Assembly (NCBI RefSeq): GCF_000702665.1
Contig: NZ_JNJA01000003.1
Span: forward strand, 434,001-498,000
Source: Solidesulfovibrio alcoholivorans DSM 5433
Lineage (GTDB): Bacteria > Desulfobacterota > Desulfovibrionia > Desulfovibrionales > Desulfovibrionaceae
Direction: 5' to 3'
DNA: 64,000 nucleotides
Part shown: positions 1 through 64,000 of the stretch, in pieces
Layout: the number at the start of each line of letters is the position of its first letter
How positions within the stretch are numbered: position 1 is the stretch's first letter
Program-made: the position numbers and the translations under genes
Notes under the pieces: model-generated
The model's input: only the letters and a program-made list of their open reading frames with translations
Told to the model about the DNA's origin: nothing
The model's database searches: none

Positions 1-6
1 CGGTGT

Positions 7-723
7 ATGGCCACATTCGTTTGCGTACACGGCGCATTCCAGGGCGGCTGGGTGTTCAGGAACATGGCGGGAGCCCTTGCCACCCTGGGGCACACGGTCC
101 ATGCGCCCACGTTCTCGGGCTGCGGACACCACTGCACGGTGCGCGTCAAGGAACTCGGACTTTCCGTGTATGTGGACGAACTGGCCGCCTATCTGGACCT
201 GTTCGACCTGTGGGATGTCATCCTCGTGGCCCACAGCTATTCGGGCATCGTGTGCGCGGCGGCCATGCCGCGACTTGCGCCCCGCGTGGCGGCCACGGTC
301 TACCTCGAGGGCATCATCCCGCGGCCCGGCCTGTCCTTCGCCGGGCTTGGCGGCGAGCCGTTTAAAGCCATGCTCGAGTCGCGCCGCCTGGACGGCGGGC
401 TGGTCTCCCCCTGGCAGGCCGCCATGTTCGGCGTGGCCGGCGCGCCCGACGAGGACTGGTTCATGTCGCGCCTGACCCCCTTCCCCATGGCCGCCTTCAC
501 CGATCCCGTGCCGGAAGGCGAACTGGTTTTTCCGGCGAAGAAGCACTACGTGCGCTGCCTGGAAAACCCCAACCCCATGCTCGTGGCCATGGCCGAACGC
601 GCCAAGGGGCTCGGGTTTGCGATGCACGATCTCAAAAGCGGCCACTGCCCGCAGATCACCGTCCCGGTGGATGCGGCGCGGTTGCTCGCCGCCATTGCCG
701 AAAACGGGTCGGGCGCAGCATGA
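7..723 (+). CDS. Alpha/beta hydrolase (EstC-like esterase fold)
   Basis: A 238-aa hydrolase of the alpha/beta fold, probably a cytosolic esterase; the substrate is unknown. The N-terminal FVCVHGAFQGGW carries the HG oxyanion-hole motif, the nucleophile elbow is AHSYSG with Ser77, and SGHCPQITVP near the C-terminus supplies the catalytic His (about H213). The first Gly of the usual GxSxG is replaced by Ala, as happens in this family. No signal peptide is seen. The stop overlaps the next start as ATGA at 720-723, so it is translationally coupled to the ABC transporter genes. The start is only six bases from the window edge, so its ribosome binding site cannot be seen and a longer N-terminus cannot be excluded. 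Confidence 0.85.
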   Translation: MATFVCVHGAFQGGWVFRNMAGALATLGHTVHAPTFSGCGHHCTVRVKELGLSVYVDELAAYLDLFDLWDVILVAHSYSGIVCAAAMPRLAPRVAATVYLEGIIPRPGLSFAGLGGEPFKAMLESRRLDGGLVSPWQAAMFGVAGAPDEDWFMSRLTPFPMAAFTDPVPEGELVFPAKKHYVRCLENPNPMLVAMAERAKGLGFAMHDLKSGHCPQITVPVDAARLLAAIAENGSGAA

Positions 724-1520
724 CCCTTGCGGTTCGCCTGAAAAAAAAACTCCCTCATTTCACCCTGGACGTGGAGTTTTCCTGTCCGGCCGGCAAGCTC
801 CTGGCCGTGACCGGGCCGTCGGGCTCGGGCAAGACCACGGTGCTGCGCATGCTGGCGGGCCTGGACGACCCCGACACCGGCCGCATCGCCCTGGGCGACG
901 AGGTCTGGCGCGACACCGCGTCCGGCGCGCGCGTATGCGCCAGGCGGCGCGGGGTAGGGCTCGTCTTCCAGGAATATTCGCTTTTCCCGCACATGACCCT
1001 TGCGCAAAACGTGGCCTACGCCACGGCGGATGCGGCCTTTGGCGCGCATCTCCTCGAACTCTTCGGCATCGCCCACCTGGCCGGCAGCCGGCCCGGGGCC
1101 ATGTCCGGCGGCGAGAGGCAGCGCGGGGCCTTGTGCCAGGCCCTGGCGCGAAGGCCCAAGGCGCTTTTGCTCGACGAGCCCTTTTCCGCCCTGGACGCCG
1201 CCACGCGCGCCTCCCTTCGCGGCGAGCTCCTCGCCGTGCGCGAGCGCTTCGCCATTCCCATCGTGCACGTGACCCACGACCTGGCCGAGGCAGCGCTTCT
1301 TGGCGACGCGGTCGTGACCATCAACCGGGGGAGGATCGACCGGGATTGGTTCGGCCGCCAGCTTGCGCTCTATCGCGAGGAGCGCGCGGCCCTGCTCGCC
1401 CGTTTCGATGATGCGCCGCCGGCCGTCCTGGCCGCGGCGACGGACGACGGCCGTCGCCCGGTGCTCCACTCCCCGAAACCCGCCCTCAAGGAGGAACGCC
1501 CATGCGACGCATCATCCTGA
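720..1520 (+). CDS. modC: ABC transporter ATPase, molybdate-type (ModC-like, no TOBE domain)
   Basis: ATPase of an oxyanion importer, 266 aa. It has Walker A GPSGSGKT (residues 32-39), the Q-loop FQEYSLFP, signature MSGGERQR, Walker B LLLDEPFSALD and the switch His in HVTHD. Classical ModC is about 350 aa and ends in a molybdate-binding TOBE/MOP domain. Here the chain stops soon after the ATPase, with a short Pro/Ala-rich tail. The last 19 bases overlap the binding-protein gene, whose permease follows, so the three genes form one transporter. Molybdate or tungstate is inferred from the partner proteins, not from the ATPase itself. Confidence 0.8.
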   Translation: MTLAVRLKKKLPHFTLDVEFSCPAGKLLAVTGPSGSGKTTVLRMLAGLDDPDTGRIALGDEVWRDTASGARVCARRRGVGLVFQEYSLFPHMTLAQNVAYATADAAFGAHLLELFGIAHLAGSRPGAMSGGERQRGALCQALARRPKALLLDEPFSALDAATRASLRGELLAVRERFAIPIVHVTHDLAEAALLGDAVVTINRGRIDRDWFGRQLALYREERAALLARFDDAPPAVLAAATDDGRRPVLHSPKPALKEERPCDASS

Positions 1521-2221
1521 CGCTCACTCTCGTGCTGTGCCTGACCGGTAGCGCCCTGGCCGAAAACCTGGTCGTGGCCGCCGGCGCGGGCTACAAAAAG
1601 CTCGTCACCGACCTGGCGACGGCCTTTGAAAAAGAAAGCGGCATCAAGCCCGAACTCTCCTTCGGCAACATGGGCCAAGTGACGACCCAGGCCAAGGCCG
1701 GCGGGGTCATCGACGTGATCGTCGGCGAAAAGGGCTTCCTCGAAGGCGCGGGCCTGTCCTGCAGCGGCGTCTCCCCCATCGGCAAGGGCATCCTGGTCGT
1801 GGCCTGGCCCAAAGGCAAAAAGCTCGCCGCCGCAACCGACGTGGCCAAGCCCGAGGTCAAACGCCTGGCCATGCCCGATCCGCAGAAAGCCATTTACGGC
1901 AAGGCCGCCAGCCAGTTCCTGGAGAAATCCGGTCTGGCCAAGCAGGTGGCGGACAAGCTCCTGGTCGTCGCCACCGTGCCGCAGGTCACCACCTACATCG
2001 TCAGCGGCGAGGTCGACGCCGGTTTCGTCAACCGCACCGACGTGATGGGCCTTGGCGACAAGATCGGCGGCTACCTGGAAGTGGACCCGTCCCTGTACGC
2101 GCCCATCGAGATCGTGGCCGAGAACCTGGCCGGCGCTCCCAATGCCGCCACGGCCAAGAAGTTCGCCGCGTTCCTCGACACCAAGCCGGCCAAGGACATC
2201 GCCGCCAAGCACGGGATGTAG
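1502..2221 (+). CDS. modA: Periplasmic substrate-binding protein, ModA-like
   Basis: Secreted binding protein of the oxyanion importer, 239 aa. Residues 1-20 form a signal peptide ending SALA, followed by the start of a ModA-type fold (ENLVVAAGAGYKKL). Strong AAGGAGG ribosome binding site at about 1488-1494, inside the end of the ATPase gene. Length fits ModA (about 240 aa). The usual AAASL ligand-binding start is AAGAG here, and SFGNMGQVTTQAKAGG replaces the common SS.L..QI..G pattern. The protein is therefore a divergent member, and molybdate, tungstate or another oxyanion remain possible. Confidence 0.75.
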   Translation: MRRIILTLTLVLCLTGSALAENLVVAAGAGYKKLVTDLATAFEKESGIKPELSFGNMGQVTTQAKAGGVIDVIVGEKGFLEGAGLSCSGVSPIGKGILVVAWPKGKKLAAATDVAKPEVKRLAMPDPQKAIYGKAASQFLEKSGLAKQVADKLLVVATVPQVTTYIVSGEVDAGFVNRTDVMGLGDKIGGYLEVDPSLYAPIEIVAENLAGAPNAATAKKFAAFLDTKPAKDIAAKHGM

Positions 2222-2224
2222 CCT

Positions 2225-2914
2225 TTGCCGGGAGCATCGATTCTCGCCGCGGCCACGGACCCGGGCGTCGTCTTTTCCATCAAGCTGACGCTTCGAGTCA
2301 TGGCCGTGGCGGTGCCTGTCTTTTTCCTGCTCGGCGCGCCGCTCGGCTACCTGCTCGGACGGGGGCGGGGCCGGTTTCTCGCCGTGCTGGATTTCCTGAT
2401 TTCCCTGCCGCTGGTCCTGCCGCCCATGGCCGTGGGGTTTTTCCTGCTGTTGCTGCTCGGGCGACACGGCCCCTTCGGCATCCTGGCCCGGCGGCTCTTC
2501 GGCCTGGACATCGTTTTCGGTTTCGCCGGACTGGCCCTGGCCTCCGTGGTGGCCGGCATCCCGCTTATGGTGCGGCCGGTGCAGGCGGCGGTGCGGGGCG
2601 AATTGATGCGCCTGGTCGAACTCTCGGCCGTGCTCGGCAAGTCGCCCCTGACCACCTTCGTGCGCGTGGTGCTGCCCCACTGCAAGAAGAGCATCGCCGC
2701 GGGCATGTTCCTGGCCACGGGAAGGGCGCTTGGCGAAGTGGGCGTCAGCCTGCTCCTGGGCGGCGATATCATCGGGCGCACGAATACGGTGTCGCTCGAG
2801 ATCTACAACTCCGTCTTTACGGGTGATTTCCTGCGCGCGGGCATCCTGTCCGCGCTCCTGGCCGCGGTGTCCCTGGTGCTCGTGTTCGCGCTCAAGCGCA
2901 CGGGGAACGGGTAG
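2225..2914 (+). CDS. modB: ABC transporter permease, ModB-like
   Basis: Inner-membrane permease of the same importer, 229 aa with about five or six hydrophobic spans. The cytoplasmic EAA loop is seen as LGKSPLTTFVRVVLPHCKKS, followed by RALGEVGVSLLLGG and IIGRTNTVSLEIYN. The latter resembles the ModB signature (R.LGEFGA..., G.T.TL...IY) more than the tungstate permease TupB. The start is a TTG three bases after the modA stop; no in-frame ATG lies nearby. Gene order ATPase, binding protein, permease is unusual compared with the common modABC order. Confidence 0.78.
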   Translation: MPGASILAAATDPGVVFSIKLTLRVMAVAVPVFFLLGAPLGYLLGRGRGRFLAVLDFLISLPLVLPPMAVGFFLLLLLGRHGPFGILARRLFGLDIVFGFAGLALASVVAGIPLMVRPVQAAVRGELMRLVELSAVLGKSPLTTFVRVVLPHCKKSIAAGMFLATGRALGEVGVSLLLGGDIIGRTNTVSLEIYNSVFTGDFLRAGILSALLAAVSLVLVFALKRTGNG

Positions 2915-2935
2915 GGCTTCTCGTCGAGAGGGAGC

Positions 2936-2952
2936 TTGACAATCATTCTCAA
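2936..2952 (+). promoter_or_regulatory. Fur-box-like operator over the feoA promoter
   Basis: TTGACAATCATTCTCAA is a 17-base near-perfect palindrome (TTGACAAT-C-ATTCTCAA; seven of eight arm positions pair). It matches the (A/T)TGA.AAT.ATT.TCA form of Fur boxes. It covers the -35 and the spacer, so iron-loaded Fur bound here would block RNA polymerase. The two genes behind it are FeoA ferrous-iron proteins, the expected targets. Confidence 0.7.
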
Positions 2953-2964
2953 CATGCCTAGAAC
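2936..2964 (+). promoter_or_regulatory. Sigma-70 promoter for the feoA pair
   Basis: TTGACA at 2936-2941 and TAGAAC at 2959-2964 are separated by exactly 17 bases. The -35 is a perfect consensus and the -10 matches four of six. The first feoA start at 2990 follows with a leader of about 18-20 bases. Confidence 0.65.
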
Positions 2965-2989
2965 AAAGGCCATGCAAGGAGCGCGACCC

Positions 2990-3253
2990 ATGGCCCCCCT
3001 CGAAAGCCTCACCCACTTCCCCCCCGGCAGCCGCGTACGCGTCGAATCCCTGTGTGATTGTCCCAAGGCCCGGGGCCGGCTTTGCGCCATGGGCATCACG
3101 CCCGGCACCGTGGTCGAGATCACGGCCGGCTGCGGCGGCCCGGTCTGTCTGCGCGCCCGGGGCGCCTGCATGTCCATCGGGCACGGCCTGGCGGAAAAGG
3201 TGCTCGGACGCCTCGCCCAGCCCGTTGCGGAGCCCGTTTCCCAGGTGGCCTGA
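2990..3253 (+). CDS. feoA: FeoA-domain protein, ferrous iron transport (first copy)
   Basis: Small cytosolic SH3-like protein (87 aa) of the Feo ferrous-iron system, where FeoA supports the FeoB permease. Typical core: LCAMGITPGTVVEITAGCGGPVCLRARGACMSIGHGLAEKVLG. The reading frame opens earlier, but AAGGAG at 2976-2981 sits eight bases before the ATG at 2990, and upstream starts would fall inside the promoter. It carries six Cys (two in LCDCPKARGRLC before the core), more than most FeoA proteins. A second feoA follows 78 bases downstream, but no feoB is present in the window. Confidence 0.85.
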   Translation: MAPLESLTHFPPGSRVRVESLCDCPKARGRLCAMGITPGTVVEITAGCGGPVCLRARGACMSIGHGLAEKVLGRLAQPVAEPVSQVA

Positions 3254-3331
3254 GCGCACGGCCCGGGCGATCTGACGCGCAGGCGCGGCCTGCGGGAGCA
3301 GTTCCTTTTTTTTCTTCCTCAAGGAGTCGGC

Positions 3332-3583
3332 ATGGACCAGGAAATTTCGGCCGCGTGCATTGGCCTGCGGCAGATGCAGGTCGGGCAGCGGGCCCGCATT
3401 TGCCGGGTGGAGGCGCAGGGCGAGCTCGGCAGGCGCTTGCGCGACATGGGCCTTGTGCCGGGCACCGAAGTGTCCGTGATCGGGCGCGCGCCGCTTAAGG
3501 ACCCCGTGGCCCTGCGCCTGCGCGACTTTACCTTGACGCTTCGCAACAACGAAGCCGACCACATCGCCGTCACGCCGCTGTAA
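3332..3583 (+). CDS. feoA: FeoA-domain protein, ferrous iron transport (second copy)
   Basis: 83-aa FeoA protein with the standard core RLRDMGLVPGTEVSVIGRAPLKDPVALRLRDFTLTLR and the end NNEADHIAVTPL. AAGGAG lies seven bases before the ATG. It differs clearly from the first copy: Cys are found only near the N-terminus (C9 and C24) and not in the core. A strong terminator follows within 20 bases, so the Fur-controlled transcript appears to contain only two feoA genes. Confidence 0.88.
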   Translation: MDQEISAACIGLRQMQVGQRARICRVEAQGELGRRLRDMGLVPGTEVSVIGRAPLKDPVALRLRDFTLTLRNNEADHIAVTPL

Positions 3584-3600
3584 GGCTTTCGCAAGACATG

Positions 3601-3635
3601 GCCCCGGCCCCCGCAAAGGGAGCCGGGGCTTTTTT
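3601..3635 (+). terminator. Rho-independent terminator of the feoA transcript
   Basis: GCCCCGGC (3601-3608) pairs with GCCGGGGC (3622-3629) around a 13-base loop and runs into six T residues (3630-3635). It stands 17 bases after the second feoA stop. Confidence 0.85.
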
Positions 3636-3719
3636 GTTGTCGTCAGCCCTCTTGCCCCTGTGCGGGAGGTCGGGTAATTCCGATGGAAACAGGTTTTCCG
3701 GTTGGGAGAGGAGGCTGTC

Positions 3720-4178
3720 ATGTCCGATGCGGGGAGCGTGGCCGTCGGCCATTTCGCCGGGGGCTACAACTGTTGCCAGTCCGTGCTGCTGTCCTTGTGC
3801 GGGCCGGCCGGCCTCGACGCGGCCCTGGCCGTGCGGCTGGCCACGGGATTCGGCGTGGGCATGGCCCGGGGGGGCGTGTGTGGCGCGGTGTCCGGCGCGG
3901 TCATGGCGCTGGGGCTTTTCGGCGGTGGCGGCGGCCCGGACGGCAGGGCGGCCAAGACGGCCACCTATGCCCGGACCAAGGTCATTTACGACCGCTTTTT
4001 CGAACGTCACGGCTCGATTATTTGCCGCGACCTCATCGGCCTCGACCCCTCGACGCCGGAAGGGCTGGAGTTGGCCAACCGCGAGCGCCGCTTTCACACG
4101 GTCTGCGTGCCCCTGGTGCGCGACGCCGCCTGCCTCGCCTGGGACATTATCGAAAGCCGGGGCTTCGTCGCGGGCTGA
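3720..4178 (+). CDS. C_GCAxxG_C_C family protein
   Basis: 152-aa protein of the C_GCAxxG_C_C family, which is named for its conserved cysteines and is common in anaerobes; its function is not established, though metal or redox roles are suspected. The pattern is visible: NCCQSVLLSLCG, then GGVCGAVSGAVMALG, then IICRDLIG and HTVCVPLVRDAACLA. The ATG at 3720 is preceded by GAGAGGAGG and is preferred over the TTG at 3702. It follows the feoA terminator and is followed by the Lcl-domain gene after 47 bases. Confidence 0.8.
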   Translation: MSDAGSVAVGHFAGGYNCCQSVLLSLCGPAGLDAALAVRLATGFGVGMARGGVCGAVSGAVMALGLFGGGGGPDGRAAKTATYARTKVIYDRFFERHGSIICRDLIGLDPSTPEGLELANRERRFHTVCVPLVRDAACLAWDIIESRGFVAG

Positions 4179-4225
4179 ACGTCGCGCGTCTGGTCTTGCG
4201 GCCGCAACGGGCGTATGTCGGGCGC

Positions 4226-5248
4226 ATGGACGCTGCACGCGCTTTCGTTTCGCCGGTGTCGCCGACCGACCAGACGCGCTGCCATGACGGGTCCGGCCGG
4301 GAGACGCCCTGCCCGGGCAGCGGCCAGGACGCCGCCTTTCCCCACGCCGCGGGACGGCATGCGCCCCGGTTTGCGGCCGTCGGCACGGGCCTTGTCCAGG
4401 ATACGGCCACGGGCCTCGTCTGGCCCGTCGACGCAGGCATCGCCGGCTTCCCCATGCCCTGGGAAAGCGCCCTTGCCGCCGCCGCGCGCATGGCCGCCGA
4501 CGCCGTCCTCGGCCGCACGGACTGGCGGCTGCCCAACCGGCGCGAACTGCGCAGCCTTGTCTCCTACGGCCAGTCCCGCCCCTCCCTGCCTGCCGGCCAC
4601 CCCTTTGAAAACGTCTTTGCCGGCTGGCATTGGACGTCCACCACGGCCGCGCCCGCCCCTGGCTACGCCTGGTACGTGCATTTCGAAGGCGGCAGGATGT
4701 TCTACGGGAAAAAGGACCAGGACTGCCTGTGTTGGCCCGTGGCCGGGGCTTGCCTGTTGCCGCGCACCGGCCAGACGTGGTGCCGCGATGCGGCGGGCCG
4801 TGAAACCCCCTGCGCCGGGACGGGACAGGACGGGGAGCTTCGTTCGGGAACGCCCTGGCCGACGCCGCGTTTCGTGCCGGCCCCAAAGGGCCGGGAGGGC
4901 GTCCTTGACCGGGTGACGGGGCTCGTCTGGGCCGGCCGCGCCGACACAGGTCCGGGCGCGGCGACCTGGGAGGAGGCGCTCGCCGTGGCCGCCCGCTACC
5001 AGGGCGGCGGCTGGCGGCTGCCGAACATCAATGAACTGGAATCCCTGGTCGCTGCCTGCCGGGCCGCGCCGGCGCTGCCTGCCGGGCATCCCTTTACGGC
5101 GGTGGGGGAGGTCTACTGGTCCGCGACCACCAGCGCTTTCGATCCGGCCTGGGCCCACGCCCTCTATCTCCACAAGGGGGCGGTGGGCGTGGGCTTCAAG
5201 GCCGGTCGCGATTTCCTGGTCTGGCCCGTGGCCGGGCCCGCGTCCTGA
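4226..5248 (+). CDS. Tandem Lcl-domain (DUF1566) protein
   Basis: 340-aa protein built from two homologous units of about 160 aa. Each unit starts with a Cys motif (TRCHDGSGRETPCPGSGQD and TWCRDAAGRETPCAGTGQD). Each continues with TGLVW, WRLPN..EL.SLV, LPAGHPF, YWS/HWTST and a closing WPVAG. WRLPN and the following segments are the hallmarks of the Lcl C-terminal domain (DUF1566), often found in surface or adhesion-like proteins. No signal peptide is seen with the ATG at 4226. There is no good ribosome binding site there and the frame stays open upstream, so the N-terminus is uncertain. Confidence 0.7.
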   Translation: MDAARAFVSPVSPTDQTRCHDGSGRETPCPGSGQDAAFPHAAGRHAPRFAAVGTGLVQDTATGLVWPVDAGIAGFPMPWESALAAAARMAADAVLGRTDWRLPNRRELRSLVSYGQSRPSLPAGHPFENVFAGWHWTSTTAAPAPGYAWYVHFEGGRMFYGKKDQDCLCWPVAGACLLPRTGQTWCRDAAGRETPCAGTGQDGELRSGTPWPTPRFVPAPKGREGVLDRVTGLVWAGRADTGPGAATWEEALAVAARYQGGGWRLPNINELESLVAACRAAPALPAGHPFTAVGEVYWSATTSAFDPAWAHALYLHKGAVGVGFKAGRDFLVWPVAGPAS

Positions 5249-5258
5249 AGCGGCGTTC

Positions 5259-7313
5259 CTAGAATCGTTCGAAATCGTCGTCCGAGGCTTCCGCGCCAAG
5301 ATCCAGGGAAATGCCCTTGGCCGGCTTGCGGGGGGCTGCCGCCTTCTGTGCTGCCGGCTTGCGCGCGGGCCTGGCTGCGGCCAGGGCTTTTTGCGGCGCG
5401 GCGCGGTGGCGCATGGTCATGGCGTCCAGACGGAAGTAGGACACGGTTTCCTGGAGTTGCAACGCCTGGCTCGAGAGTTCCTCGGCCGTGGAAGCCATCT
5501 CTTCGGAAGCCGAAGCGTTTTGCTGCACCACCTGGTCGAGCTGCTGGATGGCCCGGTTGACCTGTTCGGCGCCGGCGTTTTGCTCCACGCTCGAGGCCGC
5601 GATTTTCTGGATCAATTCGGCCGTGCGCTGGATGTCGGGCACGATCTTGGCCAGCAGGCCACCGGCCTTTTCGGCGATCTCGACGCTCGTCGAGGACAGC
5701 TCGCTGATCTCGCCGGCGGCGTTGCCGCTGCGTTCGGCGAGCTTTCTGACCTCGGCGGCCACCACGGCGAAGCCCTTGCCGTGCTCGCCGGCCCGGGCGG
5801 CCTCGATGGCGGCATTTAAGGCCAGCAGGTTGGTTTGGCGGGCGATTTCCTCGATGATGCCGATTTTTTCCGCGATCTGTTTCATGGCCGAAACGGTCTT
5901 GGCCACGGCCTCGCCGCCGCTTTGGGCGTCCTTGGCTGTGGCCAGGGCGATCTGCTCGGTCTGCTTGGCGTTGTCCGCATTCTGGCGGATGTTGGCGGCC
6001 ATTTCTTCCATGGAGGAGGAAATTTCCTCGACGTTGGCCGCCTGTTCGGTCGCGCCCTGGGACAGGCTTTGCGTCGTGGCCGAAAGTTCCTCGGAGCCTG
6101 AGGCCACGTTTTCCGCGCCGGATTGGACCTGCCCGACCACCTCGCGCAGCTTGGCGATCATATGGCGCAGCGCGGCGGCCAATGCGCCGATTTCGTCTTC
6201 CTGCTCCAGGTCGATGCGCTGGTTGAGGTCGCCCTCGGCCAGTCCTTCCGCGGCCTGCACGCCGACAAGCACGGGCCTCGTGATCATGCGCGAGATGAAA
6301 ATGCCAAGGAGCACTGCCAGCACCACGCCGATGCCGATGCCTGACATGGACATGACCGAAGCGCGCCGCGCCTCGGCGTCGGCGTCGGTCTTGCCCTGCT
6401 GCGCAGAGGCCAGGGAATCGGCCATCAGCCGGTCGAGCAGTTCGAAGCAGCGGATCTGCTTGGGGCGCACGTTGACCATGGTCTCATTGCGCATCTTGTC
6501 GCAGATGGCGGAAACGCGGGCGATCTCCTGCAACAGGGTGTTGAAGTGGGCGATGGTCGTTTCCACGGCCGGCGTGATGTCCGTACGCACGACGGCGGCC
6601 AGTTCCTCGCGTGGGGCGTTTTTCGCAGCCAGTTCCTTGAGCTTGCCCACGGCGCGGTGCAGTTTGTCGTGGATGCCGTGGAGTTCCGCCAACGTCTTCT
6701 TGAAGACCGGGTTGGCGCTGTCGCGCCCCTCGCTGTCGAGCCATTTGCCGAAGTTGCATTGGGTCGCGTCGTCCCCACCCGTCAGGGGCGTGCCGGAAAA
6801 GGCCAGGGCCTGGGCGTCGGCCAGGAGCTTGTAGTGGTCGCCGCGAAATTTTTCGAATATCTTTTCCAGGGCGTCGGGATCGTCGATGTCGGACTTGTCC
6901 CATTCCCTGGCTAGGTCGAACGTGCCATTGTTGACCTTGACCCATTCCTGCCAGGCCGGCACGAAGTCCCGCCAGATGCGTTCGGCTTCCTGGGACTTGG
7001 GCAGGCCCTCGTATTCTTCCCAGGCCTTGCGATAGCTGTCGCGCAGGTTGGCGATGTTGTCGTACTGCCGTTGCCGATCCTTGGCGGAAAGGCCGGGCAC
7101 GTTGAGGGTCCGTTGCGCCACGCGAACGGATTCACCGGCGATCTTGATCAGTTGCAGGTCACGTACGGACGGCAGGTTGACGTCTGTAACCGTGTTCAGG
7201 CTTTTCGTGAGCCCCGATATCCCCATGAGGCCGACGAGGCCGACGGCCAGGGTGATGGCGGCGCAGATGAGAAATCCGCCGACCAGTTTCACTCCCAACT
7301 TCAAATTGCCCAT
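5259..7313 (-). CDS. Methyl-accepting chemotaxis protein with periplasmic CZB-like segment
   Basis: 684-aa chemoreceptor. Order: membrane span (about 8-30), a periplasmic four-helix-bundle sensor, second span (about 325-345), HAMP, then the signalling domain with the hairpin tip [21 protein letters not shown]. The sensor holds a CZB-like pattern: [19 protein letters not shown], then [11 protein letters not shown], then LHGIHDKLH (His and Cys in the order used by zinc-binding CZB domains). The protein ends in a basic Ala/Lys-rich linker and DDDFERF, which resembles the CheR-docking pentapeptide (aromatic-x-x-aromatic). GAGGGGAG precedes the ATG. It is transcribed alone toward the Lcl gene. Confidence 0.93.
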
Positions 7314-7366
7314 GTCTCACTCCCCTCAAGTCATGCACCAGACGTTTTCCATACCGTTATCGAGGG

Positions 7367-7396
7367 TTTCTAAAGGGGCGCAAGGGCTTTTGTCAA
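7367..7396 (-). promoter_or_regulatory. Candidate sigma-70 promoter for the chemoreceptor gene
   Basis: On the minus strand TTGACA (7391-7396) is followed after 17-18 bases by TTAGAA/TAGAAA (7367-7373), giving a leader of about 45 bases before the start at 7313. The -35 is perfect, the -10 only partial. Confidence 0.45.
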
Positions 7397-7443
7397 TTTG
7401 CCGCGGCAATGCCGCGACCTCTCCGCCAAAACGGCGTTTTCCG

Positions 7444-8115
7444 TCAAGCGGCGGCCAGGATGTGCCCGTCGCGCATGGTGATGACCCGGGAAGCCATGGC
7501 CGCATAGGCGGGTTCGTGGGTGACCATGACCACGGTTAGCCCCTCGGCGTTGAGCCCCGTGAGAATGTCCATGATCTGCCTGCCGGTGTCGCCGTCCAGG
7601 CTGCCCGTGGGTTCGTCGGCGAAGACGATGCGCGGTTCGGTGACGAGCGCCCGGGCGATGGCCACGCGCTGGCGCTCGCCGCCGGAGAGTGCGCCGGGCA
7701 GGCGCTGGGCCATGTCCGCAAGCCCCATCCTGTCCAGGCATTCCATGGCGCGTTTGCGCCGTGCGGCGGAGACCGGGCGCAGGCCGGAAAGGAAGGGCGT
7801 CAGCACGTTTTCCCGGGCCGTCAGGTAGGGCAGCAGGTGGTGCATCTGAAAGACCATGGAGAAATCCGTGGCACGCAGCCGGTTGCGCTCGGCCTCGCTC
7901 ATGGCGGCCAGGTCGCGGCCCTGGTAGCGCACGCTGCCGGCGTCCGGGGAGAGCAGGCTGGAGAGGATGTTGAGCAGGGTGGACTTGCCCGAGCCCGAAC
8001 GGCCCACGACGCACACGAACTGCCCGGGTTCGATGGCCAGCGATACGCCGCGCAGCACGGGCGCGGCCGCATCCTTGGCGGCGTAGCTTTTGACGACGTC
8101 GTCAGCGGTCAGCAT
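7444..8115 (-). CDS. ABC transporter ATPase, LolD/MacB type
   Basis: 223-aa ATPase of the MacB/LolD class. Walker A GRSGSGKST, Q-loop FQMHHLLPYLTARENV, signature LSGGERQR, Walker B IVFADEPTGSLD and the switch VTHE are all present. The ATG at 8115 is preferred; a GTG lies directly before it at 8118, and GGAAGGA stands upstream. Its partner is the FtsX-type permease upstream (8295-9458), and further upstream is a DUF2318 protein. This grouping suggests metal (iron) transport rather than lipoprotein release. The 179-base gap to the permease holds a palindromic repeat and a purine-rich tract. Confidence 0.88.
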   Translation of the reverse strand: MLTADDVVKSYAAKDAAAPVLRGVSLAIEPGQFVCVVGRSGSGKSTLLNILSSLLSPDAGSVRYQGRDLAAMSEAERNRLRATDFSMVFQMHHLLPYLTARENVLTPFLSGLRPVSAARRKRAMECLDRMGLADMAQRLPGALSGGERQRVAIARALVTEPRIVFADEPTGSLDGDTGRQIMDILTGLNAEGLTVVMVTHEPAYAAMASRVITMRDGHILAAA

Positions 8116-8187
8116 CACAATATCCTTCCTCTCTCTATTTTGTTTTGTTCAGTCCAATTGGAAAAAGACACCCTTTCCTCCCTAGAA

Positions 8188-8235
8188 GGGGTGGTCCAGG
8201 AGGGGCCCCCGGCCCCTTCTGGCCGCCGGAGGCAT
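8188..8235 (-). repeat. GC-rich palindromic repeat, copy A
   Basis: A 48-base element that, read on the minus strand, begins ATGCCTCCGGCGGCCA and ends CTCCTGGACCACCCC. It matches copy B (25488-25535) with only two differences. The centre folds into a 12-bp hairpin with one mismatch and a GGG loop. It lies inside the gap between the permease and ATPase genes of one operon, where the hairpin could affect mRNA stability or cause partial termination. Confidence 0.85.
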
Positions 8236-8238
8236 TTC

Positions 8239-8290
8239 TTCATCCCCCTCCCACTCCCTCTCTCCACCCCTCCACCTCTCCACCTCTCGT
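8239..8290 (-). other. Purine-rich tract between permease and ATPase genes
   Basis: The plus strand is almost entirely C and T with scattered A, including tandem CACCTCTC units, so the minus-strand transcript is rich in G and A. It directly follows the permease stop. It has no coding content and its role is unknown. Confidence 0.5.
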
Positions 8291-8294
8291 CCCA

Positions 8295-9458
8295 CTACAA
8301 CATGACCAGGGCCTGGGAGGGTTCGATGCGCGCGGCGGAAAGCGCCGGCGGCAGCGAGGCCAGGGCCGAGAGCAGGGCCACGGCCGCGAACACGGCCGCG
8401 AACTGGGCCGGGAGGAACACGGGCGCGGCCGCGCCGAGGTCGAGCAGAGCCATGAGTTTGAAGCTCCCGAAATAACCTATGACCTGGCCGAACACCGCCG
8501 CCAGCAGGCCGAGGCTGATACCTTCGAGGCTCATGAGCGTGAAGATGGCGGACTTGGAGTAGCCCAGGGCACGCAGCAGGCCGATCTCGTTTTTGCGTTC
8601 GTTGACCGAGGAAAAGACCGACAGCCCGATCATGACGCAGGCCGTGAGCAGGATGACGCCGGAGACGGCCAGGGCCAGGCGTTTGACGAAATCCACGGTC
8701 ATCATGCGGCTTTTGACCACCTGCCCCATGGCCTTGACGTCGGTGCCGGGCAGGGCGGCGGCAAGCTGTGCCGTGATCTCATCGATGGGGCAGCCCGAGC
8801 ACAGCGCGGCCACTTCCACGAAATGCACCCGGTTTTCCTGGCCGGCCGCGCGTTGCAGGGCGTGCAGGTCGGCAAAGAGCATGGCGTCGTCGCCCGAGCC
8901 CGTGGGGCCGAGCACGCCGGCCACGGTGAAAGGCGTACCCGAGACGTCCACCTGCGCGCCGGGAACAAGGCGCAGGCGCGCGGCCGCTTCCGCGCCGGCG
9001 AGCACCTGCCCGTCGCCCGGCGTCAGCTCGCCGCTCGCGGCATGCCAGTAGCTTTTGATGCGCAGTTCCTGGTCGAAATCCACGCCGATCACGCCGACCG
9101 GGGTGTCGCGCACCTTGGTCAGCAGGGCGAATTTCGGGGCCACGGCGCTTAAGCGGTCCTGGTGGTGGATGCCGGTTATGGCCGCAAGCGTCGTGTCCTC
9201 GGCCAGGGAGCGGATGTCCACGGACACGTCGCCGAGCGCCATGCCGCCGTAGCTCACGGACAGGGTTTCGGCGCGGGGCGCGACCAGGATGTTGGCCCCG
9301 TAGGCGGCGAGCTTTTCCTCCAGGCTTTCGCCCACGGCCTTGGAGAGTTCGAGCAGGGCGGTCACCGAGGCCACGCCGATGGAGAAGACCGCGACCATCA
9401 GCAGCGTGCGCAGGAGTTTGCGCCGCAGGTTGCGCAGGGGAATGGTCAGGATGTTCAA
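8295..9458 (-). CDS. ABC transporter permease, FtsX/MacB type
   Basis: 387-aa inner-membrane permease. One N-terminal span (about 13-35), a periplasmic domain of about 220 residues, and three C-terminal spans within the FtsX core. The FtsX-type coupling segment is KNEIGLLRALGYSKSAIF, and the end SAARIEPSQALVML is also typical of this class. The periplasmic domain has CSGCP, a CxxC that could bind metal or be redox-active. It sits between the DUF2318 gene (upstream) and the ATPase (downstream) on the same strand. One permease is present; related iron-uptake loci often carry two. Confidence 0.87.
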   Translation of the reverse strand: MNILTIPLRNLRRKLLRTLLMVAVFSIGVASVTALLELSKAVGESLEEKLAAYGANILVAPRAETLSVSYGGMALGDVSVDIRSLAEDTTLAAITGIHHQDRLSAVAPKFALLTKVRDTPVGVIGVDFDQELRIKSYWHAASGELTPGDGQVLAGAEAAARLRLVPGAQVDVSGTPFTVAGVLGPTGSGDDAMLFADLHALQRAAGQENRVHFVEVAALCSGCPIDEITAQLAAALPGTDVKAMGQVVKSRMMTVDFVKRLALAVSGVILLTACVMIGLSVFSSVNERKNEIGLLRALGYSKSAIFTLMSLEGISLGLLAAVFGQVIGYFGSFKLMALLDLGAAAPVFLPAQFAAVFAAVALLSALASLPPALSAARIEPSQALVML

Positions 9459-9497
9459 GCAGGGCTCCTTGCTCGGGCGGTTGCGGAGGGCAGTGGC

Positions 9498-9980
9498 CTA
9501 GAAAAAGCGCGCGCCGGCGTTCAGGGCCGCCATGGGCACGCGAATCGTGTCGCCCGTGGCCTCCGCCGCCAGCGGAGCCGGGTTGCAGCCGCCGTGGACC
9601 TCGCCGATCTTGCTTACGTGGAAGCGGCGGCCGCAGTTGACGCAGACCATGAATTCACCGTCCTGGCGGTAGCCCTTTTTCTCGGGGAAGCAGACGTCGC
9701 AGGCGTCGAAAGCCGTGCGCACCTTGCCGTCGGGGCTTTTGACCGCGAAGAACTTGATCTCCTTGCCGCCGGCGCTGACCACGTAGAAATGCGCCTTGCC
9801 GTCGGACACGTCGGCCAGGGGAATGGCCACGGCGTCGCCCTGGGGCGAAAGGGTTTTGGTGTCGGAAAACATCCCGAACAGGGCGGATGCCGGGGCGGGC
9901 AGGCCGCACACCGCGGCCAGGGCGAGGAAAAGGGCCAGGGCGGCGACGCCGGACCAGGGACGTTTGGAAGATCGGGGCAT
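9498..9980 (-). CDS. DUF2318 secreted protein with paired CxxC motifs
   Basis: 160-aa exported protein. A signal peptide with an RSSKR n-region and cleavage near PASA is followed by a DUF2318-type domain. This has FDACDVCFPEKKGYRQ and VCVNCGRRF, two CxxC pairs likely to bind metal or a cofactor, and then EVHGGCNPAPL. In other bacteria DUF2318 proteins are encoded with FTR1/P19 and FtsX-type ABC genes in iron uptake loci, which matches the two genes downstream. The substrate is inferred from this context. Upstream lies a 341-base gap shared with the divergent kinase gene. Confidence 0.85.
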   Translation of the reverse strand: MPRSSKRPWSGVAALALFLALAAVCGLPAPASALFGMFSDTKTLSPQGDAVAIPLADVSDGKAHFYVVSAGGKEIKFFAVKSPDGKVRTAFDACDVCFPEKKGYRQDGEFMVCVNCGRRFHVSKIGEVHGGCNPAPLAAEATGDTIRVPMAALNAGARFF

Positions 9981-10321
9981 GGTGCGGATTCCTTTACGGT
10001 TTGAAGGTTGCTTTCCGTCAGTTCGGGGACCGTGCGGCTGCGGCGACTAATTGTGACTTTAAAAGTATGAATTTGTCGCAGGGAGATAGCAACCCACATG
10101 CCAACGTCAAGGGACGCTTTGGCGTCCTGCCGCGATCGCGTTGCGCGGCTGGGCGGAAGACGGATGGAATGGGCCATGCAAAGGCGCTTGCGACCGCCTG
10201 CCGGACAGGGCGCAGGCACGGCGGGCGTCGCGTTTCTGGACAGTGCGGTGCTTTGGCCGTATGAAAATAAGACGGACTGTATGGAAAAAATACAGGCTGT
10301 CGCATCCCAACGGAAAACGAC
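9981..10321. other. Divergent intergenic region, no gene
   Basis: 341 bases separate the DUF2318 gene (minus) from the ZraS-like kinase gene (plus). No plausible ORF with a ribosome binding site is seen. It contains an AT-richer stretch near 10045-10080 and the CTGTAT/ATACAG palindrome close to the kinase start. Promoters for both directions must lie here, but none with clear consensus elements was found. Confidence 0.6.
10277..10295 (+). promoter_or_regulatory. Inverted repeat upstream of the kinase gene, possible operator
   Basis: CTGTAT (10277-10282) and ATACAG (10290-10295) form a perfect 6-bp inverted repeat with a 7-base A-rich spacer, 26 bases before the start at 10322. The position would suit a regulator of the two-component operon; the binding protein is unknown. 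Confidence 0.35.
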
Positions 10322-12139
10322 ATGTGGGCCTTTCGCAAGAAAAATCCCTTTGGCGGGGCGTCGTCGCCGCTCGTGGTCATCGGCGCGGCCGCGATCCTGG
10401 CGGCGGTGGTTGTGGCCATGGCCGTCATCGACCTGGGCCGGGAAAAGCAGTACATGACCCAGCTTTTGCTGGAAAAAGGCGCGGCGCTGATCAAGTCCTT
10501 CGAGGCCGGCGCGCGCACCGGCATGCGCGGCGGCTTCGGCGCGGAGGTGCGCCTGCAGCACCTGCTCGAGGAAATGGCCGACCAGCCGGGCATCTTCTAC
10601 ATCGCCGTGACCGACGCCGATGGCAAGATCGTGGCCCACAACGACGCCGCGCGCATCGGGCAGGAGCTCTTCCCGCCCAAAGTCATGGCGCAGCTTGCTC
10701 CCGGGAGCACGGAAAAATGGCGTCTGGCCCGGGAGGAGGACGACAAGCGGCAATCTTTCCTGGTCTACCGCCGTTTCGTGCCTTCGCCCGGCGGCCGCGG
10801 TCCCCACGGCATGGGCATGATGTTTCCCCACGGGCAGCAGCGCGGCAAAGCCTTTTTCTGCACCGATGATTGCGATGAACCGGGCGGCCGGCGCGACCTG
10901 CGCGGCGTGCCCCTCGACATCTTCGTCGGCCTCGACGTGGCCCCCATCGAGGCCGCACGACGGGCGGACCTGCAGAATACGCTCATCACGGCGGCGGTGC
11001 TGCTGGCGCTTGGGCTTGGCGGCGTGCTGGCACTTTTCTGGGCGCAGAGCTACCGGGCACAACGCAGGGCGTTGCGACACACCACGGCGCTGGCCTCGGA
11101 AGTGGTGGCGGCCATGCCGGCGGGGCTCCTGCTCGTGTCGCCGGACGGCAAGGTGGCCATGGCCAACGGCGCGGCCGAGGCCCTGGCCGGCGTCTCGCCC
11201 GGGGAGCTTACCGGCCGTCCCGTCCACGACGTGTTGCCGCCCGGGGTGCTCGCCGCCATCGACGGCGGCGAACGCGAGATGGACATGCGCCTGGGCGAGG
11301 GCGCGACCGCGCCCCTTGGCGTCTCGGTTTCCTCGGTCGCCACGGAAGAGGGCACGACCATCGGCGCGCTCGTGGTGCTGCGCGACCTGCGCGAGGTCAG
11401 GCGTCTGGAAGCCGAGGTGCGGCGGCGCGAAAAGCTCGCCGCCGTGGGCCACCTCGCCGCTGGCGTGGCCCACGAGATCCGCAATCCCCTGAGCTCCATC
11501 CGTGGCTATGCGGCGTACTTCGGGGGCAAGTTCGCTCCGGGCAGCGAGGACAGGCAGGCCGCCGAGGTCATGGTGCGCGAGGTGGACCGCTTAAACCGCG
11601 TCATTTCGGAACTGATCGAATTCGCGCGGCCTTCGGACATCGTGCGCCGTCCCGTGCGCCTGTCCGACCTCGCCGCCCACGCCGCGCGCCTGACGCGCCC
11701 CGACGCCGTGGCGCGCGGCGTGTCCGTGGACCTGGGCGGCGTCGGCGACGGCCCCGAAATCGTGGCCGACCCGGACAGGCTTTCCCAGGCCTTGCTCAAT
11801 TTGTGCCTCAATGCCATCCAAGCCATGGGCACGGGCGGCGTCATGCGGCTGGCCACGGGCACGGCCCCGGACGGCCGGGCCTACGTGTCCGTGGCCGACG
11901 AAGGCGGCGGCATCGCCGCGGCCGACCGGGACCGGATCTTCGATCCCTATTACACCACCAAGGCCCACGGCACCGGGCTCGGGCTGCCCATCGCCCACAA
12001 GATCGTCGTGGCCCACGGCGGGGAGATCGTGCTGGCGGCGCGGCCCGAGGGCGGCACCCTGGCCACGATACTGCTTCCCGTCGCGGGCGGGGACACGGCA
12101 AACGGAGACGAGGATGCTGGCGAAAATACTCGTGGTTGA
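10322..12139 (+). CDS. Sensor histidine kinase, ZraS-like
   Basis: 605-aa membrane kinase. Spans at about 14-38 and 218-240 enclose a periplasmic sensor, followed by a PAS domain, a HisKA domain with the phosphorylated His in VAHEIRNPLSS, and a HATPase domain (NLCLNAIQA, DEGGGI, GTGLGLPIAH). The sensor contains GPHGMGMMFPHGQQRG and FFCTDDCDE, a His/Met/Cys-rich stretch able to bind metal. That fits the ZraS class, which senses zinc or envelope stress. The response-regulator gene overlaps its 3' end by 26 bases, so the two form one operon. Confidence 0.9.
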   Translation: MWAFRKKNPFGGASSPLVVIGAAAILAAVVVAMAVIDLGREKQYMTQLLLEKGAALIKSFEAGARTGMRGGFGAEVRLQHLLEEMADQPGIFYIAVTDADGKIVAHNDAARIGQELFPPKVMAQLAPGSTEKWRLAREEDDKRQSFLVYRRFVPSPGGRGPHGMGMMFPHGQQRGKAFFCTDDCDEPGGRRDLRGVPLDIFVGLDVAPIEAARRADLQNTLITAAVLLALGLGGVLALFWAQSYRAQRRALRHTTALASEVVAAMPAGLLLVSPDGKVAMANGAAEALAGVSPGELTGRPVHDVLPPGVLAAIDGGEREMDMRLGEGATAPLGVSVSSVATEEGTTIGALVVLRDLREVRRLEAEVRRREKLAAVGHLAAGVAHEIRNPLSSIRGYAAYFGGKFAPGSEDRQAAEVMVREVDRLNRVISELIEFARPSDIVRRPVRLSDLAAHAARLTRPDAVARGVSVDLGGVGDGPEIVADPDRLSQALLNLCLNAIQAMGTGGVMRLATGTAPDGRAYVSVADEGGGIAAADRDRIFDPYYTTKAHGTGLGLPIAHKIVVAHGGEIVLAARPEGGTLATILLPVAGGDTANGDEDAGENTRG

Positions 12140-13481
12140 CGACGATGCCGGACACCTGTCCATGCTGCGCACCGTGCTGTCCGGCTGGGGCTATGCCCCG
12201 GAGGGCGCGACCGACGGCGAAAGCGCCGTGGAGATGGTGCGCGCCAAGGCCTACGACGCGGTGCTGCTTGACGTGCGCATGGCCGGCATGGGCGGCATGG
12301 AGGCGCTTTCGCGCATGAGCGCCTTCAACCCGGCCATGCCGGTCATCATCATGACGGCGTATTCCTCGGTGGAAACGGCCGTGGCGGCGCTCAAGACCGG
12401 GGCCTACGACTACCTGACCAAGCCGCTCGACCTCGACGTGCTGCGCCTGACCCTGGAGCGGGCGCTCGACCACATGCGCCTTGCCGCCGAAAACGAGACG
12501 CTGCGGCGCAAGCTGGCCGACGCGCCGCCCGGACCGGAAATCATCGGCACGAGCCGGGCCATGCGCGAGCTTTTCACGCTCATCGGCATGGTCGCCCCCA
12601 CCGAGGCCACGGTGCTCATCACCGGCGAATCCGGCACAGGCAAGGAGCTCGTCGCCCGGGCCATCCACTCCGGCAGCGCCCGATCGTCCGGGCCGCTGGT
12701 TGCCGTCAACTGCGCGGCGCTCAGCGAAACCCTGCTCGAATCGGAGCTTTTCGGCCACGAGAAAGGGGCCTTCACCGGGGCCGAACGCCGCCGCGAAGGC
12801 CGGTTCATGGCCGCGGACAAAGGTTCCATCTTCCTTGACGAGATCGGCGAGATCGCCCAGCCCATCCAGGCCAAGCTCCTGCGCGTCATCCAGGAGCGCG
12901 AGATCCAGCGTGTGGGCGGCGACAAGCCCATCGGTGTGGACGTGCGCATCCTGGCCGCCACCAACCGCGACCTCAAAAAAGAGGTCGCGGCCGGGCGCTT
13001 TCGCGAGGATCTCTATTACCGGCTCAACGTCGTTTCCGTGCCGGTGCCGCCCCTTCGCGAGCGCGCCGAGGACATCCCGCTTCTGGCCCAGTTTTTCCTC
13101 GGCCGTTTCGCCGAGAAAAACCGTAAGCGCATCAAGGGGTTCACGCCGGCGGCCATGGACCATCTGGTCCGTTGCGCCTGGCCGGGCAACGTCCGCGAGC
13201 TGGAAAACGCCGTGGAACGTGCCGTGATCCTCTCCGTCGGCGAATACGTCACCGAGCGCGAACTGCCCCTGTGCGACCCGCGGCCTGCGACTCCGGCCCT
13301 GGCGACCCAGGTGGAAGGGGGCAGCGGGGGGCTGACCGGGCGGCCGCTCGACGACGTCGAGCGCGAGGTCATCCTGGCAACGCTCGATTCCTGCGGCGGC
13401 AACAAGAGCGAGGCCGCCCGGGTGCTTGGCATCACACGGGCGACCCTCCATAAAAAGCTCAAGAAGTACGGAGAGGACTGA
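12114..13481 (+). CDS. Sigma-54-dependent response regulator, NtrC/ZraR family
   Basis: 455-aa activator paired with the kinase upstream. Receiver domain (1-120) with LLDVRMAG phospho-Asp, AAA+ domain with Walker A GESGTGKE and the sigma-54 contact loop EKGAFTGAE, then a Fis-type helix-turn-helix ([20 protein letters not shown]). All parts needed for sigma-54 activation are intact. The ATG at 12114 follows GGAGACGAGG and lies inside the kinase gene. Its target promoters are not evident in the window. Confidence 0.92.
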
Positions 13482-13531
13482 GGCAGCAACGGCTGTCGCG
13501 CCGTGCGTCCCCGGGCGTGGCCGCGTCCGCG

Positions 13532-13555
13532 TTTTTTTTGCCAGCGGCAAAAAAA
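13532..13555. terminator. T/A-rich palindrome after the response regulator gene, possible terminator
   Basis: Eight T, GCC, AGC, GGC and seven A (13532-13555) form a symmetrical element with U-rich flanks in both directions, between the regulator gene and the hybrid kinase gene. The GC stem is only three pairs, so this is a weak call. Confidence 0.3.
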
Positions 13556-13678
13556 CGGACTTCGGCTTTTGTTTTTCGGGATACGCTGGTAGATTCTGTC
13601 AGACTGGCGGTGTGGCCTTGCGTAGAGCAACCCTTTCTCCCGGATTGTCTCGGGCGGCGACAGAGGACGGACAGCGTC

Positions 13679-16600
13679 ATGGAGCCGATTTCCAAAACCG
13701 TGTTTTTAGGACTGGTCAACAACGCCGCCCTGCTCCTCGCTCTGGCGTTTCTCTACGATTCCTTCACGCGGGCGGAAATCGGTCACCCTTCCTGGCGAAA
13801 GCGCGTCCTGGCCGGACTGTGCCTCGGCGGCATGGCCATGGCCGTGATGCTCAACCCCTGGGAGCTGCGGGCGGGCCTGTTCTTCGATACCCGATCCATT
13901 CTCCTCGGCGTGGCCGGCCTTTTCTTCGGTGTCCTGCCCACGGTCGTGGCCATGGTCATGGCCGCGTCGCTGCGCCTGGTCCAGGGCGGCCTCGGGGTGT
14001 ACATGGGCCTGGCCACGACGGTCGTTTCCGGTTGTTGCGGCCTGGCCTGGAGGCGTTGGGGCGTCAGGGAGCTGGCCGGGCTTACCCCGTGGAATCTCCT
14101 GGCGTTCGGCGTCGTGCTCCACGTCTTCGTGCTGGCCTGCACCTTCCTGTTGCCGTTTCCCGTCGCCCGCGAAACGCTGGAAATGGTGGCCCTGCCGATG
14201 CTCGCCCTGTATCCGCCGCTTACGGTCGCGTTGGGACTGTTGCTGGTACGCCGCCTGACGCGCAACCGCCTGCTTTCCCGCCTTGTCGAGAGCGAATCGC
14301 GCTATCAGAGCCTTTTCGAGAACAACCATGCCGCCATGCTGTTGATCGATCCCGAAACGGGAGCCATCGCTGACGCCAACCCTTCGGCCTGCGCCTACTA
14401 CGGCTGGACGCGCGAGGAGATCAGGCAACGGCGCATGGCGGACATCAACACGAGGCCGGCCCATGAGGTCCGCGCGGCCATGGCGGAAGCCCAAAGTGGC
14501 CGCAAACGCACCTTCGAGTTCCGGCACAGGCTCGCCGACGGCCGCATGCGCGACGTGAACGTCTATTCCGGCCCGATCCGGCTTGACGACCGCATCCTGC
14601 TCTATTCCATCGTCATGGACGTCACCGACCGCCAGGAGGCGCTCCGTCGCTTGGTCGCAAGCGAAAAGCGTTTCCGCCTGTTGGTGGAAAACGCCCCGTT
14701 CGGCATCTTCGTGCAGACGCGGGGCGTCTTCGCCTACGTTAATCCCGGGGCGCGAGAACTCTTCGGCGTGCCGGTTCCTGGCGGGTTGCTCGGCACGCCC
14801 GTGCTGGAACGGGTCGCGCCGGCGTACCGCGACAAGGTCCTGGCCCGCATCCGTCGTCTCAACGAGGACCGGCTTGCGGTGCCCATGAGCGAGCATACCA
14901 TGCTGCGCCTGGACGGGGGGCAATTCATCGCCGATGTGGCGGCCGTGCCGGTGGATTGGGACGGAGACGATGGCGCTCTGGTGTTTTTCCGCGACGTCAC
15001 GGACCGCAGGCGCAAAGAGGAGCAGGTGCGCGCCAGCGAAGCCCGGATGAAGAGCCTTTTCGCGGTGACGCAGATGGAGGCGGCTTCCCTCGATGCCCTG
15101 TTCGCCCATGTCGCGGCGCAAGCCGGGCTTTTGACCGAAAGCCGTTACGGCTGCCTGTTCGTGCGCGGCGAGACGGACGGCGGGCTGCAGCTCGCCGCCT
15201 CGTGCGGCGAGGCGGCCTGCCGGGGACTTTGGGAAGGCGGGCCCCAGGATCTGGAAGCGCTGGGGCAATGGCTGGAAGCGGTGCGCCTGCGCCGTCCCGT
15301 GATCGTGCCGGGAGCAGGTGAGGGCGGAACAGCCGGCCAGGCCTTGTGCGTGCCTGCCGTGGCCGGGGATGCGGTGGCCGCGCTGTTGGTCCTGGTCGGC
15401 AAGCCCGAGCCGTACGGCGAATCGGACATTCATTTCGCCGCGCTGCTCATGGACACGGTCTGGCGCATGGTCGCCAGGCGTCGCGACGCGGCCGCGCTGC
15501 TTGCGGCCAAGGAGGCGGCGGAAAAGGCCAGCCGGGTGAAAAGCGAGTTTCTGGCCAACATGAGCCACGAACTGCGTACCCCGTTAAACGGCATTCACGG
15601 CATGACGCAACTGCTGGTCGCCACGGCGCTGACGGCGGAGCAGCGCCAATACGTGGACGCCTCGCTGGTCTCCTGTCGCCGCCTGACGCATCTTTTAAGC
15701 GACATCCTGGACCTGTCGCGGGTGGAGTCGGGCAAACTCGACCTCGAGAACGAGCCGTTTCGGCTCGCCGACCTGCTGGCCGCGGTCACGGCCGCCTTTG
15801 AGCCGGCCTGCCTGGAAGCGGGGCTGTCCTGGGATGTCGCCGGCGATGCCGGCGTTCCGGAAATGCTTTGCGGCGACGAGGGCCGTGTGCGGCAGATCCT
15901 CTACAATCTCGTCGGCAACGCCGTGAAATTCACGCGCCAGGGCGGGGTGCGCCTTACGGTCTGGGCCGCGCCCACGGACGCCTCGGGCGCGGGGAGCGTG
16001 CTGTTCACCGTAGCCGACACCGGGGTCGGCATCCCGGCCGAGGAATTGGAGGCCGTGTTCGAGGCCTTCCACCAGGTGGAGCGCTCCTTTTCACGGCGTT
16101 TTCAGGGCGCGGGGCTGGGGCTTGCCATCGTGCGCCGGCTCGTGGGGCTCATGGGCGGGGTCGTGACCATGGAGAGCGAGGTCGGCGCGGGAACGTACTG
16201 CATGTGCGCCCTGCCGCTCGTACACGGCAAGAGCCAGCAAGCGAGGCCGGCACAGGTCACGGCGTCCGGGGTGCCCATCGTGGCCGGGCGACGGCTGCTC
16301 GTGGCCGAGGACGACGCGATCAGCGCCCTGGCCGTGCGGCGCATCCTGGAAAAAGACGGCCACAGCGTGCTCGTGGCCAAGGATGGCGGGGAGGCCGTGG
16401 AGCTGGCCAAGGCCTACCGGCCGGACCTCATCCTGATGGATGTGGGCATGCCGGTGCTCGACGGCGTGGAAGCGGCGCGCACCATCCGCGAGGCCGCGGC
16501 CCGGGAGGGACGGCCGCGCATTCCCATCATCGCGCTCACGGCCCATGCCATGGCCGGGGACCGCGAGGCGCTGCTTGCCGCGGGTATGGACGGCTATCTC

Positions 16601-16702
16601 GCCAAACCCGTGGAACATGAAGCGCTGCTCGCCGCCGTACGGACGCATTTCGCCGGGGCCGTCGCCGCGGAGCAGGCGGCCGCGATGTCCCAGGCGCGCT
16701 AG
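13679..16702 (+). CDS. Hybrid sensor histidine kinase (5TM-LYT, PAS, PAS, GAF, HisKA, HATPase, REC)
   Basis: 1007-aa signalling protein. The N-terminal 200 residues hold about six spans of the LytS-type 5TM sensor, including [18 protein letters not shown]. Then come two PAS domains ([30 protein letters not shown]), a GAF-like domain, HisKA with [16 protein letters not shown], HATPase with a [12 protein letters not shown]-box, and a C-terminal receiver with [13 protein letters not shown]. The ATG at 13679, after AGAGGACGG, begins directly at the first span. The frame opens earlier at 13517, but that extension is not membrane-like. It appears to be transcribed alone; no output regulator is adjacent. 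Confidence 0.9.
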
Positions 16703-17808
16703 CGTTTTCGCTTGATTGGGATGCGCAGCTCCTGCCCGAGGGACAGGCGGGTCGAGTCCACGCTGGGATTGACCGCGGTCAGGTCGGCCGCGGGCACGCC
16801 GAGTTTCCGGGCGATGCCGAGGATGGTGTCGCCTTTTTTTACCGCATAGGTCTTCCGGCTGGGTTTGGCCTTGGAGACGGGCGGTTCCCGGGCCGGTTCC
16901 GGCGTTGCCTCGGCCAGGGGGCGCAGGTCCCGGGCGTAAGCGCGCAGTTCGTCCGCGCCGGCGCTCGGGGGCAGTTTCTCGCCGGCGGCCACGGCGGCCA
17001 GGGTCACGCCGGCAAGCAACTTCGCGCCGCTTTCGGTCATGTGCACGCCGTCCGGCGTGCGCAACAGCACGGCGTCGCCGGTGGCCGCGTCGCGGCCGTG
17101 GCGGGTGAAGCGGCCCGAAGGGTCGGAAAAGGGGGCCTGCGTGTCCACGAAGCGGCAGCCGCCCGTGGCGGCGCACATGCCGGACAGGGCCGCGTTGACC
17201 TGTTTGGCCCCGACCGCCAGCGACGCTTCGCCCATGGACGGCACGCCGATCCAGTAGATGCGCACGGCCGGGTTGGCCGCGCGGCAGATCTCCACCAGTT
17301 CCCTGGCCTTGGCCGCATACGCCTCGACCCAGGCCGGGTTGTCGAAATAGATGCGTGATCCGTCCGGGCCTTCCACGGGCATGACGTCGTTGGCCCCGAG
17401 CATGATGACCACGATGTCCGGGGTTTCCCGGGCCATGTGCTCGCGCAGGCGTGCCGGCCAGTCGAGGAGTTCGGGGCGGGTCAGGCCCGTGGACTTGGTG
17501 CCGTCGCGGCTGAAGTCGAGGCCGGGTGTGCCGGTAAGCGCCCGTTCGAGCTGTTCGCCGAGGCTGATGGACAACGAATCGCCGACAACCAGGAGCTTTC
17601 GCGCCGTGGCGGTGCGGTGCGGTTTGGGGGCGCGGCGGGAAAAGACGTCTGTGGGCGCGAGGTCGGCGTGCTGCGGGGGGGGCGTTTCGTTGCCGTCGCC
17701 GTTGCAGGCGGCCCCGAGCAGGCACAGGCCGCACAGCGCGCAGGCCAGGACGAAACGGCCTGTTCGGGAGCGGGACGGACCGTCCCGGCGGAAGCGGCCG
17801 GCAAGCAT
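16699..17808 (-). CDS. SGNH (DUF459-like) lipoprotein with C-terminal LysM
   Basis: 369-aa predicted lipoprotein. Residues 1-35 are a signal with lipobox LGAAC. The SGNH hydrolase blocks are [13 protein letters not shown] (Ser), [12 protein letters not shown] (Asn) and [14 protein letters not shown] (Asp/His). A LysM domain ([17 protein letters not shown]) closes the chain, which suggests binding to peptidoglycan. Family members de-O-acetylate or transfer acyl groups on envelope glycans. The start at 17808 is chosen for its signal peptide; one at 17844 would overlap the upstream gene by 26 bases. Neither has a clear ribosome binding site. Last of three tandem SGNH genes. Confidence 0.82.
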
Positions 17809-17818
17809 GGCGCGCCCG

Positions 17819-18982
17819 TTACGGGGCGCGCAGGGAAGAGGCATGGGACGTATCCGGGGTTTTGGGCCGCAGTTCCATTTCCTTGGCCAGGGTGGCCAGG
17901 AAGGACTGGGCCAGGATGTCGCCGCCGGCGACCGTGAAGTGGACCTTGTCGTTGGCGCGGACCTTGATCTTGACGCCCTTGTCGTTGGGCAGAAACGTCG
18001 AATAGTTGCCCTGCGCATCGGTCAGCAGCGACCAGGTGTCCAGGAACCGGCTCGTGGCAAACCGCCCGCATTCGGTCTTGACGATGTCGTTCATGACCTC
18101 GGCCTGCTTGGCATAGGACGGATCGCCCATGATCGGCAGCCCGATCCAGTAGTTGCGGATGCCGCGTTGCTGCAACGCCTCCAGGAAATCCTCGACGCGC
18201 ATGGAAAAGACCTCGGGCCAGGTCTTGTTCGTGCTTCCGGGCGGGCGCGGCTTTTCGTTGACGTTGATGTACTTGGCGTCATTGGCGCCCATCATGATGA
18301 CCACGACGTCGGGCTTGTATTTGTCCAGGAACACGCGCAGGGCCTTGCCCCAGTCGTAGTACTTGGGATTGGCCAGGCCGCTCGAGACCTTGCCTTCCTC
18401 GATGAGCTGGACGTTTTCGAATTCGGCCATGCTGCGGCGCAGCGACAGCGACAGGCCGATAGCCAGCGAATCGCCGACAACCAGGAGCTTGCGCGACCCG
18501 GTGAGCTTCGCCTGGCCCAGGGCCGGACCGGCCTGGTCAGCGGCGGGAATCGCGGCCGCGTGCGTCTGGTCGGGTGTCGGGAGCACGTCTTCCGCAGCCT
18601 GGGACGGCTTGGGCGGGGCCAGGGCGGCGAGCAGGTCGTCGGTGTCCACGGGGATGTCGGGCTTGAGCACCGGCTGGTTGGGGTCCAGGCGGTTTTTGAG
18701 CGCCTGGATCTCGGCCTCGGTATTGGGCTCGTCGCGACAGGCCAGGGAGTTCTTGTAGGTTTCGTCGAAATACGGGGCGAGGGCGCAGTCGAGGGACCGC
18801 GACGCCGGGCCAAGCCCGGATTCGCGCCAGAGGTTGCGCGCCAGGCGCACCTGCCGGGCCAGTCCCGGAGCCGGGCCGTCGGCCAGATGGTCGTCCACCC
18901 ACACCGAAACTTTTTCGATGTTGACCATGGCGGCGACGGCCAGGGCGATGACGTATACGAAACAGGCTTTTTTCCAGCTCAT
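17819..18982 (-). CDS. SGNH (DUF459-like) membrane-anchored protein
   Basis: 387-aa protein with an N-terminal anchor (WKKACFVYVIALAVAAMV). The SGNH blocks are [34 protein letters not shown] and VRANDKVHFTVAGGDI. Between the anchor and the domain is a charged region and a Pro/Ala linker. SGLANPKYYDW and its counterparts are shared with the neighbour at 19034, so the genes are duplicates. Acyl-group handling on a cell-surface polymer is likely from the family, but no acyltransferase (MBOAT) gene is next to it in this window. Confidence 0.83.
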   Translation of the reverse strand: MSWKKACFVYVIALAVAAMVNIEKVSVWVDDHLADGPAPGLARQVRLARNLWRESGLGPASRSLDCALAPYFDETYKNSLACRDEPNTEAEIQALKNRLDPNQPVLKPDIPVDTDDLLAALAPPKPSQAAEDVLPTPDQTHAAAIPAADQAGPALGQAKLTGSRKLLVVGDSLAIGLSLSLRRSMAEFENVQLIEEGKVSSGLANPKYYDWGKALRVFLDKYKPDVVVIMMGANDAKYINVNEKPRPPGSTNKTWPEVFSMRVEDFLEALQQRGIRNYWIGLPIMGDPSYAKQAEVMNDIVKTECGRFATSRFLDTWSLLTDAQGNYSTFLPNDKGVKIKVRANDKVHFTVAGGDILAQSFLATLAKEMELRPKTPDTSHASSLRAP

Positions 18983-19033
18983 GGGCCGTGGCTTTGCTCG
19001 CGGGTTGTGGATGCGGATCGGGTCGTGACGGGA

Positions 19034-19831
19034 TCAGCGGGGATCGGCCATGGCCATGACGATGCGGTCCGTCAGCAGGCGGCAGCCGGCGGTCGTGAAA
19101 TGGACGCCGTCCTTGCCGCGCAGGGAGACGGCCTTGCCGGCCAGGGTTTTCTTGGGACAAAACCGGCCCGAGGCGTCGGCGAACAGGTCCCAGGAATCGA
19201 TGAAACGGCAGGACCCGGCCGCGCCGCATGCCGTGCGCATGGCCTCGTTGGCGGTCCAGGCGCGCTGGCTGTAAGCCTTTTCGCGCATGGGCGGCAGGCC
19301 CACCCAGTAGACCGTCACGCCGTGTCCGGCGGCGATGTCCAGAAACCGTTTGGCCTTGGCCGAGAAGTCCTGGGCCCACTGCGGTGTGCCCCGACCGTTT
19401 TTGGCGTCGTTGCCGCCGAGCATGACCAGCAGGACGTCGGGCTTTTCCGCGTCGAGAAACGTCGCCAGTGCCTTTTCCCAGTCGTAGAACTGCGGCGAAT
19501 TGAGCCCGCTCGAGACCTTGCCGCGGTTGGCCAGGGCGGCCTGGGACTTCTGCCCCAGCGACTGCGGCATGGTCAGGCCCAGGCCCTGGGCGAACGAGTC
19601 GCCAACAAGCAGGATCTTGTGCGGCTGCTTGCCCGAGCGCACCAGGAGGTCGGCGGCGGATTCGGCCGGGGCGGCAGCGGAGACCGCCTGCGCGGCCTTG
19701 GTCTTCCTGGCTAGGCCGGGCGTGGCCGCGACCAGGACGAAGGCCAGCGCCGCCACGAGGGCGAGGGCGGAAATCGTGCAGGGGAAAGCGCGCCGGAGCG
19801 GCAGCGGAACATGTCGCATCCAAGCGACCAT
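19034..19831 (-). CDS. SGNH (DUF459-like) exported protein
   Basis: 265-aa exported protein with signal peptide (RRAFPC then a hydrophobic stretch ending near GLARK). SGNH blocks: KILLVGDSFAQGLGLTMP, VLLVMLGGNDAKNGRG and GKDGVHFTTAGCRLL. SGLNSPQFYDWEKAL matches the corresponding segment of the next gene. The start at 19831 or 19819 is unresolved, with no clear ribosome binding site; the frame also opens at a TTG at 19885. First of three tandem SGNH genes, about 50 bases before the second. Confidence 0.8.
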   Translation of the reverse strand: MVAWMRHVPLPLRRAFPCTISALALVAALAFVLVAATPGLARKTKAAQAVSAAAPAESAADLLVRSGKQPHKILLVGDSFAQGLGLTMPQSLGQKSQAALANRGKVSSGLNSPQFYDWEKALATFLDAEKPDVLLVMLGGNDAKNGRGTPQWAQDFSAKAKRFLDIAAGHGVTVYWVGLPPMREKAYSQRAWTANEAMRTACGAAGSCRFIDSWDLFADASGRFCPKKTLAGKAVSLRGKDGVHFTTAGCRLLTDRIVMAMADPR

Positions 19832-19895
19832 AGTCGTGTCAGGCCGGTTTGTCCAGGATGGACGAAGGGGGGAGGTACGTTGCAACCGTCCGGAA

Positions 19896-19929
19896 ATAAA
19901 AAAAGAAACCGGACTTGACGTCCGGTTTC
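19896..19929 (-). terminator. Rho-independent terminator of tRNA-Met
   Basis: GAAACCGGAC (19905-19914) pairs with GTCCGGTTTC (19920-19929) around a 5-base loop. On the minus strand it is followed by a run of seven T. It stands 12 bases past the tRNA 3' end. Confidence 0.85.
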
Positions 19930-19940
19930 CATGGAATTCT

Positions 19941-20017
19941 TGGTAGCGAGGGAGGGAATTGAACCCCCGACACTGCGGATATGAGCCGCATGCTCTAACC
20001 GTCTGAGCTACCTCGCC
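19941..20017 (-). tRNA. tRNA-Met (anticodon CAT), elongator type
   Basis: 77-base tRNA on the minus strand, starting GGCGAGGTAGCTCAG with the D-loop AGACGGTTAGA. The anticodon stem-loop is TGCGG-CTCATAT-CCGCA with anticodon CAT, the T-arm is GGGGGTTCAATTCCC, and CCA is encoded. The first acceptor pair is a G-U. An elongator tRNA-Met is most likely, because the pattern matches it; a lysidine-modified tRNA-Ile(CAT) is the alternative. Confidence 0.92.
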
Positions 20018-20044
20018 AGATGTCCCCGTCGGCGGAGAAACGCG

Positions 20045-20073
20045 TATTTAGACGTTTCTTGGGTTCTTGGCAA
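20045..20073 (-). promoter_or_regulatory. Promoter of tRNA-Met
   Basis: On the minus strand TTGCCA (20068-20073), a 17-base spacer and TAAATA (20045-20050) lie about 28 bases before the tRNA 5' end. The spacing is ideal for sigma-70. Confidence 0.7.
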
Positions 20074-20089
20074 GCATTTTTTTGTGCGT

Positions 20090-20896
20090 CTAGAGTTGCC
20101 CCTTGGGCCAGAGCAGGAAAACCGCCGCGGCCAGCGCCAGCCGGTACCAGGCGAAGGGCCGCAAGGACACCCGCTTGACCAGGACGATGAACGTCTTGAC
20201 CGCGACCAGGGCCGAGAGGAACGAGACCACGAAACCGATGCCGAGGATGCCCATGTCGTCGGCGGAAAAAAGCGCCGCGCTCTTGTAGAAGTCGTAGAGC
20301 GTGGCCGCAAACATCAGCGGCACGGCGGCGATGAACGAATATTCGGCGGCCAGGCTCCGCTTGGCCCCGAGCAGCATGCCGCCCATGATCGTCGCGGCCG
20401 AGCGCGAAAAACCCGGCCACAGGGCCAGGCACTGGAAGCAGCCGATGCCGAACGCCAGTCCCGGCGTCATTTCGTCGAGGGTGTAGAAACGGTCGCGTTT
20501 CTTGCGCGACTCCACCCAGAAGATCATGAGGGCACCGATGGCCAGCGCCAGGGCGACCGTCACCGGGCCGAACAGGTGCGCCTTGATCGTCTTGCGCGCG
20601 GCAAAGCCGACCAGCCCCGCCGGCAGCGAGGTGAGAAACAGCAGCCAGATGCCGCGCAATCCCGAAAAGGCGTGCAGCGCCTTGGGCGAGACGAGCCACC
20701 AGAAACGTTTCCAATACAGGACGAGCACAGCCAGGATGGCCCCGAGCTGGATGATGACGTCGAAGCTGTCGGCCTTGTCGCCGGTGAACCCGATGAGGTG
20801 GCCGACCAGGATGAGGTGGCCGGTGGAGGAAACGGGCAGGAATTCCGTGGCTCCCTCGACGAGGCCGAGGACGGTGGCGGCGATGGATTCGGTCAT
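20090..20896 (-). CDS. uppP: Undecaprenyl-diphosphatase UppP (BacA)
   Basis: 268-aa membrane enzyme that dephosphorylates undecaprenyl pyrophosphate to recycle the lipid carrier for peptidoglycan and other envelope polymers; loss gives bacitracin sensitivity. The family motifs are clear: GLVEGATEFLPVSSTGHL near the N-terminus and PGFSRSAATIMGGML in the second half, with about eight hydrophobic spans. Length is typical (about 270 aa). A single gene flanked by the tRNA and the divergent 63-aa gene. Confidence 0.97.
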   Translation of the reverse strand: MTESIAATVLGLVEGATEFLPVSSTGHLILVGHLIGFTGDKADSFDVIIQLGAILAVLVLYWKRFWWLVSPKALHAFSGLRGIWLLFLTSLPAGLVGFAARKTIKAHLFGPVTVALALAIGALMIFWVESRKKRDRFYTLDEMTPGLAFGIGCFQCLALWPGFSRSAATIMGGMLLGAKRSLAAEYSFIAAVPLMFAATLYDFYKSAALFSADDMGILGIGFVVSFLSALVAVKTFIVLVKRVSLRPFAWYRLALAAAVFLLWPKGQL

Positions 20897-21007
20897 GACG
20901 GGCGCGTTCTCCGGGGACGGTTTGTCCCGGCGGTGCTATCCCACAGGCGGGCAAGTTGCAAGCGGGCGCGGCCTCGTGTATGCTTTGCGCTTGAGCAAGG
21001 AGGCCCG

Positions 21008-21199
21008 ATGACCACCATCATGCCCCAGGGCGAGTTGTTGCGCCGCGCTGTCAAATGGATCGACAGCCAGCGCGAGTTGACGGGGGAGTCCGTGCCCGCG
21101 CTGATCAACAAGGCGGCCATGAATTTCAACTTGGGCCCCAAGGATGCGGAGTTCCTCGTCGGTTTTTTCAAGGAACGGGAGGAGACTCCCCGGAACTGA
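21008..21199 (+). CDS. Small conserved-looking protein, 63 aa
   Basis: 63-aa ORF with a strong AAGGAGG site six bases before the ATG and a soluble, charged composition (AVKWIDSQRELTGES, FNLGPKDAEFLVGFFKERE). No family is recognised. Its last 32 bases overlap the 3' end of the convergent ysxC gene, so the two must be translated from opposite strands. The good ribosome binding site supports it being real. Confidence 0.65.
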   Translation: MTTIMPQGELLRRAVKWIDSQRELTGESVPALINKAAMNFNLGPKDAEFLVGFFKEREETPRN

Positions 21200-21797
21200 A
21201 GGCGGCTTCGGCCAGGACCCGGCACAGCGCTTCCCGGCCAAGGCCGGTCTTGCCGGAAAATAGGATCGGCGGGAAGGCGGGTCGCGCCAGCTCCCGCCAC
21301 TCTTTTTTCCGGGCTTCCCGGTCGCGCTGCTTGCACTTGTCGGCCTTGGTCAACACCAGGATCAGGGGGATGCGCCGGTCGCGCAGCCAGTCGACCAGCT
21401 CCAAATCCAGGCGCTGGGGCGGCAGGCGGCAATCGACCAGGGCGGCCACGGCCCGCAACCGGTCGGTCTTGCGCAGGTAGGCCTCGATGAGCTTGGCCCA
21501 TTTCTCCCGCTCCTCCATGGAACAGCGGGCGTAGCCGTAGCCCGGCAGATCGACCAGGCAATAACCGGTGGTCCGGGACTGGTAGAAGTTGAGGCTGCGG
21601 GTCTTGCCGGGCGTGGCGCTGATCTTGGCCAGGCCCTTGCGGCCGGCCAGGCAGTTGACCAGCGTCGATTTGCCGACATTGGAACGGCCGGCCAGGGCGA
21701 TCTGCGGCGCAGCGGGCGCCGGCAGTTGCTCCGACAGAAAGGCCGTGGTGAGAAGCTCCAGGTCCAGTTCCGTTCTCTGTTGCGCCGTGGTATCCAT
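21168..21797 (-). CDS. ysxC: Ribosome biogenesis GTPase YsxC/EngB
   Basis: 209-aa GTPase of the TrmE-Era-EngA-YihA-like group, needed for assembly of the large ribosomal subunit. G1 is AGRSNVGKST, G2/switch I is ATPGKTRSLNF, G3 is LVDLPGYGYA and G4 is LTKADKCK. The ATG at 21797 matches family length (about 200 aa); the frame itself opens earlier. Divergent from aroQ with 73 bases between them. Confidence 0.95.
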   Translation of the reverse strand: MDTTAQQRTELDLELLTTAFLSEQLPAPAAPQIALAGRSNVGKSTLVNCLAGRKGLAKISATPGKTRSLNFYQSRTTGYCLVDLPGYGYARCSMEEREKWAKLIEAYLRKTDRLRAVAALVDCRLPPQRLDLELVDWLRDRRIPLILVLTKADKCKQRDREARKKEWRELARPAFPPILFSGKTGLGREALCRVLAEAAFSSGESPPVP

Positions 21798-21870
21798 TGC
21801 GGCGTTGTGACCGGCTCCGCGCGCGCCGTCAAGGCCGGCGCTTCCGGGGCCTGACTTCAAGGAAGACAGT

Positions 21871-22344
21871 ATGCGCAAGGTCAGACTGCTTGTGTTAAAC
21901 GGCCCCAACCTCGGCTTCATCGGCGTGCGCCAGCCCGAGATCTACGGGCGCCGCACCATAGAGGACCTCCCGGACATGGTGGCCGAGATGCTCGGCCCGG
22001 ACGCCGCGAGCCTCGAACTGCAATTCCACCAGGCCAACAGCGAAGGGCACTGCATCGACCGGCTGGAACAGGCCTGGAAGGACGGCCTCGACGGCGTCGT
22101 GCTCAACGCCGGGGCCTACACCCATACGAGCCTGGCCCTGGCCGACTGCCTGGCCTGGATCGGCATCCCCTGCGTCGAGGTCCACATCTCCAATATCTTC
22201 GCCCGCACCGACGAGCCGCTTAGGCAAAAAAGCATCATCGGCAGAAACTGCATCGGCTGCATCGCCGGTTTCGGACTCACCGGATACGCCCTGGCCGTCC
22301 TGGCCCTGTGGCGGCACATCACCGACAATCCAAACTTCATGTGA
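21871..22344 (+). CDS. aroQ: 3-dehydroquinate dehydratase, type II (AroQ)
   Basis: 157-aa enzyme of the shikimate pathway; it converts 3-dehydroquinate to 3-dehydroshikimate. [12 protein letters not shown], catalytic Tyr25 in [17 protein letters not shown] and VHISNIFAR are seen. Sequence variation occurs in the last motif ([11 protein letters not shown] in place of the usual REPFR.HS). Type II enzymes are dodecamers without Lys-based catalysis. Starts a four-gene plus-strand run: aroQ, efp (10 bases later), ftsK, lolA. Confidence 0.95.
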
Positions 22345-22354
22345 AGGAGCGACA

Positions 22355-22912
22355 ATGCTTTCGACCACCGACTTCCGCCGGGGACTGAAAATCGAAATGG
22401 ACGGCGTGCCCTATGAAATCGTCGATTTCCTGCACGTCAAGCCGGGCAAGGGCGGGGCGTTCATCCGCACCAAGCTCAAGAACATGATCAACGGCCGGGT
22501 CGTGGAAAACACGTTCCGGTCCGGCGAAAAGATGGTCAAGCCCGACCTCGAGAGCAAGGAGATGCAGTACCTCTACCGCGAGGGCGAGGAATACGTCTTC
22601 ATGGACATGGAGAGCTACGAGCAGCTGCATGTGGGCGCGGGGCCGCTCGGCGAGAAAGGCGGCTACCTCAAGGACGGCATGGAGCTCAAGATGCTGCTCT
22701 ACAAGGGCGCGCCCCTGGACGTGGACCTGCCGGCCTCGGTCGTGCTCGAAATCAAGGACACCGAGCCCGGGGTCAAGGGCGACACGGTCAGCGGCGCGAC
22801 CAAGCCGGCCGTGGTCGAAACGGGCATCACGGTCCTTGTGCCGCTTTTCATCAACACCGGTGACAAGATCAAGGTGGACACCCGCACGGGCGGCTACATC
22901 GGCAGGGAATAG
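22355..22912 (+). CDS. efp: Translation elongation factor P
   Basis: 185-aa EF-P, which relieves ribosome stalling at poly-Pro stretches. Three beta-barrel domains fit the length. The modifiable loop is VKPGKGGAF with Lys32, so a lysine-type modification (for example by an EpmA-like ligase) is expected, and no such gene is seen in the window. The end [17 protein letters not shown] is typical. GAAGGAG precedes the ATG. Confidence 0.97.
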
Positions 22913-22984
22913 CGTCGCGCCCGCAAGAAACGACCGTGTTTTTTGCCGAGCGCCACGCGAAAGCCTGCTCCCTGAAGCGCAATA

Positions 22985-25474
22985 ATGGGAACTGCCGCAC
23001 GCACTAATGGCAAGGACGCCGGAAAGGGCGGACAGCCGGGCTTCCGGGTCACCCGGGAGATCGTGGGACTGGCCGCCTTTTTCCTGGCCGTTTTTCTCTG
23101 CGTCGCCCTGTACACGTACAATGCGGGCGACCCGGGATTCAACCAATCCGTTTCGGCCCGCCACGGCGTGGCCAACAAGGCCGGGCTGGTCGGGGCCTAC
23201 CTCGGCGGCCTGCTCGCCGAATCCTTCGGCGTCTGGGCCTACCTCATCCCCTGCTGGATCGTCTGGCGCAGCCTGCGCCTGTTCGCGCCGTGCCTGAAAT
23301 TGCCGTTCTGGCGCGGGGCCGGGGCCTTTTTCCTGTCCCTGGTCCTGCTCGCCTTTCTCGGATCGTCCTGGGGCCTTTTCGGCCTGGGTCTCGGCAATGT
23401 CCGGGGCGGGGGCGGGGTCGGCAGGGCGCTTTTTGAATTCTTCAACCATTACTTGAGCGCTTTCGGGGCCTACTTTTTCCTGGGCTGCGCCATGGTGGCC
23501 GCGGTGCAGCTGACCTTCGGCCTGACCTGGAGCAATTTCTGGCAGCCGGTCATGGCCGTCCTCAACGAGCAGTGCTGGCGCTGTCTCGACGCCTGGAGCG
23601 CCTGGCGCGAACGCCGCGCCGAGGCCAGGGCGGAGCGGGAAGCGCAGCGTCCGGCCAAGCCCCGCGCCCCCGAGCCGGAACCCGAGCCCGAATTCGAGCT
23701 CGACGGTGAGGAGATTGCGCCGGCGGCCAAGCCCAAGGCGCGCCCCGCGCGCGAAAAGGCCAAGGCGGCCAAGGACCCGGAGACGACCGTCGCGCCGGCG
23801 GCCAAGCCCGTGCCTGTCGCGGCCCCGGCCAAGGAACCGACCGAGGCCGTGGACCGCTTCCTCGATGCCATCGTGCACCAGGTGCGCACGGACGGGCCCG
23901 CGCCAAAGGCCGGCGCGAAACCCGCGCACGAGGACCCCTCGCCCATGCAGAACGTGGCCCCGGCCCCCGCAAAACCGGCCGCGCCGAAACCGGCCAGACC
24001 CGCGCCCAGGCCCGCAGCCAAATCCGGCGACATGATACCGACGCTTGACCTGCTCAGCGTGCCGCCCGCGACCGGCAACGCGCCCGTCGATCCCGAGGTC
24101 TGCCGCCGGCAGGCCGAGAGCCTCATCACCTGCCTCAATGACTTCGGCATCCAGGGCGAGGTCATGCGCGTGGTGCCCGGGCCGGTCGTCACCATGTTCG
24201 AGGTCAAGCCCGCGCCCGGTGTCAAGATCAGCCGCATCGTCGGGCTTTCCGTGGACCTGGCCCTGGCCATGAAGGCTTTGGCCGTGCGCATCGAAGGTCC
24301 CATCCCGGGCAAGGACACGGTGGGCGTCGAGATCCCCAACGCCAAGCGCCAGACCGTCTATTTCCGCGAGGTGCTCGACACCGAGGCCTTCCGCGCTTCG
24401 CCGTCCAAACTGACGCTCGCCATCGGCAAGGACATCCAGGGCCGGCCGCAGGTGGCGGACCTCGCACGCATGCCGCACCTGCTCGTGGCCGGCGCCACGG
24501 GTTCGGGCAAGAGCGTGTGCATCAACGGCATCCTGCTCTCGATCCTCTACAAGGCCACACCCGACGAGGTGAAGCTCCTGCTCGTCGATCCTAAGCGCAT
24601 CGAGCTTTCCGTCTACAACGACCTGCCCCACCTCGTGCACCCGGTCGTGACCGAGACGGCCATGGCCAAATCCGCCCTGGACTGGGCCGTGGCCGAGATG
24701 GACAGGCGCTACGAGGCCATGGCGCTCCTCGGCGTGCGCAACATCGCCGGCTACAACGAAAAGCTCGAGAAAATGGGCGACAAGCGGCCCGACGAACTGG
24801 CCGGGCTCGAGCCCTTGCCCTACCTCGTCATCGTCATCGACGAGCTGGCCGACCTCATGATGACCGCGGCCAAGGAAGTGGAAGTCAGCATCGTGCGCCT
24901 GGCCCAGCTGGCCCGCGCCGCCGGCATCCACCTGATCCTGGCCACCCAGCGCCCGAGCGTGGACGTGGTCACGGGGCTGATCAAGGCCAACTTCCCCACG
25001 CGCATCGCCTTCCAGGTGACGAGCAAGCACGATTCGCGCACCATCCTCGATGCCGTGGGCGCGGAATACCTGCTGGGGCGCGGCGACATGCTCTTTAAAC
25101 CCAGCGGTGGCAAGACCGTGCGCATGCACGGGGCCTTTGTCTCCGACGAGGAAACCGCCGCTGTGGTCGAACACTGGAAGAGCCACGCCGCGCCGAGCTA
25201 CCGCCTCGATTTCAGCGAATGGCAGAAGGACGGCAACGGCGGCGGAGGGGAACTCGGCGGCGAAGGCGGCGACGACACCGCTTCCGACGCGGTCTACCCG
25301 CAGGCCGTGGAATTCGTCATGGAGCAGGGCAAGGCCTCCATTTCGCTCATCCAGCGGCGCTTCCGCATCGGCTTCAACCGGGCCGCCCGCTTTATCGAAC
25401 AAATGGAGCGCGACGGCCTCCTCGGCCCCCAGGAAGGCAGCAAGCCCCGGTCGGTTATTCGGAACAAAGAGTAA
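22985..25474 (+). CDS. ftsK: DNA translocase FtsK/SpoIIIE
   Basis: 829-aa septal DNA pump that clears chromosome ends at division and activates dimer resolution. About four N-terminal spans (residues 25-190) are followed by a Pro/Ala/Glu-rich linker (about 205-340). The motor domain has Walker A AGATGSGKSVCING and Walker B LPYLVIVIDELADLM, with LATQRPSVDVVTGLIKANFPTR. The C-terminal gamma winged-helix (VMEQGKASISLIQRRFRIGFNRAARFIEQME) reads KOPS-type sequences. No good ribosome binding site is seen before the ATG. It follows efp by 72 bases. Confidence 0.95.
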   Translation: MGTAARTNGKDAGKGGQPGFRVTREIVGLAAFFLAVFLCVALYTYNAGDPGFNQSVSARHGVANKAGLVGAYLGGLLAESFGVWAYLIPCWIVWRSLRLFAPCLKLPFWRGAGAFFLSLVLLAFLGSSWGLFGLGLGNVRGGGGVGRALFEFFNHYLSAFGAYFFLGCAMVAAVQLTFGLTWSNFWQPVMAVLNEQCWRCLDAWSAWRERRAEARAEREAQRPAKPRAPEPEPEPEFELDGEEIAPAAKPKARPAREKAKAAKDPETTVAPAAKPVPVAAPAKEPTEAVDRFLDAIVHQVRTDGPAPKAGAKPAHEDPSPMQNVAPAPAKPAAPKPARPAPRPAAKSGDMIPTLDLLSVPPATGNAPVDPEVCRRQAESLITCLNDFGIQGEVMRVVPGPVVTMFEVKPAPGVKISRIVGLSVDLALAMKALAVRIEGPIPGKDTVGVEIPNAKRQTVYFREVLDTEAFRASPSKLTLAIGKDIQGRPQVADLARMPHLLVAGATGSGKSVCINGILLSILYKATPDEVKLLLVDPKRIELSVYNDLPHLVHPVVTETAMAKSALDWAVAEMDRRYEAMALLGVRNIAGYNEKLEKMGDKRPDELAGLEPLPYLVIVIDELADLMMTAAKEVEVSIVRLAQLARAAGIHLILATQRPSVDVVTGLIKANFPTRIAFQVTSKHDSRTILDAVGAEYLLGRGDMLFKPSGGKTVRMHGAFVSDEETAAVVEHWKSHAAPSYRLDFSEWQKDGNGGGGELGGEGGDDTASDAVYPQAVEFVMEQGKASISLIQRRFRIGFNRAARFIEQMERDGLLGPQEGSKPRSVIRNKE

Positions 25475-25487
25475 AGAGTTTAGACCA

Positions 25488-25535
25488 ATGCCTCCGGCGG
25501 CCAGGAGGGGCCGAGGGCCCCTCCTGGACCACCCC
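25488..25535 (+). repeat. GC-rich palindromic repeat, copy B
   Basis: 48 bases running from ATGCCTCCGGCGGCCA to CTGGACCACCCC, differing from copy A (8188-8235) at two positions. CCAGGAGGGGCC (25501-25512) and GGCCCCTCCTGG (25516-25527) form a perfect 12-bp hairpin with loop GAG. It lies between the ftsK stop and lolA. Confidence 0.88.
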
Positions 25536-25572
25536 GAAAGGGGGGAGCGTAACAATAGTGGATAAAGGAACT

Positions 25573-26361
25573 ATGGATAGTTTATCGGAGACGAGACGAG
25601 TGATGGAGACTGCATGCCGCGCGCAGGGTGACGCCCCCCGAGAAGGGATTCCAAAGGGCGGAGCCCTTTGGTCGCCGAAGGCATCCCTCCTGCCGCTTTT
25701 TATGGCCCTGTGCCTGCTCGCCCTCTGGGCCGCGCCGGCCATGGCCGTGGACGCGACGGAGCTCGCCGGGCGCATCCAGAAGAAGTACGCCACGATCAAT
25801 GCCTTTTCCGCCAATTTCAGCCAGTCCATCCGCAACGCGGCCAGCGGCGACACGGAAAAGCGTTCCGGCTCCTTTCTATTCAAGAAGCCCGTGCTCGTGC
25901 GCTGGGAGACGCTCAAACCCGAAAAGGAACTGCTCATCGTCGGCAAGGATGCCGTCTGGGACTATTTCGAGGAGGACAAGGAGGCCTACCGCTACGCGGT
26001 GCAGGAGATCATCGGCTCCAAGACCATGTTGCGCTTCCTCACGGGCAAGGCCAACCTGACCGAGGATTTCCTGGTCGCCGCCGGCAAGCCCGGGGAGGCC
26101 GGGCCGGGACAGGCCGTGCTCCAACTCGCCCCGCGCGAACCCGAGCCCGGGCTCGTGCTGGCCAAGGTCTGGGTGGATTTGTCCACGGACATGATCGCCC
26201 GCATCTTCATCCAGGATTTCTACGCCAACACCAACGACCTGACCCTCGAAGGCGTGGTGGTCAATCCCAAGCTAGCGGATACGCTCTTCGCCTTCACCCC
26301 GCCCAGGGACGCCAAAGTCCACGACAACGTTCCGGTCAAGGGACACGACCTGCCCAAATAG
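25573..26361 (+). CDS. lolA: Outer-membrane lipoprotein carrier protein LolA
   Basis: 262-aa precursor of the periplasmic chaperone that carries lipoproteins from the LolCDE release complex to the outer membrane. The hydrophobic signal core LLPLFMALCLLALWAAPAMA precedes the mature start VDATELA; LolA-type segments follow (FSANFSQSI, GSFLFKKPVLVRWE, WVDLSTDMIARI). The start is uncertain: the ATG at 25573 follows AAAGGAAC, a second ATG lies at 25603, and GTG 25558 is possible. All of these translate through a palindromic repeat (25645-25684), giving an unusually long n-region. The short alternative at about 25701 would lack positive charge. Confidence 0.85.
   Translation: MDSLSETRRVMETACRAQGDAPREGIPKGGALWSPKASLLPLFMALCLLALWAAPAMAVDATELAGRIQKKYATINAFSANFSQSIRNAASGDTEKRSGSFLFKKPVLVRWETLKPEKELLIVGKDAVWDYFEEDKEAYRYAVQEIIGSKTMLRFLTGKANLTEDFLVAAGKPGEAGPGQAVLQLAPREPEPGLVLAKVWVDLSTDMIARIFIQDFYANTNDLTLEGVVVNPKLADTLFAFTPPRDAKVHDNVPVKGHDLPK
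25645..25684 (-). repeat. GC-rich palindromic repeat, copy C, inside the lolA reading frame
   Basis: On the minus strand this reads ATGCCTTCGGCGACCA at one end and TGGAATCCC at the other, the same flanks as copies A and B around a different stem. CCAAAGGGC (25651-25659) and GCCCTTTGG (25663-25671) form a 9-bp hairpin with loop GGA. It lies in frame within lolA and encodes IPKGGALWSPKA just before the signal core. Confidence 0.75.
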
Positions 26362-26379
26362 CGCAAGAGACGTCCTGCC

Positions 26380-27249
26380 TTACCTGCCGCGCCGCACCCG
26401 GGACTGGGGTGCGGCGCGGTGTTTTTGTTGCGGCCGCTCCGCAGGGCGCGCGGTGATTTCGCGGACAGTCTGCGGGCGCGTCTCCGACCTTTCTCCATCG
26501 AGCCCCACGGCGCGGCGCAGGGCGGTCAATTCGCCGGCCGTGAGTTCCCGGCATTCCCCGGGCGGCAGTTCGCCCAAGGCGAGCGGCCCCTGGGCGACGC
26601 GTACGAGCTGCAGCACCGTGAGCTGCAAGTCGCGGCACATGCGCCGGACCTGGCGGTTGACGCCCTGGGAGAGTTCCATTTCCAGCACGAAGCGGTCCGG
26701 GCCGAGACGCTTGACGATGCGGGCCGGCACCGGCGCGAGCGCCTCGCCTTCGGCCAGGGTCATGCCCCGCGCCATGGCGTCGAGGGTGTTCTGACCGACC
26801 GCGCCGCGCACCGTGACCCGGTAGCGTTTGGCCACGTGCCAGCGCGGATGCGCCAGCCGGAAGGCCAGTTCGCCGTCGGTGGTGAGCAGGAGCAGCCCCT
26901 CGGAGAAGTAGTCGAGCCGCCCCACGGAGAAAAGCCGCCGCTTGCGAAAGCGCGCGGGCAGGGCGTCGAACACGGTGGGCCGGCCTTCGGGGTCGCGGGC
27001 CGTGGTCACGCAGCCCGGGCGCTTGTGCAGCATGAGCGTCAGGTTTCCGGCGTCGCGGCGCAGAGACACGGACTTGCCGTCCACGGCCAGGGCGTCGCGG
27101 CCGGGATCGACCTTGCGGCCCAGTTCCGTGACCACGGTCCCGTTGACCGTCACCCGCCCGGCGGCGATCAACGCGTCGGCCTGTCGCCGCGAGGTCACGC
27201 CGGCGTCGGCCAGGGCCTTGTTGAGGCGGATGGAGGCTGCTTCGTCCAT
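26380..27249 (-). CDS. 23S rRNA pseudouridine synthase, RsuA/RluB family
   Basis: 289-aa enzyme that isomerises uridine to pseudouridine in ribosomal RNA. An N-terminal S4 domain (RLNKALADAGVTSRRQADALI) is followed by the catalytic domain with SVGRLDYFSEGLLLLTTDGELA, which holds the catalytic Asp, and VNRQVRRMCRDL. The C-terminal tail is basic and Arg/Gln-rich (RPQQKHRAAPQSRVRRGR). RluB is the closest familiar subgroup, but RluF/RsuA-like targets are possible. It converges on lolA; the lolA terminator lies inside its last codons. Confidence 0.9.
   Translation of the reverse strand: MDEAASIRLNKALADAGVTSRRQADALIAAGRVTVNGTVVTELGRKVDPGRDALAVDGKSVSLRRDAGNLTLMLHKRPGCVTTARDPEGRPTVFDALPARFRKRRLFSVGRLDYFSEGLLLLTTDGELAFRLAHPRWHVAKRYRVTVRGAVGQNTLDAMARGMTLAEGEALAPVPARIVKRLGPDRFVLEMELSQGVNRQVRRMCRDLQLTVLQLVRVAQGPLALGELPPGECRELTAGELTALRRAVGLDGERSETRPQTVREITARPAERPQQKHRAAPQSRVRRGR
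26387..26426 (+). terminator. Rho-independent terminator of lolA
   Basis: CCGCGCCGCACCC (26387-26399) pairs perfectly with GGGTGCGGCGCGG (26407-26419), followed by TGTTTTTG. It stands 25 bases after the lolA stop and overlaps the 3' coding end of the convergent pseudouridine synthase gene. Confidence 0.85.
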
Positions 27250-27270
27250 GGGAAGGAAGAGGGGCGGCGC

Positions 27271-28407
27271 TTACGCCGGCAGCGTGATAAAAAAACGGGT
27301 GCCGGATTCGGGGGCGCTTTCGAAATCCACGTCGCCGCCCAGGCACTGGCGGGCGAACAGCCGCATGCTGTAGGTGCCGAAGCCCCGGCCCGAGCCCTTG
27401 GTGGAATAGCCTTTCTGGAACAGGCGCATTGCCGTTTCCCGGGGCAGCACGGCGTCGTTGTGGACCCACAGGGCCACGCTGCCGTCTCCTTGCCGCTCGC
27501 AGCCGAGGGTGACGGCTTCCCCGGGGCGCGAGGCTTCCAGGGCGTTTTTGATCATGTTGACCATCACGCGCTGCAGGATGCGCAGGTCGGTCGAAAAGCG
27601 CAGCGCCGGCGACGCAGGGTCGACGCGGATGGTCCGGGAGGCGTCGAAGGTGAATGACTGGCAGTAGGAGGCCAGGTAGGAAAGGACCTCGCGGGTGTCG
27701 CAGGAAGAAAAAGCCGGCGTGTATTCCTTCGTTTCGACGGAGAGGAAGTCCTGTTGCGTCTCGATGATGTTCTGGATGTCCTCGATGGCGCGGCGCAGCA
27801 GGTCCATGTCGGGCGTGAACCGGTCCGGCAGCTCCGGGGCGATGATTTCGTGGATGCCCTTGATGCCGGAGACGGCGTTCATGACGTCGTGGAAGAAGAT
27901 GCGTTCAAAGGTGCGCAGGGCTTTTTCGTGGGCGATGTCGAGGATGGAATTGAGTACGAGCCGCTGGTCGCCCCGGTCCATGGGACAGGCCCAGACCTGC
28001 AGGTTCAGCGCATCGAGTTCGGTGACGTTTTTGCGGTTGATGGCGCATTCCTGGGTGGCGCGCTGGCCGCCGAGGCTTTTGACGATGGCGTTGGCCGCGC
28101 CGCAGTACTGGCAAAAGCGCGTGGTGCCGCACCCGCCTTTGCTCTCGAAGGCATGCAGGCAGCCCAGTGCCTCGCCCGGGCGTTTGCCGAGGACCGCTTC
28201 CGGGCTGTCGGCGTTGGCCAATGCCGCGAAGCGGGCGTTGGCGTAAACGATTTGCCGCGTATCATTGACGATGGCTATGGCCAGGGGCACGACGCCGAGG
28301 GACCACGCGGCCGGAGACTGCGCAATTTCCCGGGCGATTTCCAGGATGCGTTCCCGGCTGAGCCGTCGGGCCGGCAGATACTCTGTGGTCGGGCTTTCAT
28401 CCTGCAT
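27271..28407 (-). CDS. PAS-domain histidine kinase with Cys-rich sensor
   Basis: 378-aa soluble kinase. An N-terminal PAS-like domain carries a Cys cluster (GCLHAFESKGGCG, RFCQYCG, ATQEC, VWACP) that could bind a metal or sense redox. The phospho-acceptor is in FFHDVMNAVSGIKGIHE (about residue 175). The ATPase domain has NMIKNALEASRPG and GYSTKGSGRGFGTYSMRLF. No receiver or transmembrane segment is present, and no regulator gene is adjacent. The ATG at 28407 is preferred over the longer frame to 28515, which would cover the yedF terminator. Confidence 0.85.
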   Translation of the reverse strand: MQDESPTTEYLPARRLSRERILEIAREIAQSPAAWSLGVVPLAIAIVNDTRQIVYANARFAALANADSPEAVLGKRPGEALGCLHAFESKGGCGTTRFCQYCGAANAIVKSLGGQRATQECAINRKNVTELDALNLQVWACPMDRGDQRLVLNSILDIAHEKALRTFERIFFHDVMNAVSGIKGIHEIIAPELPDRFTPDMDLLRRAIEDIQNIIETQQDFLSVETKEYTPAFSSCDTREVLSYLASYCQSFTFDASRTIRVDPASPALRFSTDLRILQRVMVNMIKNALEASRPGEAVTLGCERQGDGSVALWVHNDAVLPRETAMRLFQKGYSTKGSGRGFGTYSMRLFARQCLGGDVDFESAPESGTRFFITLPA

Positions 28408-28491
28408 GCGGCTTTCCACGGCTCCTGCGTCCGGACGTCGCCCGGCAGCGTCCGCGTACCATGAACGGGCGGCGCACAGCGGGCGTCGTGC

Positions 28492-28523
28492 AAAAGGGAA
28501 ACGGCCGCCGGGCACCGGCCGTT
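28492..28523 (-). terminator. Terminator of yedF
   Basis: AACGGCCG (28500-28507) pairs with CGGCCGTT (28516-28523). On the minus strand it is followed by TTTCCCTTTT. It lies five bases past the yedF stop at 28528; the T tract is interrupted. Confidence 0.6.
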
Positions 28524-28527
28524 CGGT

Positions 28528-29139
28528 TCAAATCTGGATGACCTTGTCCGCGAGAGCGAGGCTGGTGACCACATCGAGCATGTTGGTCGTCTCGCCGACC
28601 TCTTTCTTGTCCAGAATGCCGAAAAAGTCCAGACAGGTGCCGCAGACGAGAATGGAGACGCCCGAGGCGGCCAGTTCCTTGAGTTTGGCCAGGACCGGGC
28701 TGCCGGTCACGGCCAGCTTCACGCCGCCGTTGACCAGGATGATGCGCCACAGGCCTTCGCCAAGTTCGGGGAGGGTGTTCACGAAGTTGACCATGAGCTT
28801 GGCCCCGAGTTCGGGATCGCCCCGGCCCACGGTATCGGCGGTGATGAACACGGCCGTCCTGGGATTTTCCGCTGCCTGGCGCGGCGCGGGGGACGCGGGG
28901 GCCGGGACCGGTTGCGGGGCGTCGCCGGAGGCGGTGGCCGTCAGCGTGAAAAGCCCGTCGGCTTCTTGCGCCGCGACGGCGTAGCCGCGCATGCCGAGGA
29001 ACCGGGTGACGTTTTCCTTGGCCGCCTGGTTGTCCACGGTGACGGTGAGGGTCTTGGGGGCCTCTTTTTCCACGCAATCCTTGCAGCGCAGCACAGGCCC
29101 GGGGCAGGCAAGTCCCCGGCAATCCAGCGTCGTGTCCAT
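28528..29139 (-). CDS. yedF: Sulfurtransferase-like selenium metabolism protein YedF
   Basis: 203-aa protein. The N-terminal TusA-like domain (1-70) has DCRGLACPGPVLRCKD with the CPGP motif. The C-terminal DsrE-like half carries VFITADTVGRGDPELGAKLM and VCGTCLDFFGILDKKEVGETTNML. YedF proteins travel with selenium-utilisation genes in anaerobes; selenium traffic is inferred from the family. A Pro/Ala linker joins the halves. The GGAGT site before the ATG is good. Confidence 0.93.
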   Translation of the reverse strand: MDTTLDCRGLACPGPVLRCKDCVEKEAPKTLTVTVDNQAAKENVTRFLGMRGYAVAAQEADGLFTLTATASGDAPQPVPAPASPAPRQAAENPRTAVFITADTVGRGDPELGAKLMVNFVNTLPELGEGLWRIILVNGGVKLAVTGSPVLAKLKELAASGVSILVCGTCLDFFGILDKKEVGETTNMLDVVTSLALADKVIQI

Positions 29140-29256
29140 GGGTACTCCTTTTGCCGGAACATAGTCCCAGGGACGCGGGGGAGGTCAAATCGATTGATTC
29201 GATGCGCTCGGGCGCTAACGATAGACAGTGTCGATTGCGGCGTGGCCGTGCGGGCT

Positions 29257-29286
29257 GCCGGTTGCGGCGCAGGGGCCGCAACCGGC
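29257..29286. repeat. Perfect 12-bp inverted repeat in a gap
   Basis: GCCGGTTGCGGC (29257-29268) and GCCGCAACCGGC (29275-29286) form a perfect stem with a 6-base loop, just after the stop of the fused MFS protein gene (29294, minus strand). No T run follows, so it may be an mRNA 3'-end stabiliser. Confidence 0.6.
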
Positions 29287-29293
29287 GCAGGGA

Positions 29294-32167
29294 TTAAAAC
29301 GGGCTCTTGAAGCCGAAGGTCCGGGCCAGCCAGTCCATGTATGACTTGGCCGCGACGCTGGCCTGGCCGCCCTTGAAGGCCACGGCCGCGAGGTCTTCGG
29401 CCTCGGCCAGCCGGCCGGCGAGGCACAGCACGAACACGCGCGCCGGGGCGAGGTTGCTTGGGTAGCCCAGGTCCTGGGCGCGCCGGAGCTTGGCTTCGGC
29501 CAGCAGGTAATCGCGGTCGGCCAGGGCGCGGATGCCGAGCTGGAACTCCGTCTCCGCCGTGGGGGCCATGCCCGCGGCCAGTGCCTTGGTCACGATAGCC
29601 TGCTTCTTGGCGTCGGACTTCATGAGCCAAAGCGGCAACACGCGCAGGTCCGTGCCCGAGAGGACGTAGTTGACCGCCGGCAGGGAAGGCGGCGGCGTGA
29701 GCATGTTGTTAAGGTAGGTGTTCATGATCTGCTGCGTCTCGAACCAGGCGTCGGCCTCGGCCCGCACGGCGGGCGGCAGCAGCAGGGCCGCTTCGGCCGA
29801 CTCGCCGAAACGCGTCTTGGCGGCCATGGCGTCCATGAGCTCGTTGTGTGCGGCCAGAAACTGTTTCTGGACCTCGGGGCTGTCCGGATAGCCGCGCAGG
29901 CGCTTGGGATAGTTGTCGGTGAGCGGCTTGGCGTCGCCGAGGTAGCCGGCCAGGGACTTGCCGTCGAGCATAAAAAGCGCGCCGAGTTGGGCCGGTTTCT
30001 CCACGGCGATGCGGCGCAGACCCTCCCCGGTGTCCGGCGCATCCCAGGGCTGGGAAAAATCCGCGTCCGGCTTGGGGCCTTTGGGCTTTTTCACCCCGAC
30101 CATCATCCAGTTGAAATTGTCTCCCATCCACAACGAGGCGTGTTCGAAGGCTTCCGAGAAGGCCTTGAGGATGGCCTTGGCGTCCTGCGAGGAAATCTCG
30201 AACACCGGCAGCCAGTAGGTGACCATGCCGCCGTCGGCCAGGCGGTCGCGGATGAGCCGGAAGTATTCCCGGGAATAGAGGTTGGCCACGCCGGCCATCA
30301 TGGGCGGCGGCGGCTCGGCCGTGATGATGTCGTATTTCTTGCTGGAAGCCAGCAGGAAGAACCGGCCGTCCTCCACGTGCGTGCGGACGCGGGGGTCCTC
30401 CAGGGGATTTTTTTCGGGCTTGGGGTAGACAATGGATGCGCCGCTTAAAACGTCCCGGGAGATGTCCACCACGTCGATGGACGTCAGCCGCTTGTCCTCG
30501 GTCAGGGCCGTGGCCGTGGAGCCGGTGCCGAAGCAGATGAGCAGGGCGGACTTGGGATTTTGCAGCACGGCCTCGGGGAAATAGGCGAAGAGCTTCATGT
30601 AGCGTTTGGCGCTGCGGTCCGTTGAGGACATGGAGTAGCCGTCGGTGACGAGGCGGTAGGCGTAGGGGTGGCCGAGGTAGTCCTGGCGGAGGTATTGCAG
30701 GGTGCCGGTAACGCCTTCGATGGTGGCGATGAGCTTTTCGCCGTCCTTGAGGAAGTCGGCGCAGGCGCGCTTGAAATAGCCGTCCATGGAACCGAAGGGG
30801 AAGATCGCCAGGCACAGGGTGAAGGCGACGCCGGCGGCCTGGAGCGGGCGGCTTGCGCGCGGCGACGGCCAGGGCGCGGCCTTGCCCAGGCAGAGTATGG
30901 TCGGCAGGACGTAGGCGGCGCAGAGCGCGAAAAGGCTCCACTCCATGCCGAAAAGCGGCAGGAGGACGAAACCGGCCGCAAGCGGCCCGAGCATGGCCCC
31001 CAGGGTGTTGGCCATGGCCACGAGGCCGGCCGAGCGCGCCCGGTCGCCCACTTCGCGGTGGAAGGCTTCGCCGAGCGTCGTGAAGACCAGGCCCGAAACG
31101 AAGGCGGCAGGGAACATCAGGGCCAGGGACAACACGGTCACATAGCGCCAGTCCACACTCTGGTAGACGCCAAGCGACACCCCGGCCGCGGCTTCGAACA
31201 GGCGGTAGGAGGCCAGGGCGGCGGCCCCGATGCAAAGGACCAGGGGCGCGGTGACGCGGCGGCCGTCGGCCTCGCGGCGCAGCCACCAGCCCGCGAACGC
31301 TCCGCCGAGGCCGATGCCGGCCAGGATCACGGCGAGCATCACGGCGAAGGCCAGGCTCGTGGAGCGCACGAAAAGCTGGAGAAACCGGGTCCAGACGACT
31401 TCGAGGCCCAGAAAGGCCGCGCCGGAGAGGAAGCCGGCGGCGAGCAGCCGTCTGGCGCGGGAGGACAGCGGCGGCGGGGCGGCCTTGGTCGCGTCGTCCG
31501 CGCGCACGGGCGCCTCGCGGAATTTCGCGGCAACGGCCAGCGCGCCGACGGCGGCCAGCACGTTGAGTCCGGCGGCGAACCAGCCCGTTCCCGAAAGCCC
31601 GAGCGGCGCGATGAGCACCGTTTCGCCGAGCAGCGCGCCGAGGCAGGCCCCGAGCGTATTGACGCCGTAAAGCCGGCCGAGAGCGAGGCCGAATTCCCCT
31701 GGCCGGCGGGCGAGGGCCTTGACCAGCAGCGGCAAGGTCACGCCCATGGCCGTGGCCGGCAGCAGAAAAAGCAAAAACGAAAACGAAAACCGCAGGGAAT
31801 TGAGCAGGACAGGCTTGTCCAGGGCCGGGTGCAGCATGGCCCCGAGCCATACCGTGAGCAGGGGAAAGCACAGGACCAGCAACAGGCCCCAGGCCCCGAC
31901 GAGCAATTCCATGGCGGCGTAGAAACGCACCGGATCGGTCACGTCGCGGCCGAAGCGGGAGATCAGCGCGTTGCCGAGGGCGAGCCCGCCCATGAAGCTC
32001 GAAAGGACCAAGGCGCTTGCGTAGACGCCGACGCCGAAGACCAGCCCGGCCAGATGCAGCCACAGGGTTTCAAACAGCAGGGCCGAAGCGCCGGAAAGCA
32101 GGAAGACGAAGCCAAGGACCAAGCGGTCGCGTCGGGTGGAAGAAGCGGAGATGGGCACGGCGGTCAT
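29294..32167 (-). CDS. Fused MFS-like transporter / spermidine-synthase-like protein
   Basis: 957-aa membrane protein. Residues 15-480 contain about twelve spans of a spermidine-synthase-associated MFS type (FLLSGASALLFETLWLHLAGLVFGVG). Residues about 490-720 form a Rossmann methyltransferase-like domain of the spermidine synthase family (CFGTGSTATAL, DVVDISRDVLSG, DGRFFLLASSKKYDII). A helical C-terminus (about 850-957) resembles TPR repeats. The catalytic Asp in the usual D-A-Y/F-D block is hard to place (EPPPPMMAGVANLYS), so true polyamine synthase activity is doubtful. Neighbouring nth and an arginine decarboxylase make a polyamine link attractive but unproven. Confidence 0.88.
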   Translation of the reverse strand: MTAVPISASSTRRDRLVLGFVFLLSGASALLFETLWLHLAGLVFGVGVYASALVLSSFMGGLALGNALISRFGRDVTDPVRFYAAMELLVGAWGLLLVLCFPLLTVWLGAMLHPALDKPVLLNSLRFSFSFLLFLLPATAMGVTLPLLVKALARRPGEFGLALGRLYGVNTLGACLGALLGETVLIAPLGLSGTGWFAAGLNVLAAVGALAVAAKFREAPVRADDATKAAPPPLSSRARRLLAAGFLSGAAFLGLEVVWTRFLQLFVRSTSLAFAVMLAVILAGIGLGGAFAGWWLRREADGRRVTAPLVLCIGAAALASYRLFEAAAGVSLGVYQSVDWRYVTVLSLALMFPAAFVSGLVFTTLGEAFHREVGDRARSAGLVAMANTLGAMLGPLAAGFVLLPLFGMEWSLFALCAAYVLPTILCLGKAAPWPSPRASRPLQAAGVAFTLCLAIFPFGSMDGYFKRACADFLKDGEKLIATIEGVTGTLQYLRQDYLGHPYAYRLVTDGYSMSSTDRSAKRYMKLFAYFPEAVLQNPKSALLICFGTGSTATALTEDKRLTSIDVVDISRDVLSGASIVYPKPEKNPLEDPRVRTHVEDGRFFLLASSKKYDIITAEPPPPMMAGVANLYSREYFRLIRDRLADGGMVTYWLPVFEISSQDAKAILKAFSEAFEHASLWMGDNFNWMMVGVKKPKGPKPDADFSQPWDAPDTGEGLRRIAVEKPAQLGALFMLDGKSLAGYLGDAKPLTDNYPKRLRGYPDSPEVQKQFLAAHNELMDAMAAKTRFGESAEAALLLPPAVRAEADAWFETQQIMNTYLNNMLTPPPSLPAVNYVLSGTDLRVLPLWLMKSDAKKQAIVTKALAAGMAPTAETEFQLGIRALADRDYLLAEAKLRRAQDLGYPSNLAPARVFVLCLAGRLAEAEDLAAVAFKGGQASVAAKSYMDWLARTFGFKSPF

Positions 32168-32295
32168 GAGACCCTCGGGTGCCGCCGTCTCGGGGGCCGG
32201 CAGGGCCGGCCCGGAACGTCACACGGCGGCGCTACGGTTGCAAACCGGAAAACGGGTTGTTGCCTGATGGCGCGCCGCGGCGGCCATGGGCGCGG

Positions 32296-32928
32296 TCAGA
32301 GCCCGCGCCTCGGACAGATGTCGCCGAGCGCGCAGGCGTCGCAACGGGGGGAGCGGGCCTTGCACACGGCCCGGCCGTGCAGGACCAGCAGGTGGTTGAT
32401 TGCCCCCCAGTCCTTGCGTGCAAAAAGCGGCATCATATCCTTTTCTATGATGATCGGGTTGTCCGAGGACGTCAAGCCCAGGCGGAAGGACAGCCGGCGC
32501 ACGTGGGTGTCCACGGCGATGCCCTCGTTTTTGCCGAGAGCGTTGGACAGTACGATGTTGGCCGTCTTGCGCGCGACGCCCGGCAGCGCCGTGAGCGCTT
32601 CCATGGTGTCGGGTACGGTCCCGCCGTGCAGGGAGACCATGCGCCGGGCCGCGGCCACGAGGTTTTTTGCCTTTTGCCGGAAAAAGCCCGTGGAATGGAC
32701 GACGTCCTCCACGTCGCCGACGGCGGCATGCGCCAGGGCGGCGGGATCCGGCCAGCGGCGGAAGAATTCGGGTGTGACGGTGTTGACGCGGGCGTCGGTG
32801 CACTGGGCGGCCAGGACCGTGGCCACAAGCAACTCATAGGCGCTATGATAGTCGAGCGCCGGCGTAAGGACAGGGTAGAGCGGCCGCAGCCGCTTGACGA
32901 TTTCCCTGGCCCGGGCGGCCGCGTCCAT
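32296..32928 (-). CDS. nth: Endonuclease III
   Basis: 210-aa base-excision repair glycosylase/AP lyase for oxidised pyrimidines. HhH motif LPGVARKTANIVL contains the catalytic Lys, followed by the Asp in VDTHVRRLSFRLG. The C-terminal Fe-S cluster loop is C-x6-C-x2-C-x5-C (CKARSPRCDACALGDIC). Length is usual. Downstream of the arginine decarboxylase on the same strand. Confidence 0.96.
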   Translation of the reverse strand: MDAAARAREIVKRLRPLYPVLTPALDYHSAYELLVATVLAAQCTDARVNTVTPEFFRRWPDPAALAHAAVGDVEDVVHSTGFFRQKAKNLVAAARRMVSLHGGTVPDTMEALTALPGVARKTANIVLSNALGKNEGIAVDTHVRRLSFRLGLTSSDNPIIIEKDMMPLFARKDWGAINHLLVLHGRAVCKARSPRCDACALGDICPRRGL

Positions 32929-32994
32929 CAGCCGTGCTCCGGCATGGACGCGGCCGCCGACCCGGGGGCGAAGAGTGCCGCCTGGGACATGGGC

Positions 32995-33549
32995 TTAGGG
33001 AATGAACACCACCGCGGAGATGGTCGTGGTCCACATGCCCGATTCGCCCGTGGTCACGCAGGGCATGGAGGCGGAATCGATGATCTTGCCGCTCATGAGG
33101 TAGGTCTGGCGGCGCTCGTCGTAGGCCGTCTCGGGATCGAAATCGATGCCGAGGGTGGTGGCGAGCATGGTGGAAGCGAGGTCCTCGGCGAAGTCGCCGA
33201 TCTCCTGCTCCTCGGCGCCGAAGGCCGTGTGCTCGGAAATGTAGCCGTAGTTGGACTTGTCGGCCGGGAAGGCCATGCCCACGGCCGAGCCCACGAGGCG
33301 GTTCTTTTCGTCGGTGGCGTTTCTGGCCATGACGCAGAAGGTGATCTGGCCGGGGCTCAAGAGGCTCACGCCCTCGGGGATGGTGATCAGCTGGCAATGC
33401 GGCGGAAAGATGCTCGACACGTAAACGAGGTTGAGCTTTTCGATGCCGGCTTCGCGCAGGGCCAGCTCGAAGGATTGGAGCTTATTTTTGTGGCGGCCGA
33501 CACCTTTGGTGAAAAACGCCTTGGTGGGGACGAAAGAGCCTGGGATCAT
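32995..33549 (-). CDS. Pyruvoyl-dependent arginine decarboxylase
   Basis: 184-aa PvlArgDC proenzyme that makes agmatine from arginine. The chain should cleave itself between Ser45 and Ser46 ([11 protein letters not shown]), turning Ser46 into the pyruvoyl group. Other family segments are [26 protein letters not shown] and ISAVVFIP. Agmatine feeds polyamine synthesis; no agmatinase is seen here. AAGAGGACCGCCA precedes the start codon with GAGG. Upstream is the SPOR gene, 47 bases away. Confidence 0.93.
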
Positions 33550-33596
33550 TGGCGGTCCTCTTTATGCATCGATTTTGCCGCGAAAGCGGGCGATCC

Positions 33597-34373
33597 TTAT
33601 AAAGGTTTTTTGCCGAGAAGTATAGGGCCTTTTTCGCCTGTCCGCCGCAGCCCGTCGGCGATTTCCGCCTCGGTGCCCTTGAACTGCACCTTGACGCGGA
33701 AGACCTTGCGGCTGCCGGCGCTGGCCTCCTGGATGGAGGCGGAGAACCCCTTGCGCGACAGGTTCTTCACCATCGTGTCGGCCTGCTCCTTGGACGGGAA
33801 CGAGGCGACCTGATAAGTGGCCGCGAACGTGCCGGTCTCCTTCTTTTCAAACGGCGTCTTGGGCTCGACCGCGGCTTTCGCTTTGGGCGCCGGGGCAGCT
33901 TGTTTCGCCGGCGCGGGCGCAACGGCGTTCGCCGCCGCGGGCACGGGCGCGGGCCGGGCAGGGATCGCCATGGGGGCCTGGGCGGAGCCCATGGGCGTGG
34001 CGCGCGTTTCCGCAGGCTTTTTGCCGTCGGCCGAGGACTTCTGGGTGGAATCGGTCACCACCTCACCGCCCTTGTTGTCGTGCAGGTCCTCCATGAACTG
34101 GAGTTCCTCGGGCTTGAGCACGGTGGGCGGCGCGGCCGGGGCCGAGCCCTCGGGCTGCTTGGGCTCGGTGGTCGGCATCATCTGGGCGATCTGCGGCACG
34201 GCGGTTTCCGGCTTGTAGCCGCGACCGACCAGGATGCCGAGGATGAAAACCCAGCACATGCCGAGCACGACCACGATGCCGACGGAAATGACGCCGGACA
34301 TGCTGATTTCAATGGAGAACTTTTTCGGTCCTCCCTTGTCCTGGGATACGTTGAATCGGCTGAGAAGCTTCAT
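33597..34373 (-). CDS. SPOR-domain membrane protein
   Basis: 258-aa protein with a cytoplasmic N-terminus, one span at about 29-51 (SVGIVVVLGMCWVFILGILVG), a long Pro/Ala/Lys-rich periplasmic linker and a C-terminal SPOR domain (TYQVASFPSKEQADTMVKNL). SPOR domains bind glycan strands stripped of stem peptides at the division septum, so a cell-division role is likely. Follows argS by 57 bases on the same strand. Confidence 0.92.
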   Translation of the reverse strand: MKLLSRFNVSQDKGGPKKFSIEISMSGVISVGIVVVLGMCWVFILGILVGRGYKPETAVPQIAQMMPTTEPKQPEGSAPAAPPTVLKPEELQFMEDLHDNKGGEVVTDSTQKSSADGKKPAETRATPMGSAQAPMAIPARPAPVPAAANAVAPAPAKQAAPAPKAKAAVEPKTPFEKKETGTFAATYQVASFPSKEQADTMVKNLSRKGFSASIQEASAGSRKVFRVKVQFKGTEAEIADGLRRTGEKGPILLGKKPL

Positions 34374-34430
34374 GCGGCTCGGTTCCTTGGCCCGAGCATA
34401 AGTGCCAAAGGCGCGCGAATGTCAAGCCGC

Positions 34431-36089
34431 CTACATTTTATCCGGCGCGGAAACGCCAAGCAGGCGCAAGCCGTTTTTGACCACCGCGGCCACGGCGTTC
34501 AGCAGGTGCAGCCGCGCCGCGACCAGGGCGTCGTCCCCGGCCGTGAGCACCGGGTTGGCGGTATAATAGCGGTGCAGTTTGCCGGCGAGGTCGCGCAGGT
34601 AGAAGCTCACCAGATGGGGCGAGAAGGAGCGCGCGGCCGCGGCGATGGTGTCCGGGTACTGCTCCAGGAGCTTGAGCAGCTCGAGGTCCTCGGAGGTGTC
34701 GCAACGCGCAAGCAGTTCCGGCGTGGCCGGAGCCGGGGAAAAGCCGCGTTCGGCGGCCTTGGCGAAAAGCGACTTGACCCGGGCGTGGGCGTACTGGACG
34801 TAGTAGACCGGGTTGTCCATGGACTGTTGCTTGACCGCGTCCAGGTCGAAGTCCAGGTGGCTGTCGGACTTGCGCGACAGGAACATGAACCGCGCCGCGT
34901 CGGCCCCGACTTCCGCGACCACGTCGGCGAGCGTCTCGAACTTGCCGGCCCGGGTGGACATGGCGATCTGTTCGCCCCCTTTAAGCAAATTGACGAGCTG
35001 GACCAGGATGACCTTGAGGCTCGCTTCGGGATCGCGCCCGAGCGCGGCCACGCAGGCCTTCATGCGCGGCACGTAGCCGTGATGGTCCGCGCCCAAGATG
35101 TCCACCACGATGTCGAAGCCCCGGCGGAACTTGTCGTCGTGGTAGGCGATGTCGGAAGCGAAATAGGTGAGCTCGCCTCCGGACTTGACCAGCACGCGGT
35201 CCTTGTCGTCGCCGAAATTGGTCGTGGCGAACCACAGGGCTCCGTCCTTGTCGTAGGCGAGGTTTTTCGCCTTGAGCTCCGCGAAGGTGCGGTCCACCGC
35301 GCCGGCGGCGAAGAGCGTGGATTCCGGGAACCAGACGTCGTGGCGGACCCGGAAATCCTGCAAATCCTTCTTGATGCCGTCGAGGATGCGCTGTTCGCCG
35401 TGCAACCGGCACACGTCCGTGGCCTTGCCCTCGGGCAGGTCGAGGAGTGCCATGCCCTCGCGGTCGATGAGCTCCTGGGCCAGTTCCTTGACGTATTCGC
35501 CCCGGTAGTAGTCCTCGGGCTCGGTCACGGGCTCCCCGAGCAGCTCGCGGTAGCGGTAGAGGATGGACATGCCGAGGATGCGCATCTGCCGGCCGGCGTC
35601 GTTGATATAGTATTCGGTTTCGACGTCGAAACCGGCCGCGCGCAGCACCCGGGCCAGGGTGTCGCCCACGGCCGCGCCGCGACCGTGGCCGATGTGCAGG
35701 GGACCGGTCGGGTTGGCCGAGACGAATTCCACCTGGATGCGCGTGCCCGCGCCGATGGAGAGCCTGCCGTAGTCGTCCCCGGCGGCGGCGACCTCGAGCA
35801 CGGTGCGCTGCCAGAAGGCCGGCGCGAAGGTGACGTTCAAAAAGCCGGGGCCGGCCACGTCCACGGCGGCGATGTCGCCGGCGGCGGCGAGCAGTTCCTC
35901 GCGGAGGGCTTCGGCCAGCTGGCGCGGCGGCATCTTGGCCTGTTTGGACGCGACCAGGGCGACGTTGGTGGCCAGGTCGCCGTGGGCCTTGTCGCGGGGC
36001 GGTTCGATGGTGGTTTTTTCCGGCCAGGCGAGATCCCGCGCGGCCAGGGCCTTTTCCAGAAGCTCCCGCAAATGGGTCGTTGCGCGCAT
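34431..36089 (-). CDS. argS: Arginyl-tRNA synthetase
   Basis: 552-aa class I synthetase. The HIGH motif appears as [13 protein letters not shown], and the usual KMSKS is replaced by AMSTRAGKF, as in most ArgRS enzymes. The C-terminal anticodon-binding helical domain ends with [15 protein letters not shown], embedded at the end of fabD, precedes the ATG at 36089; the frame extends further upstream but only as noise. Fatty acid and translation genes sit in one minus-strand run. Confidence 0.97.
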
Positions 36090-36094
36090 GCCGC

Positions 36095-37045
36095 TTACGC
36101 CTCCAGGACGGCCGCGCCGGCCGGATCGGCAATGTTTACGGCCGTGCAGTCGTCGCACACGCCCTTGAGGTTGGCCGTGGCGAGCTTGGCCAGCACGCCC
36201 TTGGGCCCGAGTTCGACGAAGGTCCGCGCGCCCGCGGCGTGCAGGTTGGCCATGGTGTCGATCCAGCGCACCTGGGAGGTCATCTGGCGGCACATGAAGG
36301 CCAGCGCCTTGTCGGCGTCGGGCTCGGCCGCGCCGGTGACGTTGAAAAATACCGGGGCCGCGGCAGGGCTGCGCAGGCCCGCCTTGCGCAGGGCCTTCTC
36401 CAGTTCCGCCGCGGGCGCGGCCATGAGCGGGCTGTGGAACGCGCCGCTGACGGCCAGGGGCACGGCACGGCCCTTGCGCTCCTTGGCCAGGACGGCGGCG
36501 GCTTCGATGGCCGCCTTGTCGCCGGAAAGCACGAACTGGCCCGGGGAATTGTAGTTGGCGACCACGAGCAGCCGGCCGGCGGCTTCGCCCGCCTCGCGCA
36601 CGACTTCCTCGATGGCGTCCAGGGAAAGCTTCAGCACGGCGGCCATGGCCCCTTCGCCGCCGGCGGCCTCGGCCATGAGCCGGCCGCGCAGGCTTGTCAG
36701 CGCAAGGGTCGCTTCGGCCTCGAGCATGCCGGAAGCGGCCAGGGCGGCGTATTCGCCGAGGCTGTGGCCGGCGAAGCCGACGACGCCGGCGAGCTTTCGG
36801 CGCAGGAAGAACCACAGGCCCAGGGTGGCGGCGGTCATGGCCGGTTGCAGGGCGCGGGTGTCGGCCATGGCCGCCTCGTCGCCCTCCCAGTAGATCTCCC
36901 GCAGCGGGAGCCCCGAGGCCTTTTCGGCCATGGTCCAGAGTTCGGCCGCCTCGGTCGAAACCTCGGCCAGGGCCCGGCCCATGCCGCGTTCCTGGGAACC
37001 CTGGCCCGGAAAGAGCACGGCCTGGTGTTTGGGGGTTGCGCTCAC
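36095..37045 (-). CDS. fabD: Malonyl-CoA:ACP transacylase FabD
   Basis: 316-aa enzyme that loads malonyl groups on acyl carrier protein for fatty acid synthesis. [10 protein letters not shown] at the N-terminus, nucleophile in [11 protein letters not shown], and the catalytic His in SGAFHSPLM are present. The start is GTG at 37045, with AAGGAGAG six bases upstream. Ends five bases before argS starts. No other fab gene is nearby. Confidence 0.95.
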
Positions 37046-37135
37046 GTTCGCCTCTCCTTAGCTTTGCATGTCTTTTCGGCCGCGATTGGTAGAGCAACGG
37101 GCCGAAATGTGCAACGGTCAATTTGATGGAGGAAA

Positions 37136-37837
37136 ATGGCCATGGCCTTACATGCGCCCGCGCCTGACGCCGACGCGGTTTCCGAAAAAGCACTCGCTCT
37201 CGGGCGGCGGCTCGCCCCGTCCCAGGCCGCGCTTTTGGCCGGCTATCTCGGGCTGGTGGAGCGGTTTCGCTCCAAGGTCAATCTGGTCGGGCCGGCGGAT
37301 TGGCCAGGCGTGCTGGAGACGCTGGTCGCCGATTCCTGGCATCTGGCCGATTTCCTGGCCGACGGGCCGGGAGCGTCCGTGCTGCCGCCGGCCGGCGAGC
37401 CCATGGTCTGCCTGGACTTCGGGGCCGGGGCGGGACTGCCCGGCGTGCCGCTGCGGGCGTTTTTCGAACGGGGGCCGTATTACCTGCTGGAAGCGCGGCA
37501 AAAGCGCTGCGTGTTTCTCGCCGAGGTCGTGGCGCGGCTCGGGCTATCCGGCATGCACGTGGCCGAGGGCGACGTGCGGCGCACCGTGCCGGACATCCTC
37601 GCCCGGGAGCGGGGCGCGTTCGTCTTGTGCCTCAGCCGCGCCTTCGCCCCCTGGCGGCAGTTCCTGGCCCTGTGCGGCGAGCTCGCGCCGCCGCCCATGG
37701 CCGTGCTGACCATGACGGGCGAGGCCTGCGCGGGGGGCGACGTTGCGGGTTTTGGCTTGAGCGCCGCGGGCTCCTACGCCTGCGGGGGGAAGACGCGCTA
37801 TTTGTCGCTTTTTTCGCCCGTGACGGCTTCCATATAG
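37136..37837 (+). CDS. rsmG: 16S rRNA (guanine-527-N7) methyltransferase RsmG
   Basis: 233-aa SAM-dependent enzyme that methylates G527 of 16S rRNA. The SAM motif is [18 protein letters not shown], followed by [27 protein letters not shown] lies before ATG 37136, and a second in-frame ATG at 37142 is possible. Its last 40 bases overlap the 3' end of the convergent 76-aa gene. Confidence 0.92.
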
Positions 37838-38028
37838 GAATCCTTGAAGATGAGCCGCGTGGCCGTGGCATCGGCCAGCTCGGCCAGGTCCATCAGGGAT
37901 TCCAGGAAGTCGAGGATGTCCCCCTTGGCTTCCTCGGAGGCGTTTTCGAAGTCGAAGGCGAGGTCGCCGGATTCGAAATAGGCGCGCAGCTTGGCGAGAT
38001 ACGCGGCGTCGAGCAGGGGCAGGGGCAT
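37798..38028 (-). CDS. Small acidic protein, 76 aa
   Basis: 76-aa acidic helical protein (YLAKLRAYFESGDLAFDFEN, DILDFLESLMDLAELAD). No family recognised. It follows rlmH by 23 bases on the same strand and so is probably cotranscribed. Its end overlaps rsmG by 40 bases in the convergent direction. Confidence 0.65.
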   Translation of the reverse strand: MPLPLLDAAYLAKLRAYFESGDLAFDFENASEEAKGDILDFLESLMDLAELADATATRLIFKDSYMEAVTGEKSDK

Positions 38029-38051
38029 ACGGACCGCCTTTTGCAACAATT

Positions 38052-38516
38052 TTAGTGATGATAGGGCGCACCGGCAAGAATGGCCGCTGCGCGGTAAAGC
38101 TGTTCGTAGAGTACCACCCGCGCCAGTTCGTGGGGCAGGGTGCCGGGGCAAAGGGACAGGGTCAGGTCCGCGCGATCGAGCACCGCCTGGGAAAGGCCGT
38201 ACGCGCCGCCGATGACGAAACAGGGGACGCGCCCGGGGTCTTCGATGCACGCGGACACCTTGGCCGCGAGTTCCCGTGACGTGAGCCCCCGGCCATGTTC
38301 GTCGAGGACGATGACGGTATCGCGCGGCGAGAGCCGGGCGAGCAGGGCCTTGCCTTCCTCGTCCTTGCGCCGGGCGGCGTCAGCGGCCTTGCCGTCGCGA
38401 ACCACGATCTCCTCGGCCGGCAGGTGGCGGCGCAATGCCACCAGGTAATGCGCGGCGGCGTCCTTGAAAAACGGCGTCTTGGCCGCGCCGATGACGTAGA
38501 GGCGGATGGGTTTCAT
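38052..38516 (-). CDS. rlmH: 23S rRNA (pseudouridine-1915-N3) methyltransferase RlmH
   Basis: 154-aa SPOUT methyltransferase. The trefoil-knot elements VIVLDEHGRGLTSRELA, FVIGGAYGLS and LTLSLCPGTLPHELARVVLYEQLYRA, and the terminal GAPYHH are diagnostic. Length is the standard 155. Placed opposite to rsmG, another rRNA methyltransferase. Confidence 0.96.
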   Translation of the reverse strand: MKPIRLYVIGAAKTPFFKDAAAHYLVALRRHLPAEEIVVRDGKAADAARRKDEEGKALLARLSPRDTVIVLDEHGRGLTSRELAAKVSACIEDPGRVPCFVIGGAYGLSQAVLDRADLTLSLCPGTLPHELARVVLYEQLYRAAAILAGAPYHH

Positions 38517-38641
38517 AAGCGGTGCGTCCGGCGGCGAAGCGCCGTGTCGGGTGTTAGCCGAGGGGCCTTGCGGTTGTCAAAGCGGGCGGCTTGGATTAGG
38601 CCCAATACCGCATGATCGGTTTTGCAAACGACAGGAGCGGC

Positions 38642-39217
38642 ATGCTTTTCCCTCTTTCGTTCAAGCGCCGCAGCCTTTGGGCGCTGGCTTTCGCCGCGAC
38701 TGTGCTTCTTTTGGCGGCGAGGCCGTGTCGTGCCCAGGAGCTGCTGCTCAACAACCTCGTGCTTAATAATTTCGAGGGCAAGATCTGGGTACGCTTCGGG
38801 GTCGAACCCACCGGCATCGAACCCATCCGCCAGGCGCTTCTGGCCGGCGAGCAGCTGGCCCTCGTGTGCAAGGCCAGATTATCCCTCAAACGCGATTACG
38901 TCTGGAACCACGAAGTGTCCCACGCGCGCTGGGAAAGCCGCTTGCGGCGGCTCAAGGGCGGCGAATACGCCATCGACGTCCCGGGCCAGGGGGCCGTGGC
39001 CGACAAGGAACTGCACGCGCTTTTCCGCAAGGCCTGGGGCGAGATCCTCATCGACCTCGGTTCCTGGGACCGTCTGGAGCGGGGGCAGAACTATTCGTTG
39101 ACCCTGGAACTTGCCCTCACGCGGCCGGACGTTTCACCCTGGCTCAAAAAAAGCTTTTTTTTCTGGCCGTTCGATGCGGCCACGCCTGTTTCCTACCAGC
39201 TCGATTTTACCTACTAG
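38642..39217 (+). CDS. DUF4390 exported protein
   Basis: 191-aa protein with a signal peptide (FKRRSLWALAFAATVLLLAA) and the DUF4390 pattern (LLLNNLVLNNFEGKIWVRFGV; PWLKKSFFFWPFD). Function of the family is unknown. AGGAG precedes the ATG at 38642; a start at 38612 lacks support. Upstream of the epimerase gene by 78 bases. Confidence 0.78.
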   Translation: MLFPLSFKRRSLWALAFAATVLLLAARPCRAQELLLNNLVLNNFEGKIWVRFGVEPTGIEPIRQALLAGEQLALVCKARLSLKRDYVWNHEVSHARWESRLRRLKGGEYAIDVPGQGAVADKELHALFRKAWGEILIDLGSWDRLERGQNYSLTLELALTRPDVSPWLKKSFFFWPFDAATPVSYQLDFTY

Positions 39218-39295
39218 CGCGCAGCCCGTTGCCTTTGCCGCCACTTTCCGTATAAGAGTTCCAATATTTCAACGGAGTTTGGCAAGGAGGCGGCC

Positions 39296-40225
39296 ATGAA
39301 GGCGGTCATCGCCGGTGGTACGGGATTTATCGGTCGCGCCCTGGTCCGTTCCCTGACGGGCGACGGCCATGAGGTCGTGGTGCTCTCGCGCAGGCCCTCC
39401 GGGAATCCTCCCGCGCCCGGCGTGACCTACGCCCCCTTCGACGGCGCGACCGGCGACGGCTGGCTGCGCCATCTCGACGGCGCGGCGGTCCTGGTCAACC
39501 TGGTCGGGGAGAACATCGCCGCAGGCTACTGGACTGCGGCCCGCAAGGCGCGACTGCGCCAAAGCCGCCTGGATGCCGGCGCGGCCGTCATGGACGCCCT
39601 GAGGCGCGCCGCCGACCCGCCGCCGGTGCTCGTCCAGGGCTCGGCCACGGGGTTTTACGGCGACCGGGGCGAGGCCCTTGTGGACGAAGCCGCGCCCGCG
39701 GGCACGGGTTTTCTCGCCGAGCTCGCCCGGAACTGGGAGGCGTCCACCGCCGGGGCCGAAGCCCTGGGCCTGCGCCGGGCCGTGGCGCGCACGGCCGTGG
39801 TCCTTGGCGCGGGCGGCGGCGCGCTGCCGCGCATGCTCGCGCCGTACCGTTTTTTCCTCGGCGGGCCGCTCGGCCCGGGCACGCAGTATTTCCCCTGGAT
39901 TCACCTTGCCGACGAGGTGGCGGCCATCCGCTTGCTCATGGAGCATCCCCAGGCGAGTGGCCCCTTCAACCTGGCCGCGCCGGGCGCGATCACCCAGGAC
40001 AGCCTCGCCCGCGCCCTCGGCCGGGCTCTTGGCCGGCCGGCGGTCCTGCGCGCGCCGACGTTGCTCCTGCGCCTCGCCCTGGGCGAAATGGCCCAGGAAC
40101 TCTTCCTCAACGGCGTGCGCGCCGTGCCCGCGAAACTGGCGCAGCTCGGCTTCGTTTTCCGCTTCCCGGACATCGGCACGGCCCTGGCGGACATTCTGCG
40201 CGCGGGAGGGCGGTCCCATGGCTGA
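39296..40225 (+). CDS. NAD(P)-dependent epimerase-like protein (TIGR01777/SDR39U1)
   Basis: 309-aa Rossmann protein. GGTGFIGRALVRSL binds the nucleotide, followed by LVNLVGENIAAGYWTA, GSATGFYGDRGE and WIHLADEVAAI, all typical of the YfcH/SDR39U1 group. The reaction is unknown. The stop overlaps the start of the next gene by eight bases. AAGGAGG precedes the ATG. Confidence 0.92.
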   Translation: MKAVIAGGTGFIGRALVRSLTGDGHEVVVLSRRPSGNPPAPGVTYAPFDGATGDGWLRHLDGAAVLVNLVGENIAAGYWTAARKARLRQSRLDAGAAVMDALRRAADPPPVLVQGSATGFYGDRGEALVDEAAPAGTGFLAELARNWEASTAGAEALGLRRAVARTAVVLGAGGGALPRMLAPYRFFLGGPLGPGTQYFPWIHLADEVAAIRLLMEHPQASGPFNLAAPGAITQDSLARALGRALGRPAVLRAPTLLLRLALGEMAQELFLNGVRAVPAKLAQLGFVFRFPDIGTALADILRAGGRSHG

Positions 40226-41558
40226 GGCGTCGCCCCGTCCCCGGGTGCTGGTCGTCGAAGACGAGGCCATCGTCGTCATGGACCTCCGCCGCCGTCTCGA
40301 ACGGCTGGGCTACGAACTCGCGGCCGTGGCGGACACGGGCGAGGAGGCCGTGCGTCTGGCCGGCGTGGTCGCACCGGACCTCGCGCTCATGGACATCATG
40401 CTGGCCGGGCCCATGGACGGCATCGCCGCGGCCGCGCGCATCCGCGAGCGCTTTTCCGTGCCGGTGGTCTTCCTTTCCGCCCACACCGATCCGGAAACCC
40501 TGCGCCGGGCCGGCGAGGCCGTGCCGCACGGCTACGTCATTAAGCCGTTCGAGGATCGCGAACTCGGCACGGCCCTGGAAATCGCCCTGTACAGGTCGCG
40601 CATGGAGCGTCGGCTGGCCGAAAACGAACGCTGGATGGCCATGACGCTCGCGCATCTCGGCGAGGGCGTCGTGACCACGGGTCCCGACGGCCTGGTCCGC
40701 TTCGTCAACCCCATGGCCGAAAAGCTCCTCGCCCGGCCAGGGGACGAGGTGCTCGGCCGGACGCTTGCGGAGGTCTACCAAACGCGCGCCGACGAAGATA
40801 TGGAGTCGGACGACGGCGACAGCCTGCTGCTGTGCCGCGCCGACGGCGCCTCCCTCCCCGTCGAGCAGCGTTTTTCGGACATCCTCGACGACAGGGGGCA
40901 GAGGCTTGGGTCGGTGGTCGTTTTTCGCGACATCAGCCGGCGCCGCGAGGTGGAACAGGCCCTGCGCGAATCCGTCGTCGGCCTGCGGCGCACCCTCAAG
41001 GAGACGGTCAATGCCCTGACCGTGACCTCGGAGACGCGCGATCCCTTCACGGCCGGCCATCAGGAGCGGGTTTCCCATTTGGCGTCCGCCCTGGCCGCGC
41101 GGCTCGGGTGCGACGCCGACACCTGCGAGGGCATCCGCGTGGCCGGGCTCATCCACGACATCGGCAAGATTCACGTGCCCTCGGAAATTCTGGCCAAGCC
41201 GCAGAGCCTCACTCCCCTCGAGATCGGCATCGTGCGCGACCACAGCCGCGTCGGCTACGATATCCTCAAGGACATTCCCTTCCCCTGGCCCGTGGCCCGC
41301 ATGGTGCTCGAGCACCACGAACGCATGGACGGTTCGGGCTACCCGCACGGACTTTCCGGCGAGGCGCAGCTGCAAGGCTCGCGCATCCTGGCCGTGGCCG
41401 ACGTGGCCGAGGCCATGACCTCCCACCGTCCCTACCGGGCGGCCTTTCCCTTGGAGGCGATGCTGGACGAACTGCGCGACGGCCGCGGCGTGCGCTACGA
41501 CGCCGCCGTGGTGGACGCCTGCCTGGAGGTGCTCACCGACGGGACCTTCCAGTTCTAG
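40218..41558 (+). CDS. REC-PAS-HD-GYP cyclic-di-GMP phosphodiesterase
   Basis: 446-aa response regulator. Receiver (1-120) with LALMDIMLAGPMDG, a PAS domain (about 135-250), and HD-GYP (265-446) with HQERVSHLASAL, LIHDIGKIHVPSEIL, LEHHERMDGSGYPHGL. HD and GYP residues are all there, so it likely hydrolyses cyclic di-GMP when phosphorylated. Begins inside the epimerase gene (eight-base overlap). A second HD-GYP regulator lies 2.1 kb downstream. Confidence 0.93.
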   Translation: MAEASPRPRVLVVEDEAIVVMDLRRRLERLGYELAAVADTGEEAVRLAGVVAPDLALMDIMLAGPMDGIAAAARIRERFSVPVVFLSAHTDPETLRRAGEAVPHGYVIKPFEDRELGTALEIALYRSRMERRLAENERWMAMTLAHLGEGVVTTGPDGLVRFVNPMAEKLLARPGDEVLGRTLAEVYQTRADEDMESDDGDSLLLCRADGASLPVEQRFSDILDDRGQRLGSVVVFRDISRRREVEQALRESVVGLRRTLKETVNALTVTSETRDPFTAGHQERVSHLASALAARLGCDADTCEGIRVAGLIHDIGKIHVPSEILAKPQSLTPLEIGIVRDHSRVGYDILKDIPFPWPVARMVLEHHERMDGSGYPHGLSGEAQLQGSRILAVADVAEAMTSHRPYRAAFPLEAMLDELRDGRGVRYDAAVVDACLEVLTDGTFQF

Positions 41559-41567
41559 CAGCCATGG

Positions 41568-42278
41568 CTAGGCTTCCTTGATCCAGATGAGGCTTGCCTG
41601 GCGGGCGGTGGTCCTGTCGCGGCGGTAGGAGAAAAAAAGCGGCAGGCTTTTGGTGCATAGGTCCAGGCTGAAGATGCGGTCGCGGTCAAGGCCGGCCGCG
41701 ACGAGCTGGTCGCGCGTGAGCCGCCACAGGTCCATGCGGCGGGTCCGGTAGTCGAAATACGGTCGGAACGCCTCGCCGAACTCCGTCTCGAACGCGGTGA
41801 ATTCCGCTTCCCCCGGTCCGAGGCTCGGGCCGCGCACGGCCAGGAGCTCGCGCGGACCGAAGCCGTAGCGCACGCAAAACGAGCGTACCCCCCGCGCGCA
41901 GAAATCCGCCACGTTGCCGCGCCAGCCCACGTGCAGGGCCGCGACGCATTCCCCGGATTCATGGGCGATGAGAATCGGCTGGCAGTCGGCCGTCTTGATG
42001 GCCAGCGCATGGCCGGGCCGGCTTTCGGCCATGCCGTCGCCGGCCTCGACGCTCGGGCGCTCGAGCGTATCGAATTCCGGTTCGAAGATCATATGCACGC
42101 CGTGCACCTGCTTCAGCGAATGCCAGGTCGAAAAGCCCAAGTCGGCCCGCAGGGCGCGCCGCGTGGCGATGACGGCGGCAGGGTCGGCCGCGCCGGTCAG
42201 GGCCATGGTGTCCGGACCGCAGCCGAAGGCGCAGCCGACGCGCGGCAGCCCCGGAAAGGCGAAAGGAATGTAGTTCAT
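41568..42278 (-). CDS. pgeF: Purine nucleoside phosphorylase / laccase-domain protein PgeF
   Basis: 236-aa YfiH/PgeF-family protein. KQVHGVHMIF, IKTADCQPILIA and ALHVGWRGNVADF hold the conserved His/Cys zinc ligands. These proteins are reported to act on purine nucleosides and to edit muropeptide precursors; older names call them polyphenol oxidases. The ATG overlaps the stop of the upstream gene as ATGA, so the pair is coupled. Confidence 0.92.
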   Translation of the reverse strand: MNYIPFAFPGLPRVGCAFGCGPDTMALTGAADPAAVIATRRALRADLGFSTWHSLKQVHGVHMIFEPEFDTLERPSVEAGDGMAESRPGHALAIKTADCQPILIAHESGECVAALHVGWRGNVADFCARGVRSFCVRYGFGPRELLAVRGPSLGPGEAEFTAFETEFGEAFRPYFDYRTRRMDLWRLTRDQLVAAGLDRDRIFSLDLCTKSLPLFFSYRRDRTTARQASLIWIKEA

Positions 42279-42877
42279 GGGTGAGTGAAGAGGGTTTGGT
42301 GTTCGGTGACGACCGCATCGACCGGAATGTCCCATGCCTGGGCCGGCAGGCGCGGCAGCACTTGGAAGGCGTAGGCCAGGCCGGCTGTGAAGGCGCCGGC
42401 GGCCATGGGCAGGGCAAGCAGCCTGTCGTAATAACCGCCGCCGAAACCCAGCCGGTTTCCCGCCGCGTCGAAGGCCACGGCGGGCACGAGAATGAGGTCC
42501 GGGGCGAACGCGTCCGCGCTGCGGCAGGCGTCCTCGCGGGGCTCCAGGATGCCGAAGCGCCCTGCGACCACGTCGCTTAAGCACGTCACACAGCCGATGT
42601 CCAGGATGCCCTGCGCGCCCGCGCGGCAGCGCGGCAACAGGAGCCGTATGCCCCGGGCCAGCGCCTCCCGGGCGACGAGCGAGGCGTCGATCTCGTTTTT
42701 GACGGGCAGGTAGGCGAGGATTTCCCCGGCCCCTGCCGCCGCCGGCAGTTCCCAGACGCGCGCGGCCACGGCGGCGCTGGCCCGGGCCGCGTCCTGTGGC
42801 GACACGGCGGCGCGCCGGGCGAGCATGGCCCGCCTGAGCGTCGGTTTGTCCGTAGCGGAGATGGCATCCGGTTGCAT
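42275..42877 (-). CDS. 5-formyltetrahydrofolate cyclo-ligase
   Basis: 200-aa enzyme that returns 5-formyl-THF to 5,10-methenyl-THF using ATP. KPTLRRAMLARRAAVS, ILAYLPVKNEIDASLVA, LILVPAVAFDAAGNRLGFGGGYYDRLL are the family signatures. The ATG at 42877 is chosen; a GTG three codons earlier is possible. Divergent from the phosphodiesterase gene with 81 bases between. Confidence 0.93.
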   Translation of the reverse strand: MQPDAISATDKPTLRRAMLARRAAVSPQDAARASAAVAARVWELPAAAGAGEILAYLPVKNEIDASLVAREALARGIRLLLPRCRAGAQGILDIGCVTCLSDVVAGRFGILEPREDACRSADAFAPDLILVPAVAFDAAGNRLGFGGGYYDRLLALPMAAGAFTAGLAYAFQVLPRLPAQAWDIPVDAVVTEHQTLFTHP

Positions 42878-42958
42878 TGTATTCACAATGGCCGCATGGT
42901 AGCAGGGCATTACCGTATGGGGAAGCCTCTTCCCGGCGGCGCGACCCAAGGAGGATGC

Positions 42959-43630
42959 ATGAGCGAGGGGCCGTACTGGATCGCCATCGGCGACATCCAT
43001 GATGATGCGGCGGCTGTGGCGCGCGTGCCCGGCCTCGCTGCTGCGGCGGGCGTCGTCATCACCGGCGATCTGACCGTAAGGGGCGGCGCGGGCGCGGCCA
43101 AGGCCGTTGTTGACGCCGTACGGCGGCAAAACGCCGTCATCCTGGCGCAGATCGGCAATATGGATAAAATCGATGTGGACGCCTACCTCACGCGCGAGGG
43201 CATCAACATCCACGCCAGCGGCCGGGTGACACCGCAGGGCGTGGGCTTTTTCGGCTGCGGCTATTCCACGCCCACACCCTTCGGCACGCCGAGCGAGGCC
43301 GGCGAGGAGCGCATCGCGGCCTGGCTCGATGCCGCGTACGCCACCGTGGCCCATTGCCCGCACCTGGTCATGGTCTGCCATACGCCGCCCTACGGGACGG
43401 CGACGGACGTGGTCGGCGGCGGCGCGCATGTGGGGAGCAAGGCGGTACGTGTCTTCATCGAGCGGGTCCGGCCGGCCGTGTGCCTGACCGGGCATATCCA
43501 CGAGGCCAGGGCCGTGGAGGTTCTCGGCGCGACCACGGTGGTCAATCCCGGCGCGCTTTCCGGCGGGGGCTACGCGCGGGTGTCCTTCACGGACGGCAAG
43601 CTGTTGGCCTCTCTGTTGTCCTTCGCGTAA
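42959..43630 (+). CDS. Metallophosphoesterase
   Basis: 223-aa calcineurin-like phosphoesterase. AIGDIHDDAA, ITGDLTVRGG, IGNMDKID, VCHTPPYGT and CLTGHIHEARA give the metal-binding Asp/Asn/His set. Unlike housekeeping YfcE the length is closer to a 220-aa nucleotidase-like branch; substrate unknown. AAGGAGG lies six bases before the ATG. Confidence 0.9.
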   Translation: MSEGPYWIAIGDIHDDAAAVARVPGLAAAAGVVITGDLTVRGGAGAAKAVVDAVRRQNAVILAQIGNMDKIDVDAYLTREGINIHASGRVTPQGVGFFGCGYSTPTPFGTPSEAGEERIAAWLDAAYATVAHCPHLVMVCHTPPYGTATDVVGGGAHVGSKAVRVFIERVRPAVCLTGHIHEARAVEVLGATTVVNPGALSGGGYARVSFTDGKLLASLLSFA

Positions 43631-43669
43631 GTCCGGGCGCGGCGCGGGGCCTGCGTCCGGGAGGTGTTG

Positions 43670-45424
43670 ATGTTCGTCGTCAATATCATCGACATCGTCT
43701 TCTACCGGGCTTTCCTGTCCAAGGTCTACCTGACGGCCGGGGTGGAGTACGCTTTCGCGTTCCCGGAGGAAGGGCAGGTGGACGTTCCTCTCGGGGAACC
43801 CGTGCCGGACGCCGTACTGCTCCAGGACTCGTACATGGGCCTGGAATGCGCGCAGCTTGTCGCGCGCGTTCGCGCCGCGGCCCAGGAGGCGGGACGGACC
43901 ATTCCCATCCTCTACCTGCTGCCGTTCGAGGAATGCGGCAGCCAGGGCATGGCCGCCGTGCCGGATGGCCGGGACATCCATCCCGTCAACCGCCGCAACC
44001 TGGCCGCCGTGTTGCAGGAACTCAAGGAACTGGCGCAGTCCCGCGCCAACCGTCCGGCGGCGCGGGAAATCCTTTTCGTGGACGCGGGCAGGACCCTGCT
44101 GCACGTGGTGCGCGCGGCCCTGTCGCCGTCGGGCTTCCGCGTGGTCGCGGCGCGCAATGCCGAGCAGGCCTTGGGCCTGTGCGGCCGCAGGGATTTCGAG
44201 CTTGTGCTCACGAGCGTTTTTCTGCCCGGGCTTTCGGGCCTGGACTTGTGCCGGCGGCTCAAGGAGGAAAACCCGGGCCGCTACCTGCCCGTCGTCATCC
44301 TCTCGAGCAGCGACGATCCGCTCGACATGGAGACGGCGTTTTCCTGCGGCGCGGACGACTACCTGCTCAAGTCCTTCACCCCGGAGATGCTGGCGTCCAA
44401 GGTTTCCGAACACCTGGACCTCGTCGAGCGCAAGCGCCACAACAAGATTCTCGTCGTCGACGACGCCAAGCTCATCCGGGAGCTGTTGCGCCACAGCTTC
44501 ATCAAAAGCGGCCTGTTCGTGCTCACGGCCCAGAACGGGCGCGAGGCCCTGGAGCTGGCCCGGGAGCACAAGCCCGACGTGGTGGTCACGGACATCGAGA
44601 TGCCGGAGATGGACGGCTACGCCCTGTGCGAGAAATTGCGCGACGAGCCGGAACTGCGCCACACCCTGGTCGTGATCATGAGCGCGCGGGGGAGGCAAAG
44701 CGATATCCTGCGCGGCGAACGCCTGGGCGTGTCGCGCTATTTCGTCAAGCCCTTCGACGTGGAGAAGATGCAGCTCGTGGTGGAGCAGCTCCTTGCCGAA
44801 AGCTACCGCCACGTCAAAAAGGAGCACGAGCACGTCCTGGCCAGCATGTCCGCGCTCATTACCGCCCTGGAGGCGCGCGACGAATACACCAAGGGCCATA
44901 CGGCCCGTGTCTCGCGCATGGTCATGCGCCTGGGCCGGGCCATGGGCCTGGACGACAAGGCGCTGCGCGAGATCGAGATCGGCGCGAACCTGCACGACAT
45001 CGGCAAGATCGGCGTGCGCGACGCCGTGCTGCTCAAACCCGGCCGGCTCACGCCCGAGGAATACGCCAAGATCCAGGAGCACGCCGTCATCGGCGCGGAG
45101 ATCCTGCGCCCCATCGTCTCCCTGGTCCCGATCCTGCCCCTGATCCTGCTCCATCACGAACGCTGGGACGGCCGGGGCTATCCCACGGCCATCATGGGCG
45201 AGGACATCCCGCTTGGCGCGCGCATGATCGCCATTGCCGACGCCTTCGACGCCATGACCACGGACCGTCCCTACCGGCGGGGCATGCCGCTTGATGCGGC
45301 GCTTTCCATCATCGAAGAAGAAGCCGGACGGCAGTTTTGCCCGACCTGCGCCGCGGCCTTTCTGCGCATGCTGCGCGGGGAGACATGCGGCCAGGCGACA
45401 GAAGAGGCTGAAAGCATACCATGA
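43670..45424 (+). CDS. HD-GYP response regulator with degenerate receivers
   Basis: 584-aa regulator. An N-terminal stretch (1-130) looks like a worn receiver. A second receiver (about 135-255) has T in place of the phospho-Asp (LVLTSVFLPGLSG). A third (about 260-380) is intact (VVVTDIEMPEMDG; ILVVDDAK). The HD-GYP domain (390-584) has HTARVSRMVMRLG, LHDIGKIGVRDAVLL and LHHERWDGRGYP. GGGAGGTG before the ATG at 43670 sets the start; GTG and TTG codons lie just upstream. The exonuclease gene overlaps as ATGA. Confidence 0.9.
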   Translation: MFVVNIIDIVFYRAFLSKVYLTAGVEYAFAFPEEGQVDVPLGEPVPDAVLLQDSYMGLECAQLVARVRAAAQEAGRTIPILYLLPFEECGSQGMAAVPDGRDIHPVNRRNLAAVLQELKELAQSRANRPAAREILFVDAGRTLLHVVRAALSPSGFRVVAARNAEQALGLCGRRDFELVLTSVFLPGLSGLDLCRRLKEENPGRYLPVVILSSSDDPLDMETAFSCGADDYLLKSFTPEMLASKVSEHLDLVERKRHNKILVVDDAKLIRELLRHSFIKSGLFVLTAQNGREALELAREHKPDVVVTDIEMPEMDGYALCEKLRDEPELRHTLVVIMSARGRQSDILRGERLGVSRYFVKPFDVEKMQLVVEQLLAESYRHVKKEHEHVLASMSALITALEARDEYTKGHTARVSRMVMRLGRAMGLDDKALREIEIGANLHDIGKIGVRDAVLLKPGRLTPEEYAKIQEHAVIGAEILRPIVSLVPILPLILLHHERWDGRGYPTAIMGEDIPLGARMIAIADAFDAMTTDRPYRRGMPLDAALSIIEEEAGRQFCPTCAAAFLRMLRGETCGQATEEAESIP

Positions 45425-46185
45425 TTTTGATGAGTTGGAACGTCAACGGCCTGCGGGCCGTGGTGCAGAAAGGCTTCTGGCAGTGGCTTGCCGGCAGCGG
45501 CGCGGACGTGGTCGGCGTTCAGGAGTCCAAGATCCAGCCCGGCCACGAAGCCGATTTCGGCCATACGGAGTCCTACAAGACGCTGTGGGCCAGTTCCGTG
45601 GTGAAGAAAGGCTATTCCGGCGTGGGCTGCTTCTACCGCATGGAGCCGCGCAGCATCGCCCTGGAACTGCCCGATCCCGCTTACGGCGGCGAAGGGCGGC
45701 TCGTCCAGATGGAATTCGACGACTTCTATTTCTTCAACGTCTATTTTCCCAACGGCGGTCGTGGGCCCGAGCGTCTGGCCTACAAGCTCGGCTATTACGA
45801 CGCCTTCCTCGCCCACGCCGAGGCGCTGCGCCGCGAAAAGCCCATCGTGGTCTGCGGCGACTTCAACACCGCCCACACCGCCCTGGATATCAAAAACGCC
45901 AAGGCCAACGAGAAGACCTCCGGTTTCCTGCCCGAGGAGCGGGCCTGGCTCGACAAGTTCGTTGCCGCCGGCTACGTGGACACGTTTCGCCTGTTTACGC
46001 AGGAAGGCGGGCATTACACGTGGTGGGACTACCGGTTCAAGGCGCGCGACCGCAACGTGGGCTGGCGTATCGACTATTTCTTCGTGTCCGAGGAACTCAA
46101 GTCCAAGGTGCGCCGGGCCTGGATCGATACCGCGGTCATGGGGTCGGACCACTGCCCGGTGGGGCTCGAACTCGACGCTTCGTGA
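45421..46185 (+). CDS. xth: Exodeoxyribonuclease III
   Basis: 254-aa AP endonuclease of the EEP fold for base-excision repair. MSWNVNGLRA, VVGVQESKI, VYFPNGGRG, VCGDFNTAHTALD, RIDYFFVS and MGSDHCPVGLEL place the metal and catalytic residues. Its start overlaps the HD-GYP regulator stop (ATGA), so it is translationally coupled to a signalling gene. Confidence 0.96.
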   Translation: MILMSWNVNGLRAVVQKGFWQWLAGSGADVVGVQESKIQPGHEADFGHTESYKTLWASSVVKKGYSGVGCFYRMEPRSIALELPDPAYGGEGRLVQMEFDDFYFFNVYFPNGGRGPERLAYKLGYYDAFLAHAEALRREKPIVVCGDFNTAHTALDIKNAKANEKTSGFLPEERAWLDKFVAAGYVDTFRLFTQEGGHYTWWDYRFKARDRNVGWRIDYFFVSEELKSKVRRAWIDTAVMGSDHCPVGLELDAS

Positions 46186-46355
46186 CGCATTTCCAACCCT
46201 TGCCGACTGCGAATCGGCTTGTGTCGCGGGCTGTAGCCTTGCGGGCATACCCGGTACGCAGAGTGGATAATCGTGGCCTTCCAAGATTTCTTTGACCGCC
46301 GCTTCCATTTTATTGTAGGCTCATTGCTCATAACCAGCTGGAGGGAGGAACTGCG

Positions 46356-47069
46356 ATGAAAAGGCTTTTCACGGCAACGACCATGCTGGCGCTGCTTTTG
46401 GCATGTTGCGCCCTGGCCCTGGCCTCTTCCGGCGGCCCGGGGCTGACCGCGGACGAGGCCCTGGCCAAGCTCAAGGAAGGCAACATGCGCTACGTGGCCC
46501 AGGCCAGCGTCGCGCCGCACCAGGACGCCGCCCGCCGCCATGAAACCGCGACCGACGGGCAGCATCCCTTTGCCACTATTCTGTCCTGTGCCGATTCCCG
46601 CGTGCCCCTGGAGATCATCTTCGACCAGGGCGTGGGCGACATCTTCGCCGTGCGCGTGGCCGGCAACGTGGCCGCCGTGGACGAGATCGGCACCATGGAA
46701 TACGGGGCCGAACACCTGGGCGTGCCGCTCATCGTGGTGCTCGGGCACACCAAATGCGGCGCGGTGACGGCCGTGGTCAAAAACGAGCCCGTGACCGAAA
46801 ACATCGGCCAGCTGGTCGCGCCCATCGTGCCGGCGGTCAAGTCCGTCAAGTCCCGCTTCGCCTCCGCAAGCCTCGACGAGCTCATCAACAAGTCCATCGA
46901 GGCCAACGTCTGGCAGGCCGTCAGCGACATCTATGCCAAGAGCCCGCTCCTCAAGAAGATGGCCGCCGCCGGCAAGGTCAAGGTCGTCGGCGCGCTCTAC
47001 GACATCGATTCCGGCAAGGTGCAGTGGTTCGGCGAGCATCCGAGCAACGCCAGCCTGCTCGGCAAATAG
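46356..47069 (+). CDS. Periplasmic beta-carbonic anhydrase
   Basis: 237-aa enzyme with an N-terminal signal peptide (LFTATTMLALLLACCALALA) that interconverts CO2 and bicarbonate. The zinc site is visible: SCADSRVPLE (Cys, Asp, Arg), then GHTKCGAVTAV (His, Cys). A hydrophobic, inserted segment precedes the C-terminus. GGAGGGAGG gives a strong ribosome binding site. Its place next to an anion transporter gene may be relevant, but the genes are separated by a terminator. Confidence 0.93.
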   Translation: MKRLFTATTMLALLLACCALALASSGGPGLTADEALAKLKEGNMRYVAQASVAPHQDAARRHETATDGQHPFATILSCADSRVPLEIIFDQGVGDIFAVRVAGNVAAVDEIGTMEYGAEHLGVPLIVVLGHTKCGAVTAVVKNEPVTENIGQLVAPIVPAVKSVKSRFASASLDELINKSIEANVWQAVSDIYAKSPLLKKMAAAGKVKVVGALYDIDSGKVQWFGEHPSNASLLGK

Positions 47070-47090
47070 CGTTTTCGTTTCGCTTGTTCC

Positions 47091-47125
47091 AAAAAGCGGT
47101 CCCCGCGGGGGCCGCTTTTTGTTTT
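47091..47125 (+). terminator. Rho-independent terminator of the carbonic anhydrase gene
   Basis: AAAAAGCGG (47091-47099) and CCGCTTTTT (47112-47120) pair, extended by a GC-rich centre, and are followed by GTTTT. Starts 21 bases past the stop. Confidence 0.85.
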
Positions 47126-47158
47126 GGCCTTTGCCGGCAAAACTGATAGGCCCGGGGC

Positions 47159-48367
47159 GTGCGCGCCATCGTCCTGGTAGTCTTCGTGTTCGTGTACGCG
47201 GCCATGGCCCTGGGGCGGCTGCCGGGACTGGCCTTGGACCGGGCCGGGGCGGCGCTGCTCGGGGCCATCGTCCTCGTCGCTTCGGGCCTTCTGACCGTGC
47301 CTGAGGCTTTGGGCGCGGCCGACGCCCCCACGCTGGCCTTGCTCTTCGGGCTCATGGTCGTTTCGGCGCAGTTGCGCCTGGGCGGGTTCTACACCGCCGT
47401 CAGCCGCCGCATCATCGCCGCCACGGCCTCACCCGCGGGACTCTTAGCCCGCGTCATGCTCGCCGCCGCGCTGCTTTCGGCCGTTCTCGCCAACGACATC
47501 GTCTGCCTGGCCATGGCCCCGATCCTGGTCGAGGCGACCCTCGCCCGGGGCCTTTCCCCGCTGCCGTACCTCGTCGGGCTGGCGCTCGCCGCCAACATCG
47601 GCTCGGCCGCGACCCTGATCGGCAACCCGCAGAACATGCTCATCGGCCAGGTTGCCGGGCTTCCCTTCCTCGGCTACCTCGCGGCAGTCTGGCCCTGTGT
47701 GGCCGCGTCCCTGGCGCTGGCCTTCGCGGGCGTGGTCGTGGCCTACCGGGGGCGTTTCGCCGGCCCGCGCCTGACGCTCTCCGTTGCCGCGCCGCCGTTT
47801 CACGCCTGGCAGTCGGCCAAGGGGCTGGCGGCTCTTGGCGTGTGCATGGCCTTTTTCTGCTTTGGCGGCGCGCCGCGCGAGAACGTGGCCCTTGGCTGCG
47901 CCGGAGCGCTGCTCCTCAGCCGGCGCATGACCTCGCGCGAGACGCTATCGCTTGTGGACTGGCAGTTGTTGCTTCTTTTTCTGGGGCTTTTCGTGGTCAA
48001 CCGCGAGGTGGCTGCGGCAGGGTTCCTGACCGATCTCCACGACGGCCTGGGCCGCGCCGGCATCGACCTCGCCCGCCCCGGCTGGCTTTTTGCGGCCACG
48101 GCCGCCATTTCCAACATCGTCTCCAACGTGCCGGCCGTGATGCTGCTGCTGCCCGGACACGAAAGCCCGCAGCAGGCGACGCTTCTGGCCGTTTCGAGCA
48201 CCCTGGCCGGCAACCTGCTGCTCCCCGGCAGCCTCGCCAACCTGATCGTGGCCGACCAGGCGGCGGCGCTCGGCGTGCGCCTGGGTTTTCGCGAACACGC
48301 CCGGGTCGGCGTGCCCGTGACGCTCGCCACCCTCGTGGTGTCGGGGTTTTGGTTGTTCCGGGGATGA
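47159..48367 (+). CDS. SLC13/ArsB-type anion transporter
   Basis: 402-aa inner-membrane transporter with about eleven spans. The two internal repeats are recognisable: LAANIGSAATLIGNPQNMLIGQ and SNIVSNVPAVMLLLPG, the family's ligand-binding hairpins. Substrates in the group include dicarboxylates, arsenite and sodium/proton ions; none can be assigned here. The start is GTG at 47159. The following decarboxylase gene begins 33 bases after the stop. Confidence 0.87.
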   Translation: MRAIVLVVFVFVYAAMALGRLPGLALDRAGAALLGAIVLVASGLLTVPEALGAADAPTLALLFGLMVVSAQLRLGGFYTAVSRRIIAATASPAGLLARVMLAAALLSAVLANDIVCLAMAPILVEATLARGLSPLPYLVGLALAANIGSAATLIGNPQNMLIGQVAGLPFLGYLAAVWPCVAASLALAFAGVVVAYRGRFAGPRLTLSVAAPPFHAWQSAKGLAALGVCMAFFCFGGAPRENVALGCAGALLLSRRMTSRETLSLVDWQLLLLFLGLFVVNREVAAAGFLTDLHDGLGRAGIDLARPGWLFAATAAISNIVSNVPAVMLLLPGHESPQQATLLAVSSTLAGNLLLPGSLANLIVADQAAALGVRLGFREHARVGVPVTLATLVVSGFWLFRG

Positions 48368-48399
48368 CACTGGGCGCTGCCCCGAGGAAGGACGGATCT

Positions 48400-49665
48400 A
48401 TGGAACTCGTGCGCAAGGCGCTTGCTGCCGGCATGGTCCGGGAAGACGACACGGCCTTCGTGCTCTACGACCTGGACCTGCTGGAACGCCGGCTCGCGGA
48501 GGTGGTCGCGGCTTTCGGGCCGCACGCGCTGGCCGCGGCCGCGGTCAAGGCCAACCCGCTGCCACCGGTCCTGGCCTTTCTCGCCGGGCTCGGCGCCGGG
48601 GCCGAGGCCGCGAGCTTGCCGGAAATCCATCTCGCCCTGGAGGCGGGAGTGAAGTCCTCGCACATCGTGTTCGATTCGCCGGCCAAGACCGTGGAGGAGC
48701 TGCGCTTGGCGCTTGCGTGCGGCATCCGCGTCAATGCCGACAATTTCGAGGAACTTGCCCGCCTGGGCGATCTGGCGGCTTCGCTCGGCATCGCGCCGCA
48801 GGCCGGGCTTCGCGTCAATCCGCAGGTCGGCCTCGGCCGTATCCGGGCCACGAGCGTGGCAGGGGACTATTCCAAATTCGGCGTGCCCCTGGCGCAGCGC
48901 GAGGCCATTCTCGCGGCCTTTGCCCGTTTCCCCTGGCTCGACGGGCTGCACGTGCACATAGGGTCCCAGGGCTGCCCGCTGGACCTGCTCGTTGCGGGCG
49001 TGGGCGCGGTCTACGACCTGGCCGGGGAAATCGACCGCACGCTGGGAGCGCGGCGGGTGCGCTGCTTCGACTTCGGCGGCGGCCTGCCCGTGGCCTACCG
49101 CGACACGGACGCGCCGCCGACTCCCGAAGCCTACGCCGCCGCCCTGGCGGCGCGCTGCCCGGAGCTCTTTTCCGGCCGCTTCCGCCTCGTCACGGAATTC
49201 GGGCGTTTTCTCCACGCGCCCAGCGCCGTGGCCGCAAGCCGGGTGGAATACGTCAAGCGCCAGCCCGGACACAGGACGGCCGTGCTGCACCTCGGCGCGG
49301 ACATGTTCGTGCGCGAGTGCTACAATCCCCGAAACTGGCCCCACCGTACGCGGGCGCTGACCCCGGACGGACGGGACAAGGGCGGCCGCGCGTACCGTTG
49401 GCATCTGGCCGGGCCGCTGTGCTTCTCCGGGGATTTTCCGGTCTGGCGGGCGCGGCTGCCGGAACTTGCGCCCGGGGACCTCGTGGTTCTGGAAGACGTG
49501 GGTGCCTACACCCTGGCCATGTGGTCGCGCTACAACAGCCGGCAGATGCCCCGGGTGATCGCGGCGCGGGGCGGGCGGTTCACGGTGCTGCGCGAACGGG
49601 AGACTCCGGCGGACGTGGTTCGCTTCTGGCGCGGGGCGACCGATACACCGACTGGGAGAGACTGA
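48400..49665 (+). CDS. PLP fold-type III decarboxylase, LysA paralog
   Basis: 421-aa decarboxylase of the diaminopimelate/ornithine group. PLP Lys is Lys50 in AAVKANP; HIGSQGC and FDFGGGLPVAY are family motifs. Substrate motif CESGD of LysA is CFSGD, with the Glu replaced by Phe, and the C-terminal MWSRYNSRQMP replaces MSSNYNSRP. The real LysA is at 54843, so this enzyme probably uses another amino acid or its derivative. GAGGAAGGA precedes ATG 48400. It forms a likely operon with the transporter upstream. Confidence 0.85.
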   Translation: MELVRKALAAGMVREDDTAFVLYDLDLLERRLAEVVAAFGPHALAAAAVKANPLPPVLAFLAGLGAGAEAASLPEIHLALEAGVKSSHIVFDSPAKTVEELRLALACGIRVNADNFEELARLGDLAASLGIAPQAGLRVNPQVGLGRIRATSVAGDYSKFGVPLAQREAILAAFARFPWLDGLHVHIGSQGCPLDLLVAGVGAVYDLAGEIDRTLGARRVRCFDFGGGLPVAYRDTDAPPTPEAYAAALAARCPELFSGRFRLVTEFGRFLHAPSAVAASRVEYVKRQPGHRTAVLHLGADMFVRECYNPRNWPHRTRALTPDGRDKGGRAYRWHLAGPLCFSGDFPVWRARLPELAPGDLVVLEDVGAYTLAMWSRYNSRQMPRVIAARGGRFTVLRERETPADVVRFWRGATDTPTGRD

Positions 49666-49677
49666 CCCGGCTGGCGG

Positions 49678-50154
49678 TCACTGGGCGGGCTGGCAGGCGG
49701 CATCGGCGAAAGCGTCGCCGCGGCCGAGCAGAAAATCGATTTCCTCGCGGGTCAGGATGCCCACGTGACGTTTGGCCCGGGGCGCGGGCGCGTCGCGCAG
49801 CAGGTGGCGAATTTCCTCCTGCAAGGCGGACGCGCGCATGGGCAGCGTGCACACGGCGCTGCACAGGCCCTGCCGCACGGGGAGCGGCAAGGTGTCCCCG
49901 CAGGGCTGCCGGAGGAGAGCAACGACCGCGAGGCCGGGGCGCAAGGTCTTCAGATCCTGCACGGTCGCCAGTTCCCCGGCCGCGTCCGCCCCCATTTCGC
50001 AGAGCGCCACCCGGCATCCCGGCCTTTCCCGCATCAGGCAGAGCGCTTCTTCCCGGTTCGCGGCCGGCAGCACGGCAAAGGAGCCGCCGAGCGCCCGGGT
50101 CAGAAACGCCCGCGCGCTTGCCCGGGGGGAGAGTATGAGCACGCTCTGGGGCAA
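49678..50154 (-). CDS. Degenerate receiver-like protein
   Basis: 158-aa protein resembling a response-regulator receiver (SVLILSPRASARAFLTRALG, VVALLRQPCGDTLPLPV) without the Asp phosphorylation site (VALCEMGADA). A perfect AAGGAGG six bases before a TTG at 50154 makes that the best start. A C-terminal extension (REEIDFLLGRG) is not recognised. Transcribed alone, convergent with the decarboxylase gene. Confidence 0.7.
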   Translation of the reverse strand: MPQSVLILSPRASARAFLTRALGGSFAVLPAANREEALCLMRERPGCRVALCEMGADAAGELATVQDLKTLRPGLAVVALLRQPCGDTLPLPVRQGLCSAVCTLPMRASALQEEIRHLLRDAPAPRAKRHVGILTREEIDFLLGRGDAFADAACQPAQ

Positions 50155-50314
50155 GGCGACCTCCTTTCCGTCACGCCGCGCGCAAACGGACCGTCGCATG
50201 GCGGCAGTGCTTTCGTTGCTGGGCTCGCAATAACGTCAAGCAAATGCCGTGCCGTGTCTGCAATGGCGACGGGTTGGACGCGGTCCGCGTCGAAGGAGGG
50301 AAAGTTCTGCCGGC

Positions 50315-51358
50315 CTACTTGCGGCAATGTCCCTCGGCCTTGAAGCTCTTGTAGAAGTCGCAGTCGCCCAGGTCACACGCCTTTTTGTAGTCGGCGCAAG
50401 CCTTGTCCTGGTTACCGAGACGTTCATACGCCAGGCCGCGGTTGGTGTAGGAGGCGGGATCGCCGGCGCGCAGGCCGATGGCCTTGTCGTAGTCGGCCAG
50501 GGCTTCGCGGGGCTTGCCCATGTTGCTTAAGATATTGCCCCGGTTGTTGTAGAGGTCGGAATCGTTGGGATCGGCGGCCAGGGCTTCGCCAAGCAGGGTC
50601 AGCGCGGTTTTCTCGTCGCCGGCTTTGGCCGCCTTGGCGGCCTGGGCGGACAGGGCGGCGGCGGTGGCCGGATCGCGCTGCGCGGCGGCCGGCGCATTGA
50701 TCGGCGTTGCAGCGGAAGGAGCCGGGGCGTCGATCGGTGTGCTCTTCGCAACGGCCGGCGCATTGATCGGCGTGCTCTGCGACGCTGTCGGCGCGTTGAT
50801 CGGGGTTCCGCCCGGGGCAGGCGTCGCGTTGATGGGCGTGCCCTTCGCGGGGCTTGGGGCATTGATCGGTGTTGCGGCGGCGGCAGTCGGGGCGTTGATC
50901 GGCGTGCCTTTTGCGGGTGCCGGAACATTGATCGGAATGCCCTGGGGAGCCGACGCCGCGCCGGCGTCGGCGTTCCGGGACGCCGGAAGCTGTGGCTGTG
51001 GCGCGGGCGCGGCAACCGGAGCCGGCTGCGGCGCGGTGGGCGTGGCCGCCTGTTTGGCCTGACCTTGGGCAGGCTGTTGCCACAGGCCGCCCTTGGGTTC
51101 GGGCGTGGCGGGAGGATGCCGCACCGGATCGGGCATGGTCAGGGGCGCGGTGTCTGGCTTGGGCGCGGGCATGGCCACATCGGCCGCGTTGCGGCGGTTG
51201 AGCTCGTCCCGCTCCTGTTCCTCGGTGCGCATGGCGGGCTCGGCCTGCTGCATCTTTTCCAGCCGGCGCTTGAGGATCTCCTCCTGGGTCAGGGCATGGG
51301 CCGGCATGGCCGCGCCCGCAAGCAGCACGGCCGCAGCCGCGCAAGCAATCCATCGCAT
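50315..51358 (-). CDS. Exported TPR protein with 11-residue repeats
   Basis: 347-aa exported protein with a signal peptide (WIACAAAAVLLAGAAMPAHA). A coiled, charged start and a Pro/Ala-rich middle with eight tandem copies of an 11-residue unit (TPINAP-x5) precede two or three TPR repeats (LYNNRGNILSNMGKPREALADYDKAI). It ends in CADYKKACDLGDCDFYKSF. The ATG at 51358 follows AAAGGACGAG; the frame opens slightly earlier. Probably a scaffold in the periplasm; partner unknown. Confidence 0.8.
   Translation of the reverse strand: MRWIACAAAAVLLAGAAMPAHALTQEEILKRRLEKMQQAEPAMRTEEQERDELNRRNAADVAMPAPKPDTAPLTMPDPVRHPPATPEPKGGLWQQPAQGQAKQAATPTAPQPAPVAAPAPQPQLPASRNADAGAASAPQGIPINVPAPAKGTPINAPTAAAATPINAPSPAKGTPINATPAPGGTPINAPTASQSTPINAPAVAKSTPIDAPAPSAATPINAPAAAQRDPATAAALSAQAAKAAKAGDEKTALTLLGEALAADPNDSDLYNNRGNILSNMGKPREALADYDKAIGLRAGDPASYTNRGLAYERLGNQDKACADYKKACDLGDCDFYKSFKAEGHCRK
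50694..50945 (-). repeat. 33-bp minisatellite in the TPR protein gene
   Basis: Seven full 33-base units and one partial, each starting GC(A/G)TTGATCGG on the plus strand. They encode the TPINAP-x5 series. The units differ mainly in the last half. Copy number could vary between strains without frame loss because 33 is a multiple of three. Confidence 0.85.
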
Positions 51359-51415
51359 GACGCCTCGTCCTTTCCGTAACCGCATGCCGCGTTGTCGCAC
51401 CGGGTTAACGCCGGG

Positions 51416-52024
51416 TTACTGCCGCGCCGGGATGTTGAGCACCTGCCCGTCGCGCAGGGTGTCCGGGTTCATGTTGCCATTGGCCCGGGTGATGTCTTCG
51501 ACGCTGATGCCGAACTTGTGGGCGATGCGCGAGAGGTGGTCGCCGCGCTGCACCGTGTACTGGGTGGCTTCGCCCTTTTTGGGCGTCTCGGCCTTGCCCT
51601 TGGCTTCCTTGGCGTCTTTCTTGCCTTTTTCGGGTTTGCCCTTGGCCGGGGTTTCGCTCCCTGGCGCGGGTATCTCGATGACCTCCTCGCCGCGGTAGGG
51701 CACGGCGAGCTGGCCGGGGTCACCCGGCCGGGCCTGGCCCGCAGGCGGCCTCGCGGCCGCCGGGGGAGCTGCCTTGGCCGGCGCGGCGGCTTCGCCTTTG
51801 AGAAAGGCCTTGTACTCGGTTTCGGAAAGGCTGCCGTCGCCGTCCGTGTCCATCTGGGCATAGATCTCCGGACGCACGTCCGGAAAGACGAACAGCAGTT
51901 CCTCGTAGGAAATCTTGCCGTTTTTATCGTGATCGACATTGCGGAAGGAATCTTTGTCCCCTCCGGAACAGGCGCAAAGCGCGGCAAATAAGCCAAGCGC
52001 CGCGCAGACGATGATAGGCCGCAT
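51416..52024 (-). CDS. Lipoprotein with EF-hands and LysM domain
   Basis: 202-aa lipoprotein. Lipobox is ALCAC with Cys19. Two EF-hand loops (DHDKNGKISYEEL; DTDGDGSLSETEY) can bind calcium. A Lys/Pro-rich linker follows, then a C-terminal LysM (YTVQRGDHLSRIAHKFG) for peptidoglycan. This suggests a calcium-responsive peptidoglycan-associated protein. 57 bases separate it from the TPR gene, so cotranscription is possible. Confidence 0.85.
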   Translation of the reverse strand: MRPIIVCAALGLFAALCACSGGDKDSFRNVDHDKNGKISYEELLFVFPDVRPEIYAQMDTDGDGSLSETEYKAFLKGEAAAPAKAAPPAAARPPAGQARPGDPGQLAVPYRGEEVIEIPAPGSETPAKGKPEKGKKDAKEAKGKAETPKKGEATQYTVQRGDHLSRIAHKFGISVEDITRANGNMNPDTLRDGQVLNIPARQ

Positions 52025-52249
52025 AGGCTCCTCGTTTGGGCATTGGAAGGACGACGCAAACGCCGCATTCGAAGCAGCCGCTTACCATGGGGGTAACGGC
52101 CAAGTCACGTGAAAAAAAAGTGTGTTTCGGCCGGACGGCCGTTGCCGGCGGGCTTGCCCCGGGAGGGCGGCGGGGATAGGACGTCGGATGGCCGGACTGC
52201 CGGGATGCGGCCCGGGACCGTTCTCACTTTTCGCCACGGGAGGCACGCG

Positions 52250-53278
52250 ATGGATATCAAGGCGCTACGCACGAAGGCCAGGGAGGAACTCAAGGGATTT
52301 TGCCGGGTCTGCCCGGTGTGCAACGGCCGGGTCTGCGCCGGCGAGGCCCCGGGCATGGGCGGCATGGGCACGGGCTCTTCCTTCATGGCCAACCTCGCCG
52401 CCCTGGACGCCTGGCGGCTCAACATGCGCACCCTGCACGACGTGAAGACCGCGGACACGTCCGTGACGCTTTTCGGGCGCACGCTCTCCATGCCCGTGCT
52501 CGCCGCGCCCATGACGGGCGTTCTCTACAACATGGGCGGCAAACTGTCCGAGGACGTCTTCATCCGCATGATCATCGAAGGGGCCGACGCCGCCGGCACC
52601 ATGGGCATGTGCGGCGACGGGGCCGACCCGGCCATGTACGGCAGCGGCGTGGAGGCCATCAAGGCGCAGGGCGGCTGCGGCATCCCCATCGTCAAGCCCC
52701 GCGCCCAGCAAGCGGTCAAGGAAATGCTGGCCAAGGCCGACGCCGCCGGGGCCGCGGCCGTGGGCGTGGACGTGGACGGCGCGGGCCTGCTCGTCATGGC
52801 GCTCAAGGGCCAGCCGGTCTCCCCGAAATCGTTTGCCGAACTGGCCGAGCTCGTGGGCGCGACAAGACTGCCCTTTATCGTCAAGGGCGTCATGACCCCG
52901 GACGAGGCCGTCATCGCCTTCGACGCCGGCGCGGCGGCCATCGTGGTCTCCAACCACGGCGGCCGGGTACTCGACCACGCTCCGGGCGCGGCCGAGGTGC
53001 TGCCCGAGATCGCAAGCGCCGTCCGGGGCCGGGGGGTGATCCTGGCCGACGGCGGGGTGCGCACCGGAGCCGACGTGCTCAAATATCTGGCCCTGGGCGC
53101 CGATGCTGTGCTCATCGGCCGTCCCCTGGTGGTCGGGGCCTTCGGCGGCGGGGCCGAGGGCGTGGCGACGCTGCTGCAAAAGCTCAAAAGCGAACTGACG
53201 TCCGCCATGCTGTTGACAGGCACGGCCTCGGTGCGCGCGGTTTCCCCGCGCATCCTGCGCCCCGCGCCCGTGCGCTGA
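52250..53278 (+). CDS. FMN-dependent alpha-hydroxyacid oxidase-like enzyme with N-terminal Cys cluster
   Basis: 342-aa TIM-barrel flavoprotein. The flavin/substrate blocks are GTGSSFMANLAALD, PVLAAPMTG, IVSNHGGRVLDHAP and ILADGGVRTGADVLKYLALGADAVLIGRP. The active-site His of SNHGGR is present. The N-terminus carries FCRVCPVCNGRVCAGE, a four-Cys motif found in anaerobe members that could bind an Fe-S cluster. ATG 52250 follows GGGAGG. Likely substrates are lactate or other 2-hydroxyacids. Confidence 0.88.
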   Translation: MDIKALRTKAREELKGFCRVCPVCNGRVCAGEAPGMGGMGTGSSFMANLAALDAWRLNMRTLHDVKTADTSVTLFGRTLSMPVLAAPMTGVLYNMGGKLSEDVFIRMIIEGADAAGTMGMCGDGADPAMYGSGVEAIKAQGGCGIPIVKPRAQQAVKEMLAKADAAGAAAVGVDVDGAGLLVMALKGQPVSPKSFAELAELVGATRLPFIVKGVMTPDEAVIAFDAGAAAIVVSNHGGRVLDHAPGAAEVLPEIASAVRGRGVILADGGVRTGADVLKYLALGADAVLIGRPLVVGAFGGGAEGVATLLQKLKSELTSAMLLTGTASVRAVSPRILRPAPVR

Positions 53279-53289
53279 ACACACACCGG

Positions 53290-53342
53290 CGCCAATGCAA
53301 ACGCCCTCCCCGGGTAGCCCGGGGAGGGCGTTTGCATTGGCG
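53290..53342. repeat. Perfect 25-bp hairpin after the hydroxyacid oxidase gene
   Basis: Arms 53290-53314 and 53318-53342 are fully complementary with only a TAG loop. The stem begins CGCCAATGCAAACGCC on the left. No T run follows in either direction, so it is not a plain terminator. It stands between two converging genes. Confidence 0.85.
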
Positions 53343-53357
53343 GTCGTGCGCGGCAGG

Positions 53358-53615
53358 TTATTCGCCGGCCGTTTCTTCTTCCTTCCAGGCCAGCTCGATG
53401 GAGAGCTTGCGCTTGGACTTGCCGGGTTTGACCTTCTGCTTGAAGCTGATCTCCAACTGGGTCAGAAGCGGCAGGTCGATGCAGACCGGGCCGTCCTCGG
53501 TGGTGGCGGCCAGCTTGCGCTGGCGCAGGCCGTCCACGATTTTTTCCAGAACGACGGCGGCGTCGTAGGTCAGCATTTTTTCGTCGCAGTGGAACAGATC
53601 GGATTTTTCGCTCAT
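53358..53615 (-). CDS. Amphi-Trp domain protein
   Basis: 85-aa protein that matches the amphi-Trp family: an N-terminal helical part (LTYDAAVVLEKIVDGLRQRK), then PVCIDLPLLTQLEISFKQK and a closing LSIELAWKEEE with the Trp. Function is unknown. AAAGGAG precedes the ATG; a promoter candidate lies about 50 bases upstream. Confidence 0.75.
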   Translation of the reverse strand: MSEKSDLFHCDEKMLTYDAAVVLEKIVDGLRQRKLAATTEDGPVCIDLPLLTQLEISFKQKVKPGKSKRKLSIELAWKEEETAGE

Positions 53616-53665
53616 GATGCGCTCCTTTTAGGATGGCATTTGGGTTGCACGGGGAATATTCGACT

Positions 53666-53694
53666 CTCATAACCATCTTTCCCGCCGTTGTCAT
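53666..53694 (-). promoter_or_regulatory. Candidate promoter of the amphi-Trp gene
   Basis: On the minus strand ATGACA (53689-53694), a 17-base spacer and TATGAG (53666-53671) precede the start at 53615 by about 50 bases. Five of six and four of six matches. Confidence 0.4.
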
Positions 53695-53737
53695 GACGAC
53701 TGCGCGAAAAAACGGCTGCGTCCGGACGACGTGCCTT

Positions 53738-54064
53738 TCAGGCCGGCAGGAAATCGTAGGCCCCGGGCCCCTGGAGCAAGAGCAGCCGCGCGGGCGTCTC
53801 GCCGGCATTGGCCACTTCGTGCACGCGCCCGGGCGGCACGCGCGAGGCGTCCCCGGGCCCAAGGGGCAGGGTTTCCTCGGGATCGTGGAGCGTGACCACG
53901 GCCGTGCCGGCGAGGCAGAACGTGTGGTCGGTCACGTGCGTGTGGCGGTGGGGCGGGATGCGCTGGCCGGGCGAGAGCGTCATGATCGTTGCGCGCGCCT
54001 CGGGCGTGTCGAGGAGCAGTTCCTTGCCGGCGATGGCGTAGGGGGGCGGGGCTTCCATTCCCAT
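53738..54064 (-). CDS. Cupin-domain protein
   Basis: 108-aa single-domain cupin. PPHRHTHVTDHTF and PPGRVHEVANAGE contain the metal-binding His set. No enzymatic assignment is possible. CAGGAAA lies before ATG 54064, with a second ATG at 54058; a longer frame to 54127 would overlap the upstream gene. 19 bases downstream of the SGNH gene on the same strand. Confidence 0.78.
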   Translation of the reverse strand: MGMEAPPPYAIAGKELLLDTPEARATIMTLSPGQRIPPHRHTHVTDHTFCLAGTAVVTLHDPEETLPLGPGDASRVPPGRVHEVANAGETPARLLLLQGPGAYDFLPA

Positions 54065-54083
54065 GGCGGTTTCCTGCGGCGCG

Positions 54084-54620
54084 TCACATCTGGCTGACGA
54101 TGAGTTTTTTCCAGAGCGAATAGCCATTCTTGGTCAGGTGGATGCCGTCCTCGGTGAAATTGGGGCCGAGCTTGCCGTCGTCGGCGAGAAAGGAGGCGTA
54201 GAGGTCGAGGTAGCGGACGAAATGGTTCTGGCGGGCCACCAGTTCCCTGAGGCGGTCGTTGGTGGCGATGACGTCGGCGTTGTCGATGGTATCCGTGCGG
54301 GTAGGCAGGATGCTTTGCACGTAGATGAGCGTGTAGGGTGAAAGCTCCTGGATTTTCTTGATGATCTTGTCGTAGTTGTCGATGATGCGCTTTCGCGCGC
54401 TGATCTCGTTGATGCCGATCATGAGGAAGAGCTTGTGCGGCTTCTTGCGGGCGATGGGCTCGATGCGCTTTAAGATGTCCGCGCTGGTGCAGGATTCGAC
54501 GCCATTGATGAACACTTTGCGCGGCTGGTCGAACAGGTTGTAGATTTCCCAACCCTTGGTGATGCTGTCGCCGCAAAAGACGATCTGCATGGCCAGAAGC
54601 ACGGGCAGGGCGGCATTCAC
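54084..54620 (-). CDS. SGNH/GDSL hydrolase
   Basis: 178-aa hydrolase. Blocks QIVFCGDSITKGW (Ser), FLMIGINEISARKR (Asn) and EDGIHLTKNGYSLWKKL (Asp/His) fit an esterase of the GDSL-like lipase group. The start at 54620 gives a short hydrophobic N-terminus and a possible signal; 54590 is an alternative. It is a different branch from the DUF459-like trio at 16.7-19.8 kb. Confidence 0.83.
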   Translation of the reverse strand: MNAALPVLLAMQIVFCGDSITKGWEIYNLFDQPRKVFINGVESCTSADILKRIEPIARKKPHKLFLMIGINEISARKRIIDNYDKIIKKIQELSPYTLIYVQSILPTRTDTIDNADVIATNDRLRELVARQNHFVRYLDLYASFLADDGKLGPNFTEDGIHLTKNGYSLWKKLIVSQM

Positions 54621-54751
54621 GACCGGCGACCTCCGGGATGGATTCTTGAGGGAAAGCGCCGCACAGTCCGCCGCGCCGCGGGCTGTGCGAATACCTTACG
54701 TAATAATGCGCTCCGCTCCGGTCAAGCCGGAAGGCGCTTGACGGCGCAAGG

Positions 54752-54798
54752 AAAAACGGCCGCGGCGCGCAGGACTGCCTGCAACGCGACGCGGCCGT
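54752..54798 (-). terminator. Terminator of the mutS-lysA operon
   Basis: ACGGCCGCG (54756-54764) pairs with CGCGGCCGT (54790-54798). On the minus strand TTTTTCC follows. It lies 45 bases past the lysA stop. Confidence 0.75.
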
Positions 54799-54842
54799 GA
54801 GGGCGTCTCATGTTTTTTCGCCGTGCGGACGCGCAGGCGGCT

Positions 54843-56081
54843 TCAGCGTTCCAGGGCGACGAGATCCTCGTAGGTCTCGCGGCGGCGGGCCAGGGTGACC
54901 TTGTCGCCGTCCACGAGCACCTCGGCCGCGCGCGGCCGTGAGTTGTAGTTCGAGGACATGGTGAAGCCGTAGGCCCCGGCCGAGTACACGGCGAGGAGTT
55001 CTCCGGGGGCCATGGCCGGCAGGTCGCGGTCCCGGGCCAGGAAATCGCCGGATTCGCAGATGGGGCCGACCACGTCCACGTTGAGCGTTTCGCGCCCGGC
55101 CGGGCGGACTTCGCCGAGGGCATGGTAGGAATCGTAGAGCGAGGGCCGGATAAGGTCGTTCATGGCCGCGTCCACGATGACGAAATCCTTGCTCGGGGTC
55201 TTCTTGGTGTAGACGACCTCCGTGACCAGGATGCCGGCGTTGCCGACGATGACGCGGCCGGGCTCGAGGATGAGCGTGAGCGGCAGCTTGCCCAGGGCCT
55301 GGGTCAGCGCCTGGCCGAATTCGCGCGGATGGGGCGGCTCCTCCTCGTTGTACTGGATGCCGAGTCCGCCGCCGAGGTCGAGGTAATGCGTCTCGATGCC
55401 CATGGCGCAAAGCTTCTCGCGGAAAGCCAGTATCTTCTTGAGGGCCTCCAGGAACGGGTCGATGGAGGTGAGCTGGGAGCCGATGTGACAGTCGATGCCG
55501 ACGGGCGTCACACCCGGCAGTTCCTTGGCCCGGGCGTAGGCGGCAAGCGACGTTTCGATGTCCAGGCCGAACTTGTTTTTCTTGAGTCCCGTGGAAATGT
55601 AGGGATGGGTCTTGGGATCGACGTCGGGGTTGATGCGCAGGCTGACGCTCGCGTTTTTGCCCTGGCGCGCGGCGATGGCGCTGATGCGCTCCAGCTCGCC
55701 CATGGACTCGACGTTGAACATGAGGATGCCGGCGGAGAGCGCCTGCTCGATCTCGACGGCGCGTTTGCCCACGCCCGAATAGACGATCTTGGCCGGATCG
55801 ACGCCGGCGGCCAGCGCCCGGTAAAGCTCCCCGCCCGAGACGATGTCCACGCCCGCGCCCTGTGCGGCCAGGGTTTTGAGTACCGACAGGTTGGAATTGG
55901 CCTTGACGGAAAAGCAGGTGAGGTGGGGCAGGGCGGCGAAGGCCGAGTCGAAGGCCGTGAAGTGGCGGCGCAAGGTGGCGGCGCTGTAGATGTAAAGCGG
56001 GGTGCCGTAGGCGGCGACCAGGGTGGAAACGGGGACGTCCTCGGCGTAGAGTTCGCCGCCGCGGTACTCGAAATGATGCAT
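54843..56081 (-). CDS. lysA: Diaminopimelate decarboxylase
   Basis: 412-aa PLP enzyme for the last step of lysine synthesis. PLP Lys60 in [29 protein letters not shown], and the substrate motif [12 protein letters not shown] with the CESGD consensus. End [15 protein letters not shown] is standard. It starts three bases after the mutS stop and is the last gene of a minus-strand operon. Confidence 0.96.
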
Positions 56082-56084
56082 GCG

Positions 56085-58724
56085 TCAGTCTCCTTGGGAT
56101 GCGGGGCCGCCGAAGCGATTTTTCCAGTCGCACAGTTTCGTCAGGGCCTCGAGCGGCGTCATTCGATCTAGTTCGAGGCGGGAGAGTTCGTCAAGAAGCA
56201 GGCTTTCCGCGTGCGGCGGCGCGGTTTCCGCCGGTGCTGCAAGGCCGCCGAGGAGGCCGGGCAGGGCGGGCTGGCCCAGTTCGCGTCCGCTGCTTGCCGC
56301 CTTGCCCGGTTCGCGGCTGCGCTCGAGTTCGGTCAGTATCTCCCGGGCGCGTTTCACCACGTTTCGCGGCACGCCGGCGAGCTTGGCCACTTCCACGCCG
56401 TAGCTGCGGTCGGCGGGGCCGGGCAGCAGGCGGCGCAGGAACACGATGTCGCCCTTCCATTCCTTGACCGCGATGTTGGCGTTGCGAAGGCCCGGCAGCC
56501 GGCCTTCCAGGGCCGTCAGCTCGTGGTAGTGCGTGGCGAAAAGCGTGCGCACGCCAAGGCCGTCGTCGCGGCCGCACAGGTCCTCGACCACGGCCCAGGC
56601 CAGGGCCAGTCCGTCGAACGTGGCCGTGCCCCGGCCGATCTCGTCGAGGATGATGAGGCTGCGCCGGCCGGCCTGGCGCAGGATGCGCGCGGTCTCCATC
56701 ATCTCGACCATGAACGTGGACTGCCCCTGGGCCAGGTTGTCCGAAGCGCCGACGCGGCAGAACACGCGGTCGACGAGGCCGATTTCCGCCCGCGCCGCCG
56801 GTACGAAGGAGCCGATCTGCGCCAGGATGGCAATGAGCGCCGTCTGGCGCAGCACGGTCGATTTGCCGGCCATGTTGGGGCCGGTGATGAGCAGCAGCTT
56901 GGCGGCGTCGCCAAGCGTCACGTCGTTTGGCACGTAGTTGCCCACGCCCTGCACGGCCTCGACCACGGGATGGCGGCCGGCCTTGATGGCGATGGAGATG
57001 TCCTGGCGCAGCACGGGCCGGGTCCAGTCGCCCGCGGCCGCGGCCGTGGCCAGCCCTTGCCAGACGTCCAGGCGCGCCACGCGGGCGGCGGTCTCCATGA
57101 TGCGGTCGCGCACGGCGGCGATGCGGCCGCGCAGTTCGGTGAAGAGGTTGTATTCGAGGCTCTTGCGCTTATCCCCGGCGGCGGTGAGTTTTTCTTCCAG
57201 CTCCTTGAGCGCCGGAGTCACGTAGCGCTCGCAGTTGGCCAGCGTCTGGCGGCGCTCGAAATGCTCGGGCGGGTAGCCGCCGGCCCTGGAGAGCTCGAAA
57301 TAGTAGCCGAACACCCGGTTGTAGCCGAGTTTGAGCTTGGGCAGGCTGCACGCCTCGCGTTCGCTGGCGAAAAGTTCCTGGATGCGGGCCTCGCCGTGCT
57401 CGGTGAGCTCCATGAGCTCGTCGAGTTCGGGATGGTAGCCCGGCCGGAACAGCCCGCCTTCGGTGACGAGGACCGGTGGCGCATCCACCAGCGCCCGGTC
57501 AAGCAGCTCGCGGATGTCGTCCAGGTCGTCCCAGCCGGAAAAAAGCTCCCGCGCGGCCCCGGGCGCGGCCTCGCCCGCGTCGGCCCGTTCGCGCAGGGCC
57601 GGCAGGACGCGCAGCGACTGGCGCAGGGCGGTGAAGTCGCGCGGTGCGGCGCGGTTTAAAAAAATGCGCGTGGTCAGCCGCTCCAGGTCGTGGACGTCGG
57701 CCAGCGCCGCGCCGAGGGCCTCGCGGCGGTCCACGTCCTCCACGAGCCAGGCCACGGCCTCCTGGGTCGCGTTTATGGGCGCGAGGTCGAGCCAGGGTTG
57801 GCGCAGCGTGGATTCGAGCAACCGGCCGCCCATGGCCGTGACCGTGCGGTCGAGCACGTGCCAGAGCGTGCCTTTGCCCTTGCGTCCGTCCAGGCGGCGG
57901 AAAAGTTCCAGGTTGCGCTCGGTCACCTCGTCGAGGAGCATGTGCCGGCCGAGGTTGACGGGCCTAAACGGGCGCAGGTGCCCGAGGTCGCGCATCTGCG
58001 TGGCGGTCAGGTAGGTCAAAAGCGCGCCCATGGCCCGCACGAGCTGCGGCTTGTCGCCCACGTCCAGGGCGTCGAGATCGGCCACGGACTGGGCCTTGAG
58101 CACCTTGTCCCGGCCGCCGGCGAAATCGAAGTGGGGCTTTACGGGAAAGCGGCTGATGTGCACGCCCTCGTGCGGGATGTCCCGGGGCGGCTCCAGGCCG
58201 TCCGGCAGCAACAGCTCGCGCGGGCCGATCTTGACCATCCACTGCCAGAGGCGGGCGGCATCGCGGGAAAAGAGCCCGGACCATTCGCCGGTGGAGAAAT
58301 CGACCCAGGCCAGGCCGCCAGCGCGTTCGTCGGCGTCGTAGTAGAGCGCGGCCAGGAAGTTGTGCTCCTTGGCGCGCAGGTTGCCTTCCTCGACGGCCGT
58401 ACCCGGGGTGAGCACGCGGGTGACGGCCCGCTTGACGAGGCCCTTGGCCTGCTTGGGGTCTTCGATCTGGTCGCACACCGCGACCTTGAAGCCCTTGTCC
58501 AGCAGTTCGGCCAGATACCCCTCGATGGCGTGGTGGGGCACGCCGCACATGGGGATGGGCGCCTCGGCGTCGGGATTGCGCGAGGTGAGCGTCAGTTGGA
58601 GTTCCCGGGCCGCCGTGACGGCGTCCTCGAAGAACATTTCATAGAAGTCCCCCATGCGGTAGAACAGCAACGCGCCGGGATGCTCTCCCTTGAAGCGCAG
58701 ATACTGCTCCAGCATGGGGGTCAT
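56085..58724 (-). CDS. mutS: DNA mismatch repair protein MutS
   Basis: 879-aa mismatch sensor. GDFYEMFFEDA carries the mismatch-probing Phe-x-Glu, and the ATPase has GPNMAGKST and IILDEIGRGTATFDG. Full length for the family. The ATG at 58724 has GGGGGA ahead of it; a GTG at 58739 is possible. No mutL is seen in the window. Confidence 0.97.
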   Translation of the reverse strand: MTPMLEQYLRFKGEHPGALLFYRMGDFYEMFFEDAVTAARELQLTLTSRNPDAEAPIPMCGVPHHAIEGYLAELLDKGFKVAVCDQIEDPKQAKGLVKRAVTRVLTPGTAVEEGNLRAKEHNFLAALYYDADERAGGLAWVDFSTGEWSGLFSRDAARLWQWMVKIGPRELLLPDGLEPPRDIPHEGVHISRFPVKPHFDFAGGRDKVLKAQSVADLDALDVGDKPQLVRAMGALLTYLTATQMRDLGHLRPFRPVNLGRHMLLDEVTERNLELFRRLDGRKGKGTLWHVLDRTVTAMGGRLLESTLRQPWLDLAPINATQEAVAWLVEDVDRREALGAALADVHDLERLTTRIFLNRAAPRDFTALRQSLRVLPALRERADAGEAAPGAARELFSGWDDLDDIRELLDRALVDAPPVLVTEGGLFRPGYHPELDELMELTEHGEARIQELFASEREACSLPKLKLGYNRVFGYYFELSRAGGYPPEHFERRQTLANCERYVTPALKELEEKLTAAGDKRKSLEYNLFTELRGRIAAVRDRIMETAARVARLDVWQGLATAAAAGDWTRPVLRQDISIAIKAGRHPVVEAVQGVGNYVPNDVTLGDAAKLLLITGPNMAGKSTVLRQTALIAILAQIGSFVPAARAEIGLVDRVFCRVGASDNLAQGQSTFMVEMMETARILRQAGRRSLIILDEIGRGTATFDGLALAWAVVEDLCGRDDGLGVRTLFATHYHELTALEGRLPGLRNANIAVKEWKGDIVFLRRLLPGPADRSYGVEVAKLAGVPRNVVKRAREILTELERSREPGKAASSGRELGQPALPGLLGGLAAPAETAPPHAESLLLDELSRLELDRMTPLEALTKLCDWKNRFGGPASQGD

Positions 58725-58760
58725 CTTGATTTCCCCCACGGCGGAAAAGCGCGGCGACGG

Positions 58761-59159
58761 CTAGGCGTCGGCCTTTTTGTCCGTGGCCGGGGCGGCGGCG
58801 GGAGCCGGGGTCGCCGGGGCCGCGGCGGCGTAGCTCGGGGCCACGAGGGGCGAGGCGACCGTGGACTTCTTCTGGGCGGCGAGCTGCTTTTCCATGGCGT
58901 TGACCTTGTTTTGCAGGCTGCGCACGCTGGTGGCCAGGCGGACCTTCTCGGCCAGGAAGTACAGGGTGCAGAAAAGCCCGCCCGCCACGAAGGCGATCAG
59001 GAGCACCACGTAGAAGGGCACGGCCGGGCTTTGCACCATGTAGCCGAACGCGCCGAGCTTGAGCAGCAGGGGCGTTTCCAGAATGGCGGTATTCTGCACG
59101 AAAAAGAGCATGCAGACGAAAAAGAACACGAGCAGGAAAAGCACCTTGATCACGCGCAT
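58761..59159 (-). CDS. LapA-domain membrane protein
   Basis: 132-aa protein with two hydrophobic spans (VLFLLVFFFVCMLFF and FYVVLLIAFVAGGLFCTLYF), a short coiled coil and a Pro/Ala-rich tail. The architecture is that of LapA/DUF1049, associated in other bacteria with lipopolysaccharide assembly regulation. AAGGAGG precedes the ATG at 59159. Confidence 0.8.
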   Translation of the reverse strand: MRVIKVLFLLVFFFVCMLFFVQNTAILETPLLLKLGAFGYMVQSPAVPFYVVLLIAFVAGGLFCTLYFLAEKVRLATSVRSLQNKVNAMEKQLAAQKKSTVASPLVAPSYAAAAPATPAPAAAPATDKKADA

Positions 59160-59172
59160 GGAGGCCTCCTTG

Positions 59173-59676
59173 TCACGACGTAACGGTTGCGTGGTAACCC
59201 TTGAAGAACGGTAACAGCCGGTCATACGTGGAGAGCAGAAGCTGCGGCACGACCCGCGTTTCTCCGAATACGGCCATGAACGAGGAGTCGCCGTTCCAGC
59301 GCGGCACCATCTGGAAGTGCAGATGGGCGGCGATGCCGGCTCCGGCCGCCTCGCCGAGATTGAGCCCGATGTTGATGCCCTGGGGCCGCATGGCTTCCTG
59401 CATCGCCTTGGTGCAATAGGTGAGGCCGCGGGTCATTTCCAGCGCCTCCCCGGGCGTGAGCTCGGTGAGGCAGCTGGCGTGGCGAAAGGGCGTCACCATC
59501 AGGTGCCCGGAATTGTAGGGAAACTTGTTCATGATGACGAACGTGTACCGGCCCCGGGCCAGGACCAGCCGCGCCCTGTCGTCATGGGTGTCCTCGGGCA
59601 GGCAGAACACGCAGGCGTCGGGCTTGGGCCCGAGGATGTAATCCATGCGCCAGGGCGCCCACAACACTTCAACCAT
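59173..59676 (-). CDS. HIT-family Ap4A phosphorylase-like protein
   Basis: 167-aa HIT protein. The core is HLHFQMVPRWNGD, H-x-H-x-Q rather than the usual H-x-H-x-H, as in GalT-type and Rv2613c-like Ap4A phosphorylases. CVFCLPED supplies a CxxC pair, and FPYNSGHLMVTPFRH is standard. It likely cleaves diadenosine tetraphosphate or related dinucleotides. 13 bases before the LapA-like gene. Confidence 0.88.
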   Translation of the reverse strand: MVEVLWAPWRMDYILGPKPDACVFCLPEDTHDDRARLVLARGRYTFVIMNKFPYNSGHLMVTPFRHASCLTELTPGEALEMTRGLTYCTKAMQEAMRPQGINIGLNLGEAAGAGIAAHLHFQMVPRWNGDSSFMAVFGETRVVPQLLLSTYDRLLPFFKGYHATVTS

Positions 59677-59696
59677 GCGGATAAAACTCCCAACCG

Positions 59697-60167
59697 TTAC
59701 GCGCCGTCGAGCAGGGCGGCGACGGTCTGCGCCGCCTCTTCCGGGCTTGCGGCCGCTTCGACCCCGGGCAGGGTCCCGTAGTGGCCAAGGGCAACCACGG
59801 GCCGGCCGAGCTTGAGCGCCAGGCCGATTTCCGACAGGGTGCCGGCCCCGCCGGCCACGGCGACGGCCGCGTCGCCGTTTACTACCACCAAAACATTGCG
59901 CGCGATACCCATGCCGGTGGCGATGGCCACTTCGACGTGGGGATTGGCCGCCTCCCGGTCGTTTCCGGGCAGGATGCCGATGGTCCGGCCGCCGGCTTCC
60001 CGCGCGCCGAGGCACACGGCCTCCATGACGCCGCCTCCGCCGCCGCAGACGACCTCGAAGCCACGCGCGGCGAGCAGCGCACCCAGCCGTCGGGCCTGCG
60101 CGGCCGTGGCCGCGTCGCAGGAGCCCGCGCCGATGACCGAAATCCGCCTGGGTCGCGTCGCTGTCAT
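59697..60167 (-). CDS. TIGR00725-family SLOG protein
   Basis: 156-aa Rossmann-like protein (SLOG/TIGR00725). RISVIGAGSC, VVCGGGGGVMEAVCLGA, ILPGND and AVAGGAGTLSEIGLAL match the nucleotide-binding loops shared with LOG cytokinin-type enzymes. The actual ligand is unknown. First gene of the HIT-LapA-mutS-lysA run. Confidence 0.88.
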   Translation of the reverse strand: MTATRPRRISVIGAGSCDAATAAQARRLGALLAARGFEVVCGGGGGVMEAVCLGAREAGGRTIGILPGNDREAANPHVEVAIATGMGIARNVLVVVNGDAAVAVAGGAGTLSEIGLALKLGRPVVALGHYGTLPGVEAAASPEEAAQTVAALLDGA

Positions 60168-60283
60168 GTCCGCCTGTTCCTACACGCGTCTTTCTCCAAG
60201 AGCAAGGGAGCCTTAGCCCGAAGGCGAAAGGTTGTCATGCTTGGGCTTGAGTCCGCGTCGCCGCCGGGCTATCGTGGGGGGCC

Positions 60284-62161
60284 ATGTTCGTCTTCGAAAC
60301 ACAAAATTATCCAACTTCCCCGGGCGTTTATCTCATGAAAGGCCCGCGCGGGAAAATTCTCTACGTCGGCAAGGCGAAGAACCTGCGCGCCCGCCTCGGT
60401 TCCTATTTTCGCGGCGACGCCGGCCATACGGTCAAGACCGCCGCCCTGGTCGCCCGGGTGGAGGCCGTGGAGGTGCTGCTCACCGCCTCGGAAAAGGAGG
60501 CGCTGCTCCTCGAGTCGAGCCTGATCAAGAAGTACCGGCCGCGCTACAACGTGGTGCTCAAGGACGACAAGAACTATATTCTTTTCAAGCTCGACAAGCG
60601 CTCGCCCTTTCCCAGGCTCGCCTTCACCCGGCGTGTGGTGCGCGACGGCGCGGCCTATTTCGGCCCCTTCACCTCGGCCGCCGCCGCCAGGGCCACCTGG
60701 AAGGAACTCGGCCGCGTCTTTCCCCTGCGCAAGTGCGGCGACCGGGCCATGGCCAACCGCGTGCGGCCGTGCCTGTACCATTTCATCGGCCAGTGTCTGG
60801 CCCCGTGCGTCAAGGCCGTGGACGCCGAGGCATACATGGCGCTCGTGCGCCGGGTGGAGGCGTTCCTGACGGGCCGTTCGGCCGAGGTCATCAAGAACGT
60901 GGAAAAGGAGATGGCCGAGGCGGCCGAGGCGCTCGCCTTCGAGAAGGCGGCCGGGCTGCGCGATCTGCTCAAGGCCATGCGCCGCACCGTCGAGGGCCAG
61001 GCGACCGTGCTCACGCGCCTGGTCGACATGGACGTGGCCGGGTTCGCCGCCACGGCGCAGGGTGTGGGGCTTTGCATCCTGTTCGTGCGCCAGGGGCGGT
61101 TGCTTGACCGCAAGACCTTCTTTTTCCCGGGTCTGGAGGCCGGCGAGGCCGTCTGGGCGGCAGGCAGCGCGCTGACGCAGTTCTACCGGCCCGAGAGCTT
61201 CATCCCGCCCCGCGTGGTGGTGCCCGAAGCCCTGGCTCCGGAGGCCGGCGGCGATGCGGCCGGCGCGGACGAAAGTCCCGACGACGGCGGCGGCGAAGGG
61301 CAGGGCGACGCCCAGGCCCTGGCCGAGATCCTGGAGGAGCGCCGGGGCGCGGCCGTGCGCTTTGGCGCGCCGCGCGGCCGCGAGGAACGCAAGCTCCTCG
61401 CCCTGGCCGAGGTCAACGCCCGCCGGGCCGCCGAGGAGGCGGCCAAGGCTGCCGAGCGCGACGTGCTGCCTTCGCTTGCGGCCAAGTTCGGCCTGCCGCT
61501 GCTTTCGCGCATCGAGGCCGTGGACGTCTCCCACCTGGGTGGGCGCGGCGTGCGCGTGGGCCTTGTCGTCTTCGAGGACGGCGCGCCGAAAAAGCGCGAT
61601 TACCGCGCCTACGCCTTCCCCGAGCTCGAAGGCACATCCGACGACTATCTGGCGCTGGCGTCCTTTGCGGCCAAACGCGCAGCCACCGGCCCTCCCTGGC
61701 CGGAGCTGCTCCTTATCGATGGTGGCAAGGGGCAGCTCGAAGCCGTCGCCCGGGCCCTCGACGCGGCCGGCGCGGGCGGGGCTTTCGCCCTGGCCGCCAT
61801 TGCCAAGGGCGACACGCGCGCCCAGAACGAGATGCACGACGTGGTGCATGTGCCGGGCCGCAAGAACCCCCTGGCGCTGCGCCCGGGGTCGCCGGAGCTC
61901 CTTTTCCTGCAACGCGTGCGCGACGCGGTGCACGAATTTTCCATCGGCCGCCAGCGCCGGGCCCGCAACAAGGCCGGGCTGGCCAGCGACGTGCTGGCCA
62001 GCCCGGGCGTGGGGCCAAAGACGGCGAAGCTGTTGTGGGAAGCCTTCGGCTCGGTGGCCGCAATGAAAGCGGCCGGAGCCGCGGAGATCGCTGCCCGGAC
62101 GGGACTGGGACCGAAACGTGCCGTAAGCATTGCAACGGTGTTATCGCAGTTGCCGGATTGA
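60284..62161 (+). CDS. uvrC: Excinuclease ABC subunit C
   Basis: 625-aa nuclease of nucleotide-excision repair. N-terminal GIY-YIG-type domain (GVYLMKGPRGKILYVGKA), a UvrB-binding UVR motif near EKEMAEAAEALAFEKAAGLRD, an RNase H-like second nuclease domain (DVSHLGG, IDGGKGQLEAV) and C-terminal helix-hairpin-helix motifs (SPGVGPKTAKLLWEAFGS). An acidic Gly/Asp-rich insertion lies at about 318-345 (DESPDDGGGEGQGDA). The gap to the SLOG gene is divergent. Confidence 0.97.
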   Translation: MFVFETQNYPTSPGVYLMKGPRGKILYVGKAKNLRARLGSYFRGDAGHTVKTAALVARVEAVEVLLTASEKEALLLESSLIKKYRPRYNVVLKDDKNYILFKLDKRSPFPRLAFTRRVVRDGAAYFGPFTSAAAARATWKELGRVFPLRKCGDRAMANRVRPCLYHFIGQCLAPCVKAVDAEAYMALVRRVEAFLTGRSAEVIKNVEKEMAEAAEALAFEKAAGLRDLLKAMRRTVEGQATVLTRLVDMDVAGFAATAQGVGLCILFVRQGRLLDRKTFFFPGLEAGEAVWAAGSALTQFYRPESFIPPRVVVPEALAPEAGGDAAGADESPDDGGGEGQGDAQALAEILEERRGAAVRFGAPRGREERKLLALAEVNARRAAEEAAKAAERDVLPSLAAKFGLPLLSRIEAVDVSHLGGRGVRVGLVVFEDGAPKKRDYRAYAFPELEGTSDDYLALASFAAKRAATGPPWPELLLIDGGKGQLEAVARALDAAGAGGAFALAAIAKGDTRAQNEMHDVVHVPGRKNPLALRPGSPELLFLQRVRDAVHEFSIGRQRRARNKAGLASDVLASPGVGPKTAKLLWEAFGSVAAMKAAGAAEIAARTGLGPKRAVSIATVLSQLPD

Positions 62162-62213
62162 TCTTGCGGACGTTCTGGGGCAATCTTATCCATCCCATTC
62201 CCGCGGAGTCCAA

Positions 62214-62915
62214 ATGCCCCCGTTGCAGCAGTTTCTGGATCTGGCCGCCGCCATCGCGCCGGAACACCGTTACCGGACCGTGTACGACACGGATCTTCAC
62301 GTGCTCATGCCCGGCAAGGAGCCCATCGACGCCGACACCCTCGAGGCCTTTTCCCGCATCGCGTTCACCGGGCGCACCGTTGTCGATCTCGGCTGCAATT
62401 TCGGCTTTTTCGCCTTCCAGGCCAGCCGGCGCGGCGCGGCGCACGTGCTCGGCGTGGACTGCGAACCCCGGGTGCTCGAGGGCTGCGAACTGCTCAAGCG
62501 CCATTTCGGCCTGCCGCACGTCTCCTTCGAACGCCACGATCTCGATGACGCCGCATCCCCTCTGCTGGCGCGGCGCTTCGATATCGCCATGCTCGTGGAA
62601 TTTATCGGCAAGACGTTCGTCGCCGAAAATCGCGTCGCCTCGGCGTTGGCGTTTCTGGAACGCCTCTCGAACCGTGAGTTGATTCTTTCGGTGCAGAAGA
62701 TCTACTGGATCAGGAAGGAGCTCGGCACGACGCCGCGGCGGATGCGGGAGAGGTACGCGCCGCGGTACGTGGACGGCGGCGATTTTCTGCTGCTTGACTA
62801 CGTGCGCGATTTCTTCGCCCCGCGCTGGCGCATGGAGGCGCTTTCGCCCATGGCCGAAGGCTACGAGAAGCCGCGCAAATTCCTGCGCTTCACGCCGGAG
62901 CACAGCCATGCCTGA
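62214..62915 (+). CDS. SAM-dependent methyltransferase-like protein
   Basis: 233-aa protein with a class I SAM motif (VVDLGCNFGFFAFQASRRGA; LGVDCEP). The second half (ELILSVQKIYWIRKEL) is unique to this protein among those seen here. The substrate is unknown. GGAG precedes the ATG at 62214. Overlaps the YwbE gene by eight bases. Confidence 0.78.
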   Translation: MPPLQQFLDLAAAIAPEHRYRTVYDTDLHVLMPGKEPIDADTLEAFSRIAFTGRTVVDLGCNFGFFAFQASRRGAAHVLGVDCEPRVLEGCELLKRHFGLPHVSFERHDLDDAASPLLARRFDIAMLVEFIGKTFVAENRVASALAFLERLSNRELILSVQKIYWIRKELGTTPRRMRERYAPRYVDGGDFLLLDYVRDFFAPRWRMEALSPMAEGYEKPRKFLRFTPEHSHA

Positions 62916-63111
62916 CGGTACGGTGCGCGCCGACATCCGCCCTGGGCTGCGTGTGGCCATCGTGCTCAAAAAGGACCAGCGCACGGGCGCGCTCACCCAT
63001 GGCGTGGTCAAGGACATCCTGACCAAGGCGCCGCGCCATTCGCGCGGCATCAAGGTGCGCCTGGCCGACGGGCAGATCGGCCGGGTCAGGGAAATCGAGG
63101 GCGGGGCGTGA
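62908..63111 (+). CDS. YwbE family protein
   Basis: 67-aa protein of the YwbE (DUF2196) family: RPGLRVAIVLKKDQRTGALTHGVVKDILT, then HSRGIKVRLADGQIGRV. Function unknown; family members are about 65 aa. Coupled to the methyltransferase by overlap. Confidence 0.88.
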   Translation: MPDGTVRADIRPGLRVAIVLKKDQRTGALTHGVVKDILTKAPRHSRGIKVRLADGQIGRVREIEGGA

Positions 63112-63366
63112 TCACTCGGCCTTCCACAGGGTCTGCACGGGCGTGAAGTAGGCGTCGAGGGCGGGGCTCACTTCCACGGCCACTTCCTCGTCCCCGCGCC
63201 GCACCCGGATGTTGTCTTCCGGGACAAGGCCCGCCTCGACGGCGATGCCGCGCCAGCGTTCCACATCCTCGGCCACGAGTTCCTCGAATGCCGGCTCGGG
63301 CCGGCAGGGCCGGCAAAAACTCGAGACTTCCACCCACGTCGCGTCAGCTTCCTCGGGTTGGCCCAT
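63112..63366 (-). CDS. Hypothetical protein, 84 aa
   Basis: 84-aa acidic protein with CRPC near residue 18-21 (WVEVSSFCRPCRPEP), no known domain. ATG at 63366 follows GGGAGG. Its stop directly abuts the YwbE stop in the convergent direction. Confidence 0.6.
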   Translation of the reverse strand: MGQPEEADATWVEVSSFCRPCRPEPAFEELVAEDVERWRGIAVEAGLVPEDNIRVRRGDEEVAVEVSPALDAYFTPVQTLWKAE

Positions 63367-63450
63367 GCCTCCCGTCCTCCCTTCCGCACGCCACGCGCCC
63401 AGGAGCGCATGGCCGACGGTCTTTTTCGTTGCAGTCGTGCCCGTGCCGCG

Positions 63451-63951
63451 TCAGCGCGGCTCCTTGTCGCCGGTAAGGCAGGCCTGGACGAAGTCGGTCC
63501 AGGCCGCGGTATGGGGCTCCAGTCGGCCGTCGCCCCGGATATGGACCACTTTCGCGCCCCGGGCGAGCAGCGCCGGGGCGATGCGGTTGGCCCGATGGCA
63601 GTTGCGCGGGTCTTCCTCGGCGCAAAAAAGCGCCAGCCGCCGGGCCTGCCGCCAGGCGTCCATGATCCGGTCCACGCCCCGGGCGAAGGAAACCGCGTCC
63701 TCGATGCCGCGTCCCGGTGTCAGGCCGCCCAGGTCCCGGCCGAGGAAAAGGTAGCCCACGCCCCAGGAACGCAAGGCCCCTGCCAGGGCGTCCTTGGAAA
63801 AGTGCGGCTGGTAACGCGAAACAGGGTGGCTGCGTACGTCCACCAGCATGTTGACGCCCTGGCAGGCGAGCAGGCTCAGGAACGCCACGCGCTCGAGACT
63901 GCCGTGGCCGATGGTGTAGATCGGCCCGCGCGCCAGGGGTTCGCGGAACAC
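63451..63951 (-). CDS. DUF488 family protein
   Basis: 166-aa DUF488 protein. The family pattern is clear: IYTIGHGSLERVAFLSLL, LVDVRSHPVSRYQPHF, LFLGRDLGG and LALFCAEEDPRNCHRANRIAPALL with the Cys/His block. The function is unknown. The start is GTG at 63951, overlapping the TAG stop of an upstream gene (63951-63953), so it is coupled to it. Confidence 0.88.
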   Translation of the reverse strand: MFREPLARGPIYTIGHGSLERVAFLSLLACQGVNMLVDVRSHPVSRYQPHFSKDALAGALRSWGVGYLFLGRDLGGLTPGRGIEDAVSFARGVDRIMDAWRQARRLALFCAEEDPRNCHRANRIAPALLARGAKVVHIRGDGRLEPHTAAWTDFVQACLTGDKEPR

Positions 63952-64000
63952 TACCGCGCCCCGGCGAGCTCCCGGAAGCGGAAGCAGCCCTGCAAGTGGT
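63951..64000 (-). CDS. C-terminal end of an upstream gene (partial)
   Basis: The last 15 codons (HLQGCFRFRELAGAR) before TAG at 63951-63953, in frame to the window edge. No family can be named from so little. It is inferred as coding because the DUF488 start overlaps its stop. Confidence 0.4.
   Translation of the reverse strand, partial: HLQGCFRFRELAGAR

Follow-up and report, generated by a model that had tools for sequence, protein, structure and literature searches.

A dispersed palindromic repeat is probably translated as the start of LolA in four Solidesulfovibrio-like species

Does a palindromic repeat that lies between the candidate start codons of lolA and the core of its signal peptide form part of the LolA protein, and if so, how did it come to be there? 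The question arises in a window of 64,000 bases (the whole stretch of DNA that was analysed), which is part of contig C3 of the 5.1-Mb draft genome G000. The gene itself is not in doubt. Its reading frame (25573-26361, plus strand; 262 amino acids from ATG 25573) matches Pfam PF03548 (E 3.9e-21, 75.9 bits versus a cut-off of 23.6) and NCBIfam TIGR00547 (128.9 versus a cut-off of 112), and it lies between ftsK (22985-25474) and a convergent pseudouridine synthase gene (26380-27249). Judged by eye and from sequence only, the N-terminus, with the pre-sequence segment GIPKGGALWSPK, contains a hydrophobic core and an A-x-A site, with a lysine ahead of the core. The mature protein, VDATELAG, would begin at about 25747 on the plus strand, a cleavage site likewise placed by eye, and what remains of the putative signal peptide after the repeat, SLLPLFMALCLLALWAAPAMA (25684-25746, plus strand), includes ATG 25702 and, in its c-region, ATG 25741.

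Two repeat copies follow ftsK, sharing the arm GCCTYCGGCGRCC, which is followed by a palindrome in each. Copy B (25487-25535, plus strand, 49 nt) is a AGGAGGGGCC-type repeat in sense orientation 3' of the ftsK stop codon, outside the LolA protein; it is 96% complementary to another copy at 8188-8236 and has counterparts with few differences in genomes G010, G012 and G013. Copy C (25645-25687, minus strand) is of the AAAGGGC type, antisense to lolA, with the sequence GGGATTCC-AAAGGGC-GGA-GCCCTTT-GGTCGCCGAAGGCATCCC and a 9-bp hairpin whose folding energy is unexceptional for its composition (z -1.3; copy B, z -3.4). Read in the lolA frame it is free of stops and encodes GIPKGGALWSPKAS (25645-25686). 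The interval between the copies (25536-25644, plus strand) holds the candidate lolA starts GTG 25558, ATG 25573, GTG 25600 and ATG 25603, and is little conserved among species; at 109 nt it agrees with the spacing of about 110 bases given in the preliminary description.

That copy C is a genuine family member placed in frame between these candidate starts and the signal-peptide core, as the same description had claimed, is borne out. The arm GCCTYCGGCGRCC has 285 exact matches in G000 versus 7 for the backwards pattern, and the AAAGGGC-subtype pattern GCCTTCGGCGACCAAAGGGCTC, with up to 3 mismatches, occurs at 27 places versus 0 reversed, 2 of the 27 being the duplicated lolA, so that a chance palindrome is excluded; part of contig C3 is duplicated in inverted orientation, and both G000 counts include the resulting mirror copies. 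That duplication (C3:165477-503844, axis C3:334660/334661) spans the whole window (C3:171321-235320) and doubles lolA in G000. The comparison of the two halves covered the window, the flanks of the axis and locus L106, and in it every one of the 64,000 window bases is identical in the mirror copy; the same holds for 6,340 bases to either side of the axis and for 13,701 bases within L106. The duplication probably arose in the assembly as an artefact and may account for the contamination value of 7.78%. Elsewhere in the window, at 17222-19623, three segments that resemble one another follow at spacings of about 0.9-1.2 kb (direct repeat families D1 and D3-D5); they are probably paralogous genes.

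Across the genus the arm is found in all 14 genomes, at 132-387 per genome (controls, 1-11). A census of 93 distinct G000 arms, on the examined stretches of C1-C3 plus the window, placed 71 in sense orientation no more than 80 nt from a gene 3' end and 11, lolA included, antisense at a gene 5' end, both counts being approximate as the gene calls came from a small home-made model. The customary site of the family is thus directly 3' of a stop codon. The stem test of this census, which overlooks imperfect stems, left 17 of the 93 arms labelled as stemless, among them C2:460710 and C2:586106, which by eye are not repeats at all. For the AAAGGGC subtype, 116 places in 6 genomes reduce to 89 distinct copies, of which 57 were assigned to gene 3' ends in sense, 21 to gene 5' ends in antisense, 6 to both classes and 5 to neither; the six double calls are mostly shadow frames by eye, as are some of the antisense-at-start calls, and the wider distance limits used here make the 5'-end rates of the two censuses not comparable. 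Short (copy C has 43 nt, and copies inspected by eye reach roughly 60 nt), numerous and mostly extragenic, the family is one of REP-like dispersed palindromes. It is not a known Rfam RNA family, the two matches obtained being sub-threshold (E 0.011 and 0.26) and far below gathering scores. Nor do the pairs of plus and minus arms look like the ends of a larger mobile element, since by eye many of them fit neighbouring genes, each with its own 3' copy. A literature search, judged by titles and the openings of abstracts and with most subscription journals outside its coverage, returned no account of the repeat in Desulfovibrio or Solidesulfovibrio. At one further locus (L012, G000:C3:245564) a predicted gene terminates within a sense copy, from which its C-terminus would gain PPAAKGLSPSGLP.

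What stood at the beginning of lolA before the repeat can be read from its relatives. Close relatives of LolA in named records come from Solidesulfovibrio and Desulfovibrio, and the genus compared here is accordingly taken as Solidesulfovibrio. We located LolA in 13 of the 14 genus genomes, missing it in G007 (89% complete), and copy C lies in frame directly ahead of the hydrophobic core in four of the 13 orthologs (G000, G010, G012 and G013). The other nine lack a repeat in frame and have an ordinary n-region directly before the core: MKKR (G004, G011), MKCR (G009), MKYR (G008), MKTF (G003), MNYR (G001) and MRH (G002, G005, G006), in every case with an ATG start and a lysine or arginine among the first 4 residues at the corresponding position. 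Other genera of the family conform: at all 19 readable loci of the 21 examined (L186 and L190 are unclear), the protein read from an ATG start chosen by eye has K or R no later than residue 5. Because repeat-free relatives have such ordinary charged starts, the repeat looks as though it occupies the site of the former start codon and charged n-region of lolA. The comparison with related strains proposed in the preliminary description thus yields a segment that is repeat-derived, in frame in a conserved gene with repeat-free orthologs, and the idea of a conserved LolA segment that merely resembles the repeat fails on the nine orthologs that lack it. The suggestion that the element had been accommodated in an exported protein stands in so far as the element is in frame; the sequences speak for a replacement of the start codon and n-region rather than for a plain insertion.

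As for the order of events, we propose that an AAAGGGC-subtype copy settled antisense at the lolA start and charged n-region in a common ancestor of the four Solidesulfovibrio-like species. In a protein tree of HflX from the 14 genomes, a branch supported at 99/98 and present in 98% of bootstrap trees separates these four from the others (99/97 when the partly masked and gapped G010 row was cut or omitted); these trees are unrooted apart from midpoint rooting. A LolA tree with three outgroup rows fails to resolve one origin and needs 2 changes, LolA being too short a protein. A single origin of the repeat start of lolA is the simplest reading. It may also have been reached by another route, in which a repeat copy was already present in the spacer and a later deletion lost the old start and joined the repeat to the signal peptide. 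This would leave the same present protein and is compatible with our preferred reading; as a statement about history alone we regard it as a real possibility that falls short of an even chance. It draws on G003, whose spacer has a plus copy and, ahead of an ordinary ATGAAAACA start, a minus-orientation copy, such that an older spacer copy could possibly have been fused by deletion. However, this minus-orientation copy carries another hairpin (CGGGAGGGGGTGACCCCCTCCCGG) and perhaps represents a separate insertion, and G004 and G011 show only the plus copy with the standard arm.

Whichever way the repeat arrived, the central question is whether ribosomes read it. The strongest argument comes from G012, in which lolA has no ATG, GTG or TTG from the repeat until a GTG at the first mature residue, so that translation through the repeat appears nearly forced there. 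Past the repeat, lolA of G013 offers only TTG and GTG codons with anti-Shine-Dalgarno energies of -2.0 or weaker. In-frame ATGs lie upstream of the repeat in all four species, with energies (computed without scoring of spacing) of -3.0 to -6.6 across G000, G010 and G012, including -3.0 to -5.6 for the three ATGs of G012; of the three adjacent upstream ATGs of G013 one is unpaired (+2.2) and the others reach -3.4 and -4.3. In G000 the values are -4.7 for ATG 25573 and -6.6 for both GTG 25600 and ATG 25603, and the ATG starts of the nine repeat-free relatives range from -2.5 to -4.9. A stretch ATGGATAG following GGAAYT at the same position is common to G000 and G012, the flanking sequence having diverged.

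The alternative is that the repeat is a mere hairpin in the 5'-untranslated region and that lolA begins at ATG 25702 with the short signal peptide MALCLLALWAAPAMA, as an in-frame ATG in G000 and G010 would allow and as the extragenic position of most examined family copies, past 3' ends, might lead one to expect. We consider this improbable, for ATG 25702 has no Shine-Dalgarno pairing (+1.9 kcal/mol), a start there in G000 would yield a signal peptide without positive charge, and G012 and G013 have no equivalent codon. Other features of the locus bear on translation through the repeat with varying force. In a four-species alignment every gap that falls downstream of ATG 25573 has a length divisible by 3 (6 or 3, 39, 3), and gaps of 1 nt and 24/25 nt occur upstream of it; as a sign of coding the pattern is suggestive only, given that the events are few, that one gap lies in the undisputed signal peptide and that the ATGs of G013 are placed differently. 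The residues that would precede the repeat show hardly any conservation (MDSLSETRRV.., MDRFFRTTRP.., MMMHVLNRDL..) and thus no sign of selection, and non-coding copy B is conserved at least as much as copy C among the four species, so that conservation of copy C is no proof of coding. A simple home-made coding model sees the coding signal start only at 25654. Taken together, the repeat is probably translated as part of LolA, giving the export signal its positively charged beginning. Of the long n-region made partly of repeat sequence that the preliminary description had envisaged, the in-frame repeat and the lack of later ATG, GTG or TTG codons in G012 thus support a part.

The charge in question is carried by the AAG codon of the repeat (25678-25680, plus strand), directly before the hydrophobic core and present in G000, G010, G012 and G013. 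Read in the lolA direction, the repeat gives ..ALWSPKA.. in all four lolA copies and ..ALWPPEA.. in most subtype copies. Outside lolA, G000, G012 and G013 together have 45 places of this subtype (a count whose pattern admits GAG or AAG alone and which includes the mirror copy); the codon is GAG (Glu) in 44 and a lysine codon in 1, and both ALWSPKA changes together occur in 0 of the 45. Since glutamate there would put a negative charge beside the hydrophobic core, selection of the lysine for export is attractive. However, the variant may be non-adaptive, since the Lys-variant arm also exists outside lolA: in G003 at 1 of 22 places of the subtype and in G011 at 1 of 3, though in G009 at 0 of 42; with real stems in G006, in G007 and at another G003 locus; and, at three G012 loci, on hairpins of other types. 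The lysine may therefore have arrived with a variant repeat copy, and these occurrences in the genus and on G012 hairpins weaken the idea that a change from glutamate to lysine was a necessary adaptation. Within G000 all 9 variant-arm places were viewed, 2 being lolA and 7 stemless; those of G012 and G013 were viewed in part.

Copies of the repeat adjoin other gene starts as well. The cbiB gene (PF03186) of G000 and G010 (L014, L243, L244) has no start ATG: an antisense AAAGGGC copy, with two masked bases in G010, adjoins a TTG that lies 7 nt past the GGAGG of the repeat, and the frame closes at or a few codons from the repeat. With 10 of 13 loci readable, the 8 other readable loci have a start ATG, and the repeat probably supplies the cbiB ribosome-binding site in G000 and G010. 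For tilS (TIGR02432) in G000 the repeat stands directly ahead of CTG ACC, and readable relatives have an ATG close by; its start is perhaps either the CTG or a codon upstream, with reading through the repeat. At L003 (G000:C5 ~335783-337103) the TilS frame goes on to encode a domain of adenylate kinase (residues 365-431 of the part that was searched), an apparent TilS-Adk fusion with a repeat copy at its start too. In hflX (L121-L134; G000:C1:201764) a conserved ATT, ATC or ATA codon follows a Shine-Dalgarno-like stretch at the same position in all 14 genomes, and in 5 of the 14 (G004, G005, G006, G007, G012) the frame from the preceding stop to GLKPSQ is free of ATG, GTG and TTG, so the gene seems to begin at that codon. 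A rare start codon serves autoregulation in infC; a literature search for an AUU start codon in hflX found nothing. As a second translated repeat, hflX falls away: where a repeat is present, the conserved codon lies downstream of it, and the repeat is probably untranslated there. Of two further candidates, L288 was taken to be a shadow frame in antisense, and in L326 an ordinary ATG follows further downstream.

By analogy, lolA too might use a start other than ATG, GTG or TTG in or just past the repeat, such as, in G000, a CTG that lies four codons past that of the lysine, with repeat purines as the Shine-Dalgarno sequence, for which cbiB (TTG), tilS (CTG) and hflX offer possible parallels; this is very improbable, because lolA has GAAGG and not GGAGG in all four species and G012 and G013 lack an in-frame CTG at the matching position. 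The lysine change in the lolA copy is also what breaks GGAGG. One could go further and suppose that the AAAGGGC subtype repeatedly rewrites gene starts, as N-terminus in lolA and as ribosome-binding site in cbiB and perhaps tilS, and that the lolA lysine was then selected for export, a tentative generalization that we think somewhat less likely to hold than to fail.

We thus return, with considerable confidence, to the reading in which the repeat replaced the start of lolA and is now translated into the n-region of its signal peptide. Translation would begin upstream of the repeat, in the interval between the two copies that was once ftsK-lolA spacer, with ATG 25573, ATG 25603 or a nearby GTG as candidate initiators. 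It would continue across the 43 nt of the repeat and into the hydrophobic core that lolA already had, such that a long n-region ends with the peptide GIPKGGALWSPKA encoded by the repeat. The repeat lysine beside the core would take over from the lysine or arginine of an ancestral MKKR-type start, and the whole pre-sequence (48-58 amino acids for the two ATGs) would be cleaved between AMA and VD. Translation, Sec export, the cleavage site and the order of events are the parts of this reading that we infer. If it is correct, a start codon and an n-region can be replaced together while export persists, and REP-like elements can contribute to translation starts in two ways, as coding sequence and as ribosome-binding site. 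In the four species a selfish-looking palindrome has apparently come to function as the start of LolA, a conserved protein that is exported, and sister species free of the repeat provide a natural control; automatic choice of start codons at repeat-bearing genes is unsafe.

How does this case compare with known systems? REP elements, as characterized in the consulted text of PMC3733652, carry GTAG or CGTC tags and are associated with RAYT transposases; the main text of that paper does not contain the word 'Desulfovibrio'. The present family resembles them in consisting of short, high-copy palindromes, many intergenic and some within genes. Unlike GTAG REPs, it has no consistent GTAG ahead of the arm in the copies inspected by eye, and the two PF01797 loci of G000 (L191, L192) have no exact arm within the 2.7 and 3.3 kb examined, so that we do not assign it to the RAYT-associated GTAG REPs. 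Precedents for repeat-encoded protein are known, in the Rickettsia palindromic elements (RPEs) and in a Yersinia MITE that contributes to a signal peptide. RPEs (Ogata et al. 2000, 2002), in the account contained in the sections of PMC2229807 consulted here, are hairpin-forming dispersed repeats of 105-146 bp found in 19 reading frames. The likeness is that of dispersed hairpin repeats in frame in genes for conserved proteins. However, copy C has 43 nt, its family lies mostly past gene 3' ends, the host is unrelated, and in lolA the start and the n-region of the signal peptide have apparently been replaced, so the Rickettsia-type element drawn on in the preliminary description gives way to a REP-like one. 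In Yersinia, according to the same sections (Delihas 2007, PMC2229807), the 168-bp YPAL/RU-2 MITE forms part of the signal peptide of YPO1552, and there too a mobile palindromic element gives part of a predicted signal peptide. In contrast to YPO1552, a putative new exported protein, LolA is conserved and has repeat-free orthologs, and it is its own start that the much shorter, 43-nt element has apparently replaced.
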